64,000 nucleotides of DNA, taken from Phlegmacium glaucopus (lineage: Eukaryota > Basidiomycota > Agaricomycetes > Agaricales > Cortinariaceae). The DNA is taken from assembly GCA_015039465.1 (NCBI GenBank), contig MU130078.1:59877-123876 (forward strand), given 5' to 3'. Position numbers and translations under genes: made by a program. The notes under the pieces were generated by a model. It was not told the origin of the DNA, searched no databases, and saw only the letters and a list, made by a program, of their open reading frames with translations. The stretch's first letter is position 1. Each line of letters starts with the position of its first letter. This document shows, in pieces, positions 1-64,000 of this stretch.

Positions 1-1320
1 AATTAACAAAAAACGTAGAACCGTCTTAGTAAACTCTTAATTAATAAGACGATTTACGTCTAAAAATACTAGGACGTAATGTAAAACGTAGTTAAGACGT
101 AGGACGTCTTGAAGGTCCTCACTAAGTGAGTAAAGAGGTGGTAAAAGGTACTTTTTTTAACGTGACATTGACATAGTTATCCATGAATAAATATTTTGTA
201 ATTTTCGAACACGAACTGGACACGGTAACCCTGAGTTGGTGTTTACAGGAAGACGTTCTTTAACCTTACAATTCATGAAGTTCAAAACAACCATAATTAC
301 CGTAAAAACCTACCGTCCATACCCAATAATCTTAAACTTTTTTATTGTAACGTTCAGGAGAATATCGACAGTCTACCGAGTGTGGCTGTAACAGTTCATT
401 CTCTTATACTAGTCCGTCCCAGATGATGGTATTTATGTTTAAATACAGTTGCTGCATACCACGTTCTTCTACTGATATTTTATGTTTGGGTTCATGAATT
501 ACATTCTTTACTTCCTTACTTTCTTACTTACGGACTATGATATCGATTTAAAAACTTAACGGCTTTGTTCTACCGGCCCCCTTATACTCTTCAAATACAC
601 TTCCGTGACCTGTCATTAAGTCCTAGTGGTATGGAGCAGTTGCTAACTTTTGGTTCTCAGTTCTTTTCTAACTTTCGTAATTTATTTCTTTTCTTTTCTT
701 TTTCCAGCCACTAGGTTTTCTTAGCGGTAGATCTCGGTTCGTAGATTTGCTCTATGCTTGTATGATCATAATACAGTCCCAGGGTCCCTAGTGAGAGGGT
801 TTGGTTATTCACGGTAGGGTCGTCGTGGTCGGTTGTTCGATTCGTGCCGGTTATAGAAGAAGCAGTGACAGCCAAAGCTACCAACGAGTAGACCTACCAC
901 AAAAGGTAGCAGTGTCAACGAGCAAACAGGCCCACACACTCCCACTGGTAGTGGTACTAGCAATTTTACACTTGGCGGTCTAGGGACTACTCCCACGCCT
1001 ACGCCCACCACATGTACTGGTACGGGTACTGGTACGGGTACGGGCGGCAGCTGTAGCGGTTTGTGTTTTAGTGGTCGCTAGTACCGAAGTGTGCCACGGT
1101 TGCATCTACTCGTAAGGTCTGGTCTATCGCCTGTATCATGTAAACTACGTCGTTGTAAACCCGTTGTATCATATGGTCAGTCTCCTCTTTACTTTCGTCT
1201 CCCTTGTCATTTCGCTTGTGTTTGAACTTAGCAAGGTGTATCGTGACGGAGTCGTCCTAGTATGGGCGTGGACGTAGGGTTTTCCGCAGCAGTGTCAGTT
1301 TATTTTTGGTGTACTAGCCG
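1..1320. repeat. mirrored copy of the ZIP gene 3' end and its downstream DNA
   Basis: After complementing, 1-1083 equals 2674-3756 with no mismatch in a line-by-line comparison. That covers the downstream spacer and the last coding part of the zinc transporter, including the His-rich codons. From 1084 on the copy diverges with small indels and substitutions. It stays recognisable through the last intron of the ZIP gene to about 1320, which corresponds to about 3985, where homology stops at a CTTAAG. The sudden step from complete identity to clear divergence suggests gene conversion or recent homogenisation of the inner part of an older inverted duplication, or a fold-back assembly in which only the inner part is artificial. 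The ZIP piece has lost its frame and is non-functional. Confidence 0.9.
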
Positions 1321-2265
1321 AATTCTGTGTTACACGTATGATAGTCCTCTCGTCCGTCGTCTCAACTGTGTCAGACTTACGGGACAATCGAGACGGAATG
1401 TGAAAGAACACCGACGTAAGGTCTAAGCACGTCACATTAGAAGTCTACATCTGTGTTATTTACTTGGTAGTCCTCTCTTCTGTCGTCTAAACTTCGCACT
1501 TACAGGAAAATCGAGACGGAGTGTGGCAGGACACCGACGTAAGGTATAAAAACGTCACGTTAGTATACGTCTGTGTTACTTACATGGTAGTCCTCTCTTC
1601 TGTCGTTTTAGTTAGGTAGAATTTTTAGGGAAATCATGAACAAGTATGAAAGGACACGGATGTAAGGTCTAAGAACATCACATTTTTAGACATGTGTGTT
1701 ATACGTATGATAGTCCTCTCTTCTGTTGTGTGACACGTAGAGGAACATCGAGAAATATGAGAGGACACCGACGTAGGGTCTAAGAACGTCAGAATAATCC
1801 ACTACGTCTGTGTCTGTGTTATACGTATGATAGTCCTCTATTCAGTTGTCTACGTTGGGTAAAACCTCCAGGAAAATAGAGACAAAGTGAGAGAAGACAC
1901 CGACGTAAGGTCTAAACACGTCACACTAGTATTCTACGTCTGTGTTATTTACATGGTAGTCCTCTCTTCTGTCGTCTAAATTGGGTCAGACTTACAGGAA
2001 AATCGAGAACAAGTGTGAGAGGACAACGACGTAAGGTTTAAGAACATCAGTCCAGTGTTCTACGTCTATGTTATACGTATGGTAGTCCTCTCTTTTGTCG
2101 TCTCAACTGGGACGGACTTACAGGAAAATCGTGACGAAGTGTGAGGGGACACCGACGTAAGGTCTAAGCACGTCACACTAGTATTCTACGTCTGTGTTAT
2201 ACGTATAGTAGTCCACTCTTCTGTCGTCTATACTGGACTGTATTTACGGGAAAATCCAGAACAAG
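1321..2265. pseudogene. WD40-repeat tract, visible only when read backwards
   Basis: Read from right to left without complementing, this stretch translates into about eight consecutive WD40 repeats of 40-42 residues. Recurring blocks include IWNAATGECE, LKGHSDWVKSAVFSPDG and FIVSAS. The repeats are very alike, as in the C-terminal propellers of fungal NACHT-WD40 (HET-E/NLR-like) proteins; that family assignment is an inference, since no nucleotide-binding domain is in view. The tract starts inside the gene (a TAA lies just before the first repeat near 2276) and several repeats are degenerate. At its other end the frame runs into TAA exactly where it joins the ZIP fragment (around 1320), so the two pieces were fused by rearrangement. 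It is a fragment or pseudogene, and it cannot be expressed in the orientation given. Confidence 0.75.
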
Positions 2266-2280
2266 TGTACGAAAAATTGG

Positions 2281-2673
2281 AATCCAGCCAGATTTATAAA
2301 TTCTGCCTCAATTTTACTTTTGGTAAAAATCTTACTTTTGCATGAATTCTGCAACAATTAGAATCCAATTAGAATGTAAGATTCTACCTTAATTTCACAA
2401 TATGCAGAATTTATCAAGAATGATAAATTCTCAATGGATTTTGCAAAAACAAAAAAGGAAGCAGAAGGCAAAATGCAGAATGATGAACCCCCACAACATA
2501 ATGCAGTCTGCAAAATCCATTGAGAATTTATCATTCTTGATAAATTCTGCATATTGTGAAATTAAGGTAGAATCTTACATTCTAATTGGATTCTAATTGT
2601 TGCAGAATTCATGCAAAAGTAAGATTTTTACCAAAAGTAAAATTGAGGCAGAATTTATAAATCTGGCTGGATT
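2281..2673. repeat. perfect 165-bp inverted repeat with 63-base loop
   Basis: 2281-2445 is the exact reverse complement of 2509-2673, and 2446-2508 is the spacer. The arms are AT-rich and dense in TGCAGAAT / ATTCTGCA words, which continue outside the arm (2674-2790). The element could be a MITE-like hairpin or simply the centre of the larger inverted duplication seen once 1-2280 is reversed. No transposase and no clear target-site duplication are visible. Such a hairpin would be hard to sequence and assemble. Confidence 0.9.
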
Positions 2674-3462
2674 TTAATTGTTTTTTGCATCTTGGCAGAA
2701 TCATTTGAGAATTAATTATTCTGCTAAATGCAGATTTTTATGATCCTGCATTACATTTTGCATCAATTCTGCATCCTGCAGAACTTCCAGGAGTGATTCA
2801 CTCATTTCTCCACCATTTTCCATGAAAAAAATTGCACTGTAACTGTATCAATAGGTACTTATTTATAAAACATTAAAAGCTTGTGCTTGACCTGTGCCAT
2901 TGGGACTCAACCACAAATGTCCTTCTGCAAGAAATTGGAATGTTAAGTACTTCAAGTTTTGTTGGTATTAATGGCATTTTTGGATGGCAGGTATGGGTTA
3001 TTAGAATTTGAAAAAATAACATTGCAAGTCCTCTTATAGCTGTCAGATGGCTCACACCGACATTGTCAAGTAAGAGAATATGATCAGGCAGGGTCTACTA
3101 CCATAAATACAAATTTATGTCAACGACGTATGGTGCAAGAAGATGACTATAAAATACAAACCCAAGTACTTAATGTAAGAAATGAAGGAATGAAAGAATG
3201 AATGCCTGATACTATAGCTAAATTTTTGAATTGCCGAAACAAGATGGCCGGGGGAATATGAGAAGTTTATGTGAAGGCACTGGACAGTAATTCAGGATCA
3301 CCATACCTCGTCAACGATTGAAAACCAAGAGTCAAGAAAAGATTGAAAGCATTAAATAAAGAAAAGAAAAGAAAAAGGTCGGTGATCCAAAAGAATCGCC
3401 ATCTAGAGCCAAGCATCTAAACGAGATACGAACATACTAGTATTATGTCAGGGTCCCAGGGA
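2674..3462. other. gene-free spacer, right arm of the inverted duplication
   Basis: This spacer lies between the palindrome and the stop codon of the zinc transporter. It is AT-rich and begins with TGCAGAAT-type words up to about 2790. It is the template of the mirrored copy at 1-789. No coding frame with support was found. Confidence 0.7.
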
Positions 3463-5558
3463 TCACTCTCCCAAACCAATAAGTGCCATCCCAGCAGCAC
3501 CAGCCAACAAGCTAAGCACGGCCAATATCTTCTTCGTCACTGTCGGTTTCGATGGTTGCTCATCTGGATGGTGTTTTCCATCGTCACAGTTGCTCGTTTG
3601 TCCGGGTGTGTGAGGGTGACCATCACCATGATCGTTAAAATGTGAACCGCCAGATCCCTGATGAGGGTGCGGATGCGGGTGGTGTACATGACCATGCCCA
3701 TGACCATGCCCATGCCCGCCGTCGACATCGCCAAACACAAAATCACCAGCGATCATTTCCACGGTGCCAACGTAGATGAGCATTCCGGCCGAGATAGCGG
3801 ACATAGTACCTTTGATGAGCAACATTTGGGCTACATAGTTTAAGTCAGATTAGCAATGTAAGCGAGGGCACAGTAAAGCGAACACAAACTTGTATCGTTC
3901 CCATTTCTTTTTTTCAGTAGGATCATACCCGCACCCATCCCAAAAGGCGTCGTCACAGCAAATAAAAACCACATGATCGGCTTAAGCCAATGAATCTCTC
4001 GTTCTCGAGAAGTCTGTAAATAGGTATTCCTTGGCGGTACTCCTCCAATAGCTTGAGGATTGGAATTATCAACGATGTGGGTATGTGGCGGATGGGATGC
4101 AGAGTCTGAGGGAGCTGCAGGATCAGAATCAGGGTTCCGCGTGGTGGGTGTCGAGAATGCGCTTTCCGCATCCTCAACGATCGTATGGCTGTCTATATGT
4201 TTCGGAGGGAGAGAGGCTATCCGAATCCCGAGAGAAAGTCCTTCAAATAATTGGTGAAATAAGATAGCGGTCGTCAATGAAGCTGATAGACAGGAAGTGA
4301 TTAGATCATTGAAGATGATAAAAACAGGAGCCTGAGGAAGCACGTACTGAAGTCGCCTCCGTCAGCGACGGCAAGGGTTAGTCCAATAACTAGGGAGTGG
4401 ATCATTATGCCAAGTTGCAGGACCTGTTGGAAAAAAAATGAGTGAGAGAAATATTTAATCGCTATAGAAACACTTACAAGAAGTCCGACAACTTGTCTTC
4501 GTCGGCCTATCCGTAGATGGTGTTCATGATCATGATCATAATGGTAATCAATATGATCTGGAACTTGTCCTTCGTCTTCTTGTTCATGTGAGTGAGGATG
4601 TGAGTGACCCAATCCTAACTGTCGGAAAATTCGCGGCGAATTGGTAAGAAGGTCGATCGGCACGCCCGAGACCGCGGTAGAAGGAACACTGGGGGTATAT
4701 ATGTGGTGAACATGGCGATGATGGTAGAGGTGTGGAGAGTTCCCTCGAGAGGGTAAGGAGCTATGGATAGGACCGAGATTGGGCGTAGAAACCTCTCGCC
4801 TAGGCTGCCGAGGTAATGTCTCGGTTGTAGGCTGGGCAGACGGGAGGAGGGGCGTTGATTCCGTTAAAAAGGCTGATCCAGTATTTAGGGTGGGTTCAGC
4901 GTTGGTTGAAATACTGTTGTATGAAATTGGTCTGGACAGTGGCTTCAAGGATGCAGAACGAGAGGGGTGGACGGAACCGATTGGAGTGGATGGTGCAGAT
5001 GGTTTGGCTTGCAGGTAATCCACATAACAAGTAGACATATCTTTGATAATCATCACGATTGTCAACAAGTATGTATATGATAGGACGATATACTCACATT
5101 CAATGAGGAAGATGACCAGTAAAGATCCAAGACTGTGAACTTGGCATAAATTATTGGATTTCTTAGGGCGACCAAAAAGCTCACATGATTAGTCCCGTCC
5201 ATTTCCCTACATTCCCATAACGAATTTTAACCAAGGGATTTTGTAGGGATCGAAAGGCATCGTCCAAAAGATGGATGAAGGCGGTTGCCAGAATCACGCC
5301 TGTGCCAAAATGTTTGCCAATGAAGAAGACTACTGCTGGAATGCGTAATACAGGTAGCTGTTTAGATGCAGTCGGAAACGATGCAGCTGTACACGTGGAT
5401 TATTAGGGAGATATAGCTTGATGACAGAGTAGATGGTGAAACTCACCAAAGAGCGAGGCAAAGAAGATAACCAACATCACCTCAATGCGAGGCTCCACCG
5501 GTGCTGAGATCATCGTGCGCGCTAACGACGAGGCGACATCAGAGACGTTAGTGGGCAT
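3463..5558 (-). CDS. ZIP family zinc transporter
   Basis: Seven exons: 5558-5447, 5386-5185, 5132-5098, 5040-4478, 4423-4348, 4282-3929, 3830-3463; phases close to 569 residues. It belongs to the ZRT/IRT-like proteins, which carry Zn(II) into the cytosol. Visible family blocks are KHFGTGVILATAFIHLL (TM2), the TM4 signature HSLVIGLTLAVADGG and TM5 HQLFEGLSLGIRI, with the metal-binding His residues in TM4 and TM5. The long variable loop after TM3 holds a His/Asp-rich stretch (HSHPHSHEQ, DHDHEHH). The C-terminal exon has a second run of GH pairs before the last membrane segment, as expected for metal sensing. The gene looks intact. Its 3' end has a mirrored, decayed copy at 1-1320. Plasma-membrane location is inferred from the family. 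Confidence 0.9.
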
Positions 5559-7539
5559 TATGGGGATCTTATACTAAGTCTCTTGTCATCCCGGGACGGT
5601 CATAAGTAGTGCCCCAAATGAGTCGACTCCGGTGAGTACCGCACCAGTTATGCGTAACTGCTTTCCTTTGGTAAGCACACAAACTTCAACGGCGCCGCGG
5701 CTTTGCAGCTGCATCACTATATATTCATTTATTTTTTAAAACGGTAAATATATTCGTTGGACTGCTTGAGTCGTCTCCCACTTGACAAAAATAATGGCCC
5801 CATGGTCACGAATATTTTTAATCATGATTGATCGTGACGGCGTGTGTGAATTCGAAGAACTTGTGATATCATTGCCAAAATTCCAACATCGGCGGTATGT
5901 GATTCAAGCTATTTCAAGCAGATTTTAATTGTACTTTTTGATGAGCTATATACAAAATTTTAGATCTTGATCAGACCGACGAAAGACTCGGATATTTGAA
6001 GATATTTGATGGTATTTATGCATGCCACTTACGGTGATTTTCTTCACGCGTTGAATCAAACTCACTGTACTCCAGTACAACATCGACAAGCACTGATTCT
6101 ATCTCTCTGAGCTCTGTCTGGGCCTCAATCTTCAGGTTACGCGTAGAGCACCGTGCGGAGAATATCGTCTCAATAGCGAGAGCGTGGTGAAGTATGGTGA
6201 ACCTTACCAATCAAAGTGGCAGCGTTAATAGGACGCCAACTTAGGCGTTCACTTCATCGAGCCACATTTTTTAAGGAGATTATTGGGTGACTCTCCATAA
6301 GGCTTTTCAACTTCTAAACCATCCTTTGCCGAAGTGCCGCATGGATACTATGTCAGGTGGCGCTTTCACGAGGTTTCTAAACCTTAAATCTGTGTGAATT
6401 GTTCAAAAAGCAGTTTTTTTAAAATCACAAGGTCTGGTATCCATCCTTATCCATCTCTATCCATCTCGAACTGTCTACATTGTCTACATACCTCAATCAT
6501 TTTCATTCAGGTCGCCAAAGCCATCCTTGATTTCTCAACCAATACTGGAGAGCCGGATCCGACGACGAGATTTTTGAAGACATGCAAGTGTTTGTTGAGG
6601 AACTTGCTTCATGTGGTTTACTTTTTCGATAACTCGAACTTGTCGAAAAAATAAACCACTTGAAGCCAAATGAACTTCTCGACCGTGCTCGGATGGCTTC
6701 CTTCTGGCTCAATATCGCAACAGTGCGTCATTTATACGTTTTTGTCTTTTATCTTTCATCGAAGATCGCTCTTCTTAGATTTGTGGCTTGCCTTCGTCTC
6801 TTCAACTTCAATAGCACTAGCTGCATCTTCGGCGGAGTCACTCAATCATCTGTTACGAGGATTAGAGAAACAATGCTCATGCATTTGCTCATCTATTATT
6901 GACCTCAGTAAATTCACCCACTGTTTATTATTTAGCCCATTGCTAGCAGAATGATAGAGTGGAGCAACAAATGCAATTCTCAAGATCTCAAGTAGTAATC
7001 GATCGATTGTTCAGATCGGGAGCAGACGCATATCAGGGCTCTGGAATGTGCAATTAAGTAATGTTGAGAACGATTGGAGAATTATTGTGCAGCTCCGAGT
7101 CAAATTATTATAGTGAAATGTGCAGTATTAGGTCGAAATAAAGTCACAGTTGAAGCATGCGTTTATTTTGTGCTTGCACTTCATTCTCATTGTGAAGACT
7201 AACTTGAAGGCCACAGGACGGCTGTATAACGGGTTCAATTTCAACAAATGATGACGGATCGTCCTATTATAAGATTAAATTAATTAACTCTAAAATAAAA
7301 TCCGTTCAATTTGAAGAATAAGGGGTTTTCAAGGGTTTTCACCACGTATGTACAATTTTTCGTTTTTGGACTTCTGGAAGATATGGAAGCTGGGTGCTTG
7401 CGGTTGCGACGGACTCGACGACTCCAGAAGCAGTGTCCACGTTTGTGATGTGACTTGGACTGACCGTGACAGAGGTGTCGTCAAACAATAGGCCTCAACG
7501 GTCCCTTTTGACCCGCAGTCTGAGTCCTGCACTCAGCCA
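5559..7539. other. gene-free region upstream of the zinc transporter
   Basis: About 2 kb. The first 150 bases are presumably the zinc-transporter promoter; no zinc-responsive element was recognised. The rest has only short frames on both strands. An open stretch near 6555-6630 (+) is short and ends at a stop. No repeat or RNA gene was recognised. Confidence 0.5.
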
Positions 7540-9793
7540 ATGTCTTCATCGGATTCCAGAGAGAGATGCCCTCAAGATCTAGGTGTGTACCCCCAGGATA
7601 ATAGTTTTTTGGCTTAGCTAAAACTCGCTCTAAGTCGCTATATTCCATGCTTCATTTCACCCAACAGAAGGTAATATTATAGATTGGTCGCTAAAGGCTA
7701 GCGATGGCGAGTAAAATACATTGATTCTTTATGTTTTCACTGCTAAAATTTTCTCCATCAATTTAGATCTAAACCTTGACCACGTCGAATTTAGCGCTCT
7801 GCCCAGCGGGTTGCATCTCGTAGAGCAAGATGTCGTGTGCGTGTTTTAAAAGATTCGCAGCTTTAATCTCTTTGATCAATAACATCTGACTCGCTCATAT
7901 AATTCTTAGGTATTTCACCAAAGACGAACAACAAGGTGTCTGCATCTTTCGCCGCCGAAAAACAACTGAACACGGCCACCGAGGGTTCCGACTCAGTTCT
8001 TTTGGAATCTTACTCGCCAAATCACGCAGACCTCGTGCTTGGAGACATGTCAAGGCGCTGAAGGAGCTGACCAGCAGGATTTATTCACAGCTCGAAGATA
8101 CGGAGGTATTAGAACCGCGGGATGGCGATTGGGATCCCGCTCGCATATTCTTTGAAGAAAGAAAGTTGAAGAGGGCGGACCTCGGCGGTGCGGGTGATTG
8201 GAAAGGTTGGAGTGAGGAGTTGGACGGCGTAGGTCTCATTCTCCTTCATCATTTGAATTCTCTTCTCATTCGTTTGCCATTTAAAGTCATTTGCGGAGCC
8301 GATAGATTCTAACCCAACTCTTCATTTGCCACACCTGCTTAGGATCCTGGGACCTTCGTCGTTAACCTTGTACAAACACATCTTAGGTCGGAAGAGAGTA
8401 CTCATTTATACGCTACCTCCAGTCGAAGTCGCCTGTATCTTATGCCAGGTAGCTGCCGACATATGCTTCGACAGCCAAAATGACCCCGACAATGGTGACG
8501 TCCCAGTTGGAAAACTTAAGGGAAGACATAGAGATCCCATCAACATACTAGGGATGGTTACTCTTACAGATGTGGACCGATTAAAGTTAGCCAGTCAGTC
8601 CGGACGAGGATGGATAGCTTGCAAGTCTTCTTTCATCCATCAAATAGATGTATTCGTTTTGACTAGGCTGGAATAGGCACGACTGATGCGATTTTCATGG
8701 AAAAGCCATCTTATTATGATTTACTCATTGATCTTACAACTTCAACCCCAAACAAAACACGGCCTACGTTTTATTCATCAAAACCTATACTTTCATCTCA
8801 AGCAGGAGGCTCTCGAGGGCCGACTCACCGTCTCTCGACGATACGATTTGCCTGGAGTGACGTAAAATTGGTAAGTGCTCTTTCTCCTCCTGGATTCGTC
8901 CTGCTGAATTTATACGATAGTGGAACGAAATCGACCGCATTCTCCTACTTGACTCTGACCAAGGCTCACATAATAGCTGCTGCTGCGCCACTTCATGTGC
9001 CGACTCTAATGCGAAATCTAGGTCCGTAACGGTCTGGACAGATGCATGGCAAGTCTATGAAGATGTTTGCATTATATGTGCTGGACTTTGGATGGGTTCT
9101 TGGCGAGGGAACTCACACACGTCTTATTCTACTGCCAATGGGGCAGAGAATTGGGGCTCAGTGCGGTTGGAAGGCGATGACGATCTTACATTGGATGGAA
9201 CATATGTAAGAAACGTAGGAATGGGAATTGAAGGACGACCAAGTGGGATGAATGCTGGGGGCTCAACGATCACTCCGACCACAAGAAGTGCAAGACGGGT
9301 CAGTGCGATGTCGTGGTCCAGTGGAAAGTCGTCTACAGTTGGAACACTGCCATCGTCATCGAATGGCAAGGCAAAGCAAGCATCTTCTTCTCGGTCACCG
9401 ACGGGACCTGTACACAACACGGCTAGCAGTAGCGGTGATGCGTATACCCTCAATCCCTACTCCGATGCAGAGGAAGTCGCGCGGAGGAGGAATGGACAGG
9501 TTATGACGGCGCTTGCGATTTTGCAGACATTCCATGCACATGCCTCCTTCCAGCTATCTGTACTGGAAAACCTTCTTGCAGTCCAAGCGTCATCTTCTTC
9601 GACTGCTGGTTCTGGAGAGACGGTGGTGTATCTGACGCCGAAGGATATGCTAGCGTTTCAGTTGGGCCCGTTTAGTGGATTTGACGCACGGTATTTGGAA
9701 TGGCTTGCGCAAGAGTATGTGAATAGTGGCGTGAAGGTTGTTGTGAAGAGGGATTGGAGAGATCTGTTGAGTGCAATATTCGGATATGGTTAA
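7540..9793 (+). CDS. DENN-type protein of the LCHN/DUF4484 family
   Basis: Proposed exons: 7540-7582, 7668-7706, 7767-7836, 7910-8228, 8287-8620, 8677-8870, 8921-9793 (623 residues, phases close). Family blocks are VEFSALPSGLHLVEQDVVYF near the N-terminus, the DENN-like LPHLLRILGP then LYKHILGRKRVLIYTLPPVE, GWIACTTDAIFMEKP, and a C-terminus YLEWLAQEYVNSGVKVVVK followed by RDWRDLL. Members act in membrane traffic, probably through Rab GTPases. Introns 7707-7766 and 8621-8676 need GC donors (GCGAGT, GCAAGT); every GT alternative breaks the frame and the conserved motif. The start is the weak point: the family usually has a longer N-terminal strand before the GNIIDW block, so an upstream exon may be missing. 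A serine-rich insert lies at about residues 400-500. Confidence 0.8.
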
Positions 9794-10106
9794 TCCATGC
9801 GATGCTTTCTTCTTTTTATTTATTGGGTATTTTTTATTTTTTGGATTCCCCGTCTCAGCGATGGATGACATTTATACCTTGTATTCTGTTTCCAAGTTGA
9901 TACTTTTTGTGATACCCACCCATTTCAGTATAGCATATCACCAGTGGTACTATGCTTATAATATGTAATAATTCTGTAACTTATGAGCTTTAAACCGACT
10001 CTGATCGTGGGATAATTATACCTAAAGTAGTATTTACTGAGCTTGCCCGTCCTTTGACTTTTGACTTTTGACTCTAATACAAGTTCCTTCCCTCCAATTT
10101 ATGACA

Positions 10107-12430
10107 ATGGGTAGATCCAGTATGAATTTGTTGAACTTGAGTAGTTCCCCATTTCTCACCTATTTTCAGAAGTGAAAAGACCGGAGGTTCCTTTGAAATC
10201 AAGTGATTCAAAATTTGTTTCTACAATCATGGAAAAAATGGCTGACAGTGCCGCCGATGTTTTTTTGTCAGAATTGAAGAAGGATCCTGGTATTCCACGC
10301 CTCCCAGATCTCAAAATGAGAGTGCGCAATAAACAAAAAAAGCCTGCAGTTCGTGTTACATGGACCTTAAACTATGATTCTTTTACTTGATGCATTGGTT
10401 ATATACTTAGGTCCCACTGGGTCGTTTGACAGACCCCGACGCAGTCATGGCGTCTGAGCCTACTCTTTCCACCCTTGCTATGCTTGCATCAGAAGCAGAG
10501 GCTTCTTCATCATCGGCCCAACAATTCGAGAATCCATTATCCTCAAACACATCTGGGCTCTCCATAACAGGCAGAACGAAAGAACAGATGCGGAAATATT
10601 ATCTTCGTTCATTACACAAAGTAGTGGACCAAAGTGACATTGTGCTTCTTGTCCTTGATGCGCGAGACCCAGAGGGATGCAGAAGCAGGCTAGTGGAAGA
10701 GGAAGTTAGAAGACGAGAGTCGGAAGGGAAGAAGTTGGTATTTGTGTTGAATAAGATCGGTAGGTTCAAAACTTCCTCTTTGTTGTTCCCTCTTTTTTAA
10801 AAAAATGAAATTCTACTCGTAAATTATCAGATCTGATACCAAGGTCGAACGCCCAGCTGTGGCTCAGGCATCTACGACACTCAACTCCAACGCTACCTTT
10901 CCTGTCTTCTGCCTCATCACAACACCAACGCACCAACATATCATCTTCAACTGCTCCTTCATTGCTCAAACTACTAAAGGCATACAAACCAAAAGCCGGA
11001 AGTGTCACTGTCGGGGTGGTAGGCTACCCTAATGTAGGAAAGAGCAGTCTGATTAACAGTCTGAAAAGAAGCAAAGTATGTTTCTACCTTTGTAAAATAG
11101 GAACAGCCTTTTCCCTAACGGTTTTAGGTATGTGCCGTAGCAGCCCAGCCAGGCCATACGAAAGACTTGCAATCAGTACAACTTGAGCGTGGAATGCGTA
11201 TCATTGATTCTCCAGGAGTCGTTTTTGACGAGGATGACTATGACGACGGCAAAGGGAGCAAGAAAGGTAGTGTGCTGCTTCGTAATGTCGTGAAGGTGGA
11301 AGACGTCGAAGACCCGATAGCTGTTGGTGAGCACCTACTGGATTTATCCTTTAATTATGCAGTTATCATGATTTATATGTGCAGTGGAGGAAATAATGGT
11401 CAGGACACCGCCAGCGACATTACAGAAGATATATAATCTCCCTGAGTTTGGTTCTATGCTGGAATTTTTGACGATGTTGGCTTTGAGTGGGGGTAAGCTT
11501 TTGAAGGTACAACACGAAACTTGTCCCAAATGTTTTCTTTAACTCATCCATCTATCTCGTTTAGGGTGGAACTCCCGATCTAAATTCATCAGCTCGTCAG
11601 GTTCTTAATGACTGGAACCAACAAAAAATTCCATATTTCTCTGAACCACCCGCCATTCATCCATCGTTGATACCTTCAGTTGGTGAGCTACATTTTTTAT
11701 CTGTAGTAACAAAACATGGACTTCAACCTACACAGTTCATCCAAGCGGAAATGCTAATGCCAATGCTACTCCCATTATTGCACCTGGCGCTGAAAATGTT
11801 GGTCAAGCTCAGATTTTGAGCGAGTATTCAAAACCTTTCCATTTGGAAGGTTTGTTCGGCGATGCGGATGCGGGAGCGTTCGGTGGACGAAAGGATGAAG
11901 ACTCGGTGATGCTTGCAGATGAAGATGGGGATATTTTTTGGGACGCGGTAGAGGGTCCGTTGGCTGAACCAATGGACGAAGATGGGTAAGGGGTGTTTCG
12001 ACTCCCATTCCACCTTTTCATTCCATCTTTCTCATTTCTTCCTCCCAATTTTTTCGCCTCTGCTTTTTTGTATAGGATACAAATGGAGTCAGACGACATC
12101 AAACCAATCACCCCTCGCAAACGGTCGCGGTCTCCATCTGAAGCCCCGACGTCAGCACCAATACCTAACTCTAATGAACCAAGGTTCATACGGCAACCTA
12201 AACGACAACGCAAATCTAAAGACGTTCCGGCTTATGATGCACCTCCTGATGGGCATATTTTGCAGCGTATGGATCGGAGTAATCCGCTGAGCAGAAAGAC
12301 TCTCAAGAGGGAAGCAAAAAAGGCAAGGAAAGCGGGAATGCAAAGAACGAAGGGAGATATGTCGGCGCTTGGTAAGGCTACAGGCATGGATGTGGATGAC
12401 GAGGGGCTACAATTTACCTTCATGGCGTGA
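10107..12430 (+). CDS. NUG1: nucleostemin/Nug1-type nucleolar GTPase
   Basis: Exons: 10107-10119, 10170-10348, 10411-10759, 10831-11075, 11128-11326, 11385-11506, 11565-11682, 11736-11985, 12076-12430 (609 residues, phases close). It has the circularly permuted GTPase order: LDARDPEGCRS, then G4 NKID split by the intron at 10760, then G1 GYPNVGKSSLINSL, PGHTKDLQ, and G3 DSPGVVFDE. These GTPases act in nucleolar maturation and export of the 60S ribosomal subunit. The C-terminal part is acidic, then Lys/Arg-rich (KRSRSP, KRQRKS), suiting nuclear localisation. The first exon is only 13 bases and rests on frame and splice sites. The usual very basic N-terminus of Nug1 is not obvious, although KKDPGIPRLPDLK resembles the family. 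The donor near 10349 could instead lie at 10355. Confidence 0.88.
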
Positions 12431-15277
12431 TGAGGTATGGTTTCTGCCTTTCTTGATGTGCCATTGTGTTTATAATCAGTTCTGGAGGTCCGAGCAGTGG
12501 ATTTTAGGGGGGCCGACTGGCTTGTAGTTGCTTCATTGGATGAATGACTCTACTCCTTGTAAAGGTACATACGACCAGTGTTTTTCCTGGCTTGTTAATC
12601 ATCACAAAATCGTCATGAAATCATCAAGCTACGCAGCATTTGAACATGCCCTTTCAGTTATTGGAGCTCGCAGAGCCCGTTAGCGAGGCCTGTCGCTCAT
12701 CCCTCATGGAACTCATCTTCTTCTAGAACATTTAGACATAAAGCTTTTCTCCAAAGACCGCTCAGGGCAGCAGGTGGCATCTTTCGTTTGTTGATTGCTC
12801 ACGTTTGTGCAGAAGCTTAAGCCGGTACGTCCAACTTCAACAGGACTTGAACTTGCTCTCGTCCCATTCTTTACTAAAACACCTTTCACAGTTATCCCCA
12901 ATGTCACCTTGCTTCCAGACCAATCACGCTATATGCAAATTCATTTGAAATATCTGAAATACTTACTCAGGTGTATTACCAGATTCATGGTGAGTTCAGT
13001 TCTCGGTTGCTCTTCTGATACACAACTTTCATCACTCACATTTTTCTGAAGATGGCTCGTCTACAACCCTGTACCATCTCTGCCGAGCGCATATGTAACC
13101 TCTTCTAATTTTTTTTTGGCGAAATCAGGCCTATATGCGCCGTCAATTGATCCGCCATCTGCAATTGATACATGCATAGCTGCTATGTGAACTTTCTTTC
13201 TTCTTTCAAATCAGTATTATTTTGAATGCTGAGGTTTATACATGTGTCGCGGTGGCAATCCGCCCGACGTCTTCATGGCGTGGTCATAATCTAAGAACAC
13301 AATCAAGGGTGGAAATCAATACAAGACCACTGGACGTAAAAGCAAAACGGTCGCATCCTCCCTCAAGTTGTTCATAAACATTCCACATTGGTGGGTCTTT
13401 TTGTTAATGACGACAGGAGAATATCATTTATTATTTACCAGGTAGATCTCATCAAGGCCCTGTTGAGAGTCTGTATAATCTAGGAGCTGCCCCCTAGAAT
13501 TTTGCCGTATAGTTATGTTGCCTAACAATGCAGAACCAATCCGAAACATGGTCGAGCACTTGGGTGATATGAAGATAGGTGCGCACGATATACCATAACA
13601 TTTCATCGTGAATCGACTGGCTGCCGTCAACGGCTCTCGTAACTCAATGCCATCTTGAACAAAGTAGCAAACGCCCGAAGTCAATATTGGGAATAGTGTG
13701 GCGCTCAAGTCGGATCAAACTTACTCGAATATGCTCGAAGCTCATTCGCGGAACTAGATTCAAATCTCGCCTTGTACCTCACCAGCGATACGAGAGCTTC
13801 AAATACTACCGTATATGATAATTGCTGTGTGTGAAATTGCTCTTAAGCAAGCCCGCCAGCCCTAGGTCGATGAAATCCGTATCATCAGGCACTGATGTTA
13901 GGCAACCAGGACCGAGTGTCCTGAAATTCTCAGTCTCAGCTAGGGTGTGGTCTTCATGCGGTGAAATGGTGCCTTGGCTACGGTATAGCACCCTCGCCTC
14001 GAATTTAATGAGGATTTGGTAGAAGAAGCTACTGGGGGTTCGCCCACATCTGTAGATGCACACTCCAAAAAAATGCGGGATGGTATTTTTTAGGGCGGGT
14101 ATGACAAAGTAGCTGCTGTCGAGATTAAAGCCGCCAATGAGAATACTTACAGTACCGACATCAGTTTGCACACAACTTCATCTCACTAGCTCAACCACAA
14201 CCACAAATTGATAATTCTCAAATGACGGAATGCTCGTATAGTAGATTAGGATATTTGCTGATTTTAGTTGATTTTATACTCATTGTTTAACTTTAGTTCA
14301 CAGCATGACGAAGAGATCAGGTCAATGTTGACCAAAGTGGCACTCGTGAGAAATCTCACTTATTTGCCTGCCTCCTGATGCCAAATTCAACCTTTTTCAC
14401 TACAAAGTGAAATTCCTCTAGCAACTCAAACTATGCCTTCTTTGCTAGTCTTTGCTTCAGGATTTATAGCTTGGGCTCGTTAGGTTTACTCCAATGCATC
14501 TGCAAGGCCCCACAATGGCGATCCAGGAACCGATGGACCCACTGGCAGTTCTCGCCAGGTGCACTACAGTTATCTCCGAGACGAGCCTTTCACAGGAGGG
14601 CTGCCAGGCTCTCGACGCTCCTGAGTGATTGTGGGAAGCCTTGTTCAGCAGATTGGTTGAGAAAATCCACGAGGATCTCTTCTTCCCTTGCCATATTTCT
14701 ATCCGTTGATCCATTGGTTATGCTGAAAATTTCTGCAGTTTTTCGTGCTCCCTTCCCCTAGGCTGGCTGGCTGGTCCTTGTTCGCGTTGACCGCGTCCCG
14801 TATGGGTTGCTGCGTTAGCACGGCTTTGTTTCTGGCGTTTGACGCGTTCAGAAAACGCAATTATACGGCATATTGGACGATCAGGGAAACGGGAGCCCAA
14901 CCTTGGGGTGTGTTGGAATGATGATTCCAAACAGTTTCATTCCTTATTATGGCATTATGCCGAAACGCCGCATGCTTTATGATCTGTGGTATGCGGTCCA
15001 GATTTTTTTCAATAGGTTGTGGTGTCACCGTGTGAGAAGCTGGTAGCAATAATGCACATGGTCGAGATGCGTTTGCACACCTAACTCCCTCATTTTTTCA
15101 GGGATTATTTTCCGTCCAGACACTGCTTGATAGCGCTGGACCGTGACATGCGTAACGGAAGTTACACTGTGGAAAATGAGTCACGCCTATAGTTGGCATG
15201 ACAGCTGCTTCCGCAAATGACTGGCCAGAGTTGCCAGTGCAGACCCGTAGTAGTAGTGCTACGCTCTCTTCACTCCC
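12431..15277. other. gene-poor region with decayed coding remnants
   Basis: No intact gene was recognised. Two open frames on the minus strand (14171-13806 and 13708-13424) lie in sequence, could belong to one decayed gene, and show no family I can name; a segment ILIGGFNLDSSYF is weakly reminiscent of an Hsp70-like fold but not enough to claim it. A transposase relic is listed separately. The last part (15050-15277) presumably holds the promoter of the F-box gene. Confidence 0.45.
14455..14760 (-). pseudogene. pogo/Fot1-like transposase relic (CENP-B type HTH)
   Basis: On the minus strand a frame reads EEEILVDFLNQSAEQGFPQS, then a TGA, then KARLGDNC, WVHRFLDRH and HWSKPNEPK. This matches the CENP-B/Tc5-type helix-turn-helix at the N-terminus of pogo-superfamily transposases: conserved EEE..L..F, GFP, the ARLG turn and the W..RF..RH end. 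The in-frame stop and the absence of any DDE catalytic domain downstream make it a relic. No terminal inverted repeats were found. Confidence 0.6.
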
Positions 15278-17302
15278 ATGGGAGACCTGTATCTTCCAGC
15301 TGTCTCCAATGCGCTTGATACTGCTAAGTGAGCTCATAATATATCATCGGAACCTTCCAGTGACCATAGCCATCATCGACGCATTCACAGGGCTCAGTTC
15401 TCTAACTTAGTACCAAGTACCATCCAACACCACCATTCATCGGACCTACCAACGTCATGCAACATCCGAATTACTGGGCAATTTGATACATCAGACTTCA
15501 AGCCTATTCATACGCAGTCGCTATTTGACTCGCTTCCCAACGAAATTATATCTCTTATCTTCGAGCAGGGCTACTTTGATGGAACACTACGACCAGATAC
15601 TATCTTTCGCTCTTCGATGGTCTGCACATCTCATAGATTTCGCCAAATATCCCTACATACCCCATCTCTATGGAGCATAATCAAAGTTACACCCGGAAAC
15701 ACTCTGACCCAGCTGGCGTACCTAATACCGACCTACCTCGCACGTTCAATGGATTATCCCTTGAGTATCCAGTTGACTTGTTTGAGTCAACAAATGAGAG
15801 ATTTCGTCATGGGGGAGCTCGTTCCTCATAGCAAGCGCTGGAAGTCCTTATCGATTGCGACCACCTGTGACAACATATTCTCTTTCATTCACCACATACC
15901 CGTCCCTCATCTCAAGTACCTCAGCATCTCTTATTTCGCCAACCAGCATAGACTCTCTCTTCCATCTCCTTTCATGGCTGATTTTATCCCCGAACTCTCG
16001 TTTCTATCTCTTCGAAATGTGGACTTTGACAACCTCAATTTTTCGTTAAGAAATGTCAAGACGTTAGACATACGAGGATACGGCAGATGGCCAGGCTACC
16101 CACAGTTGACCACGATGTTAGAAGGTTCTCAATGTCTCGAGAATTTGACTCTTCACGTCAAAGCTGCCTCTGTTCTCCGAGAAATAGAACTCATGCATCA
16201 TGACGGATCTCAAATCATGCTCCCCAACCTTCGCAGCCTTGTGGTGCACACTTCAGAATGGCTGACAGACAGAATTAACCTTCTCATCCGCTTCTTTGCA
16301 TGTCCCAAGCTCCAGACTTTGGTTGTGCTGGAGAGTACGACTTTACAAACCATTATAAGCTATGATGCGGAAGCCGGCCCCCTACAACACTCCTCTTCTT
16401 GCTCACACTCTCCCATCTCTCCCAGATCGTTGGCCGTATGGTCGGCGAGCATCCATCTCTCATGTTTGTCAGTTCCATCCTCGACTCTAACGACGCTGGA
16501 ATTGCACAAAGTGATCTGGCCTGGCTATTTCCTCTTGAAAGAGGCCTTCGCATCACTAAGTCAACTCCGACATTTGTTAATCTTGGGTCTGAATCCTGGA
16601 GATTCCTTCGTCCTCATCATGGATGATCTCGGAGAGCGTCATCTGGCCGAAGTGGAATCAAGTATACCCGTCTCCTCCCTGACGACATTGACCATCGAAT
16701 TTCATCAGACATCGGGGGAGAATGAATATGTAGACAATACAGTTCCTTTCCTCCGCCTATTTTCATTACCTCGACTCGCTTCGCTCAATCTCCGGCATGT
16801 TACTTTTCTTCGTTGGAAGAATATTGTAAACTCTTTCGCCCGTCATACGCCCGAATACCCCGCACTGACCTCGTTGACGCTCAGTGACATGGCATATGTC
16901 ATTCCTACCCCTAAGCCTCGAGACTATCGGAACCCCACCGAGGCTTTCCCTTTCCTTAAACAGCTATCTCTCGATTGTATACATTCTAACCACTTCATTC
17001 AACATCTCCTTCCCCTGGCTTTACCAAATAGGCCATCTGACCCGACGCCCCTACCACCGCCTCCACCGACCCTTCCTTGGCCCCACTTGCGTACCTTATC
17101 GGTGTCCGGAGATGCCACTGTCAGTAAACCTTTGTTAGGTCGCATGATCACCACACGTGAAGAGTTCGGCGTTCCGTTTGACAAGTTATATTTTGATTAT
17201 CATCTTACGACGAACATCGAATTTTGGGATTGGATCATGGAGAAGGTCGACGTGGAGCTTATCACGAATGTCCAGGCTAATTGGTGGTTTCATTCACCAT
17301 AG
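15278..17302 (+). CDS. F-box protein with leucine-rich repeats
   Basis: Proposed exons: 15278-15327 and 15391-17302 (653 residues). The F-box is at about residues 55-105: SLFDSLPNEIISLIFEQGYF, then SMVCTSHRFRQISLHTPSLW. Such proteins are substrate adaptors of SCF ubiquitin ligases, and F-box/LRR families are strongly expanded in Agaricomycetes; the substrate is unknown. The rest contains irregular leucine-rich segments (LTTLTIEF, LASLNLRHV, LTSLTLSDM). The single large exon contains the whole F-box but has no in-frame ATG before it. The proposed first exon (MGDLYLPAVSNALDTAK) uses a GTGAGC donor and a CACAG acceptor and restores the frame; it is an inference. If it is wrong, a first Met inside the F-box (15617) would delete half the domain. 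Confidence 0.75.
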
Positions 17303-19204
17303 GATATATCTGTTAAGTACTGCTTCGATTTAATTCATCTGTATGTTAGAGGGGTTTTTTTTTTTTTGGATGTATCAGCTGGTAACATACCCTATGTATT
17401 TCCGTGCTCAACGTATTCATCTTTAGCTCATCCCAAATCGATTTGATGTAATTTTAGCTTGTTCCTTGAAGCCCGGCTGGCAGTCGGTCAAATTTGACCT
17501 TGGTGGGCTTGGAGGAATCCCAACTAGCCCCAGTATATCCTCTCCGAAATCCAAGATACCACTTCTCGTAATCCTTATCTGTTTCTAGAACTACTTCAAC
17601 TCCTAACCAAGTATAACAACGCATAGGCTACATGGATCTTGCATTTTGTGAATATATATATATATATATTACAATACAGTGGTATAGGTCCCCCTCAAGA
17701 GTCATAACAAGTGGCACTGTGGCAGCTGCATCAAGTCAAAAAACACCACAGACATATTAATACATATTATATTCCACCGAGATGCCAATTGGCGGTTATT
17801 ACTACCGTTATGCCAATAATGATCGACGGTGTTCTGTACATAGTAAATCCAGCAGATTGAATTCAATTGACAACAAAAGTTGTCAAAAGCGATGTTTATC
17901 GGATAAAGTCCGGGATACTGACTTGAGTCCTTGACAGTCCTTCTAATGAGATCCGATTGGAGCTTGGAGCAACTCCGAGCAGGGAGGGCAACGAATCCTG
18001 TGGACCAGGTGACCCCATAGGGTTTCAAAAAGTTGAACGTGGATCTTGGTTATTGGCTTGTCCAACTTTTGAAGTTTTAAAGCTTCAAAGTTGCACCAAA
18101 GTTGCACATTATATTGTTGTTAATTGTGCAAGATAATCGGAGGGGTCTGGGCCCGGCTATGGCTATTGCGAAGGTTACTAAACTAAAAACCACAGTGGCG
18201 TTCGACATGTATGCATGCAAGCTGTCACTGGCATTCAAACATATATGCATATTTCGAGTGCCAGATGGACAAGCCATGCCATGGCCTGAATTAACTGAAT
18301 TAAAACAAATTGTAAAAAAAATAATTATAATAGCGTACGGGATTGACTGACCTACATGTGTAATACTCGATGGCGGCGGGGCCGAGAGCATGTGGAGGAA
18401 ATAATATGAGAACTAGATTATTGAACGCTCTCTGGCACAAAGGTGCCGAAAACACGTTTTTGAACTTTAAGCTTAAAGGACAGCAACCTTGTACCCAGAG
18501 TAATAATCCCTGCAACTAGTGGCCAGTTCGATGATTCTTTATAAATAATAATAATAATAAAGAGAAAAGATGAGAGGAAACAAATCATCGATAACCCGCC
18601 GAGGCATTAGACAAGTTTGTGCCGGAGCAATACAGATATAGGCGGTCAACGAGGACCAGGGAAAACCCATATATTAACGTGTATAGGGAAGGGGAGGGAG
18701 GAGGGTCCATAATAATTAGAACAGTATGAAGAATATGCTTCCCGAAAAGCTAGACATAACGGCTTGGGAAGGGCCATTAACTACTATAGACAAGGTGATA
18801 GAAGGGCAACGTGAAGAGTGGATACAAGTCTTGGGGGAGGGGTTGGAATGAAGGAATAGGCAAAGGCTGACGATAGGCATAGTAAACTTCTTGATTCTGG
18901 GGGGTAGGAATGATAGGCAAAAGGCAGAATGAGAGACAGCGATAGAAACAGACGTCGTGTATAGGAAGAGAATGGTACAAGGGAGTCAAAGCAGGCTAGC
19001 TATGTTACAGAGAAAGGAAAAAGCTCAGAGCAAGGCATGGCATGGATGGATGGGATATACAAGAAAACAGGTCAAGCACAAACCAGACGAGACGAGAAAT
19101 GACAACAATATGACTGGAAGCAACAGATTTTAACATGACAGGGGGCAGAGCGGATGCAGGCAGGTAGTTAGCAGAGCAGGGCAAGAGCTAAGGTTGAACT
19201 AAAC
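17303..19204. other. gene-free convergent spacer
   Basis: This spacer lies between the 3' ends of the F-box gene and the WOPR gene. It contains a T run (about 17357), an (AT)n run near 17650-17670, and an AAT repeat near 18545. It is otherwise unremarkable, and no coding or RNA gene was recognised. Confidence 0.5.
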
Positions 19205-20686
19205 TCAGGTGGTCTCTCCTCTTTCTCCTGGTTCTCCGGGAATTTCACGACTTCCTCCTTGTTTAGGCTGGACAGCAGGAGCCGACGACGCTGGTGGAGG
19301 ATGCGCGACTGGCAAGGGCTGTGGGGGATACCCAGAATACGCCGGCCACTGATGATAAGGGGGATACCCAGGTGGGGGTGGCGGGGGTGGTGCAGGATAG
19401 TACGGATAGTACCCGTGGGGGCCTGCTTGCGATGGATCACTGCCATGTTGGGTTGTATTGTACCCCGGATAGCCATACTGTACAACTGGTTGCTGCGACT
19501 GTGGATGAGAAGCAGCTGCTTGATGAGATGGCGGGGGACCTGGATGGTACATATGTGGTGGATAACCCGATACGGGGAAGTATGCAGGTACACCGTAGGG
19601 AGGAGGGTAAGGTCCGGGAGGAGGAGGACCCATGGTGAGGGGAGGATGTGTGTCTGTCGGATATCCAGGCGCCGGGGTTGCTTGAGGCATTGTCGAGCTT
19701 GTGCTGACCTGTGGGGAGATTGGTTCAGCAGGAGGCGGAGTGTCATCGTCTGGGTGAGATGACTTTATGTTCTTTCCTGCACGTTTGACTTGAGGGGAAC
19801 CGTAAGGTTCATATCGCCTTGCACGTTTATTGGATGAACCCTCCGTGACGCGACCTTCGGTGAGAAGGGGCATTCCTGAGGACAACGGAGCTGGGAGAGC
19901 AGAAGTAGGGCTTTCCAAGTCGTCGCCTTCTCCACAGTAGCGTAGAACACCATCGGCACCGATTTCAACTTTGGGTGGGTTGCGGAAATGGGTTTTATCA
20001 AGATACTCTGGGCTGATATCGAGAGAAGCCAACTCGGGCAGAGAAGAAGGGGAGCGAAGACGACCATTTTCAACATCTTCTATCTTGTAGTATGAAATGA
20101 GATGCTGGGCAACTTCTCCGATAGTCAAAGAAAAAGTCTAGTCTCCTTGTCAGCGATCTTTCATCCTGGTGGGAAGCGAGTTCACCTTTTTCATCAGCCC
20201 ATCAGGTTTGAACTTGTAGCTATTGGTCAAGCTTCCCACTAAAGTCCTCTCTTTGTATTTGTCGACTCCGATGGCCCCGTTATCGGTCTTTGGACGACTG
20301 AGTGATTGTCCCTCAACTCTGGTGTCGATGCTAATGGCCTGATCGTTCATCTCAGGATCCGGTCGAGCACTACGATGGCCAGCTCCACGTTTATCGGTTT
20401 CTCGATAGAGCAAGAAATTACCCAAGATTCGACTGGGACTCCAAAAGAAGCCATCTGTCCAGCGCTTAATGCCACTCTCGACTTCGTCAAAGACAAAAAC
20501 CGACCCCGAAGTGATCATTTTTCTCTCTGAATCAACGAGACGACGAGTAACGCGAGGGATAAGACCCCTGCGTGCAGCTTCAAGAATAAGCAAGGCATCG
20601 CGAGTTGTTTCTATCCAACCTGACCAAGGTGGCTCTGACCAGGTGGCTGGAGGCTGCTGGTTGTTGACCTGATGACCCACGGACAT
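19205..20686 (-). CDS. WOPR-family transcription factor (Gti1/Pac2, Wor1/Ryp1 type)
   Basis: Two exons: 20686-20186 and 20137-19205 (477 residues, phases close). The N-terminal WOPRa box is clear: GWIETTRDALLILEAARRG, then GSVFVFDEVESGIKRWTDG and FFWSPSRILGNFLLYRE. WOPRb follows with SLTNSYKFKPDGLMKKTFSL and HLISYYKIEDVENG. These DNA-binding regulators control morphological and nutritional switches in fungi (Wor1 in Candida, Ryp1 in Histoplasma, Gti1 in fission yeast), so a developmental role is plausible but inferred. The C-terminal half is low-complexity Pro/Gly/Tyr/Gln-rich (PPYGVPAYFPVSGYPP), typical of an activation or condensate-forming domain. A basic KRARRYEP segment near residue 295 could serve as nuclear localisation signal. 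The upstream region is long (about 950 bp to the next gene), as for many regulatory genes. Confidence 0.92.
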
Positions 20687-21631
20687 TTAAGGGGCCTGTA
20701 TGATGTGACATTGTAAAGGACATCGAAAGAACGTTGATAAGAAGAGATGTTTGCAAGACAAATTATTAGAGTTTTTGATGAAGATTTTAAAGTTGACTTA
20801 CCGCAGTGAGTTTTTGCGGAGGAGAAATTTGTGAGAGCGCTGACTCCGGTTTGATTTGGACCCCCGACTGCACTTGTTTGGCCTGCCGCTTTTACAGTTG
20901 CCTTTCGGCTTAGAGAGGTTAGCTCAAATATACGCTCATCTTTTCTTCACCCTTTTCATCCTCTGCGGTCAATCCTTCATATTAACAGTTCACTATCAAC
21001 CGAAAAGAAAAACTAAAGTGGAATCCCAAGGTTCCAGGGTCTTACTCAGGAACATCCCAACTATAAAGTCCTCTCCAAATTTGGAACGTGGAAGACCCTG
21101 CACGTTCCCGAAAAAGCTCCTAAATCCGTCGCCGGGGGAAGATTCATATCAGGCTCAACTAATATCAACTTCCCATAAATGCACATGGGCTGATGCGCAA
21201 CAATCATGCTCATGGGAAGAGAACGCAAATTCGCGATCTGATAACTGTCAGGAGATCTCACTGACAAAAAAATTGGACAGGCGTGTCACCAGAGTCTCTA
21301 TTGTTGCAGTTTGTAAGTATACTTGTCCGATACTCTATGTGTGCGGCAATTTAACTGTTCACGTCTATAGATTGAGTTTCAGTCGGACGTAATCGCGGAG
21401 GTTCCTGGCAAGAAATAGAGTGCGACTTTTCTCTAGAGGTACTACATTTACGCTCAGCGAAAATACCCCATCCCGTACAAATCCCGTTAAAGAAGGGCCC
21501 GTCAGGAACTGACCTTTGATCCAGACACTTTGTTGTTTTGATCCAGACACTTGCTTGTCCCGAATCCTCCCTGATTCGTATAAAAACAGTCGACGCGTCC
21601 AGAATGAATCCCATCTCGTTCCCTCTCAAGG
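20687..21631. promoter_or_regulatory. shared upstream region of the WOPR and copper radical oxidase genes
   Basis: This is a divergent intergenic region of 945 bp. It should hold both promoters; a TATAAAA-like word lies at about 21579, some 50 bases before the oxidase ATG. The pyrimidine-rich stretch near 20880-20960 looks like 5'-leader sequence. No specific operator was recognised. Confidence 0.45.
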
Positions 21632-24600
21632 ATGAGTCTCCCCAAAGCTCTCTCTCTGGCTATAGGCCTCTCACTCCTTCCTGTGAGTCCCATACATCCA
21701 TTTTATACTCGTGTCAACTGAATAAATTCTCGCGTCATAGTCGTCTGACGCAGTTCAACATAAACGTCAGAATGGTCTGACCATTCCCAACCCCCTTCCA
21801 ACACCGTGGAGACCTCTAGGCTGCATCACGTAGGGCCTCCTTAGCTTCCCCCCCATAAAGTCCAAAAGCTGATTTGCTCAACCTCTTACTACAGCGATAG
21901 CGGTCCTCAACGCAGTTTACAAGGAGCAACCTTCGCAGCAGATACGATGACCATCGAGAGCTGTTTAAGCTTTTGCGGTTCATTCATTTTCGCCGGAGTA
22001 GAATTTGGAGTGAGTACGCTTTTAATCATCCCCTCGTAACTCCGTCCAGGCAGGAAACTTTTTGCTCAATGCTCTGCTGTGATCCTTTAGAGAGAATGCT
22101 GTAAGTATCACCTTCCCTCTTGTAGCTTAAACTCCGCTAACTCATGCCCTTCCTAATTCGCCTCCCTTTTCGCTTTGGGGCGTGCAGATTGCAGTAACAT
22201 AATAACACCTGGGACTACTAATGCCACAGCGACAGATTGCAACATGCCATGTGCCGCCAACGCCAATGAACCATGTGGTGCCGGGAACAGGCTTAATCTG
22301 TTCTGGAACGGCACGGCGCCGCCTCCACCACCCTCCATAAAGCCAAGCGTAGGAAGCTGGGTTTCCCTGGGTTGCTACACGTATGTATGATTCTATCGGT
22401 GATTGGACTTCTCAGAAGCCTAATCTTCCAACAAAATAAAACCAAAAGTGATCTGACTTTTGCGCACATTGAACAGTGACAACGTGAATAATGCGGGCCG
22501 AGCCCTGCCTGTTGGCGAACCTACCAACGGCCCGAACACTATCGAATCTTGCACGACTGCATGTTTTAATGCTGGCTTTCCCCTCGCTGGCACCGAATTT
22601 TCAGCGTACGTTACTCATGACCCTGTTCAGGCGGATTTTAATCGTTCTTTTTTTCCTTCTCTTCGTCTTGCACAGTGAATGCTGTAAGTGATATATATTT
22701 TGAACGCATCTGGATTGATTACTTTTTGTGTGCTACCGATGAAGCTCATAACGTTTCTCATAGTTTGTGGATCGGCGGTTATCAATGGTGGTGCCCCTGC
22801 TCCTGCCGGCGACTGTAACATGGTCTGTACTGGCGATGGGTCAGAGTTTTGTGGTGGCCCGAACAGGTTGAACGTGTACAACTTCACTGGGACTGGTCTA
22901 CCAGCTCAAGGCGGTGGTGGCGGTGGCGGTGGGGGTGGGGGTGGTGGAGGAACCACCACTGTTTTCCCTGTTCTCACTGGCCTTCCAACTGGCTGGGCTT
23001 ATAATTCTTGCTGGATGTAAGTTCTCATTGAGCTTATAATGAGTTGGAATATTTATTTAATTCCAACTTGCAGTGACAATGCTCACGGTCGCATCTTCAC
23101 CACAACCCTCCCAGGCAATCCAGCCAACACAGTGGAACTATGTATTGGAGCCTGTAAGCAACAAGGCTTCACAGTTGCCGGCATGGAGTTTGCTGGTACG
23201 TAGCTCAATGTTACCAGGCGTCTTTCTTCCACTAATGGCTCCTTTTTTCCCATCGTAGATGAGTGCTGTATGTGTTTTCTTCATTTCATGTTCATTGCTA
23301 ATGGTACGACGTTCTAGATTGTGGAAACACACTCGTTGCTGGAGCCGTGTCAACCGTGAATTCTGATTGTAATATGGGATGTTCTGGAAGTGCAACGTGT
23401 GTTCTCGCATGTCCTATTTGATCCACTGTTTTCATTACTTATCTCCATATCTTCAGTGAAGCTTGCGGAGGTCCCAACCGAGTTTCCGTCTACTCATCTG
23501 TACCAGTTGTTGCCCTCCCCGTTCCAGTCGCACAGACAACCAACTTACCTGGCAATTGGACTTATGCTGGTTGTCTCAGGGAGCCCGCAACTGTAAAGAT
23601 GTTCCCTAACCAGATTATATGGATTGGGAACAACTCTGCCACGGCTTGTATGAACCAGTGTGCCGCTTTCGGATTTCCAGCTTCAGGAGTAGAGGTGAGC
23701 CAAAAAGCCTATCTCCCCATCTATCACGAAACATGTAAGATCTCGGAGCTGACGCCTTTATGTTTTCGTCTTCTATTTAGTTTGGTCAAGAATGCTGTGC
23801 GTGTCAATTGTCTCTATCTCCTAATTCCTCGAGACTTATGAATTAAATGTCTATTAGACTGCGGTGACATCACTGACGTTGCGGCAAACAACGGTGTTTT
23901 CGGTGCGGAAAGTGAGTGCGCGACACCTTGCCCTGGAGATCCGATCCATCTGTGTGGTGATGGTAATCGTTTGAACACTTACTTCTGGAACGGGCCTCTG
24001 AATGTCTGGCATACGCCCGCCAACACTGGTCATTACGAGGTGAGTTTCACTTCATATTATTGATTTACTTCCTGTGCTCATGCGGATTTTTCTAGTTTTT
24101 GGGTGAGTTTTTCAACCTTTCGTAAAGTTATGGATAACAGGACCTCCATCTTTGAATTTCTCTAGTTCCTGGGTTCGTTTATTAATTTCAATCTTTTTTC
24201 TGTAATTTGCTCAACTTCCCTTCAGCGTTATCGTTCCTTTGATTGCAACCGTTGGTCTCAATAACAAGGTCACGTTCTTAGAGAAAGGGGGTACTGGGTA
24301 AGTCAAAACTAAGCCAACTTTGGTCATCAGTGATTGACTATTATTGTATGATCAGTTTCCCAAACAGTACTGGTGCCTACGAGCTAGATCTTACCTTGGT
24401 TAATGATTTCGCTCATGCGTGGCGTGAAATGCACATCAAAACCGACGTATTCTGTTCCGGAAGTATTGTCCTACCTGACAAGGCCGGCCGTCTTATCAAT
24501 GTTGGTGGATGGTCCCTGGAATCGACATTCGGACTTCGTCTGTATACGCCCAATGGTTCTCCTGGAGTCAACGGTACCAACGATTGGGAAGAAAACTTCC

Positions 24601-26217
24601 AGACCCTCAGTCTTCAGGTGGGTAAAATTGATCGGTTTTTGAAGCAAAACAATCGCTGATTTATGCTAATAGGTAGGAAGATGGTATCCTACTGCTGCGA
24701 TGCTGCCCAATGGATCCGTTCTCGTCATTGGAGGTGAAACTGGAAGCAATGCTAGTCCTCAGCCCAATCTGGAAGTTCTTCCAAAGCCTGCCGGTGGTAG
24801 CACTGTGGTCCCCCTTGATTGGCTTGCTCGAACGGACCCCAACAATTTGTATCCTTTCGTTATTGTCCTTCCAAGTACCCACCTCTTCATTGGTAAGTTC
24901 GAGATTGTTTCTCGTTCGGCTGAACCTTCATCTCATCACATTCTTTTAAAAAAGGTTATTACAACGAAGCCAGAATTCTCGACCCTGTGACATTTAACAC
25001 CATTACACAATTGCCCAATATTCCCGGTGCAGTCAATAACTGTGAGTATCTCGTCATCCTTTCGCTTGTTGAACTGTAGTCTGATACACAGCGTCTTATT
25101 CAGTCCTTGCTGGACGTACATATCCATTGGAAGGTAAACTTTGAGATGACTGTGAGGTGTTGCTGCTTGCTTATTGAAATATTTCTTTAGGCACTGCCGT
25201 TCCTTTGCCTCAACACGCTCCCTATACTGCTCCGCTTCAAATCTTGATCTGTGGAGGATCAACCATCGGTGCAGGTCAAGCTCTTGATAACTGCGTCACG
25301 ATTGCTCCAGAATCAGCCAATCCCACATGGACTCTAGAACGCATGGTGAGTCCCTACCGCTTGGCGCTTCTTTTGTTCTTTCGTTTAAGACGTCTTCTTC
25401 AAGCCTTCGAAACGTGTAATGCCGTGCATGGTCTCTCTACCCGACGGTACGGTTTTGATCTTAAATGGAGCACTCCAAGGAGTTGCCGGTTTCGGTCTGG
25501 CTGTTGGTCCCAACTTGGGCGCTGTCTTGTACGACCCATCGCAACCAATTGGATCGCGCATGTCCATCTTGGGCAATACTATTGTTGCCCGCTTGTATCA
25601 CTCAGAGGCGATCTTGTTGCCAGATGGACGTGTTCTTGTTTCTGGTTCTGACCCACAGACTAACAACCCCGATGGCACTGTGAAGTATCCAGAGGAGTTC
25701 CGTATTGAGGTTAGCAACTACACTTTTACTTTTTGAATGTAATCTGACTGACAGACACGTCGTAGGCTTATATTCCTCCTTACCTCACTCAAGGATTCAC
25801 CCAACCCACATTCACTGTTCCTGTGACCGATTGGGCTTATGGAGGACAATTTCAGATTACGAATGTGCATCTCTTCCAAGGAACTACCGCTGGCATGAGA
25901 GTTTCCCTCGTTGCAGGTAAGTTTTTTGATTCTTGCGACCGAGTGAGCCTTGTTCTAATCAGGAAATACAAGCTACCTCGAGCACCCATGGTAACACAAT
26001 GGGAGCTAGAACCATCTTCCCCGCATTTACTTGTGCAGGTACTACTTGCGTAATTACCGCACCACCGAACAATGGCGTCTCTCCTCCAGGATGGCATCAA
26101 CTCTTCATTCTGGATGGCCCAACACCGTCTCACTCTCAATGGGTACGTATTGGAGGAGATCCATCGCATCTCGGTAATTGGCCAAATCTGCCCGGTTTTA
26201 CCCTACCAGGTGTTTAG
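21632..26217 (+). CDS. secreted WSC-domain copper radical oxidase (glyoxal oxidase family)
   Basis: 25 exons, all phases close (1015 residues): 21632-21682, 21741-21829, 21895-22009, 22091-22100, 22188-22380, 22477-22605, 22676-22683, 22764-23016, 23074-23195, 23259-23267, 23318-23396, 23457-23694, 23781-23796, 23858-24039, 24096-24102, 24166-24172, 24226-24297, 24356-24617, 24673-24892, 24955-25041, 25092-25133, 25191-25345, 25404-25709, 25766-25916, 25973-26217. A signal peptide ([17 protein letters not shown]) is followed by four WSC domains (about 42-125, 150-240, 275-370, 385-490), which bind glucan or carbohydrate, with a glycine run near 250. The oxidase domain has the expected Cys (FCSG, about 560) and Tyr (RWYP, about 619) of the cross-linked cofactor, Tyr-His (RLYHSE, about 847-848) and the last His (PSHSQW, about 988). 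The family oxidises small aldehydes and makes H2O2; the substrate here is unknown. Confidence 0.93.
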
Positions 26218-27575
26218 AAAACCTTCACACCAATTCAAAAACTTTGGTACAATAAATGGACTGGCTATATCAAAGCACGGACACTTTTTTACCTATCTCT
26301 CGCGTTCTCTCTTTTCTTTTTTTCTTTTAATATATCAGGGGTATTTTATTTGTAGGGTTATGTATGTACCACTCGTTTGGGTTTTTCCTGGAACTTTTTT
26401 TTTTGTCATTTTTACTTTCTTTTTCCATGGGTCTCACTTTGTTCAGATTTATTACCAATACTACGAATGTGATTTTTTTTTTCCCTTTTTCACAATCTGC
26501 GTGAGTAATGCGCAACTATCGGAATGCCCCCATAAAAGGTCATTCCTTATCCGCAGGACATCTTGCCAGTTGCCACGAGTTCAAATTTGAAGTCGGTGAA
26601 GTCGGTGAAAGTATTGCAAAAAAAAAAAGTATTGCATGTGGCAGCCTTTGTACTGTAAGTGATATTAATACTCACCGCAACTCACTATATCAGTGTAAAT
26701 ACTTATACATTGTAATCTAACCTTGGGGTTATTTCTGATTGAGCTGTGCACATGGACTGCATGCCAGTGGATTGACATGTTAACGTTAACGTTGACAACT
26801 TGGAATCGGGGCCGGGCTATCTTATTTCCTTCCCCCTCGAAGCCATAATTAACTTTACGATAAAGATCTCTGATCTCAAGGGTACATACCAAACAAGGGA
26901 AACAAACATATAAATAAAAAATGATTGTTAACTTGTTTCTATCAGGAGAGATTAGGCGGCGCCGATGTTTTATATTTCGAAATCTCATCAGAACACGGAA
27001 CTTTTTCCGAATGAAAGAAATGGGGGAAACCCATAGATATCATACATATATAAAAAACCACCTCCCTCCACCAGATGGATGGATGGATGGTTATCATGAT
27101 CACCTGACAGGCGTAAAATGTTAACGTACGAGATACTACAAAATAATAGGGCGAAAATAAAGGGTGGAAAAAAGAGGAATGCTAAGGTATATATATGAGA
27201 AAAAAAAAAAGAGTTAATGAGTTCTAGACATATAATATATAAAATTCAATTGCAAGGGGAGTGAGAGAGAGAGAGAGAGAGCATGGTGTATGGACACGAC
27301 TTGTAAGATGGATATCAAAGTTTGGCAGGTGAAAGAGAACAGTGTTCTTTTGGAACAGTCCAATGAATGTTTGGGAAAATAAGAAAAAGAGGAGCGCAAG
27401 TCAGTCGGTCCGTAGTGACAGTAGTCCGTAGTGACGGTAGTGTCCAATAAAACCCAAGGAGAGACTAGAGTAAGTTCTGGAAAAATCAGACAAAGAAAAG
27501 ATGGTGTGATGAGGTGGACTTGTGGCGGCGGTGGCGGCGGCATGGTTGATTGATGTGAACAGTTCGAAAAATACA
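26218..27575. other. gene-free convergent spacer with simple repeats
   Basis: Region between two convergent genes. It contains a (GA)n run at about 27261-27281, an ATGG run at about 27071-27090, and GTTAAC words near 26778-26795. T-rich stretches just after 26217 fit a 3' untranslated region. No gene was recognised. Confidence 0.5.
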
Positions 27576-30500
27576 TCAATATGAAAAGATCATTAACCAC
27601 GGGTTCAAAACGATCTGGGAAAGAAAATGAGTCAGTTCAAAAAGCCACTGATACACAAAAAGCCATATGTTTCTACTCACTGGGAACAAGATATGTCCAC
27701 CGGCAACAAGTCTACATTGCACAGATAATAAATTTAGAAAATATTTAGTTCTAGACCATTCCGTAGAATAGGGAAAAAAAAAGACATGTGACTCACGCAA
27801 GAGGCAAGATGACAGCCCACGATGTCCCCGGAATTTGCCAATCGATGGGGACTAAAGAGGTCGAAAGAATAACCATAGTGGCGATTGCTAGGAGTGAAAG
27901 AATGAGGGAAGTCCTAAATCGTTTCACAATCCTTGGAACTTCGATCCAGAAATTAGACCTTTCGACTTCCTATGGGGTGTGTGTGGAGAGAGAGAGGGAT
28001 GAAAATAGAAGATGAATGTGAGCCATTAAACCCTTTTTTAACAAAACGCAACGCAACGCACTTTTTTAGTAGCACCCCAGGTGATGTTGTACGAGAAAAC
28101 ATGCGCAAGGAGAGCGGTGGATAGATGTATACTGAGCCCGCCAAAGAAGAACCAACTAATAAATCACAAGTTTAGCAAATACGGTTACGAATTATACTAG
28201 ACCAAAAAAAGAAACTTACAAGAATGGGATGTAGGTTATGTTTTCCATCAGAGACGAAAAGATGTCGCGTTGTCCGAGTCGATATTCCAATAACGTATAA
28301 GCAACATTACCAGCACATGGAAAAACGACAGTGATGGAAAGCCAGATTTCGAAACTGTGCATATAGAAAGCATCGACTTCAAGTGCGAGACCAAGTAGAA
28401 GATAGTTGAGGACCGCAAGCGCCGCAGAGGCAGCGATACCGTAATACGAAAACATGTATGCCATCATGCTGATTTTGTAGTGTACAGGAGCATCCGACCA
28501 AAGGAAGATACGGAGTTGTTTCGTAATGGGTCCTTTGCGCCACCATTGGATGAGGGGATGAAAGATGAGTTCATTGCAACCTGTATGCGGGAAATATATA
28601 TATATATAAACCTTATTTTTTGTTTGTTTTCGACGTACCATAAGAATACTTTTGCCATCTGTTAAGTTCATCATCGACAGTGAGCGAGACACCTTCCTTG
28701 AAACCACCTTCAGAGTAATTTGCCCAACGGATAATGTAGCCTTTCAACTAGAGACAAAAATTCATTGTTCAATATCATTTCTACAGTTTAACGAGGATTG
28801 ACGAACCTGCAGTCTCAGAGCCATATCAAAGTCCTCAGATACGTTTGATTCAGACCAGATTTTCTTGATTTGATCTGCAGGGTCGATAAAGGCAGCATCT
28901 TGGATGGCAGACCATCGAAGAAAAGCGTTGTGGCCGACGAAAGGAGCGACTTCACCATTAGCGCATCCTAGAGAAATACACTTGTTGATCCTACGAGTGA
29001 AATGCGCGATACCATTCTCAAAGAAATGGTGAGCAACTTGCATGACATCTGAAATCCAAAAAAAAAAAAAAGGAAAAATAGTCAGCAAAAAAAGAGAGAA
29101 CAGTCGCCAAAAAGGAAAGACACATGACTTGCCTGATTCGTGTTGAATGATAGCAACATCAGGACTTTCAGCCAATTCACGCGCAGCATCCCTAAAACAA
29201 TCCTATAGGCAAACCCAAAAAGGTAAATCAAAAGTTTCACTTCCAACGTAAAAAAAGAAAAGAAACTCGCCTCGGGAACGACAGTATCAGAGTCCACAAT
29301 TAGAATGATATCTCCAATCCTCATCGACCTAGCACCCATAGCCCAAGGTTTCCATTTCTTCCCAGTATCTTGATATATCTCTTCAATAGCCAGTTCCAAT
29401 GCTCTATCTTCGAGATCGTCGTCGTCCATTTGGGGTGTAGGAGCACCATTTGCAGTTTCGAGTGCGAGAATGTGTTTTTCCATACATAGAGATAGCTAAA
29501 TATATGATATTTAGTAAAGAACTCCAAAAAAGAAGGCAAACACATCTTTGTAAAAGGGGTTTACTTACTTGGAGTCCGTAGTTCATATTGGAAGCTTTCT
29601 TGAACCGTCCGGCTCGTTTGTAACCATCTGCGGCACTTGAATGAGGAGGACGTGCAACCCAGCCGATATTATGGTCAGTATAGAACGATATACGCTTCTG
29701 CCTCTCTTCTTCATTCAATAACTGTAAACCATCATCATGAACGAAGATGGCAGAAGTGCCCCCCTGTCTTGCGTAGGTTTGCATAGCCTTCTTGAGAGAA
29801 AACACCGAAGGAGCACTGTAATCAGGGGGGGGTGGGAGGTTAGTTAATTATGAGTAAGAGAAGGATGTACTAAAAAAAAGCTTGAGAAAAGGCAATCGAA
29901 AGACTCGAAATGGCTCAGTCGCGGATCTCGGTTCAAGCCTTTCACGTGTTTTGCCTTTTTGTTGTGCCAACGGTAGCGTGGATGAAAAAAAAAGGGGGGG
30001 GGGGACGACTTACATAGTTTCTTCGAGACTCTCTTTGTAAACAGGCATCTCAACAGTGATATGGGGTAGATGTTGGTCGACTTCCGGATTTGGTAAAGGG
30101 CGCACTGCAGAATAATAACGAGAGTTTTCGTGAAACTGCGCAATAGGACCAATGCTTTTAAAAAAGAAGATGGAAGAGAGGGAAGGAACGTAAGAATGCC
30201 AAGCAAGAATGCATGCTATTTGAGATAATGAAAACTTACATCATAGCTATTGTCGTCACAATTTGGCATGCGAAGAACTGATTTGGAGTAATGATATGAG
30301 TTAACAATTTTGATCATAAAGGAAAAACCATGCTTCACCAAAGATACACAGATCAAGAAAGGGGCGGTAACTAATAGCGCGAACCTCGTGTAATCATGAT
30401 CTAATCTCCATTCTTCGAGGAGAAGGACGACACCGCTAGCAATGAAGACTGAAAAAGATGAAGTGAAAAAAGGATATTAGATATACACGTTTGGATAATC

Positions 30501-31771
30501 AAGTATAAACGCACAAATGGCGAGACCACAGCCAAGACCACCATAGACAGGTGCAAAAAGACGAATGGACCGAGGTGGAATGGTAGCACATTTTTCAGGA
30601 TCAGTGGTATCCGGGGAAGGTTTCTTTGAAGATAACTTCCAACTCAAACCCCAAAATTTTTTTTGGGGGGCCGCGGCCGCGGTTGCAACAGGTGTTAACG
30701 CCGCTGTCGCAACAGCAGCTTGAGCAACGGTGACTGAAACTCTTGCATTGGTTGCCTTCTCGTTGAGGTTGACGTTAGAACCGGTCGTAGATATGGGTGT
30801 CGAGTCCGCAGTAGTGACAGAGGGAGAACCAATGAGTCGAGAACGCCAAACTAGTTTCATCAACTTTTCTTCGAATTCGCTGCATAAGGGTACGATGTGA
30901 TCGAGGTCATCGGACCAAACAACCAAAACACGTTCATCACGCTGGAGATGAATTGAGTTCAACGTGGTTACCAGGTTGGTTTAAGTATATATAAAACTTA
31001 CAATGAAAGCACCACACTGTTCTTTATCCGCTTTTGGTAAGTGGTTCACAGAGTCGAGGATTTGGATGCGAGTGTTGACATCAACATAGATGGCGGTAGC
31101 ATCATCTGCGCTACAATAAACAGGTGAGAAAAAGAAGTGAGGAAGAAGTGGTAATGAGATGTTACACAGTGGCGAGAGCGGAATGGACGGCGGCGGAGCG
31201 AACTTTGACGGCGACGAGGGGGTTAAGACTACGAACGGCAGCTTCGAATGGTGCCAAATAAGGATTCTCATAAGGAAAGACTCTGAAATATCCTGGTTCT
31301 ACTCTTAGACAAACACCAGCAGCGATGTTCTCCTCTGAAGGTTTGAACCAAGCATCTCCTTGAGTCTATGAAACTGTTCAACCACCTGAAGACTAGTAGA
31401 AAGATGAAGAAGACTTACTGAACGAAAGATCCAATGTAGTACAGCGTCGAACGAATCATAGTCCATGCCAGGTGATAGTGGAGGGGGGGGGGAGGGCGAA
31501 TTATTGAAGTCTAAGAAAAACCAGGTAGAACGGAAAAGAGTTTTTCGCAAGACCTAAAAAGAAGGAGCAACAAGGGAGTATAAAAAGAGGATGCAATAAT
31601 TGTTTACTAATTCAGAACTGCAAGTCAAGATGTCAAGATTCGAACAGAGATACGTGAACGGAACAGACACAGGGCCGTACCGTGGGTTTCTCGTTCTAAA
31701 TACGCTTTCGGTCCACCAAGGAGAGAAGCAACTTTGAAATCCCGTGAGATGAGTCCCCCCTCGGATTCAAC
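27576..31771 (-). CDS. membrane glycosyltransferase, family GT2
   Basis: Exons 31553-31419, 31365-31166, 31110-31002, 30941-30515, 30448-30339, 30277-30240, 30154-30014, 29815-29569, 29495-29271, 29202-29133, 29048-28807, 28747-28639, 28580-28220, 28155-28062, 27969-27797, 27711-27681, 27614-27576 give 916 residues, phases closing; a further 5' exon is at about 31771-31681. Membrane segments precede a GT2 catalytic core: VEMPVYKESLEETI, the metal-binding DxD in ILIVDSDTVVPE, VAIIQHES, NVSEDFDMALRLQ and DELNRWQKYSYG. Four or more membrane spans close the protein. It is a processive-type polysaccharide synthase of unknown product, found widely in basidiomycetes; a cell-wall or capsule role is inferred. 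Introns 29270-29203 and 29132-29049 use GC donors. The join between the 5' exon and the next exon does not close in frame with a GT donor at 31680, and the start codon is not identified. Confidence 0.82.
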
Positions 31772-34700
31772 CTGAATTGTACTGGTTCGTATCAATTTTT
31801 TTTAATTAATACATCGCACCGCTGGAATGGCCAGTCGGGGCCATCACATCTCGGGTAAGCTAAGGGACAAGACAGATAACACTGTGGCAATGAAAAAAAC
31901 CGCCAAGTGTGGGTAAATTGCTGTGAAATCTGCCCCTTCAACAAACCCTCGGTATATGCCAGAATGTGGCCGGCACAGCGGATGAAATCGACAGGGAAAA
32001 GTTTAAACAAGGCTATAACATATGTCGAAAAGATAAGGGACTTTGGGCACAGGCCTGACATAAACGTGTGACTCCCGCTGCAGACTTTGATTAATAGAAT
32101 CGAGGCCAGGACCATCATAGCTAATAGTGAGTTAGACAAAGGAAAAAACACCGTTGTTGTCTTTTATTTGACAACAGCCTCTGGTACCCTTTGCTACCGA
32201 TCTTTCGGCAAACCTAATTTAAATAAAGCCCCGCCGTTATTATTAATAAAAATCAACTTTTGACAAAAAAAACATAGTACAATGTGCAATTTCACTTCCT
32301 GATCAGATCACGATCATTCTGGCCTTATGTTCCTATCCAAAAATAGTTACCGACCCTGACCAGCCACAAAGGGTCCCTTCAATGGCATTGACAAATGTGG
32401 GATTGAGCGCCTCTGATCTCCCTCGTCGATTGGTCCGTTGACTCCGTGATCAATCTCAAGTAAACGCGGAACGGAAGCAGTCATCCAAGTACATAGACAA
32501 ACATCTTGACTCCTAGGGTTGATCAATAGTACATTACATCTTAGGTCACTTAATTCCACCTCAAATGTATCCTTGATACAAAAGTCAACTAATTATTTAG
32601 CTCATCCATCATTGATTCATGTAATGATAGAGATCATTCATGATCACAGCCCGATCCCCCAATGAGCCTTGTCTATTTTAAATTTATCGAGGAACAGCAG
32701 TCAAAGCTGATCACAAACTTTTCAGAACTTTGTTTGATCGTTCCGTATGGCAAGGGAAGCTTGTCCAACTCGGAGTAACCTGGAGGCCGACTCATGTTTG
32801 ACGAACTTTTCAACCTTCAACTTCAGGTGGCGCTGTCTTAAACGCCCATAGGTGTCCAGATTTAAAACTTTAACCAATCAGGAATTTGGAAGTGCAGGGG
32901 TAACTATTACCTACATAAATGAGATGTTATGATTCATTCGAAGGTACAAGCCTACCTGTAATTTAAGGTGACATTATTTCATCTCTAAGATTTCCAAGCC
33001 GAGGTTCCCTTGTCAAGCGATGGGATTCGGGATGACCTAAACATAATGAGTGCTGTTGCGTAGGTTGAAGGGACTTGCTTGCAATCTGTCATACTCCAAC
33101 ATATGGAAATAAACTTCTTACCCAGGTGAGCCTCGAGGTTCATAGTGACTGAACGCACTTTTGAACGAACCCTCATGGGCTTTACCATAATCATAACTAT
33201 GCATTTAAAAACAACTTCACTTCGACACCAAAAAAGGGTTTCTCCGAGGGTCAGTAATAGCTTGGCTGACTCACACATTCCAAGAAATTCGAATTTCCCG
33301 ATGCCATTGCATGCGCACTGATACAAGGAAGAAAAAGACCAAAAAGAAATTCGGAAATATTGATGCTGAGACAGATATAGTAACCCCCCGACTGAACATT
33401 CCACGTTGCATCCCGATCGTACGCTAAAATAGAACGGCCGAGGCCGACGTCTATGCCAAACTCCTGGAGATAAGATATGCGCAATGCGCATGCACTGCAA
33501 TGAAATGAAAGGTTCCGGCGGAATCATCCGATATATCATTTTTAAAGGGTGGGGGGAGGAGTACCAGAAATAGTAATGCACTTTCTGATACGTTGGTAGC
33601 TCAAGGCCATGGATTCTCTGCAGGGTGGCGATATTGTTGGTCTATGAACGTTTGCTTCCTGCCATTTGACTCGGTGCTAGTCAGAGGACCATTCCACCGG
33701 GTGGGCTGCCGCAGAAATAGAAGTGGTCTCTAGTAGGTCAAATGACGATTATCATGATCATCTCCCTTTAACCTCCCTAACCCTGGGTAAGCGGAAGATG
33801 CCCCCCTCAAATTACAATCATGATAAGTGATTGTTAGTTAGCGTTCATAGATAAGCCAATAAATCATAAGAAGATGATCAGTGTATATATATATATGTGG
33901 CGAAGGCGAAAAGGAGGCTCACCGTAAGTGAGTAGCGTCGATTCAGAACCTCCGAAAATGCGCATTCGGAATCATTATAGAATGAGATTAGAATAAGGTG
34001 CCATATGGACGCACCGCTACTCACAAAATGCGGAAATCATTGTGAATTTCGTGAAATCTTTGTTGATGCGTGTTGCTCGGGAGGCCTCACGGCAGGCACG
34101 GCTCAGATCTGTCCGAACGGCATGCAGTGATACTTGAAACTTGAAATTTGAAAGCTTGTACCAGGAAGTCGGAGTTTTCAGACTCACGATAGGGACTCTT
34201 GGCCACGACCGACGCCCCGACTATGTCTAACAGCCTATGACCGCCGGACGGATGCATGTGCGTGTGCGTGGTCTGGGGTTGAGTAAATTACAATTCTCGG
34301 GCCATTTCGAAATCAACATCAAATGACCACCCCGTCCCCCCATCGCTTCTATCGCCACCAATAAAAACCCCAACCCCCGGTTTGCTTCGAAAACTTCCCG
34401 CTATCTGGAATCTTGGATTCAATGCATATGCATGTAATCCGCAGACGGCTTGGGAAATCCTTATCGAAACTCATTGGAGGGTTTCGCATGGTATGTCCAA
34501 TGTCATGTCAAATTTTTATATCTCCTTGTTTTCACTCCTTTTGAATTTGACGGTTCGGTTCCCCTGTATTTTTTGTTCGTTCCTTGGGACAGGCACTGTT
34601 TGAAGAGTCTAGGCAATGCCATTGTACCATGCATGTCATTTATGGTGTGGAAACATGCATGTTTGCTACTCGTACACGCCTCGCCTATGTGTCTGGCGAT

Positions 34701-35348
34701 CCAGGGGATTGTGCGGAAATGTTATCCTTCCACCTTGCATATACGAGACAGCTCGCTCCCTGTCAGAAAGAAAAATGAAGGACATTGCCCCGGCCGTACG
34801 GTAGGGGGATGACATGAAATTTTTCTAGAGTCTTGGTATGTGTCAGTTTATTGCACGGCCCTATTTCTATCATTCATCACGTTGTGGCGGCCAAGACGCC
34901 GTAGACGCGTATCGCGCGACTGAATTGGATGTGAGCGTCAATGCCTTCTGTCGTTTTTTGTCATTCAAAGAAGGGAAGGATATCACTGCGAGCATTTTGT
35001 CGGATAACGTCCTCGAGGGGTGTACCTGTGCCTTTGTCCATTGAACCTGGCAGGTTAGCTGGCATCCAGCCGTATGTACGCCGATCACGTCATGTAGGTG
35101 CGAATTCCGCAAGTATACATTGAATTTATCATAATGTTGCTTTGTATCGGGGACTGAAAATCGAATTGTAGTTTGCATTGACAAGGCGGATGATAAATGT
35201 TTCCAGGGTAATCCGAATTGAATCCTGATTAAAAGTGTAAATGAGATTGATCTGTGGGTAATCTTTAATAGATCCCCTTTCTCACCCTGGCCTTGATACA
35301 AGGACCCTTATAATCTGGCAGCCTTCTTGGTTGCTCGTTCAAGTCCCA
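31772..35348. other. long divergent spacer without a recognised gene
   Basis: 3.6 kb between the GT2 and GH16 genes, which are transcribed away from each other. It should contain both promoters. One long open frame on the minus strand (33581-32985, 198 codons) has no recognisable family and a composition like non-coding DNA; I do not call it a gene. A TATATA run lies near 33886. No RNA gene was recognised. Confidence 0.45.
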
Positions 35349-37897
35349 ATGCCTCTTTCCCAGAGAGAGAAGCGTGCCCCGCCCAATCGCAATGGCGCAT
35401 CAGATGGTGAAACAATAACCAACCATGCCAGAACAACATCCTGGGTCGTGGACTCACCTCCTGTAACTCCTCGTAGCCTTACTTTCGTTTCTCCAGTCAA
35501 TCCTTTTACCGCTGGTACCCCCCAGGCTTTCTACACACCAGACCAAACTCCAGTTACTCCAGCAGCACAACTCGATTCATATCCATTCCCAGATGTTACC
35601 CATAGTGTCTCTCCATCCGTCTCTACATCTATGTCTACAAGCACGGCCGATTTTTCTCCTGGTCAATTTGGCACTACCAGTCGTCCCGGTTCACGCTCTA
35701 CAGCTGCTTCAGGCCAGCAGCTATACATTAATCCCAGTCGTCCTGGTTCCAGCTCAGCAATACGACCTTCCTCAGCTCGATCAAGAGAAGCTTTCGCCTC
35801 CCCCCGAACGCGTCCGATGACCGTATACAGCACTGTCCAACCCTCCGTTGCAAAAATTCAACGTGAACGAACCAAATCTACCATGTTAACCTCCACCGCA
35901 TCTTTGGAAAAACCCTGGCTCAAGTCCCGTGATCCCTACCACCGACTTGCATATTTTATGACATATGGCTTCATGCTTTTAGGCGTTGCAGCTGGTGCCG
36001 TACGCTGTTACTTCGGTTGGACATCAGTGCCTCTTCTTTCAGGGAACCTGTGCATGGTTCTGGAGGAAAATTTTGACACCGAGGACGGTTTATTCGGAGA
36101 AAATGGCACTTTCTTTCGAGAAGTCGACATGAGTGGTTACGGGTACGTTATTCATAAAACTCAAAAAAAATTTTTTTTTTTTTACCCCACTTGTAATCTA
36201 GGAACGGAGAATTCGAAATGACGACAGACTCGTCTAACAACTCATACGTCCAGAACGGATTTCTTTACATCACTCCCACACTAACATCTGATAACATTGG
36301 TGAAAGTGCCATTATCAATGGTAGCGTGTTTAATATTACGGGATGCACATGGAATATCACTCAAGGCCTTTCATATACGTCGAATGCGGTTGTTGCCAAT
36401 GAGACTGCGGCGATTGCTCCTGATCGTCCATTCGATTTGGCAGGTTACACGAAAGCTTGCTCAGCGGTTAGTAATGCTACCACTGGTCAAGTCATCAATC
36501 CAATACAAAGTGCGAGGTTGAGCACTAGGAAGAGCGCGAGCATCAAATATGGACGCGTTGAAGTTAGGGCAAAGATCCCTACTGGGTAAGTTAGCCATTT
36601 TTTTTAAAAAAAGATTTCCGTTAATCTTCTCTTTTAGTGATTGGGTGAGCAAGCTCGCTACTAGGAATCAAAGAGATGCTAATCGATCCTCTCTCTCTCG
36701 TGCTATGTAGCTATGGCCTGCTATTTGGATGCTTCCTGTCAACAATACATACGGACCATGGCCCATAAGTGGTAAGTTTCCCCTTCTCAAGCACTCGCTT
36801 TTTTCTTTTCCGGAACCAAGATGCTCCGTTGATTTCCTCCTGTCTGTCTCAAATCGTGTGCTCGCGCCCTTGTTCTTTCCGCACTTCAATCAATGATTCG
36901 CTGACGTATTTCCCTTTCTTCTCTTCTAGGTGAGATCGATATAATGGAAGCACGCGGCAACGGCCCAAGGTATCCTAAACAGTATGTAACTTTTTTTACT
37001 TTTCTCCCCCCCCCAGCGAATTATATCAATCCTTTTTTCTTTTCTTTTCTTTCTTTCTCTTTTTTTCCAATCTGAACATAAAATAGGGGAAGCAATTACG
37101 TTCGCGGGTCTTTAAATTGGGGACCTTTAACTTGGTTGAACGGCGTTGCTAAAACTTATGGATGGTGGTCCCTTCGAAGAGGCGGTTATGATCAAGATTT
37201 CCATGATTATGTCTTGGAATGGGATCAAAACTTCATGTATGTTTTTATTTCCTTTTCTCTCTTCAAAACGCTCCCCCATATGCTTACCAATTTTCTCTCT
37301 CAAAGGCGGATATACGTTGACACGCGTCTTCATCATTTACTTGATTTAAGAATGAACATGCCCTTCTTCCAACGCGGGGATTTCCCCGCAGTTGTTCAGA
37401 ATGGTTCTGAAGCTATCATTCTGGAGAATCCCTGGTCTGGTGGGACTAAATCGGCTCCTTTTGATCAATGTGAGTTGGGTCTTTTTTCCCATTCTTCTTA
37501 TTATGGAGGCTTCTCGGTGCTTACGAGTTGTTGACTATGTAGCGTTCTATCTCATCCTGAATGTGGCTGTTGGTGGTACGAATGGATGGTTCCCGGATGG
37601 TCCTGAGAAACCTTGGTTAGATGGATCGACAAGTCAGTCCCTTTTTTTTCTTGAGGATTGGGGTTCGATGCTTATCGTTTCCTTGTCTTGTCTTTTTAGC
37701 TCCTATGCTTGATTTTTGGAGAGTGAAGGACAAGTGGTTAAATACTTGGCCTGAAAAAGAAGGAAGGTCTATGGTTGTGTAAGTACTTTTTTTCAATTCG
37801 TTGTTTTCTATCTCTCTTTTTATCTATTATCCATTGCTCACCTCTCTTCTTCTTCCCTTTCTCTAGTGACCACGTCAAGATGTGGCAACAATGTTGA
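35349..37897 (+). CDS. GH16 / SKN1-KRE6-type beta-glucan enzyme
   Basis: Exons: 35349-36142, 36202-36585, 36638-36644, 36711-36771, 36930-36981, 37087-37236, 37306-37469, 37543-37632, 37700-37778, 37867-37897 (603 residues, phases close). It is a type II membrane protein: a Ser/Pro/Thr-rich cytosolic N-terminus (about 200 residues), one membrane span (YFMTYGFMLLGVAAGAV), then a lumenal GH16 fold. The catalytic motif GEIDIMEARG is complete (two Glu and the Asp between, residues about 416-425). Other blocks are VRAKIPTGDWLWPAIWMLP, NYVRGSLNWG, ILNVAVGGTNGWFPDG and a final VKMWQQC. Family members act in beta-1,6-glucan synthesis or wall-glucan remodelling in the secretory pathway. The third exon has only 7 bases and encodes the middle of GDW. 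The ATG at 35349 is the first in frame. Confidence 0.92.
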
Positions 37898-40800
37898 TAA
37901 ACGGACTGAACATTGTTTTGGTACTGGTATTTTTGGGGGGGAAAAAAACCAAAAAAAAAAGGTATTATATGTTATTGCGGTTTTTGGACCTTTTTTTTTT
38001 TTTTTTGGTAAACATTCAAGGTTGGCTGGCTTTGGACAAACGAACATCATCATTCAATCATTCACTTACAATACATTTCTTTGTTGGATTTTTTTTTGGG
38101 GCTTTTTGGAACTCGACAACGTTGGGGAGTTATTCCCTTTGTCATTCTTTTCCTTTCTTTTGATACCAAGAATTCTTCTGTAGCTGTTAGTTTTTGTTTT
38201 TGAGCGATCTTTTTGTTGTTTTTCTTTTTCTTTGAGATGATGATGTACGTAGCTACCGATGTACTTGGCTACCAACCCCCGCCACCACCACCACCCCACA
38301 CATCGTTTTGCTTTTATTTAGATTTAATGTAATGGAAAAAAGAATGTTAACAATCGTTTTATTGTTTATTTATATAACATAGAACCATTGAGGGGCGTTT
38401 TGAAAGAACATGAGATGTCTTCTCGTTGTCTCAGAAAGATGCCTATTAGCGCATCTCCTAAAGTATGGGTACGTTACCCTTTCCAAGTCCGTGTGCATCT
38501 TTATGTCTTTGCAAAGATGGACCTGTTGTTTTCTTGATGTGATAAATTAGAATCGATAACAGCATGCAAAGGGTAGTGACACTCTGCGCTTGGGGTGAAC
38601 AACATGGCGGCTTATATCATTGAGCAAGTCTTCATCTCTCGTTCTCGATGAAGTGGACAGAACTGGGGAGATAGATACGTCATTTCGTCAGATAGACGGA
38701 CATATGGAACTTGAATAAGGTATTAAGCAAACGAACCTTCGATAGAAATAACACCAGTGGGGTATTTGCGACGCACTTTTGCCTGTTTAATGTTGAAGAA
38801 CTCCTTGAATCCAAACCCACCCCCCAACTTCTTCTTAAGAAACCCCATGTCATGATAACGAAACCAGAGGATCCTGGGGTTCCATCTAAACATCCATTTG
38901 CATAAGACGCAGAGAATCCATACATGAACCGATCTAGCTCAGATATAAGGCTGATGAGATGATGACGGATCCTCGGGCTTCATATTACCCAGACTTGTCA
39001 AAAGAGATATCAACGGACGCCTAGAAGTAGAGAACGAAAGCGGTACCAAATGCAACAACCCAGTGGAAGATCGATGCTCGATGCTCAATTGTAACAAGCT
39101 GAAAGCAAAAAAAATCTATGAAAAGTGAAAATGTACGAATCGCACGGGGGAGTTGCATACCTTCTCTCTCGGGTAGCCTAGTAGCACTCGTTAGTTAGTT
39201 CTTCCGAGTCCTGGGCCCCCTCTCTTTCTTTGGTATGAGGGATAGCATTGATACCCATTCATTTTCTATTATGATCCTGCACCGCCTTCTCTGACTGAAC
39301 CGGGATAAAAAAGGCTGGCGTTGTTAACTTCTTTTAATGAGAGATTTTCGATTCGATGTTGATGTTTTTGGCTAGTACTGCAGCGGCGGAAGGTTGGATC
39401 CGGTCCGGTCGATCAAGTTGAAACGTTTGGACTTTGGGGGCTGTGAGCGGTGCAGCTTCTTTTTCGAATGTCCTTCTCCGTGGGATGAGGTTAACGTTCT
39501 TCTGTTCAATGGGGTTATCGTATGATCAGGGCTGACTTGAATGACAATATCTGACAAGTGATATAGTGACTGTAGAACTCTGAGTGCTGACAAGTAGGAG
39601 GTGACCTAACATATATGTATGCATTCGGTAGTGACATTTCCATCAATGCTTGCGTTTCTTTGCTTGCCTTCTCTCTGTGTTGAAATGGACTTCTTGTGTC
39701 ACGGGTTATCTTGAGAAAGCGCATCGGTGAAATTAAGAAAGCAACAGATTGAGAAGTGGCTCTAGAGGAGAAGAAGAAGGGCTAGCGTAACCGATAGGAA
39801 AGGAGGTGATAGGAGATCTTGTTGCTTGGACTCCTTTATGGCAGAAAATGCCGTTTGGCTCAACGTCTAATCATGCAGGTGACGTCGAGTATGATCCATA
39901 TGATACGGGAATCAGAATGTCGTTAAGCCACGATGGAATCCCGGGCAGGCTGGGAAGAGGCAAAGCGTGTTTTGCTTGACAGGCGTTCCTTTCCACACGC
40001 TTCGTTCTCTCTCATTGCGCCACTAGATGAAATGAAAAACAAAGTCAATGTGGCAACAAAGGTGATGAAAAAGGTTTACCGAGTAGTGAGAAGCCCTACG
40101 TTCGATGATTTGGGGGAAGGAAGGAACTACCTTTTTGTTTCGTCTATGACACAGTTGGGCTCTCAAGTAAAGTTGTCGTCGATCTGTGGCGCTTCATTGT
40201 AGGATTGAATGCTTCCAAACCAAACCGATCGGAAGGTTTTTGCTTGTGAGATATTTCCGATTCGAAGACGATAGCCAATGTTCGCCGGAGATAGTAAAGA
40301 ATTCTAGTTTGTTGGATCAAAACTGCGACTTCTTGGATGTTACAACTCAGAGAAAACCAAGGCTGAGACGGCAGACAGCTGGATTGCAGATGTTCATACA
40401 CATAAGTTACAAAAGTCTGCAACAACAGGATTAGGGCCCATGGGGCTGTTTTTGTTTACAGTCAACCTCGCACATACCAGTTTTACAGTAGATTGAAAAA
40501 AAATCCTCATCGATTAATAGGGACTTGCATTACGGGGTGGGACTCAGGTTGTGGCCTCCGAGTTTCAGTGGCATCAATCAAAGGTTGTCGCTCGAGAGCA
40601 TCTTTCTGGCCCATGCACCTACAGCAAGTGCAAGAACAAAGGTATTCTGTACATCCGTGGCCTGTCGCGTATCAGTGTACGGTGTATATATGTTATAATG
40701 AAGTAAAAAAACTTACGGGTTGAAGCAAAATCGAGACAAATTCCAGCACATATGTCGAGGCACACAGTGGTCAAAACTCCGCATACTGCTTCTGCCATTT

Positions 40801-41666
40801 TCCTCAGGAAGAAACGAAGAAAGGTTTATGTTTTGGGAGCAGAGTTCGTTACCCCGGGCCCGTGCTGGAAAGGGGAAACGGTGGTAGATGTTGATTGCGA
40901 CGCCGCACTGATGTGGCACTGGACGAAGAAGGTAAAGCAATAATGCTTAATGATCCACATTCACATCTTTGACTTTGTAGATGGATATCTTATTGAGATA
41001 ATTACAGTATCAAATCAGCACAAGATTTCAATCGATATTTATAAGGTCTATCACAAGAGACTAGAAATTTCACTGTTCTATCTCTCCAGCCAACAGGACC
41101 ACCACTTGCGAGAAGAGAAGGAGGAGAGGGCCAAAAGGTCCGGAAGCCAAAGACAATTAGGGTCGGGAGGGGTGCTTAGGTCTCGTCGTCCCCATGGCGT
41201 TGCGCCATCCCTCGACGTATTGACGTGCTCGTGGATGATGGCAGCGATGGTGATGACGTGAGCTGAAAAGGTGAGATCACCCTAGCGCACGAAACTCTCG
41301 CTCGATGCTAATACCGGAAGCAACACCAACGCCAACGAGAAGATGTGAGTTCACGTCCAATAATATCAACGAACTTTTGATCACAACTTAAAGACTCGAT
41401 ACCTCGACACTGACGCTAGCTAGCCCCTTCACCTCCGAATGGCTGAAACTGAAGGCTCGGAATTGAAAGGCCACTCGAGTGGTAACGGCTAGATAACGGC
41501 GGTAACAAGTGACTCAGGCCACATTGCTACAACACTGACGGGCTGATGATAAAAGCCTATTAAAAGGACGTCGAACGCCTGATAAATTTTTCTAGCTGGT
41601 CTTCAATCCTCCGTTCAGGTATCTTCTTCATGCTTATCATGGCACTCGCTCACAAAAAGTTTCCAG
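37898..41666. other. gene-poor region
   Basis: 3.8 kb without a confident gene. Homopolymer runs (G, A and T runs of 8-16) occur at 37935-38010. Small frames of 80-95 codons at 39933-40202 (+) and 40425-40144 (-) show no recognisable family. A possible tiny gene on the minus strand is listed separately. The last few hundred bases should be the promoter of the secreted-protein gene. Confidence 0.4.
38723..38893 (-). CDS. possible 56-residue hypothetical protein
   Basis: A minus-strand frame begins MFRWNPRILWFRYHDMG and ends PTGVISIEGSFA. It is basic and aromatic-rich, with a KKKLGGGFGFKEFF middle. I do not recognise it. It may be chance, or the last exon of a gene starting upstream. A separate frame on the same strand further upstream (about 39195-39035), KLVTIEHRASIFHW then VVAFGTAFVLYF and stop, reads like the end of a tiny single-span membrane protein, but I could not find a start exon whose splice phase fits. 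Confidence 0.2.
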   Translation of the reverse strand: MFRWNPRILWFRYHDMGFLKKKLGGGFGFKEFFNIKQAKVRRKYPTGVISIEGSFA

Positions 41667-42307
41667 ATGCTTGTTATCCCATCTCTCGTGCTCGTTGTAT
41701 CTTTCTTTGCACAAGTAACCGTGCTCGCTGTACCTGTCCCATTCAGTAATGGTCTATCGATCCATGCCCCTGCCCCCTCAATGGAAGATGAAGCTAGCCC
41801 AATGCTCTTCGCTCGTACCCGCCTCCCTATTAAAATTAAGAAAAGCGCGCGTCCCCAGTCGCTCGTCAACCTTAACAAGCCTGACAAATGTACGTTTATT
41901 TGAAATCCCTGACGGCTTTTGACAAAACGCTGGATAATAGCGAAAGTTAACGCTGTTCGTCCGCCTGCTGCCCATCCCCAGGTCTACCCTCCGACGGGGG
42001 AACACCGTACGTTTGTTTGACATCTCTCACGGCTTTTAACCAAACGCTTGGAATGTAGTGAGAGTAGATATTCCCAAGAAGGGCGATGTTCCCAAGAACC
42101 CTGATACTCCTTACGGTCCTCCAGGTAACCTCTAGTTGTTCGCGGGGTTACTGGTCAAATAACTGATCTTTCCATTTAGTGCATCTTGGTACCCCAGCCG
42201 AGCATTTTGCCCAGTTTCCTGCTGACCGCACGTGGTCACCACCTTCGGCGCCTGTACCCGAATTTTCCCCTCCGGTTCCACATAGCCACCCCTCCTTGTC
42301 CGTCTAG
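41667..42307 (+). CDS. small secreted proline-rich protein
   Basis: Exons: 41667-41889, 41941-42006, 42059-42124, 42180-42307 (160 residues, phases close; all introns phase 1). A signal peptide is clear (MLVIPSLVLVVSFFAQVTVL, probable cleavage near AVP). The mature protein is proline-rich and lacks cysteines: exon 2 encodes SKVNAVRPPAAHPQVYPPTG, exon 3 begins LRVDIPKKGDVPKNPDTPYG, and the end is rich in PxP (SPPSAPVPEFSPPVP). I recognise no domain. Exons 2 and 3 are both 66 bases and are preceded by very similar introns of 51 and 52 bases, which shows an internal tandem duplication. Secretion is predicted from the N-terminus only; the role is unknown. Confidence 0.7.
41890..42124 (+). repeat. 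tandem intron+exon modules in the secreted-protein gene
   Basis: Module 1 is intron 41890-41940 plus exon 41941-42006; module 2 is intron 42007-42058 plus exon 42059-42124. The introns align over nearly their whole length (both start GTACGTTT, share ACGGCTTTT and AAACGC, and end in TAG), while the 66-base exons are only weakly similar. Confidence 0.75.
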
Positions 42308-42846
42308 TGTTTTTAATTTCTCGTTAGCTGTGGTAGTGTTGTGGTTGCCGCTTCATTTCACCACATGCGTATGTAAGCAGAAGCATAACTTTCCGCCAAC
42401 ACTTCTCGCCTTCCAAGTTCCATAACACGTTTTGGAGGGAATTGAACACCTGAGAGCACACACCAACAGTCCCCAGGTTTTTTTTATTTTGATCTGACCA
42501 AGTAGAAGGGCATACACCTTTCCTGCTCTCGTTCAAAAGGCTCCCCCTCCCCCAAAGCCCTGACAATCCTTGTTTCTATAGGGCTTGAGAATGACTGAAA
42601 TTTTTGAAGAAGTTAACTTGTGGCAGGAGGGAGGAAATTGAGTATTACAAACCCCTGTGACATTACAAACTTGTGGACGCTAATTTAGCACACCATGGCT
42701 CTTGGAGACATGAGATGTCACACTAAGTATTTGTTGGATGTCAGCGAATCCTTCTCTGGTCGTACAAAGCGACAGTGTCCTGTATTCAAGCGAGCCTATT
42801 TTATATAATCACTACCATATCTTGATCATGTACTAGAATGTAGCAG
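42308..42846. other. convergent 3' spacer
   Basis: 540 bp between two convergent stop codons. Nothing was recognised beyond probable 3' untranslated sequence. Confidence 0.5.
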
Positions 42847-45800
42847 CTAATTTCCCAATCCCCATGTCACACTATCCTCTCTATATAACTTCGGACGAGT
42901 CTTAACATCATGAGCCTTTGCCCGTGAAGCCGTTTTATTGAGCTCTCCACGAGGGGGTTTGGTAAAAAGCGGTCGATCTTTGCGGGCTTTCTTATCCTTG
43001 TAACCAGCCAAATTAATTATTCCCAGCGACGGACGAAGAAAAAAGGGAACCTACCTTTGACCTCTGATGTATGAACCTGGCAACTATTTCAATCCCATCA
43101 ACGGTCATCCTCCGGTACTCTATATGTAGTAGTGCATGAGTCCCTAGTATAAACTCTTATAACTGTTTATACGGACCTCGCTCATTGGCATCAGTGTTGA
43201 CAGAACGGGCTTTGTACAGAAGGTCGTGTTTCCGGATCGTGATATCCTTAGATCTCTGAAAAAGACCCTCTTGCTTCACGCTAACAAAGAGTTGTCCTAG
43301 AATAGGCCTACATCCGTGTAAGTTTCGGGTATTGAAGAGTACTTAGAAGACTGCTTACGTGGCCGGCGCTAGTATTAGTGTTACCTCCTTTGATTTGTCT
43401 TCGGCCGAGTCGAAAATCGTGTGCCGAGTTAGGCTATCAATCGACAGTGTGATCGAGGCGATATCTGTTGGGGACTTGATGGTAATATCTACGTAATGGA
43501 CGCAGCAGCGCCATGGTCGCATGAAAGAATAAGAGATGAGTTAGACATACCAGAAATCTCAATGGCCTGCCAGTCGCCAGATCTTTCAGTCGAAGATGGT
43601 AACAACTTGACGAAAATGCTCCGCATCGAATCGTATTTCGAGACTAAGGAAAAGCATCAGTGTTAGAATGATAAACTGATGACGTCGGAGATTGTTACCG
43701 TTGTCAGGTACGCTCGGGCTTGAAGTGACAGTGGGGATATTATGGGGGAGTTGGGTCTGTGACATATTCAGTGTCTTATAAGTTATCTGTTATTAGAACG
43801 GAAGCAAGTAGAGGGGGGAATTCAAGCAATGAGTAGTAGTAGTGAAGTGTCACCAGAGGTGGCATTCTTACCTTCGAACTTGAAGCTCTCGAGTTTACTA
43901 GGTCTTCTTGGATATTCGAGATACCACTTTCACTTGCCTCCCGTCGATCCAGGAATATGATGCCTTAATGAGGCGTACGGTTAGCATCAAACTCGAGATA
44001 GGCACAAGTCAAAGTAGACATAATCTGACCGTCTTCCTCGCAAATGTGGTGAGAGACCAAAATATGTTCAAGGAGTTTATGTGGATCTGGGAATGTATCA
44101 TACTGTTCTAAGTGAGCTACTAAGCCCAATCTCACTTGTTTGGACTTGCCTTGGAAGCAACGGAAGACCAATCATCATCGTGTGTAATAACCATACGAGC
44201 TGCAGGAACCTAAATACGATAGCTAGGTCGTTAATGAGAAGATAATTGACTTGGAAAGTCACTTTCCATGGTCATGAGGACACCATTCAGGCCACCCGAT
44301 GGGTGGCTAATCTATCGGTGAGAGTGAGATAGTGAAGTTTGGAATGATTTAATCTTGAACCCACAGGAGTCGGAAGTGGATCGGAATCAAGCACAGCTGG
44401 TTTATCGCCAAAAGCGATAATATCGTTCTGCAGTTCAGAATGAAGATCGGGACTTCTACGCTTCCCTAATTTATGAGAAGACAGAGTGCTGGGCGTATTC
44501 TTTGTAGCTGAAGAAGGATTGATTGGATATCTCGTAGAAACTGAATCCTTGGCACTGGCAGGATGCAAATCACCCCGTAGTTGTAGATTACTGGGGTCTA
44601 GATCGCGGTGTATCTCCGACCAAGTTTTGTCAGGTAGAGTTGCATTTAGCGTACACAGGAATAAGCATTGGTTCTCAAAAACAACATCGCCAGGATCATC
44701 AGCCTGCTTCAGTCCATTTCTTTCGCCTGAAGAAGGGCCAGTCCTAACGTCGGCAGTGCCAGAGTATTCCCAGACATACCGAGAACTATCGGAGGAGATT
44801 GAATCTGATGATGGTACTTCCAGAGGACAGAAACTCAGGCGGCAACTGCTCTGGCGTGATTGGTTGGCGAAAGTCGCAATACCCCAAGTACTTGTCTTAA
44901 CACAGCCAACGACAAGGCGAATGTCGCCATTCTTCGCTTCACGACCAAGGACACCATTGACAAATTTGTACCAGTCAATCATGTTGGAAGCCGCATATCG
45001 CCTGAAACTCGCAAAGTTTCCGAGCCTTTCTGAGGTTGCTCCAAGGGGCATAGTTAAGATAGCGCCCTCGGATGCAGACGATTCGAATTGAACCCCCCTA
45101 TTAGAGATTATGTTACAATATCAGAAATCCAAATTTGGGTAGACCTACGAGGACGGGGAATCCGGAAGTGCTTTGACTATTGAGGCAGAGGCAAGATGAC
45201 TATCGTCATCAAATACTGGAAATTTGTCGATATCGGTAGCCTCAGAGATTGGTGAAAAATTTTCTGGCAGCCGTCGATTAACGGGGTCATCATGCGGAAG
45301 ACATATATTGAAAAGATACGAAAATCCCCCATTGGGAGTGATGATCCCTACGTCACCGATACATACACCAGTCCTTCGGTATTGTATAGGAAGATTTTGA
45401 TTGGGTGGAGGAATCCATAGTGGAAATCCATGTCCTTTGAGTTCGAGATGTCGCTGGTAGATAATGTTGCTCTGTTGAACTTCCGGCAGTTGATTCGAAG
45501 CGAAATTCTGAAATACTTTAGCATGCACATTAGTAATTTGACGTCGACTGCACGTACCTCTGACTCTGGGACTCTTGGTCGCGCTTCTCGGACGGGATTG
45601 GCTTCGAAATGAGTTATTTTCACAAGGACTCCAGCCAATAAAAGGCCACTTACGAGTATTCCTATGGGACGATACGGACGGGTCATTGGAGGTGATTCTG
45701 TTCCGAAATGGGCCCTGTGTCGGATCGGTCATAAACCTGAGCCATGCATTCGTCGCACAAGATATAGTATACCTGAGTAGGGGGGCTTTCTACTCAAGAT

Positions 45801-46081
45801 AATGAAATTGATTAACGATTTGAGAAACAGAGCTCCTACTCACGGTTCAAATTTATCACGAGATTAGTATGAGTGCCTTGAACATTGTTGAACTCTCCAT
45901 CACTTATAACCACGTTGCGAGCTCCACTGAGGAAGGTACTTTGAGACAACGACGCAGATAAGCATCAGCAACTACAGATGACTATGGTAACTTGAACTTA
46001 CCTAGAGCCAGATGGTTGAGCGTCTTGAACTCCTCCCGCACGCAACGATGCCGACTCATTTTGGGTTCTTCGTCTGGACAT
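42847..46081 (-). CDS. large orphan protein of an Agaricomycete-specific family
   Basis: Start ATG at 46081; the first exons are 46081-46002 and 45938-45844. The N-terminus has the SSTFLSGARNVVISDGEFNN pattern seen at the start of many mushroom proteins of unknown function. Central blocks are conserved in this lineage: YQRHLELKGHGFPLWIPPPN, GVCIGDVGIITPNGGF, FNICLPHDDPVN, FESSASEGAILTMP, RRYAASNMIDWYKFVNG and RLVVGCVKTSTWG. The C-terminus is basic (KKARKDRP, KPPRGELNKTASRAKA) and ends at a TAG at 42847. Internal exon boundaries between about 45780 and 42900 are only approximate: coding blocks lie at 45732-45145, 45060-44287 and in several small exons below 44200. No catalytic motif was seen. 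The family is widespread as paralogues in mushrooms; its function is unknown. Confidence 0.75.
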
Positions 46082-46489
46082 TTGATGTCTGTGTGGCTTG
46101 AGGCAAGTCCCTAACTAAGCTTTAATTACCGGGCATAGCATAACTTTCGTCCTAAGTCAGACTCAAATTCAAATGCAGTTTATCATTGCCAAAAATTCAA
46201 TATTCCATCACACCTGGCTGAATGGAGCTGAACTGCTGGCAGACTGGCTGAAGCTCGCCTACTCGTACCTGAAATTACATCTTCAGTGTGCATATGCAAT
46301 AAATATGTATAGGGTAATCTTTTTCTGAGTCATTTGTACGGGCGTCACAAATATTTGGTCTGCCGGAGCGGGGCCGGAAGCCCGGCTAGATAAAAGGAGG
46401 CAAGCAGCAGGTCACACTGCGTCTTTCCTTTTATCCACTCATTTTTCTGTCATCCCAATACACTCACCGTCGGATTCAACGTTTCTGAT
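46082..46489. promoter_or_regulatory. divergent promoter region (orphan gene / FHA gene)
   Basis: 408 bp between two divergent start codons. An AGATAAAAGG TATA-like word lies at about 46388, 100 bases before the FHA start, and a C/T-rich leader follows. It probably serves both genes. Confidence 0.5.
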
Positions 46490-48932
46490 ATGTTAGACGA
46501 TGATATCGTGTACTTGGGCACAAGAAATAATGCTTCAACACCACCAGGTCGCTCCCCTCAACGCCCAGTAACGGGTGAGATTGTTAATCCCTCAGACCCA
46601 TATATGAGGTACAACTGATCTTTCTTTCCTCTAGGCATAGCATTACACATTGAGAAATCGGGCGGGATAGAGGCATATGGCATGCTTTTCAGGAGAACTA
46701 ACACATCGGTCGTTCACATTGGTCGTCGCTCAGGGTTTGACTCAGACAGAAGATCAGAAGATGCTGAACTGGGTAATGCCATGTTCCGATGTGCCGTCGT
46801 TAGCAGAAAACATGCCAAAATCGCTTTCTCAGATAGTGGCCTCGTACGATTCATCTTTTATTCTCATTGTCTGTTCACTGATCGCTGTCTCATCGCCTAG
46901 GCCTACCTTATTGATCTCGGCTCGCATCACGGAACTCATATCCGTAAACCTGGAGAGAGGTTTTCTAGACCTTTGAAGCCAGAAACTCCCAGCCTTCTCG
47001 CTGATGGCGATATTGTGACCTTTGGCAAGTCTGTGGGCAAGAATGAGGAGTGTGTTAAACCCGTCGTCGCCCGAATCGAACTCCTCTTCAGTGGTCATAA
47101 CGGTACCCATTCTACCTCTCCCATTAAACCCCTTGTCGTACCTTGCAATTCCTCCTCATCATCGGAGAAATCGAGTGTTAAATCTAATTCTGGACGCTTC
47201 GGAGTCAATGACACTTCTTCATCTTCAGACGAGTCTTCTTTCAACTCAGGGATGTACTCGGATATCGAGGAGATTCCTGCGCCGACCACTTCAAGTTCAA
47301 AGGCAGTTACATCTCAGAACCCGCCCTGCAGCACAAGTTCATTCTTGAAACGGCTGCTGCCTCCTTCTCATTCCCCAGGCGCCCCACGCAGGGACTTCCT
47401 TCCCTCCTTGTCGGAAATAGTCGAAAGGCCACTAGCTCATGTCTCTATGTTCTTGAGTGCCTTTGGGCCAGAATCCGTACCTACATCCCCAAACGTATGC
47501 AATTTCAGTCCTTTACCGCCCATACATGACTTGGAACGTTCCACATCACCATTGGCTTTCACGGGATCTGACTTCCTCCCCGTTGGCTTTGATGCATCCC
47601 AACATGACATCTACGAGATTTCAGATCATGTTGCGTCCAAGTCGAGATCGCATTCGCCCATGGACCTCGCCAGTCCATCTCCACCTCGCGAAGTCATTCC
47701 TCTGACGTCTATTCAACCCCCTCAACTTATAACCTTGACGAAACAGCTTGATGTTCCGAATCTTGCTTTAGATGGCCCATCTTCTTCGAGTTCCTTTGAA
47801 AATAATGCTGTGGCATCTGAAAATGCTGTCATTGAAGGCAGTGCCGATGGCGGTGAAGCCGCCTCGGCGCTTCCCAGCGATGCTCTACCTCCATCTGATA
47901 TGGTAGGAACCAGAGATAGCGCCTCTACATCTGCACAAATGAAGAAGTTTGAAGAGCTGTTAGAGAAACTTCAGGTGAATTTGTGCGACCTTCCTATATG
48001 AGTTTTTGAGACTAATCACAAGATTTCAGTTCGATGTGTCTAAATTGCACAATCACCGGCGCAAATATAAAGCTCGATTCAACTCTAATGTGGAAGTGAT
48101 CTCGGGCAAGCTTGCCCAGTTCGATGATCGTCTTGCAGAAGTCGATGCGGAATATACAATGCTGTTTGACCAAGTCGACACTATTCATCACGTTGATATT
48201 CCTGATCTTCAAACTCAGCTTGGGGCCCTCCAGGAGCGGGTGGATGACCTTCCCGACCCCTTCTCTACTCCCGACCCCAGAGAATGCACACCTCAACCTG
48301 TTTTGCATGAAAGAGAAGATGTGAAAGCCAACATTCAGGCTCTTCAGTCCTTAGTTGACGGTATGTTTATTTGGGTCGGCCTTGAGCGTCTTTTAACATC
48401 CTTGTTTCTAGAAATGCAAATTCTCCAAGAGACGAGTCGAGTACAAATGGCTGCTGAGATTGAAGCCATTAAGGTCATGCGAGAAACAGCGATGGCTGAT
48501 ATTGCCGAAGCACAAGTCAGGGCTGCCAAGGCCAGCCAGGTATGCACTAAAACATCTAAGGTTGTGATTGAACATTGTTTCACCCCCCTTGACAATTCTC
48601 AGACTCCCGTTCTACTGTCGTTGAAGCGAAAGCGAGATGATACGGACGAGAACGAGGAGGTTGATGACATTCAACAAGACGTCGATTTTGCCCATGTTGA
48701 ATGTTCATTCCATCTAGCTAACCAAGACAAGGATGTGGTGATGGATGAAGAAGTTCCTTCCACCAAACTTGATATCTTGGCAGCTGCACCGGGGACGGCT
48801 GCTACCCATCGTCAGCTCGATGTACCCCCCCCTCGGAAACGTGCAAGGCGAATTGCCTCTGTCTTGGCTCAAACAGCTACCGCAGTGACCATTGGTGCTG
48901 TGGTCACTTGGTCCGCGTTAGCCTTCAGTTAA
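46490..48932 (+). CDS. tail-anchored FHA-domain protein
   Basis: Exons: 46490-46574, 46635-46843, 46901-47974, 48030-48360, 48412-48539, 48603-48932 (718 residues, phases close). The FHA domain (about 30-125) shows VHIGRRSG, CAVVSRKHAKI and LIDLGSHHGTHI, the Arg, Ser-Arg-Lys-His and His-Gly-Thr residues that bind phosphothreonine. A long acidic Ser-rich segment and coiled coils (about 450-620) follow. A basic RKRARRIAS stretch then precedes a hydrophobic C-terminus (VLAQTATAVTIGAVVTWSAL). FHA plus coiled coil plus C-terminal anchor is the layout of Far9/Far10/SLMAP proteins of the STRIPAK phosphatase complex at nuclear or ER membranes. I offer that as a possible assignment, not a firm one, because the coiled coils here are short. 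Confidence 0.83.
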
Positions 48933-49935
48933 GCGACCTCACTGATCTTGAGTTGATGAACAATCAGAGGAAGCCTTCAAGTCAAGGTGTTATTATGGAC
49001 ACCACTGTATGTACGAGTATGAATGTAACGGTATATGTAGCCTTTTCTCTTCGTTCCATTTTCTTTTCTCGGTGGTTTGTAGGAGTAGGTTACTACGATG
49101 TATTTATTCAAATGATTGAAAATATTGAAATTCGTTCAGCGTAAAACTCGGTATTGCTACACCGTGATTAGTGTGGGGATATCTGTCACAGTACGTCGAT
49201 TATACTTGATAGTTGAGATATCGCCGCCAGGGTGGTAAACGCCGCCGTGTCAAACATTCGCGGAAACTGGATCAATGTTGCCTGATGCAACCAAGGATTC
49301 TAGTCATGGGTGCAAAATAGTGACTGTCCTGAGAGAGAGACCAGGTATCGATGCTTGGATCCGGTATAAGGAGAAGTCACCATATATTGACTGGATGTAT
49401 CATGATGACACCTAAGGCCTAAGTTCTTGACTCTAGAATCACGCTAGAAGTTGAAAAATCATATATCGTAGTGGCATAACGGGATGTGAATCAGAGTCGT
49501 GTAGGGGCCTGTCAAGGTTTGGATTATTTCACTCAAGAACAGCAAGCATCCTGCCAAGGTCCGGATAATGGATAGGTTTGAAGTCATTCCAATGCCATTT
49601 AGGAAGAGACAAGATCTATGAAGTCCTCAAATTAAAGTCAGCTTGGGCTGTCATAGATATGTAATCCACATGGTCATCGCTCGAGAATGGGATTCGAAGC
49701 GGACATAGAACACGGTGGACGAAGCTTGCAAGTTTGAGGCTTGCAAGTTAACGAGGACGGTCCGATGACCTGACAGCATCGATAAGAGTAACTTTAATGA
49801 TAGGACAAAGGGACCGACCGTGTAGTGGATTGAGCTATAAACACGATGAAAAGCCATGCTGATTTCACAAGCATGAGTCACAATAAGATACAAGTACGTA
49901 GGTTGAATAAAACAAGATAAAGATGATTATTAATA
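48933..49935. other. gene-free convergent spacer
   Basis: 1 kb between the 3' ends of the FHA gene and SAC3. Only short frames are present; no repeat or RNA gene was recognised. Confidence 0.5.
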
Positions 49936-52900
49936 CTATGAGCCAACATATTTCCTCTTCATGTCCCTCGTCAGAGCACGTAACATAGCTACAGTGATCG
50001 TAGGTTGTTCTTCCATTGGGGCCAACGACAGTATACTGTTCGTTGGCGATGCAGAATCTCTTCCATTCACTAAAGGTGTTGAAGGTATACTATGATCGTC
50101 ATTGGTGGATGCAATGGATGCAGAAAACCGAGGTCGCTTGGTTTCGGGACTTTTTGTCAAATAAACCAGGGTCAGAAAGTGCTTCCTGGGACAAAGAACC
50201 TAAGAACGCAAAAGCTTACCTGTCCTGCTCACTCGGAGCAACTGAATTCAATCTCCGTTTGGGTGAGCGACGGACGCTAAAGTTAAGAATTTGCAGTAGT
50301 TTCATCTGTTGATGCCGCATGGTCTCTTTAAAAGAGTCGATGGAGGAGGTGATACTCGACGTAGGAACAATAAATTGGTTATTGGAAAATTTTGAATGTA
50401 GTCGCTGGAATCGGGTTCGCGTGATTTCGAAAAGATGTTCGATGAAGATTCGTGTAGGAAAATCTATTCGATGAAGAGGACTGAGGGTGAGCAATGGGTT
50501 GGAAAAGCATGTTGTTCCACGAACCTTGTCCAATATTTCTATGCGATTGCAAATCCATCGCGACCATTCTCGCATCGTCTTGGGAGTTCCAATGTGAGAG
50601 CCACTCGTTAACATCATCAAAAGTTGACCTTTTGGCGTGGTTGTTGAAAACGTTTGAAACACTGGAGCAAAAAAAAAGATACGTACTCGCTGTCTTCAAG
50701 TTGAGTACAGTCGAAAGCAGGTAATGGTTCTTGTTGCCCTTGTGCCTCCAGCAGTGATTGCACCAGTAACGACATGGTGTTAAACAATGTCACGCAGACT
50801 TGAACTAGTTGAGCGTACAGGCACCAGTTGACTAGGGATTCAAGATGAGAGCAATACTTGATTGAAGTTATAGAGTCACTCACAGGATCCATTTGTGCTG
50901 CAATTTTCAATCCATTCACTCAAAAACGAGCTAAATGTTGTTTCAAATATCTTGAAGACGCCTCTCAGCGACAATGTTTGAACGAGTTTCCCCTCCAAAT
51001 CCAGGTCAAGCGACTGCAATGCCGTATCAAATTTGTTGTCGAGGTCTTTTGTGACAGCAGTCATAGCGAAAATCTGATAACTTTGAAGTACCGAATCTGC
51101 AACGAGCTTTTTCACCTGATAGAATATAATTTTATGTACTTTCTCCTTCTTCTGAACTCGGTAAAAATACTCACCATGTCGAAAAAGTCGGATGCAGCAC
51201 GAATCTCTTCTCCCTCCGTCCAACAAATAATGAACAACGAAGGAATATATCGACGTTTGGCAGGCAAAGCTTTGACGATATCTCGCAGCCGAGAGCAATC
51301 ATCCAAGATGCGATATTTCCTGGAAGACCGCGTTCATCAGAAAATGATTTCAACAAGCATCCGAGATACAACGACATACTTCTCAAGGTTATCGGCCACA
51401 TCACCCAATGGAGTACATTCAAACACAATCATGCCAGGAGAGCCTGATGCTGTAGATCCATTCGATACCTCAGATGATAAAGGGATCGTAAATATCGAAT
51501 CCGACGCCCAAGAACCAGAAACCGGGATGTCAAACTTGCGTTCCAGCCAAATAGCCGTCGCATCACTTTCTGGATTCATTGACAACCATATCTGCCATGG
51601 AAGTTGCGACGTGGCCGCCCAGCGCGTATTGACGTGTTTTCTTACGACTTGAAGGAAAGACCCCTGAGCCCAGCGCAGCTCATGTTCTTCATGATTCTGG
51701 AAAAGTTGGATATGTATGCGAACAAGATCGAAAGAAGGCCAGAAAACAAGGAGGGGAAAAAAAGTAAATCCGTCAGGTCCATTGAAAATGGCAGAAAGTA
51801 GGCAACAAGAACAGTCTGCACCTCTTTGAATCGTTTTGCGAGTTCCTCATCTGTCCGTGGTGGATGATACTGACTTGAAATCCGTCGACGTGCTCGTTTC
51901 CTTTGCGCAGGAGGGCTATTGACTTCACCTGATGCGATGCCTGTGTCTGACATTCGTCTCTTCCCATTAGTTAGAGAAAGTTGAGGGGCTGGCAGACTTC
52001 GATTATGCAGCTTTTCGCGATAAGCGTCGCCGTGTTGACATGCTTCAAGCCACGCTGCTTTATCAACCGCAACTTTGAGCCATCGTTTGAAGCAGTTTTT
52101 CACCAGCAGACTTCTTTGAGCGAATGCCAAAGCCTTGTTCTTCATTTCTTCTACTTGATTTTCGTCATACTTGGGAGTTTGAGGCGCTTTGCCCTTTCCA
52201 TTGGTTGTTAGTAATGTATCTTGCTTTGTTGAGCTTGTCGTATGAAATGGTGAGAAATTGTGTAGTGTTTTCGATCCCGACGCAGTAGGCGTCCCAATAA
52301 CGAGGGGACTTAGTGCTTCGGGAGTCCTTGGCGTACCCGGGCTGTCCAAGGTGCTGCGAAGATGATCTAACAATGGATTTAGTAGATGAATAGAGGTTGA
52401 AGGGGTCGAAGGAAGAGGTATCGGTTTTGGCTTGGGAAGAGGTGGAGGGAGCTGCGGAGATCCTATCGAGGAAGATGTGGAACTTGAACTTATTGAAGTA
52501 TTCGTGTTAATCTTAAGGAGGGGCGGGGCGGTAAGCCGACCACTAACAAATGTCGTTGGAAGCGAACTTGGTAGTGGGGGTGTTGCACTTGGTCTGTCAG
52601 AGTTGAAGAAGGATGGGGGTGCGGGGGAAGACGATGACGGAGTAGAAGCGGGTGTTCCGTTCGTTGTAGGAGTGGGTAATGATGAAAAACTGGGTAGGTT
52701 TGTTGAAATAGTTTGGATATTGTCAGCAGGGGTTGGGGATGGTGATGGGAAAAGCAATGATGAGGATGATGCTTTTCGCTGAGTTGTGGGTGCTGGGAGT
52801 AATACCTGAGGAGTGAATGGTTGCGCTTGTGGATTTAATGAAGGCGGTGCCGAATTTGGTGGTGCAGGGATTGAGAAGAATTGTATTTTTTCCTGGCCTG

Positions 52901-54876
52901 GTTGAGAACCGCTGAGACCATTAAAGATGCTCTTGGGAGGTTCCGGCTGGGATGTGCCAGAGGTAAGTACTAGTGGATTTTGCACTCCTTTTGAGCCTGG
53001 AGAGAGATGATGAGATAACTCAATCAATTGCACCAAAATCAAAACCAAAAATCATTTACCAAAGAAGTTAGGAATTGATGGACTCGATGTTGATCCATTT
53101 GAGAAAGGGGTAGGGTTGACAGCAGCCACCAGGGGGGTAGATGCCATTGATATCGAAGTGGAGGCAGCTGGGCCTCCGAAATCAGCTTGGAGTCGAGGAT
53201 CAGATGCCGGGGGCGTTGGAGGCTGGTTCAAGTTGGAGAATGCAGAACCTCCAAATATCGATGGCGTGCCAAAGACATTAGGAGTAGAGACCAATCCGGC
53301 AAAGGCAGATGTAGCCACAGAAGGTGCAGTGGATGCTGGAGTAGACGTCGGCGGTTGTGAGGTGAAGCTGGACGATAACCAACCATTCGAGCTCGGTTTA
53401 AGTGGACTCGGGGCTGAAACTTGCTGGAGTTCAGTCTCGTCTTCCTGCCAATCCTCGGCTTCCATCTCATCTGTTTCATCAACCTCCGTATCGTCCGCTT
53501 TAGTAGATATGCCATCAATGATATCAGAGATAGTCAAATCTCCCCGAATGGCTTCTATATCCTCGACCGTCCCTTTCCCAAATAGTCTCTCCAAAATACA
53601 TGCGACCAGGTATATCATCACAATGCTACCCTGTTCAGCCAACACGGCAGCTAACTGGCCAAAGATAGCCATAGAGTCTGCGTCAACAACCAAGGGAGAA
53701 GTTTTACTTATTGGAGTACTTTTTTGCTGGACATGTCGCCGAAAGTCGGTAGTAAGTTTGAACACGGGATGGGAGGTGATATGGTCAGGAATATCTTCGT
53801 GGCGTTCTTTCTGGTCACGGATATGGATAAGTCGGTGATAAACGCGCATTTCCAGCTCTGTTGGAGATTCATAGCGGCCGCGCTGGTCTTCATAAAATTC
53901 CTTAAGACTTTGCAGTGCTGCAAGCAAAAAAAATCAGATGAATCCTCGTTTCCAAAGCCACACGAGCTTACTATTCATGAGCTGTTGTTCTTCCATTTGG
54001 ACAAACCCGACTTGGTTTTGTTCCAAATCCCGTACCATATGCAAAGTTAGGATGTGGAACCGAGCACAGCGGTCATGGCACGCGATGGCGAGAGGACCTG
54101 TAATATGTTGCATAGTGAAGTCATTACGGACTGCTCGGGAACGGTCACGAATGAAATTGCATGTTTGAACGAGTCCACCTCGTGGAAGTAGGTCATGAAA
54201 GAGGTAGTCCAGTGTTCGCTAAGTGGAGGAAATGAGCACCAAGAGGCGTTAATCGAAGGCTATTAGCTAACTTTGAGAACGTGAGGCGGTCGCAGGTCCG
54301 ATGGCAGGGTTTTATCGCCTGCAGCACGCTCATACATTTTTACAGCGCGATTGTGATTGACTCGTTTTGTTCCAGGGATCTTCAAAGATGTCGGCGTAGA
54401 TTTCTTAATGACAGAAAAATGAAAATTTACAGACCGTTTCCCATTCAAATAAGTTGTTTTCTCTTTCACGTCTATATCTCTCGAATCGCGGACACATGTC
54501 CATGCATGTCCCAACAATAGTTATGGCATCCTCTAATCGTTTGGGTACTAAAGGGTCGTCCATTTTGCCTTCGGCAATAGCTTTCTTACGCTCAGTAGCT
54601 CTGGCTTTGACCAACTTATGAAAAAGTGAGTTGATACTTTTAAGATTGGAGGCACAACGATATACATACCTCTTGATAGAATTTTTCACGCTCTTCAGGC
54701 GTATCCAGCTCTGGTTCCTTAATCTCATTTATGGATTCCGTCATCATTTCTTGCAAAATTTCTTGCTCTTCCTGGTTGTCCTTTTGTTCATCGAACTCTT
54801 GCTGAACGGGTGGACTAGTTATTGTGGCACGTTGCTCTGGTTGTGGTGTAGAGTGGTCAATAATGGGGTTGAACAA
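49936..54876 (-). CDS. SAC3: SAC3/GANP-type nuclear mRNA export factor
   Basis: This is a single large gene on the minus strand. The SAC3/GANP core is encoded at 54730-53640: LDTPEEREKFYQE, GTCMDMCPRFERYRRERENN, GTKRVNHNRAVKMYERAAG, LPSDLRPPHVLKRTLDYLFH, ARFHILTLHMV and LKEFYEDQRGRYESPTELEM. This domain forms the TREX-2 scaffold with Thp1 and Sem1 and couples transcription to mRNA export at nuclear pores. A Ser/Pro-rich region with F/G-type repeats (TPNVFGTPSIFGGSAF) follows, suiting nucleoporin contact, then a long C-terminal part (52200-49936) with RKRARRRISS and a final TVAMLRALTRDMKRKYVG. I join the coding blocks because no start or stop signal separates them. The 5' end is unresolved: the open frame reaches back to a TGA with no ATG, and a one-base shift would join it to an ATG-initiated frame starting near 54992. 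Confidence 0.85.
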
Positions 54877-55730
54877 TCCACGGTAACGGCCCAGCCAGTC
54901 ACATCACGGGACATATAACCTGTACTATCACGTGTTATGTGAAGCTGAATCCTGATCGACTTATCATCAGTGTCACATCGAAGTCTGGCCATGGGAGACT
55001 AGTTTTTTAAGGGATCGCTGCAGCAACCAACTCTGATATTTGCTTGGATATATCACACACAGACTACTCAATTATAGATCAAAAAATAAAGCAAGAAATT
55101 CCATTTTGCTTGCACCAATATTACAGGGTAAGACTCAAAATCTGGTTAAAACAGTCCCGCATTACCAAAGTAAGTACTGCGTAGCTTTCGAGATATTATA
55201 TACGCATGTGATTACTTATACGAAATTTTAGGGCATTCAGAGCGACAGGAGGGGAGATACAGAGCTTGATGTCCACTCGTCACGTTGCCTCAATCGGATA
55301 AGTCAGTGTGACTATTCCGAAATTCGTGACAAAGTTTACTTTTTGGGATGTGCACACTCGGCTTTCTTCCGACCTACAGTACCTTATACCAGACACTTCA
55401 GACTTCAAAGCTTCAAGGGCTGGTCCATATATTATCACGTCGAATACCAAAGTCCGATTGGCGAAAGTTGCTGTCGATGTTTTCCTATTCACGATTTGGT
55501 CAACATTTTGAAAACTCCCAAGCAAGCGCAAGGTCCCGGAGTGTGCGGTTTCGCCGGCTGTGTTGATCTGTAGATGGTGATTATCTACGTGCAAATCATG
55601 CCATGAGTCATTGCACATGCTCGCCGGATTCCCATATTCCAACACCTCTGTGTCAGTACTGTACTCGTCTTCACTCACAGTCACAACAGACACACGCCAA
55701 CTGCCACAAATCCGTTGCACCATCTCTTCG
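54877..55730. other. divergent upstream region with an unassigned open frame
   Basis: Between SAC3 and the small membrane-protein gene. A minus-strand open frame of 163 codons (55771-55280) overlaps the first 41 bases of the next gene. Its translation (for example RTLVFDVIIYGPALEALKSE) resembles nothing I know. It could be a real divergent gene starting at a later Met, or chance. Confidence 0.35.
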
Positions 55731-56377
55731 ATGCATTCCTTTATCAACGAAATCGTCGGCTGCCTTTGCATGGGACGTACTGCTGCCCACTACGACGTCC
55801 TAGAAGAACAGCCTTCCTTCAACTTCACTCACGAAAAGCACCCACAAAACACCGAATCCCAAGCAGCAGACATTCTATCTACACTCTATGCTGCTCATGC
55901 CAACGACAAACATCTCAATCAGCGTCTACAAGGCATCGTCCACGAGACAGGGTGGTACGATCATCTCGCCGCTGCAGTCCTCACTGGGTTGGAGAACGCG
56001 CTCAAGGCAGAGGCACCCATGGGCCAGGCGATGAAAGACGCCCATGAGAAAGCAACGCAGATCGTTGCGGACATCTTTGGGTTTGCAAAGAAACATCCAG
56101 TGTTCTGCGCTGTCGTTGCGTTGGGGATACTCGTGATTTTAGCGCCGTGGGCGATTGGGGCGATTGGCTTTGGGGAGCTCGGTCCCATTGAAGGTATGTT
56201 TATATGTGCCAGGGGAATACTATGCTAATGTGTCGTTTGCTTGTAGGAACCTTTGCCGCCTGGTGGCAGTCGACATATGCAGGTTATGTCCCGGCGGGAT
56301 CATTGTTCTCGTTCTTCCAGCGACTGGGAATGATTTGGCGGGTGAAATTGGTCGCATCTCCAGCAGTGGCCGTTTGA
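55731..56377 (+). CDS. small membrane protein with IFI6/IFI27-like hydrophobic domain
   Basis: Exons 55731-56193 and 56247-56377 (197 residues, phases close). A soluble N-terminal half (about residues 25-105) is followed by a hydrophobic span VFCAVVALGILVILAPW and then GFGELGPIEGTFAAWWQSTY, GYVPAGSLFSFFQRLGM. The Gly-rich pattern GF..GP..G..AA..QS..G.V..GSLF...Q..GM matches the interferon-induced 6-16 (IFI6/IFI27) domain, which occurs in fungal proteins as well as animals. Animal members act at mitochondrial or ER membranes in cell-death control; transfer of that role to fungi is only inference. The intron splits the domain at a Gly codon. An alternative 3' splice (GTGAAA donor at about 56340) would change the last eleven residues. 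Confidence 0.72.
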
Positions 56378-56685
56378 GTCATACGAAATCTCATAGTCGC
56401 ACTGGGACAGCAACTGTAGGGGTCGTGCGGTTTCGTTTTGGTTCAATCATATCGCCAGTTATAATAATATCAAACGCCTGCTACGTTGATACATGTGACT
56501 TTTCAAAAGTATGAACTTTTTTATGTTTATGCGCTTTGTTTTGTGATATGGGAGAAAGGAGGGGAACTTTTGACTATACATTCCATCATGTGATCGAATT
56601 AGGCAACTAATGTAGATAAAACTATTATGTATCTCAAGACGTAGTCAAAATTACTCGCTCATAGTAGGCCCAAGCTTAGGGGCAT

Positions 56686-58551
56686 CTACTTAATCGTGTG
56701 ATCTTCCAAATTCCTCCACTCATGTTGGTCAAACATGAAGCGAGGGACATCAAGCTCCGACATCGTCTGAAGATCAGCCTTGAAATCGCATACCGGCTTC
56801 TGTAAAAAAATATTATAATGATCTTGGGTTAACCGATCCTTATATTCTTGTGTTAATTCGTAGTCGAAGATCTCGCAATCGCCAGTAACGGCATTCGCTC
56901 GCACACGGAAGGTGTCACGTTGGAGTGGTTTAGCTCTGGGTTCGTCTGGTTGTTTTGGGGGTTCAGGAGGTCGAAATCGAGGAAATTGTGATGGGGGGAA
57001 GAGATGACGGATGGTGGGCTGAGGGGGGTGAGAGCTAGTGGATGGCCCGGCGTGATTGTCAGTTGTGCCAGTCCGACTGTGTCCGTGAGATTTAGTCCCC
57101 GGAGAAGTAAAGGAACCACTGAGTGACGGGCCGGCAATATCACTGATATGACTTCCCTCGCGCCGAGCCTTCTTGGATACAGGACCCAAATATTCGAGGA
57201 CGGAGGAGGCGAAGCTCCTCTGTATGGTGATTGATTTCTCAACTTCGTTCTCACTGCCGTCGTCCCCATCTTCGAATTCCTCGCGAGCGCGCTTAAGGGG
57301 TGAGCTCGGCTTTTCGATCAGAGAAGGGGGTGGGCTAGAAGGAGATCTAGCGGAGACCGTGGACGAAATCCTGGATCGTTTTTGATGGCCTATATTTTCA
57401 TCGGACAGGCTCTCTGCAGAGCGTTTACGCTTATTTGGAGTTCGGGGTCCACTGGGAAAATTAAATTAAATATCATGAGGAACGAGGAATGAGGGGGTAA
57501 CGTACGAAGATTTTGTATTGCCTCCAGTTCTACCTTCATCACTGGAATCGTCAGAACCATATGATTGGGTGTTGTCCTTTGCTTTTCCTTTTCCCTTGGG
57601 ATCGCTATGTATTTGGCCAGTGCCTTTATCGTGTCCCTCAGCGCCACCACGCTTTGACTTCGACGAGTCAGCATCTTCATCGTTGGAATGGTTAAATTCT
57701 GCATCTAGCACGGAAAGATCTCTGCAAACTAATTTGCCCGCTGCCACAGACGCTGCCACATCCTCGTCAATCCCTTTAGCGACACGTGGCCCCACAATAT
57801 TTCGGACTTTCTTCAAGACCTCTTGTAACTTGCCTTCTTCAGCTTTGATCAGAGCGCTCACCTCCAAGACATCGGCGGCAGTATCTCTTGCAGCTGATTT
57901 CGTCTGATGGATTCGAGTGCGTAGGTCATTGTGTTGATCACGAAGTTGTTTAAACATGCTTTGAAAGGGGGGGTAGATCTCTAGATGGTCGTCTCCGTCA
58001 ACACGATCTTGAAGAGGCGGGATTGAAGGTTCCCTATGAGGTGGGCTGATTGGGGACTCCTGTCTCTCTGGGACGGGTCCCTCTCCCTCAGGGTCACCGT
58101 CGTCAGGAGTAGGCAGGCGCGCTACGTGAACATGTCCATGAGCAGTGTCCTGAACCGGGCTTGATCGAACTTCCGCCACATCTCGTTCGAGTTGTTGTGG
58201 CTCAGGGGATTCGACGACGTCTGTGCGCCTAACGACTTGTTGGCCTAACGCGCCGTTGATCAGAACATGTTCAGGGTGAAGAGGTATCGCCAAGTTTTGA
58301 GACACAAGTAATCTCAAGATCTCTTCGGAAGGTATCGAAGATGCATTTGGAATTTCACATAACTAAAGAGGCATTGATTCAACTGACTTTTCAATAGCAT
58401 CAAAGACGGATGAACTTACCTCAGCATAGTCGCGTTGAATATCAATGGTCGAGCAAGAAAAAGTATGTGGGGAGATCGTCTCAGTTTCGTCCTCAGATAG
58501 AACGATGACAATCGGTTCCAATTTATGCCCAGGTGGTAAAAGATCAGACAT
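56686..58551 (-). CDS. disordered orphan protein with coiled coil, probably nuclear
   Basis: Exons 58551-58420, 58362-57506, 57451-56686 (584 residues, phases close). It starts MSDLLPPGHKLEPIVIVLSE. A predicted coiled coil lies at about residues 190-260 (FKQLRDQHNDLRTRIHQTKS, ADVLEVSALIKAEEGKLQEV). Highly charged and Ser-rich segments with likely nuclear localisation signals follow (TPNKRKRSAE, PLKRARE, VSKKARRE). The C-terminal 70 residues look more structured (DTFRVRANAVTGDCEIFDYE, LTQEYKDRL, FMFDQHEWRNLE). I recognise no named family. The first 20 coding bases are repeated in the downstream duplication at 61683-61702. Confidence 0.72.
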
Positions 58552-60450
58552 TTATAAGGGTGGTAGGAGGTGGAAGGAACGAACAGCACCCATATTATTT
58601 AACATTTTATATACTTATTGTTTCAAATTCCAGATGGCCTGGTCGAAAACAACAAAAACCTGAGAACAATGACTTGTGGAGGGGAGTGGCTCAGAGATTT
58701 GAACTTGTGGTTACCAAGGTCCAAAAGAGGAAGCGCTGTGTGTTTCGTCCCTTACTAATTTTCCAGATCTGGGACCTTTTGCCAGAAATTTAGAGAACAA
58801 TGAAGATGATATAGACTCGTGACCAATCCTGATAGGAGAATCGAAAAACCCTCGACTAGAAAACTGGTCCAGTCGCGCTATGATTGAAAATTGGGCTTTC
58901 GGGCATCACCGACACTCGAAAGACCCTAAATAGGAAGGTTGTTGTAATATTATTAATATTGATGATATAACTTGCCGATCAATGACTAATATCCAATGCC
59001 GAGTACACCCATCCTTACTTCGCTCAAAATTCTCAAAATTTGGGACCCACCTATTTATCTTCGAGATCCTGATATGTCAGTGACTACCATGCTGGACAAT
59101 ATAAATTGTCCCTCTCTGGTAGAACTCGTTTACGATTGGATATCCAAGCATGATAATGGCCCCTTGTTCGTTCATCCAAAGCTCCAACTTGAAGCTAATA
59201 TCCGGGATTTGACAAGATGGGTTGACCTTCTGAGCACAATTCAGCCGCTGAAGAAGCTAAAATTTTCGTTGAGTCGGAAGTCTTCGCTGCTAGACGACTT
59301 GCAAAATTGCAAAATTTCATTCAGCGCAGAGTGCGATTCCCCCACGAGAATTTCTTCCCAACCTTGAGGCATTAGTACTTACAGGCGCTTGGCATTTCAG
59401 TCCAGCAGCTGGATACATCTCATGAAATTGGGAGCATGATATCAGGAGATGCAACCAATCTTCTGTCAAATAATCCTGCACGCCGACTGCCACTCCGCTT
59501 TTTCAAGTTTGTGTTTACGCGTCTACTTGTTTCACAAGAGGTAGCAGAATTTTTGTTACACCTTATGGGACATGGAATAGATATTCACGATCAGTCTGGT
59601 GACCTCACACAATTGTTGGAGTCTCACGTCCAATCATAGGTCAACCTAATGAAATGTCACCGCCGTTCTCCGAGTGCCCTACTTCCTTTAGCCTGATGGA
59701 ATAATAGATTAACTTGAATAAATTCAAGTTCAAAATATATGGTAAATAATACAGCCGTGGATATGACAGGATGTGTCCCTTGGAACGGCATCGTCACTAG
59801 TACTATTAGTACACCTTCTTATCTATTTACAATTTCGATATCATCAATTTGTTGAACGTCCTGGCCCGCAATATCTGTACATGCCATCTCCGAAATTGGA
59901 TCCTGATCGGGAGACGCAAAGCGCCAGCTCGCAGCAGTTTCTACCATAGATTTCTCATCATGGAAAGACAATCCCAGTGAAAGTCGCACAAAGATGATGG
60001 TGGGTGCTATTCCCTAAAAATCAATTTCAGTAAAAGTGAAAAAGTAGAAATTATTGATCTGGTAATCACGTAGAACATTTGGGTGAAAGGAATGATAATA
60101 ATTAGAGCATCCGTAAGCCCGAGAGCGCAAACCACAACCGCAATTATTTGGATTGTGAACATTGCCATGCCCGATTCAATTATTATAGATATGATGGACC
60201 GAATTTTGTCCTTGGTACCAATACCCAAAGTTTGATCCTCGAAAGTAGGCCTAATCTCCCAATACACCTTGAAGATCCTGAGCACAATTAAGCCCGTGAC
60301 AACACCGTTCACAGCCAAAGAGATGGTAAGACTTGTTAAAGTCACTGCATAAGCATACCCCGAATAATCCACATCCCCATGTTCATGTGGCACAATGCTG
60401 AATGCGCCACTAACGGCCGACCATGTGGCTAGAGACAATAACTTAAAGTC
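58532..60450. repeat. segmental duplication, copy 1
   Basis: This block matches 61683-64000 in the same orientation. It starts inside the first codons of the preceding orphan gene (20 bases identical up to and including its ATG), runs through its 5' region, an F-box/LRR relic and most of a membrane-protein gene. Copy 1 lacks about 540 bp present in copy 2 (about 61990-62530). Sequence similarity is high but interrupted by small indels, most of them in the F-box part. The duplication continues beyond the window on the copy-2 side. Confidence 0.9.
58860..59640 (+). pseudogene. F-box/LRR protein relic, copy 1
   Basis: Leucine-rich segments survive in shifting frames: TSLKILKIWDPPIYLRDPD, TTMLDNINCPSLVELVYDW, EANIRDLTRWVDLLSTIQPL and, after a frame change, ALVLTGAWHFSPAAGYISH. 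This is the C-terminal LRR type of mushroom F-box proteins, but no F-box is present and the frame is broken by stops and shifts. It is therefore a pseudogene fragment. Confidence 0.65.
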
Positions 60451-61036
60451 AGCTAGCAAACTATACTATGTAATATATTGACTGACCCAAGAATGTGAGT
60501 GATAAGATTGAAGGAATAACTATGACGCGGATGTTGCAACCCCATATGATCCAACATCGATAGATCTTCGAAGACTGGGATGAATAAAGCAAATGATAGA
60601 AATGGTTGGAGGTTCATGCATACTAAGATTGCCTGAGAAATGAAGTCACACAAGCCAATTATTGTCCAGCCAGCGTGGAGTACTAGTAGACTCGGAGTGG
60701 AACCCTGTCAAGATAGCAGTGTAAATAGAGAAATTGTTGTGGATGGACTTTTCTTGAATCACCAGGATGAATGTTATATCGAGAACAAATGTAGCGGTGG
60801 ATAGTATATAAAGAATAGAGAGAGGATAGAAAAGGATGTTTCTTGTCTTGTCGATACCTTCTTTTGATGTCTGGTGTTGTATATATATGAAAAATATGGC
60901 AGAGTAGAGTCCTGGACAGGAATAATGTCAGACGGTTCAGCTTCCAGAGGCATGTATCACAGGAGAACAAAAGGGTCTTACCATAGAAAAAGCCTTCGAG
61001 GACCATTCCAATGAAGCGCAGACGTTTAACTAACAT
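59819..61036 (-). CDS. multi-spanning integral membrane protein, copy 1
   Basis: Exons 61036-60982, 60911-60763, 60704-60624, 60574-60487, 60428-60070, 60013-59819 (308 residues, phases close). It is mostly membrane spans: RLRFIGMVLEGFFYGLYSAI, FYPLSILYILSTATFVLDI, IIGLCDFISQAIL, YRCWIIWGCNIRVIVIPSIL, then VTLTSLTISLAVNGVVTGLI, a loop VYWEIRPTFEDQTLGIGTKD, and two more spans. The cytosolic tail ends ATDIxxVQQIDDIEIVNR-like. This six- or seven-span family with a conserved YRCWIIW is very abundant in Agaricomycetes. Its function is unknown; the topology is receptor-like. The gene appears intact, with ATG, consensus splice sites and stop. A second copy lies downstream. Confidence 0.8.
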
Positions 61037-61682
61037 GATGTTGCGTGGGTTCTAGTGTGATGAAAGCCCTTGTTGGCGTCTACATCATTGGCATCTTGCT
61101 TTATGCACGAGTCCTAGCATTGATCTCATCTAGACTGAGAGAACTTTGTGATCTATTAGGCTGATACGCCAACTTGAATGCACAGCATCTGGGAAAGATC
61201 ACTACATTTTATACTCTGGGTACTTACGCTATTAGCAACCATTGCCTAGATCCGTCTCCACTATCAGCGATCACGGTTCTTGTGTGTCTGCTGCTCCATC
61301 GAATTAGCAACGATATTAGACGACATTTCCAGACTTGATCAAAGGGAGATCCAGCCGCTGTTGATCCTGAGGCTATGCTGGCGACTTTTGCACACTTTGC
61401 GTACGTGGATGGGCTTCCGCTTCTGCTGACTTTTTTTTGGTGTTGGGGTCAGTGGTCTCGAGGATTACTGCATCAAAGCCCAAAGCGGCACCCCTCTTCC
61501 TTCGAGTCAACCACAATCCACGGGCCTCGACATCTGTAATCCAGTCCGGATCCCTCCTCTGCTACCGCTGATTACACATCGAACCCATATGATGCTCAAG
61601 GTCAGCGTTGTCATGACCCGGGTCTGACGAGGTCAAACCCCGACCCGTCGTCGAGTGACCTGACTTTGATTGACGGGGTCAT
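61037..61682. other. unique spacer between the duplicated segments
   Basis: 646 bp containing the presumed promoter of membrane-protein copy 1 and short non-coding frames. Nothing further was recognised. Confidence 0.45.
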
Positions 61683-62518
61683 GGTGGTAAAAGATCAGAC
61701 ATTTATGTGGGTGGTAGGAGGTGGAAGGAACGAACAGCACCCATATTATTTAACATTTTATATACTTATTGTTTCAAATTCTCGATGGCCTGGTCGAAAA
61801 CAACAAAAACCTGAGAACAATGACTTGTGGAGGGGAGTGGCTCAGAGATTTGTGGTTGCCAAGGTCCAAAAGAGGAGGCGCTGTGTGTTTCGTCTCTTAT
61901 TAATTTTCCAGATCTGAGAAATTCAGAGAACAATGAAGACGATATAGACTCCTGACCAGTCCTGATAGGAGGATCGAAAAACCTCAACAAGATAACTATA
62001 GCGTCTTGAGTAAATGAAGGTGGGGGTGTAGTATTAAGTTTATGATGGGATGAATATTCAAGAGATCCGTGGATACGAATATCTTGTTTGTGCCTAGGGC
62101 TTGCCCGGGCTCCTCGAAATTTGGATCTCAAAAGGCGAAAGGGATTAGCCTGCACGTGGTCCCAATCGCGCCCGAAGATTTTGCCAGAGCCTGTGGTCTT
62201 TCGGGAGAGATTAGATTGGCCTGAGATAGCGGCCCAATCGATTGATCCAAAAGGGTTCAGAAATGATCTGAAGAGGAGTCCGAGCAAGACCTGAGCGTCT
62301 GGTGAGCTCGATTGTGGCGAACAAGTGCCGAAATCAACCAGCTGTACCGGACGCTGAAGGGGATGGAGGGTGGGTCGAAAAATTGTTCTGAGGATGGATA
62401 AAATCTTTTTCCCCGCGTCAGAACCAGGTCCAATGCGATGAGGAAAGACGTTCGTAATCGCAAGCAAATCTTTTCATATTTGTATGTGTAATTTACAGAT
62501 GAAGAAGCTACCTCGGGC

Positions 62519-63225
62519 TTGCTCATCGCGGAACTGGCAAACTGGTCCAGTCGCGGTATGATCGAAAGTTGGGCTTTCGGGCATCACCGACACTCGAAGG
62601 ACTTGCCGATCGATGACTCCCAGTCCAGATCAATGTCGAGTACACCCATCCTTACTTCGCTCAAAACTCTCAAAATTTGGGACCCACCTATTTATCTTCG
62701 AGATCCTGATATGTCAATGACTACCATGCTGGACAACATAAATTGTCCCTCTCTGGTTTATGATTGGATATCCAAGCATGATAATGGCCCCCTGTTCGTT
62801 CATCCAACGCTCCAACAAATACAAAAACTTCCAGTTCTTGAAGCTAATATCCGGGATTTGACAAGATGGGTTGACCTTCTGAGCACAATACAGTCGCTGA
62901 AGAAGCTAAACTTTTCGTTGAAGTCTTCGCTGCTTGTAAAAATTCATTCAGCCCAGAGTGCAATTCCCGAGAATTTCTTCCCAACCTTGAGGCATTAGTA
63001 CTTACAGGCGCTTGGCATTCAAGTTTCAGTCCAGCAGCTGGATACATCTCATGAAATTGGGAGCATGATATCAGGAGATGCAACCAACCTTCAGTCAAAT
63101 AATCCTGCTGCCACTCCGCTTTGTCAAGTTTGTGTTTACGCGTCTACTTGTTTCACAAGAGGTAGCGGAATTTTTGTTACACCTTATGGGACGTGGAACA
63201 GATATTCACGATCAGTCTGGTGATT
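62519..63225 (+). pseudogene. F-box/LRR protein relic, copy 2
   Basis: Same relic as 58860-59640. A longer open stretch survives (TSLKTLKIWDPPIYLRDPD, TTMLDNINCPSLVYDWISKH, LPVLEANIRDLTRWVDLL) and then shifts frame near 62995. It differs from copy 1 by several short indels, for example three extra residue-sized blocks around 62815. There is no F-box and no credible start. Confidence 0.6.
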
Positions 63226-63350
63226 AGCCTGATGGAATAATAGATTAACTTGAACAAATTCAATATGGTAAATAATACAGCCGTGGATATGACAGGATGG
63301 TCTCCCTTGGAACGGCATCGTCACTAGTACTATTACTAGTAGTACACTTA

Positions 63351-64000
63351 TTATCTGTTTGCAATTTCGATATCATCAATTTGTTGAACACCAATCTGGT
63401 CTCTCAACTCTCGACTCTCCTGGCCCGCAATATCTATACTTGCCATCTCCGGAATTGGATTCTGATTGGGAGACGCAAAGCGCCAGCTCGCAGCAGTTTC
63501 TACCATAGATTTCTCATCATGGAAAGACAATCCCAGTGAAAGTCGCACAAGGATGATGGTGGATGCTATTCCCTAAAAATCAATTTCAGTAAAAGTGAAA
63601 AAGTAGAAATGATTGATCTGGTAATCACGTAGAACATTTGGGTGACAGGAATGATAAAAACTAGAGCATCAAGCCGGAGAACGCAAACCACAACCGTAAT
63701 TGTTTGGATTGTGAACATTGCCATGCCCGATTCAATTATTATAGATATGATGGACCGAATTTTGTCCTTGGTACCAATACCCAAAGTTTGATCCTCGAAA
63801 GTAGGCCTAATCTCCCAATACACCTTGAAGATCCTGAGCACAATTAAGCCCGTGACAATACCATTCACAACCATAGAGATAGCAAGACTTGTTAAAGTCA
63901 CCGCATACCCCGAATAAGTCACATTCCTATGTTCATCTGGTACAATGTTGAATGTGCCATTAACGGCCGACCATGTAGCTGGAGACAATAACTTAAAGTC
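63351..64000 (-). CDS. multi-spanning integral membrane protein, copy 2 (5' part outside window)
   Basis: The two last exons are visible: 63978-63629 and 63572-63351, with the same splice positions as copy 1; the acceptor CTCTAG of copy 1 is CTCCAG here. The frame is open throughout. The segment GLIVLRIFKVYWEIRPTFED and the following 30 residues are almost unchanged, while the flanking spans carry several substitutions and a two-residue deletion. The tail is longer than in copy 1 by an inserted LRDQIG-type segment. This pattern suggests a functional, diverging paralogue rather than a pseudogene. The start lies beyond 64000. Confidence 0.75.

Follow-up and report, generated by a model that had tools for sequence, protein, structure and literature searches.

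A reversed, uncomplemented block beside an assembly gap in Phlegmacium glaucopus, most likely a recurrent assembly artefact

The first 2280 bases are mirrored

The window analyzed here, a stretch of 64,000 nucleotides, corresponds to C44:59877-123876 in a 60.5-Mb genome assembled into 259 contigs. It opens with a block that raises a plain question: do its first 2280 bases represent DNA of the fungus, or a string of letters that was reversed without being complemented? The features referred to below are as follows.

1..2280, no strand: mirrored block, string reversed and not complemented (mirror identity, k-mer score, preceded by 3834 N)
1..1083, no strand: exact same-direction complement of 2674-3756 (1083/1083)
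1084..1328, no strand: noisy continuation, which when reversed resembles the minus strand of 3757-3989 (21 mismatches and 12 inserted bases)
1329..2280, no strand: WD40 repeat coding sequence, readable only on the reversed string (Pfam, frame translation)
2281..2673, no strand: centre of a palindromic transposon-like element, normal DNA (arms 2272-2445 and 2509-2682, 98% complementary)
2281..2796, no strand: part of the palindromic MITE-like element kept as normal DNA (matches to other copies)
2674..3989, minus strand: stretch recurring mirrored in 1-1328, its last part ZIP-like by eye (alignment, translations)

An earlier note had claimed that positions 1-1083 complement 2674-3756 in the same direction. 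Base-by-base comparison bore this out at 1083/1083 positions, and the relation failed from position 1084; over so many positions, chance cannot account for the identity. As given, the arms have no reverse-complement relation and do not form a physical inverted repeat. Chance and an ordinary inverted or direct repeat were rejected on the mirror identity together with the lack of as-given matches: the block as given yielded no match to sequence outside the blocks, either within the window or at the fetched loci (described below), and the reversed block matched over 2272 of its 2280 bases when searched against the window and the fetched loci outside blocks.

String reversal of 1-2280 produced an inverted repeat with the sequence that follows (pair sum 4954, centre 2477), which agrees with the seamless inverted duplication centred at about 2477 that had been expected from reversal in place. 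In the corrected string (1-2280 reversed), 953-3989 aligned to its own reverse complement with 96.4% identity over 3049 columns. The likeness of the reversed block to the flank extended to 3989 (97.5% over 1328 columns), farther than previously noted. The palindrome arm at 2272-2445 reaches 9 bases into the mirrored block, and those bases are AAAAATTGG. Complementing in place, as opposed to reversal, was discarded by eye on the letters, since the palindrome would not carry on across 2280/2281.

The k-mer composition of 1-2280 also runs backwards. In a 5-mer model, the eight 500-base windows starting at 1 to 1751 scored -0.11 to -0.17, and of the 244 starting after 2280, 242 were positive and two were below zero (lowest -0.012), the scores after 2280 being flattered because this 61.7 kb had also served to train the model. 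Two short stretches elsewhere in the window were left out of the counts of mirrored blocks. One, of 278 bases at 43111-43388, showed k-mer bias in the reversed direction, and none of the four readings gave a clear frame. The other, 10969-11140, was flagged as mirrored by a 6-mer model; by eye it reads GYPNVGKSS in normal orientation, which we take to be a P-loop-like motif, and it was therefore taken for a false positive.

The letters of the block occur unchanged in the assembly at C44:59877-62156. Position 1 is the first base following 3834 N (N run 56043-59876 on C44), and the block therefore sits between a gap and normal sequence. This N run is likely an assembly gap, although N might instead mark a withheld stretch.

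Content of the block and the palindromic element

The earlier note had also stated that the rest of the block yields WD40 repeats only when read backwards. The reversed string contained an open frame of 317 aa, and none of the six as-given frames stayed open for more than 90 aa. The reversed reading was tested by Pfam and the as-given frames by tblastn only: the 317-aa reading matched WD40 (PF00400, E 9.9e-63, 206.4 bits, cut-off 27), and no WD40 match was obtained from the as-given frames, so that the repeats are indeed legible only backwards. The best normal match of the WD40 piece in the assembly, with 40 of 126 candidates scored, was 80% identical; some real sequence may therefore exist here only in mirrored form.

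Past 3756, the 245 columns of the noisy part showed 21 mismatches and 12 inserted bases, the latter spread over 8 places, with no deletion; after reversal, 1-1083 and 1084-1328 are both antisense. By eye, the translated last part of the counterpart at 2674-3989 resembles the terminal part of a ZIP zinc-transporter gene, and an adjoining His-rich translation would fit the same gene. Minus-strand frames in 3840-5068 (3840-4343 and 4301-5068) reached 31.7 and 19.7 bits with Pfam Zip, below the cut-off of 35.1.

The palindromic element spans corrected positions of about 2158-2796, and its alignments with four other copies stop at 2783 to 2798. Like a MITE or a palindromic fold-back element, 2281-2796 comes from a family present in many copies, with matches on both strands around a single centre; it differs in that only part of the element is normal here, with the outer left arm inside the mirrored block, and "MITE-like" was judged from copy matches. 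At the four other copies, the inverted repeat covers 693-694 columns (about 690 bp) and the flanks are not duplicated, L003 showing no more than weak and separate inverted matches (72-75%). At the window, the copied stretch outruns the element, remaining exact as far as 3756 and noisy from there to 3989, after which unrelated WD40 sequence follows. We infer that the inverted duplication exposed by correction probably reflects a second error, namely a fold-back at the transposon-like element: sequence extension would have entered the palindrome, turned at its centre, copied the right flank back and then joined an unrelated WD40 piece.

Farther along the window, a 561-aa frame at 15617-17302 has no Pfam match; it has relatives in Crassisporium, Panaeolus and Hebeloma, and its best match, on an ENA contig, reached 71%. 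For a neighbouring gene, the named relatives belong to Crassisporium, Panaeolus, Hebeloma, Moniliophthora and Mycena, all mushrooms of Agaricales. At gathering scores, an Rfam search of the window gave 0 matches.

Mirrored stretches recur elsewhere in the assembly

A search of the genome with the mirrored block returned the block itself and 12 further matches, ten of them to the WD40 part (on C240, C164, C224, C75, C225, C15 and C125) and two pieces on C138. In a genome-wide search, the palindromic element turned up in mirrored form on C138 and in the window's own block, against many normal copies. Around each of nine places picked by similarity, 9.9 kb was fetched, together with the remainder of C44. 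The training set of the 6-mer model was the window minus 1-2280 plus L031-L041, which include a suspect stretch of L038. A Viterbi pass with this model found a mirrored stretch >900 bp in 9/9 places, a proportion that is no rate, since the places were chosen by similarity. All 12 non-self matches fell within composition-mirrored stretches, and homology and composition therefore agree. The predominance of WD40 arrays among the mirrored blocks arises because the search used a WD40-containing block; tandem repeats also break assemblies. Short or weak flagged stretches in L003, L004, L007, L024, L026, L027, L028, L029, L035 and L040 were not counted, nor was L025 2242-3737 (mean only 0.024), and the block used in L030 was 2763-5394 rather than the longer Viterbi stretch 2257-5394.

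N was touched by four of the nine places (L022, L025, L027 and L028), where exact abutment is partly built in because the 6-mer model sets a low cost for switching at N. The remaining five (L023, L024, L026, L029 and L030) had no N within the 9.9 kb fetched, which counts against a gap-edge account, and "beside a gap" was therefore widened to "in a closed gap". On C44, two of the three N runs have a mirrored stretch at their right edge, that of the run at 132141-133990 being mirrored by composition alone; the run at 28560-35739 has no mirrored edge by the composition model, which likewise counts against the gap-edge account. The stretch at C44:133991-135329 (L038 191-1529), outside the window, was mirrored by composition in two pieces and has no homologue to support it.

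Twelve blocks were tested for homology: one in the window, ten across L022 to L030 and one in L038. When reversed, 11/12 matched fetched DNA outside the blocks, the exception being L038, for which the evidence is composition only. As given, one block matched (L022 right, 3 HSPs, the best on an unmasked mirrored end of L018). Locus L018 on C240, a control paralogue, itself has a mirrored end at 3654-3960 (3657-3960 in the 6-mer model), and without any reversal this end matches a mirrored stretch of L022. In a tblastn search with a WD40 peptide taken from L019, a normal locus, 0/12 blocks matched as given and 9/12 when reversed, and L022-left, L029 and L038 gave no WD40 match to this peptide in either direction.

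Reversal in place restored continuity at the window and at three loci, L022, L027 and L028. One HSP then ran across the junction at L028 (2508 columns) and at L027 (1730 columns). The L022 block, 1320-2257, became colinear with paralogue L018 at 40/40 bases to the left and 59/60 to the right of the junction; its boundary was shifted by 12 bases after the alignment had been inspected, and adjacency to the left flank depends on this shift, whereas the 60 bases on the right begin at the gap-edge base and are independent of it. Frames across a junction lengthened on reversal at L022 (266 to 518 aa), L025 (725 to 921 aa) and L027 (462 to 715 aa), and were shorter or unchanged at L024 (435 to 420), L028 (245 to 213), L030 (480 to 441) and L026 (381 to 381), four loci whose block boundaries are estimates. 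The reversed block of L024 was 99.4% identical to L030 up to the block end and the flanks beyond diverged, so in-place reversal is not proven for L024. At L024 and L030, both on C224 and roughly 13 kb apart, part of each reversed filler was 99.4-99.5% identical to normal DNA at the other locus, which would look like an exchange of filler between near-identical copies.

Source of the mirrored block and its meaning

The signs of a string reversed without complement were thus found together at 1-2280: mirror identity nearby, signals that appear only on reversal, a boundary in the assembly and continuity after reversal. The earlier interpretation, reversal without complementing, is supported and accounts for everything seen in the block. 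That note had left the error to a program or a person; an informatic error still stands, and one person's slip does not, since further mirrored blocks on other contigs of the same assembly point to a repeated fault.

The block is most likely a data fault, a recurrent assembly artefact and not biology. Almost certainly, window 1-2280 is filler at a gap edge that a gap-closing or scaffolding program reversed without complementing, with the same fault at several gap edges of the assembly. One program step meant to reverse-complement filler in minus orientation may merely reverse it; such a step would yield mirrored blocks at left edges, at right edges and in closed gaps, and the fault would plausibly be confined to gaps whose filler came in minus orientation. 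The responsible software step, the minus-orientation rule and the view of blocks without N as closed gaps are what the pattern of blocks suggests, and a long-read gap filler is our guess for the faulty program.

Repeats are where gap closing both works and fails, and the block resembles artefacts of gap closing and scaffolding in that it abuts N within repeats, namely a WD40 array and a palindromic element. The usual faults of draft assemblies are wrong content, wrong orientation (a true reverse complement) and duplication, whereas here the filler was reversed without complement, of which a keyword search of titles and abstract openings in the literature found no description. Mirror repeats that form H-DNA share the mirror relation on one strand, but they are short symmetric tracts, and here kilobase-long coding DNA is mirrored as a whole.

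Three other explanations were weighed against that of reversed filler. It is conceivable, though rather unlikely, that the mirrored block is an informatic error and yet the inverted duplication (arms of about 1.5 kb) is real, mediated by a hairpin and with its inner arms homogenised. Palindromes can give rise to inverted duplications, the sequence is seamless at 2280/2281 after reversal, and the arm is identical over 1083 bp; however, identity drops abruptly at 3756, the 245-column piece looks more like poor sequence than decay, the four other copies of the element lack an inverted duplication of their flanks, and the piece lies at the edge of an N run. Alteration of the window alone during preparation, with a normal assembly behind it, would explain why the block starts exactly at window position 1, but we consider it very improbable: the assembly carries the same letters with N just before them, on which damage in preparation was rejected, and other contigs have mirrored blocks too.

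The least credible by far is that the mirrored DNA is physically real and arises near repeats through a process in which a strand is copied in parallel orientation. Only the sequence as given and the recurrence of such blocks speak for this explanation, whose probability we regard as negligible. We know of no polymerase or recombination route for such copying, several of the blocks adjoin N runs, the WD40 matches appear on reversal and in none of the blocks as given, and the composition is reversed too.

The explanation by reversed filler remains the one that we prefer, and its biological interest is low; its practical interest is moderate, as a warning about the assembly. The forward-versus-reverse k-mer score detects mirrored blocks without a homologue, short flagged stretches being unreliable, and this scoring could be applied to public assemblies. 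In mirrored blocks, genes are lost or replaced by nonsense frames, sequence appears falsely species-specific, and reads should not map.
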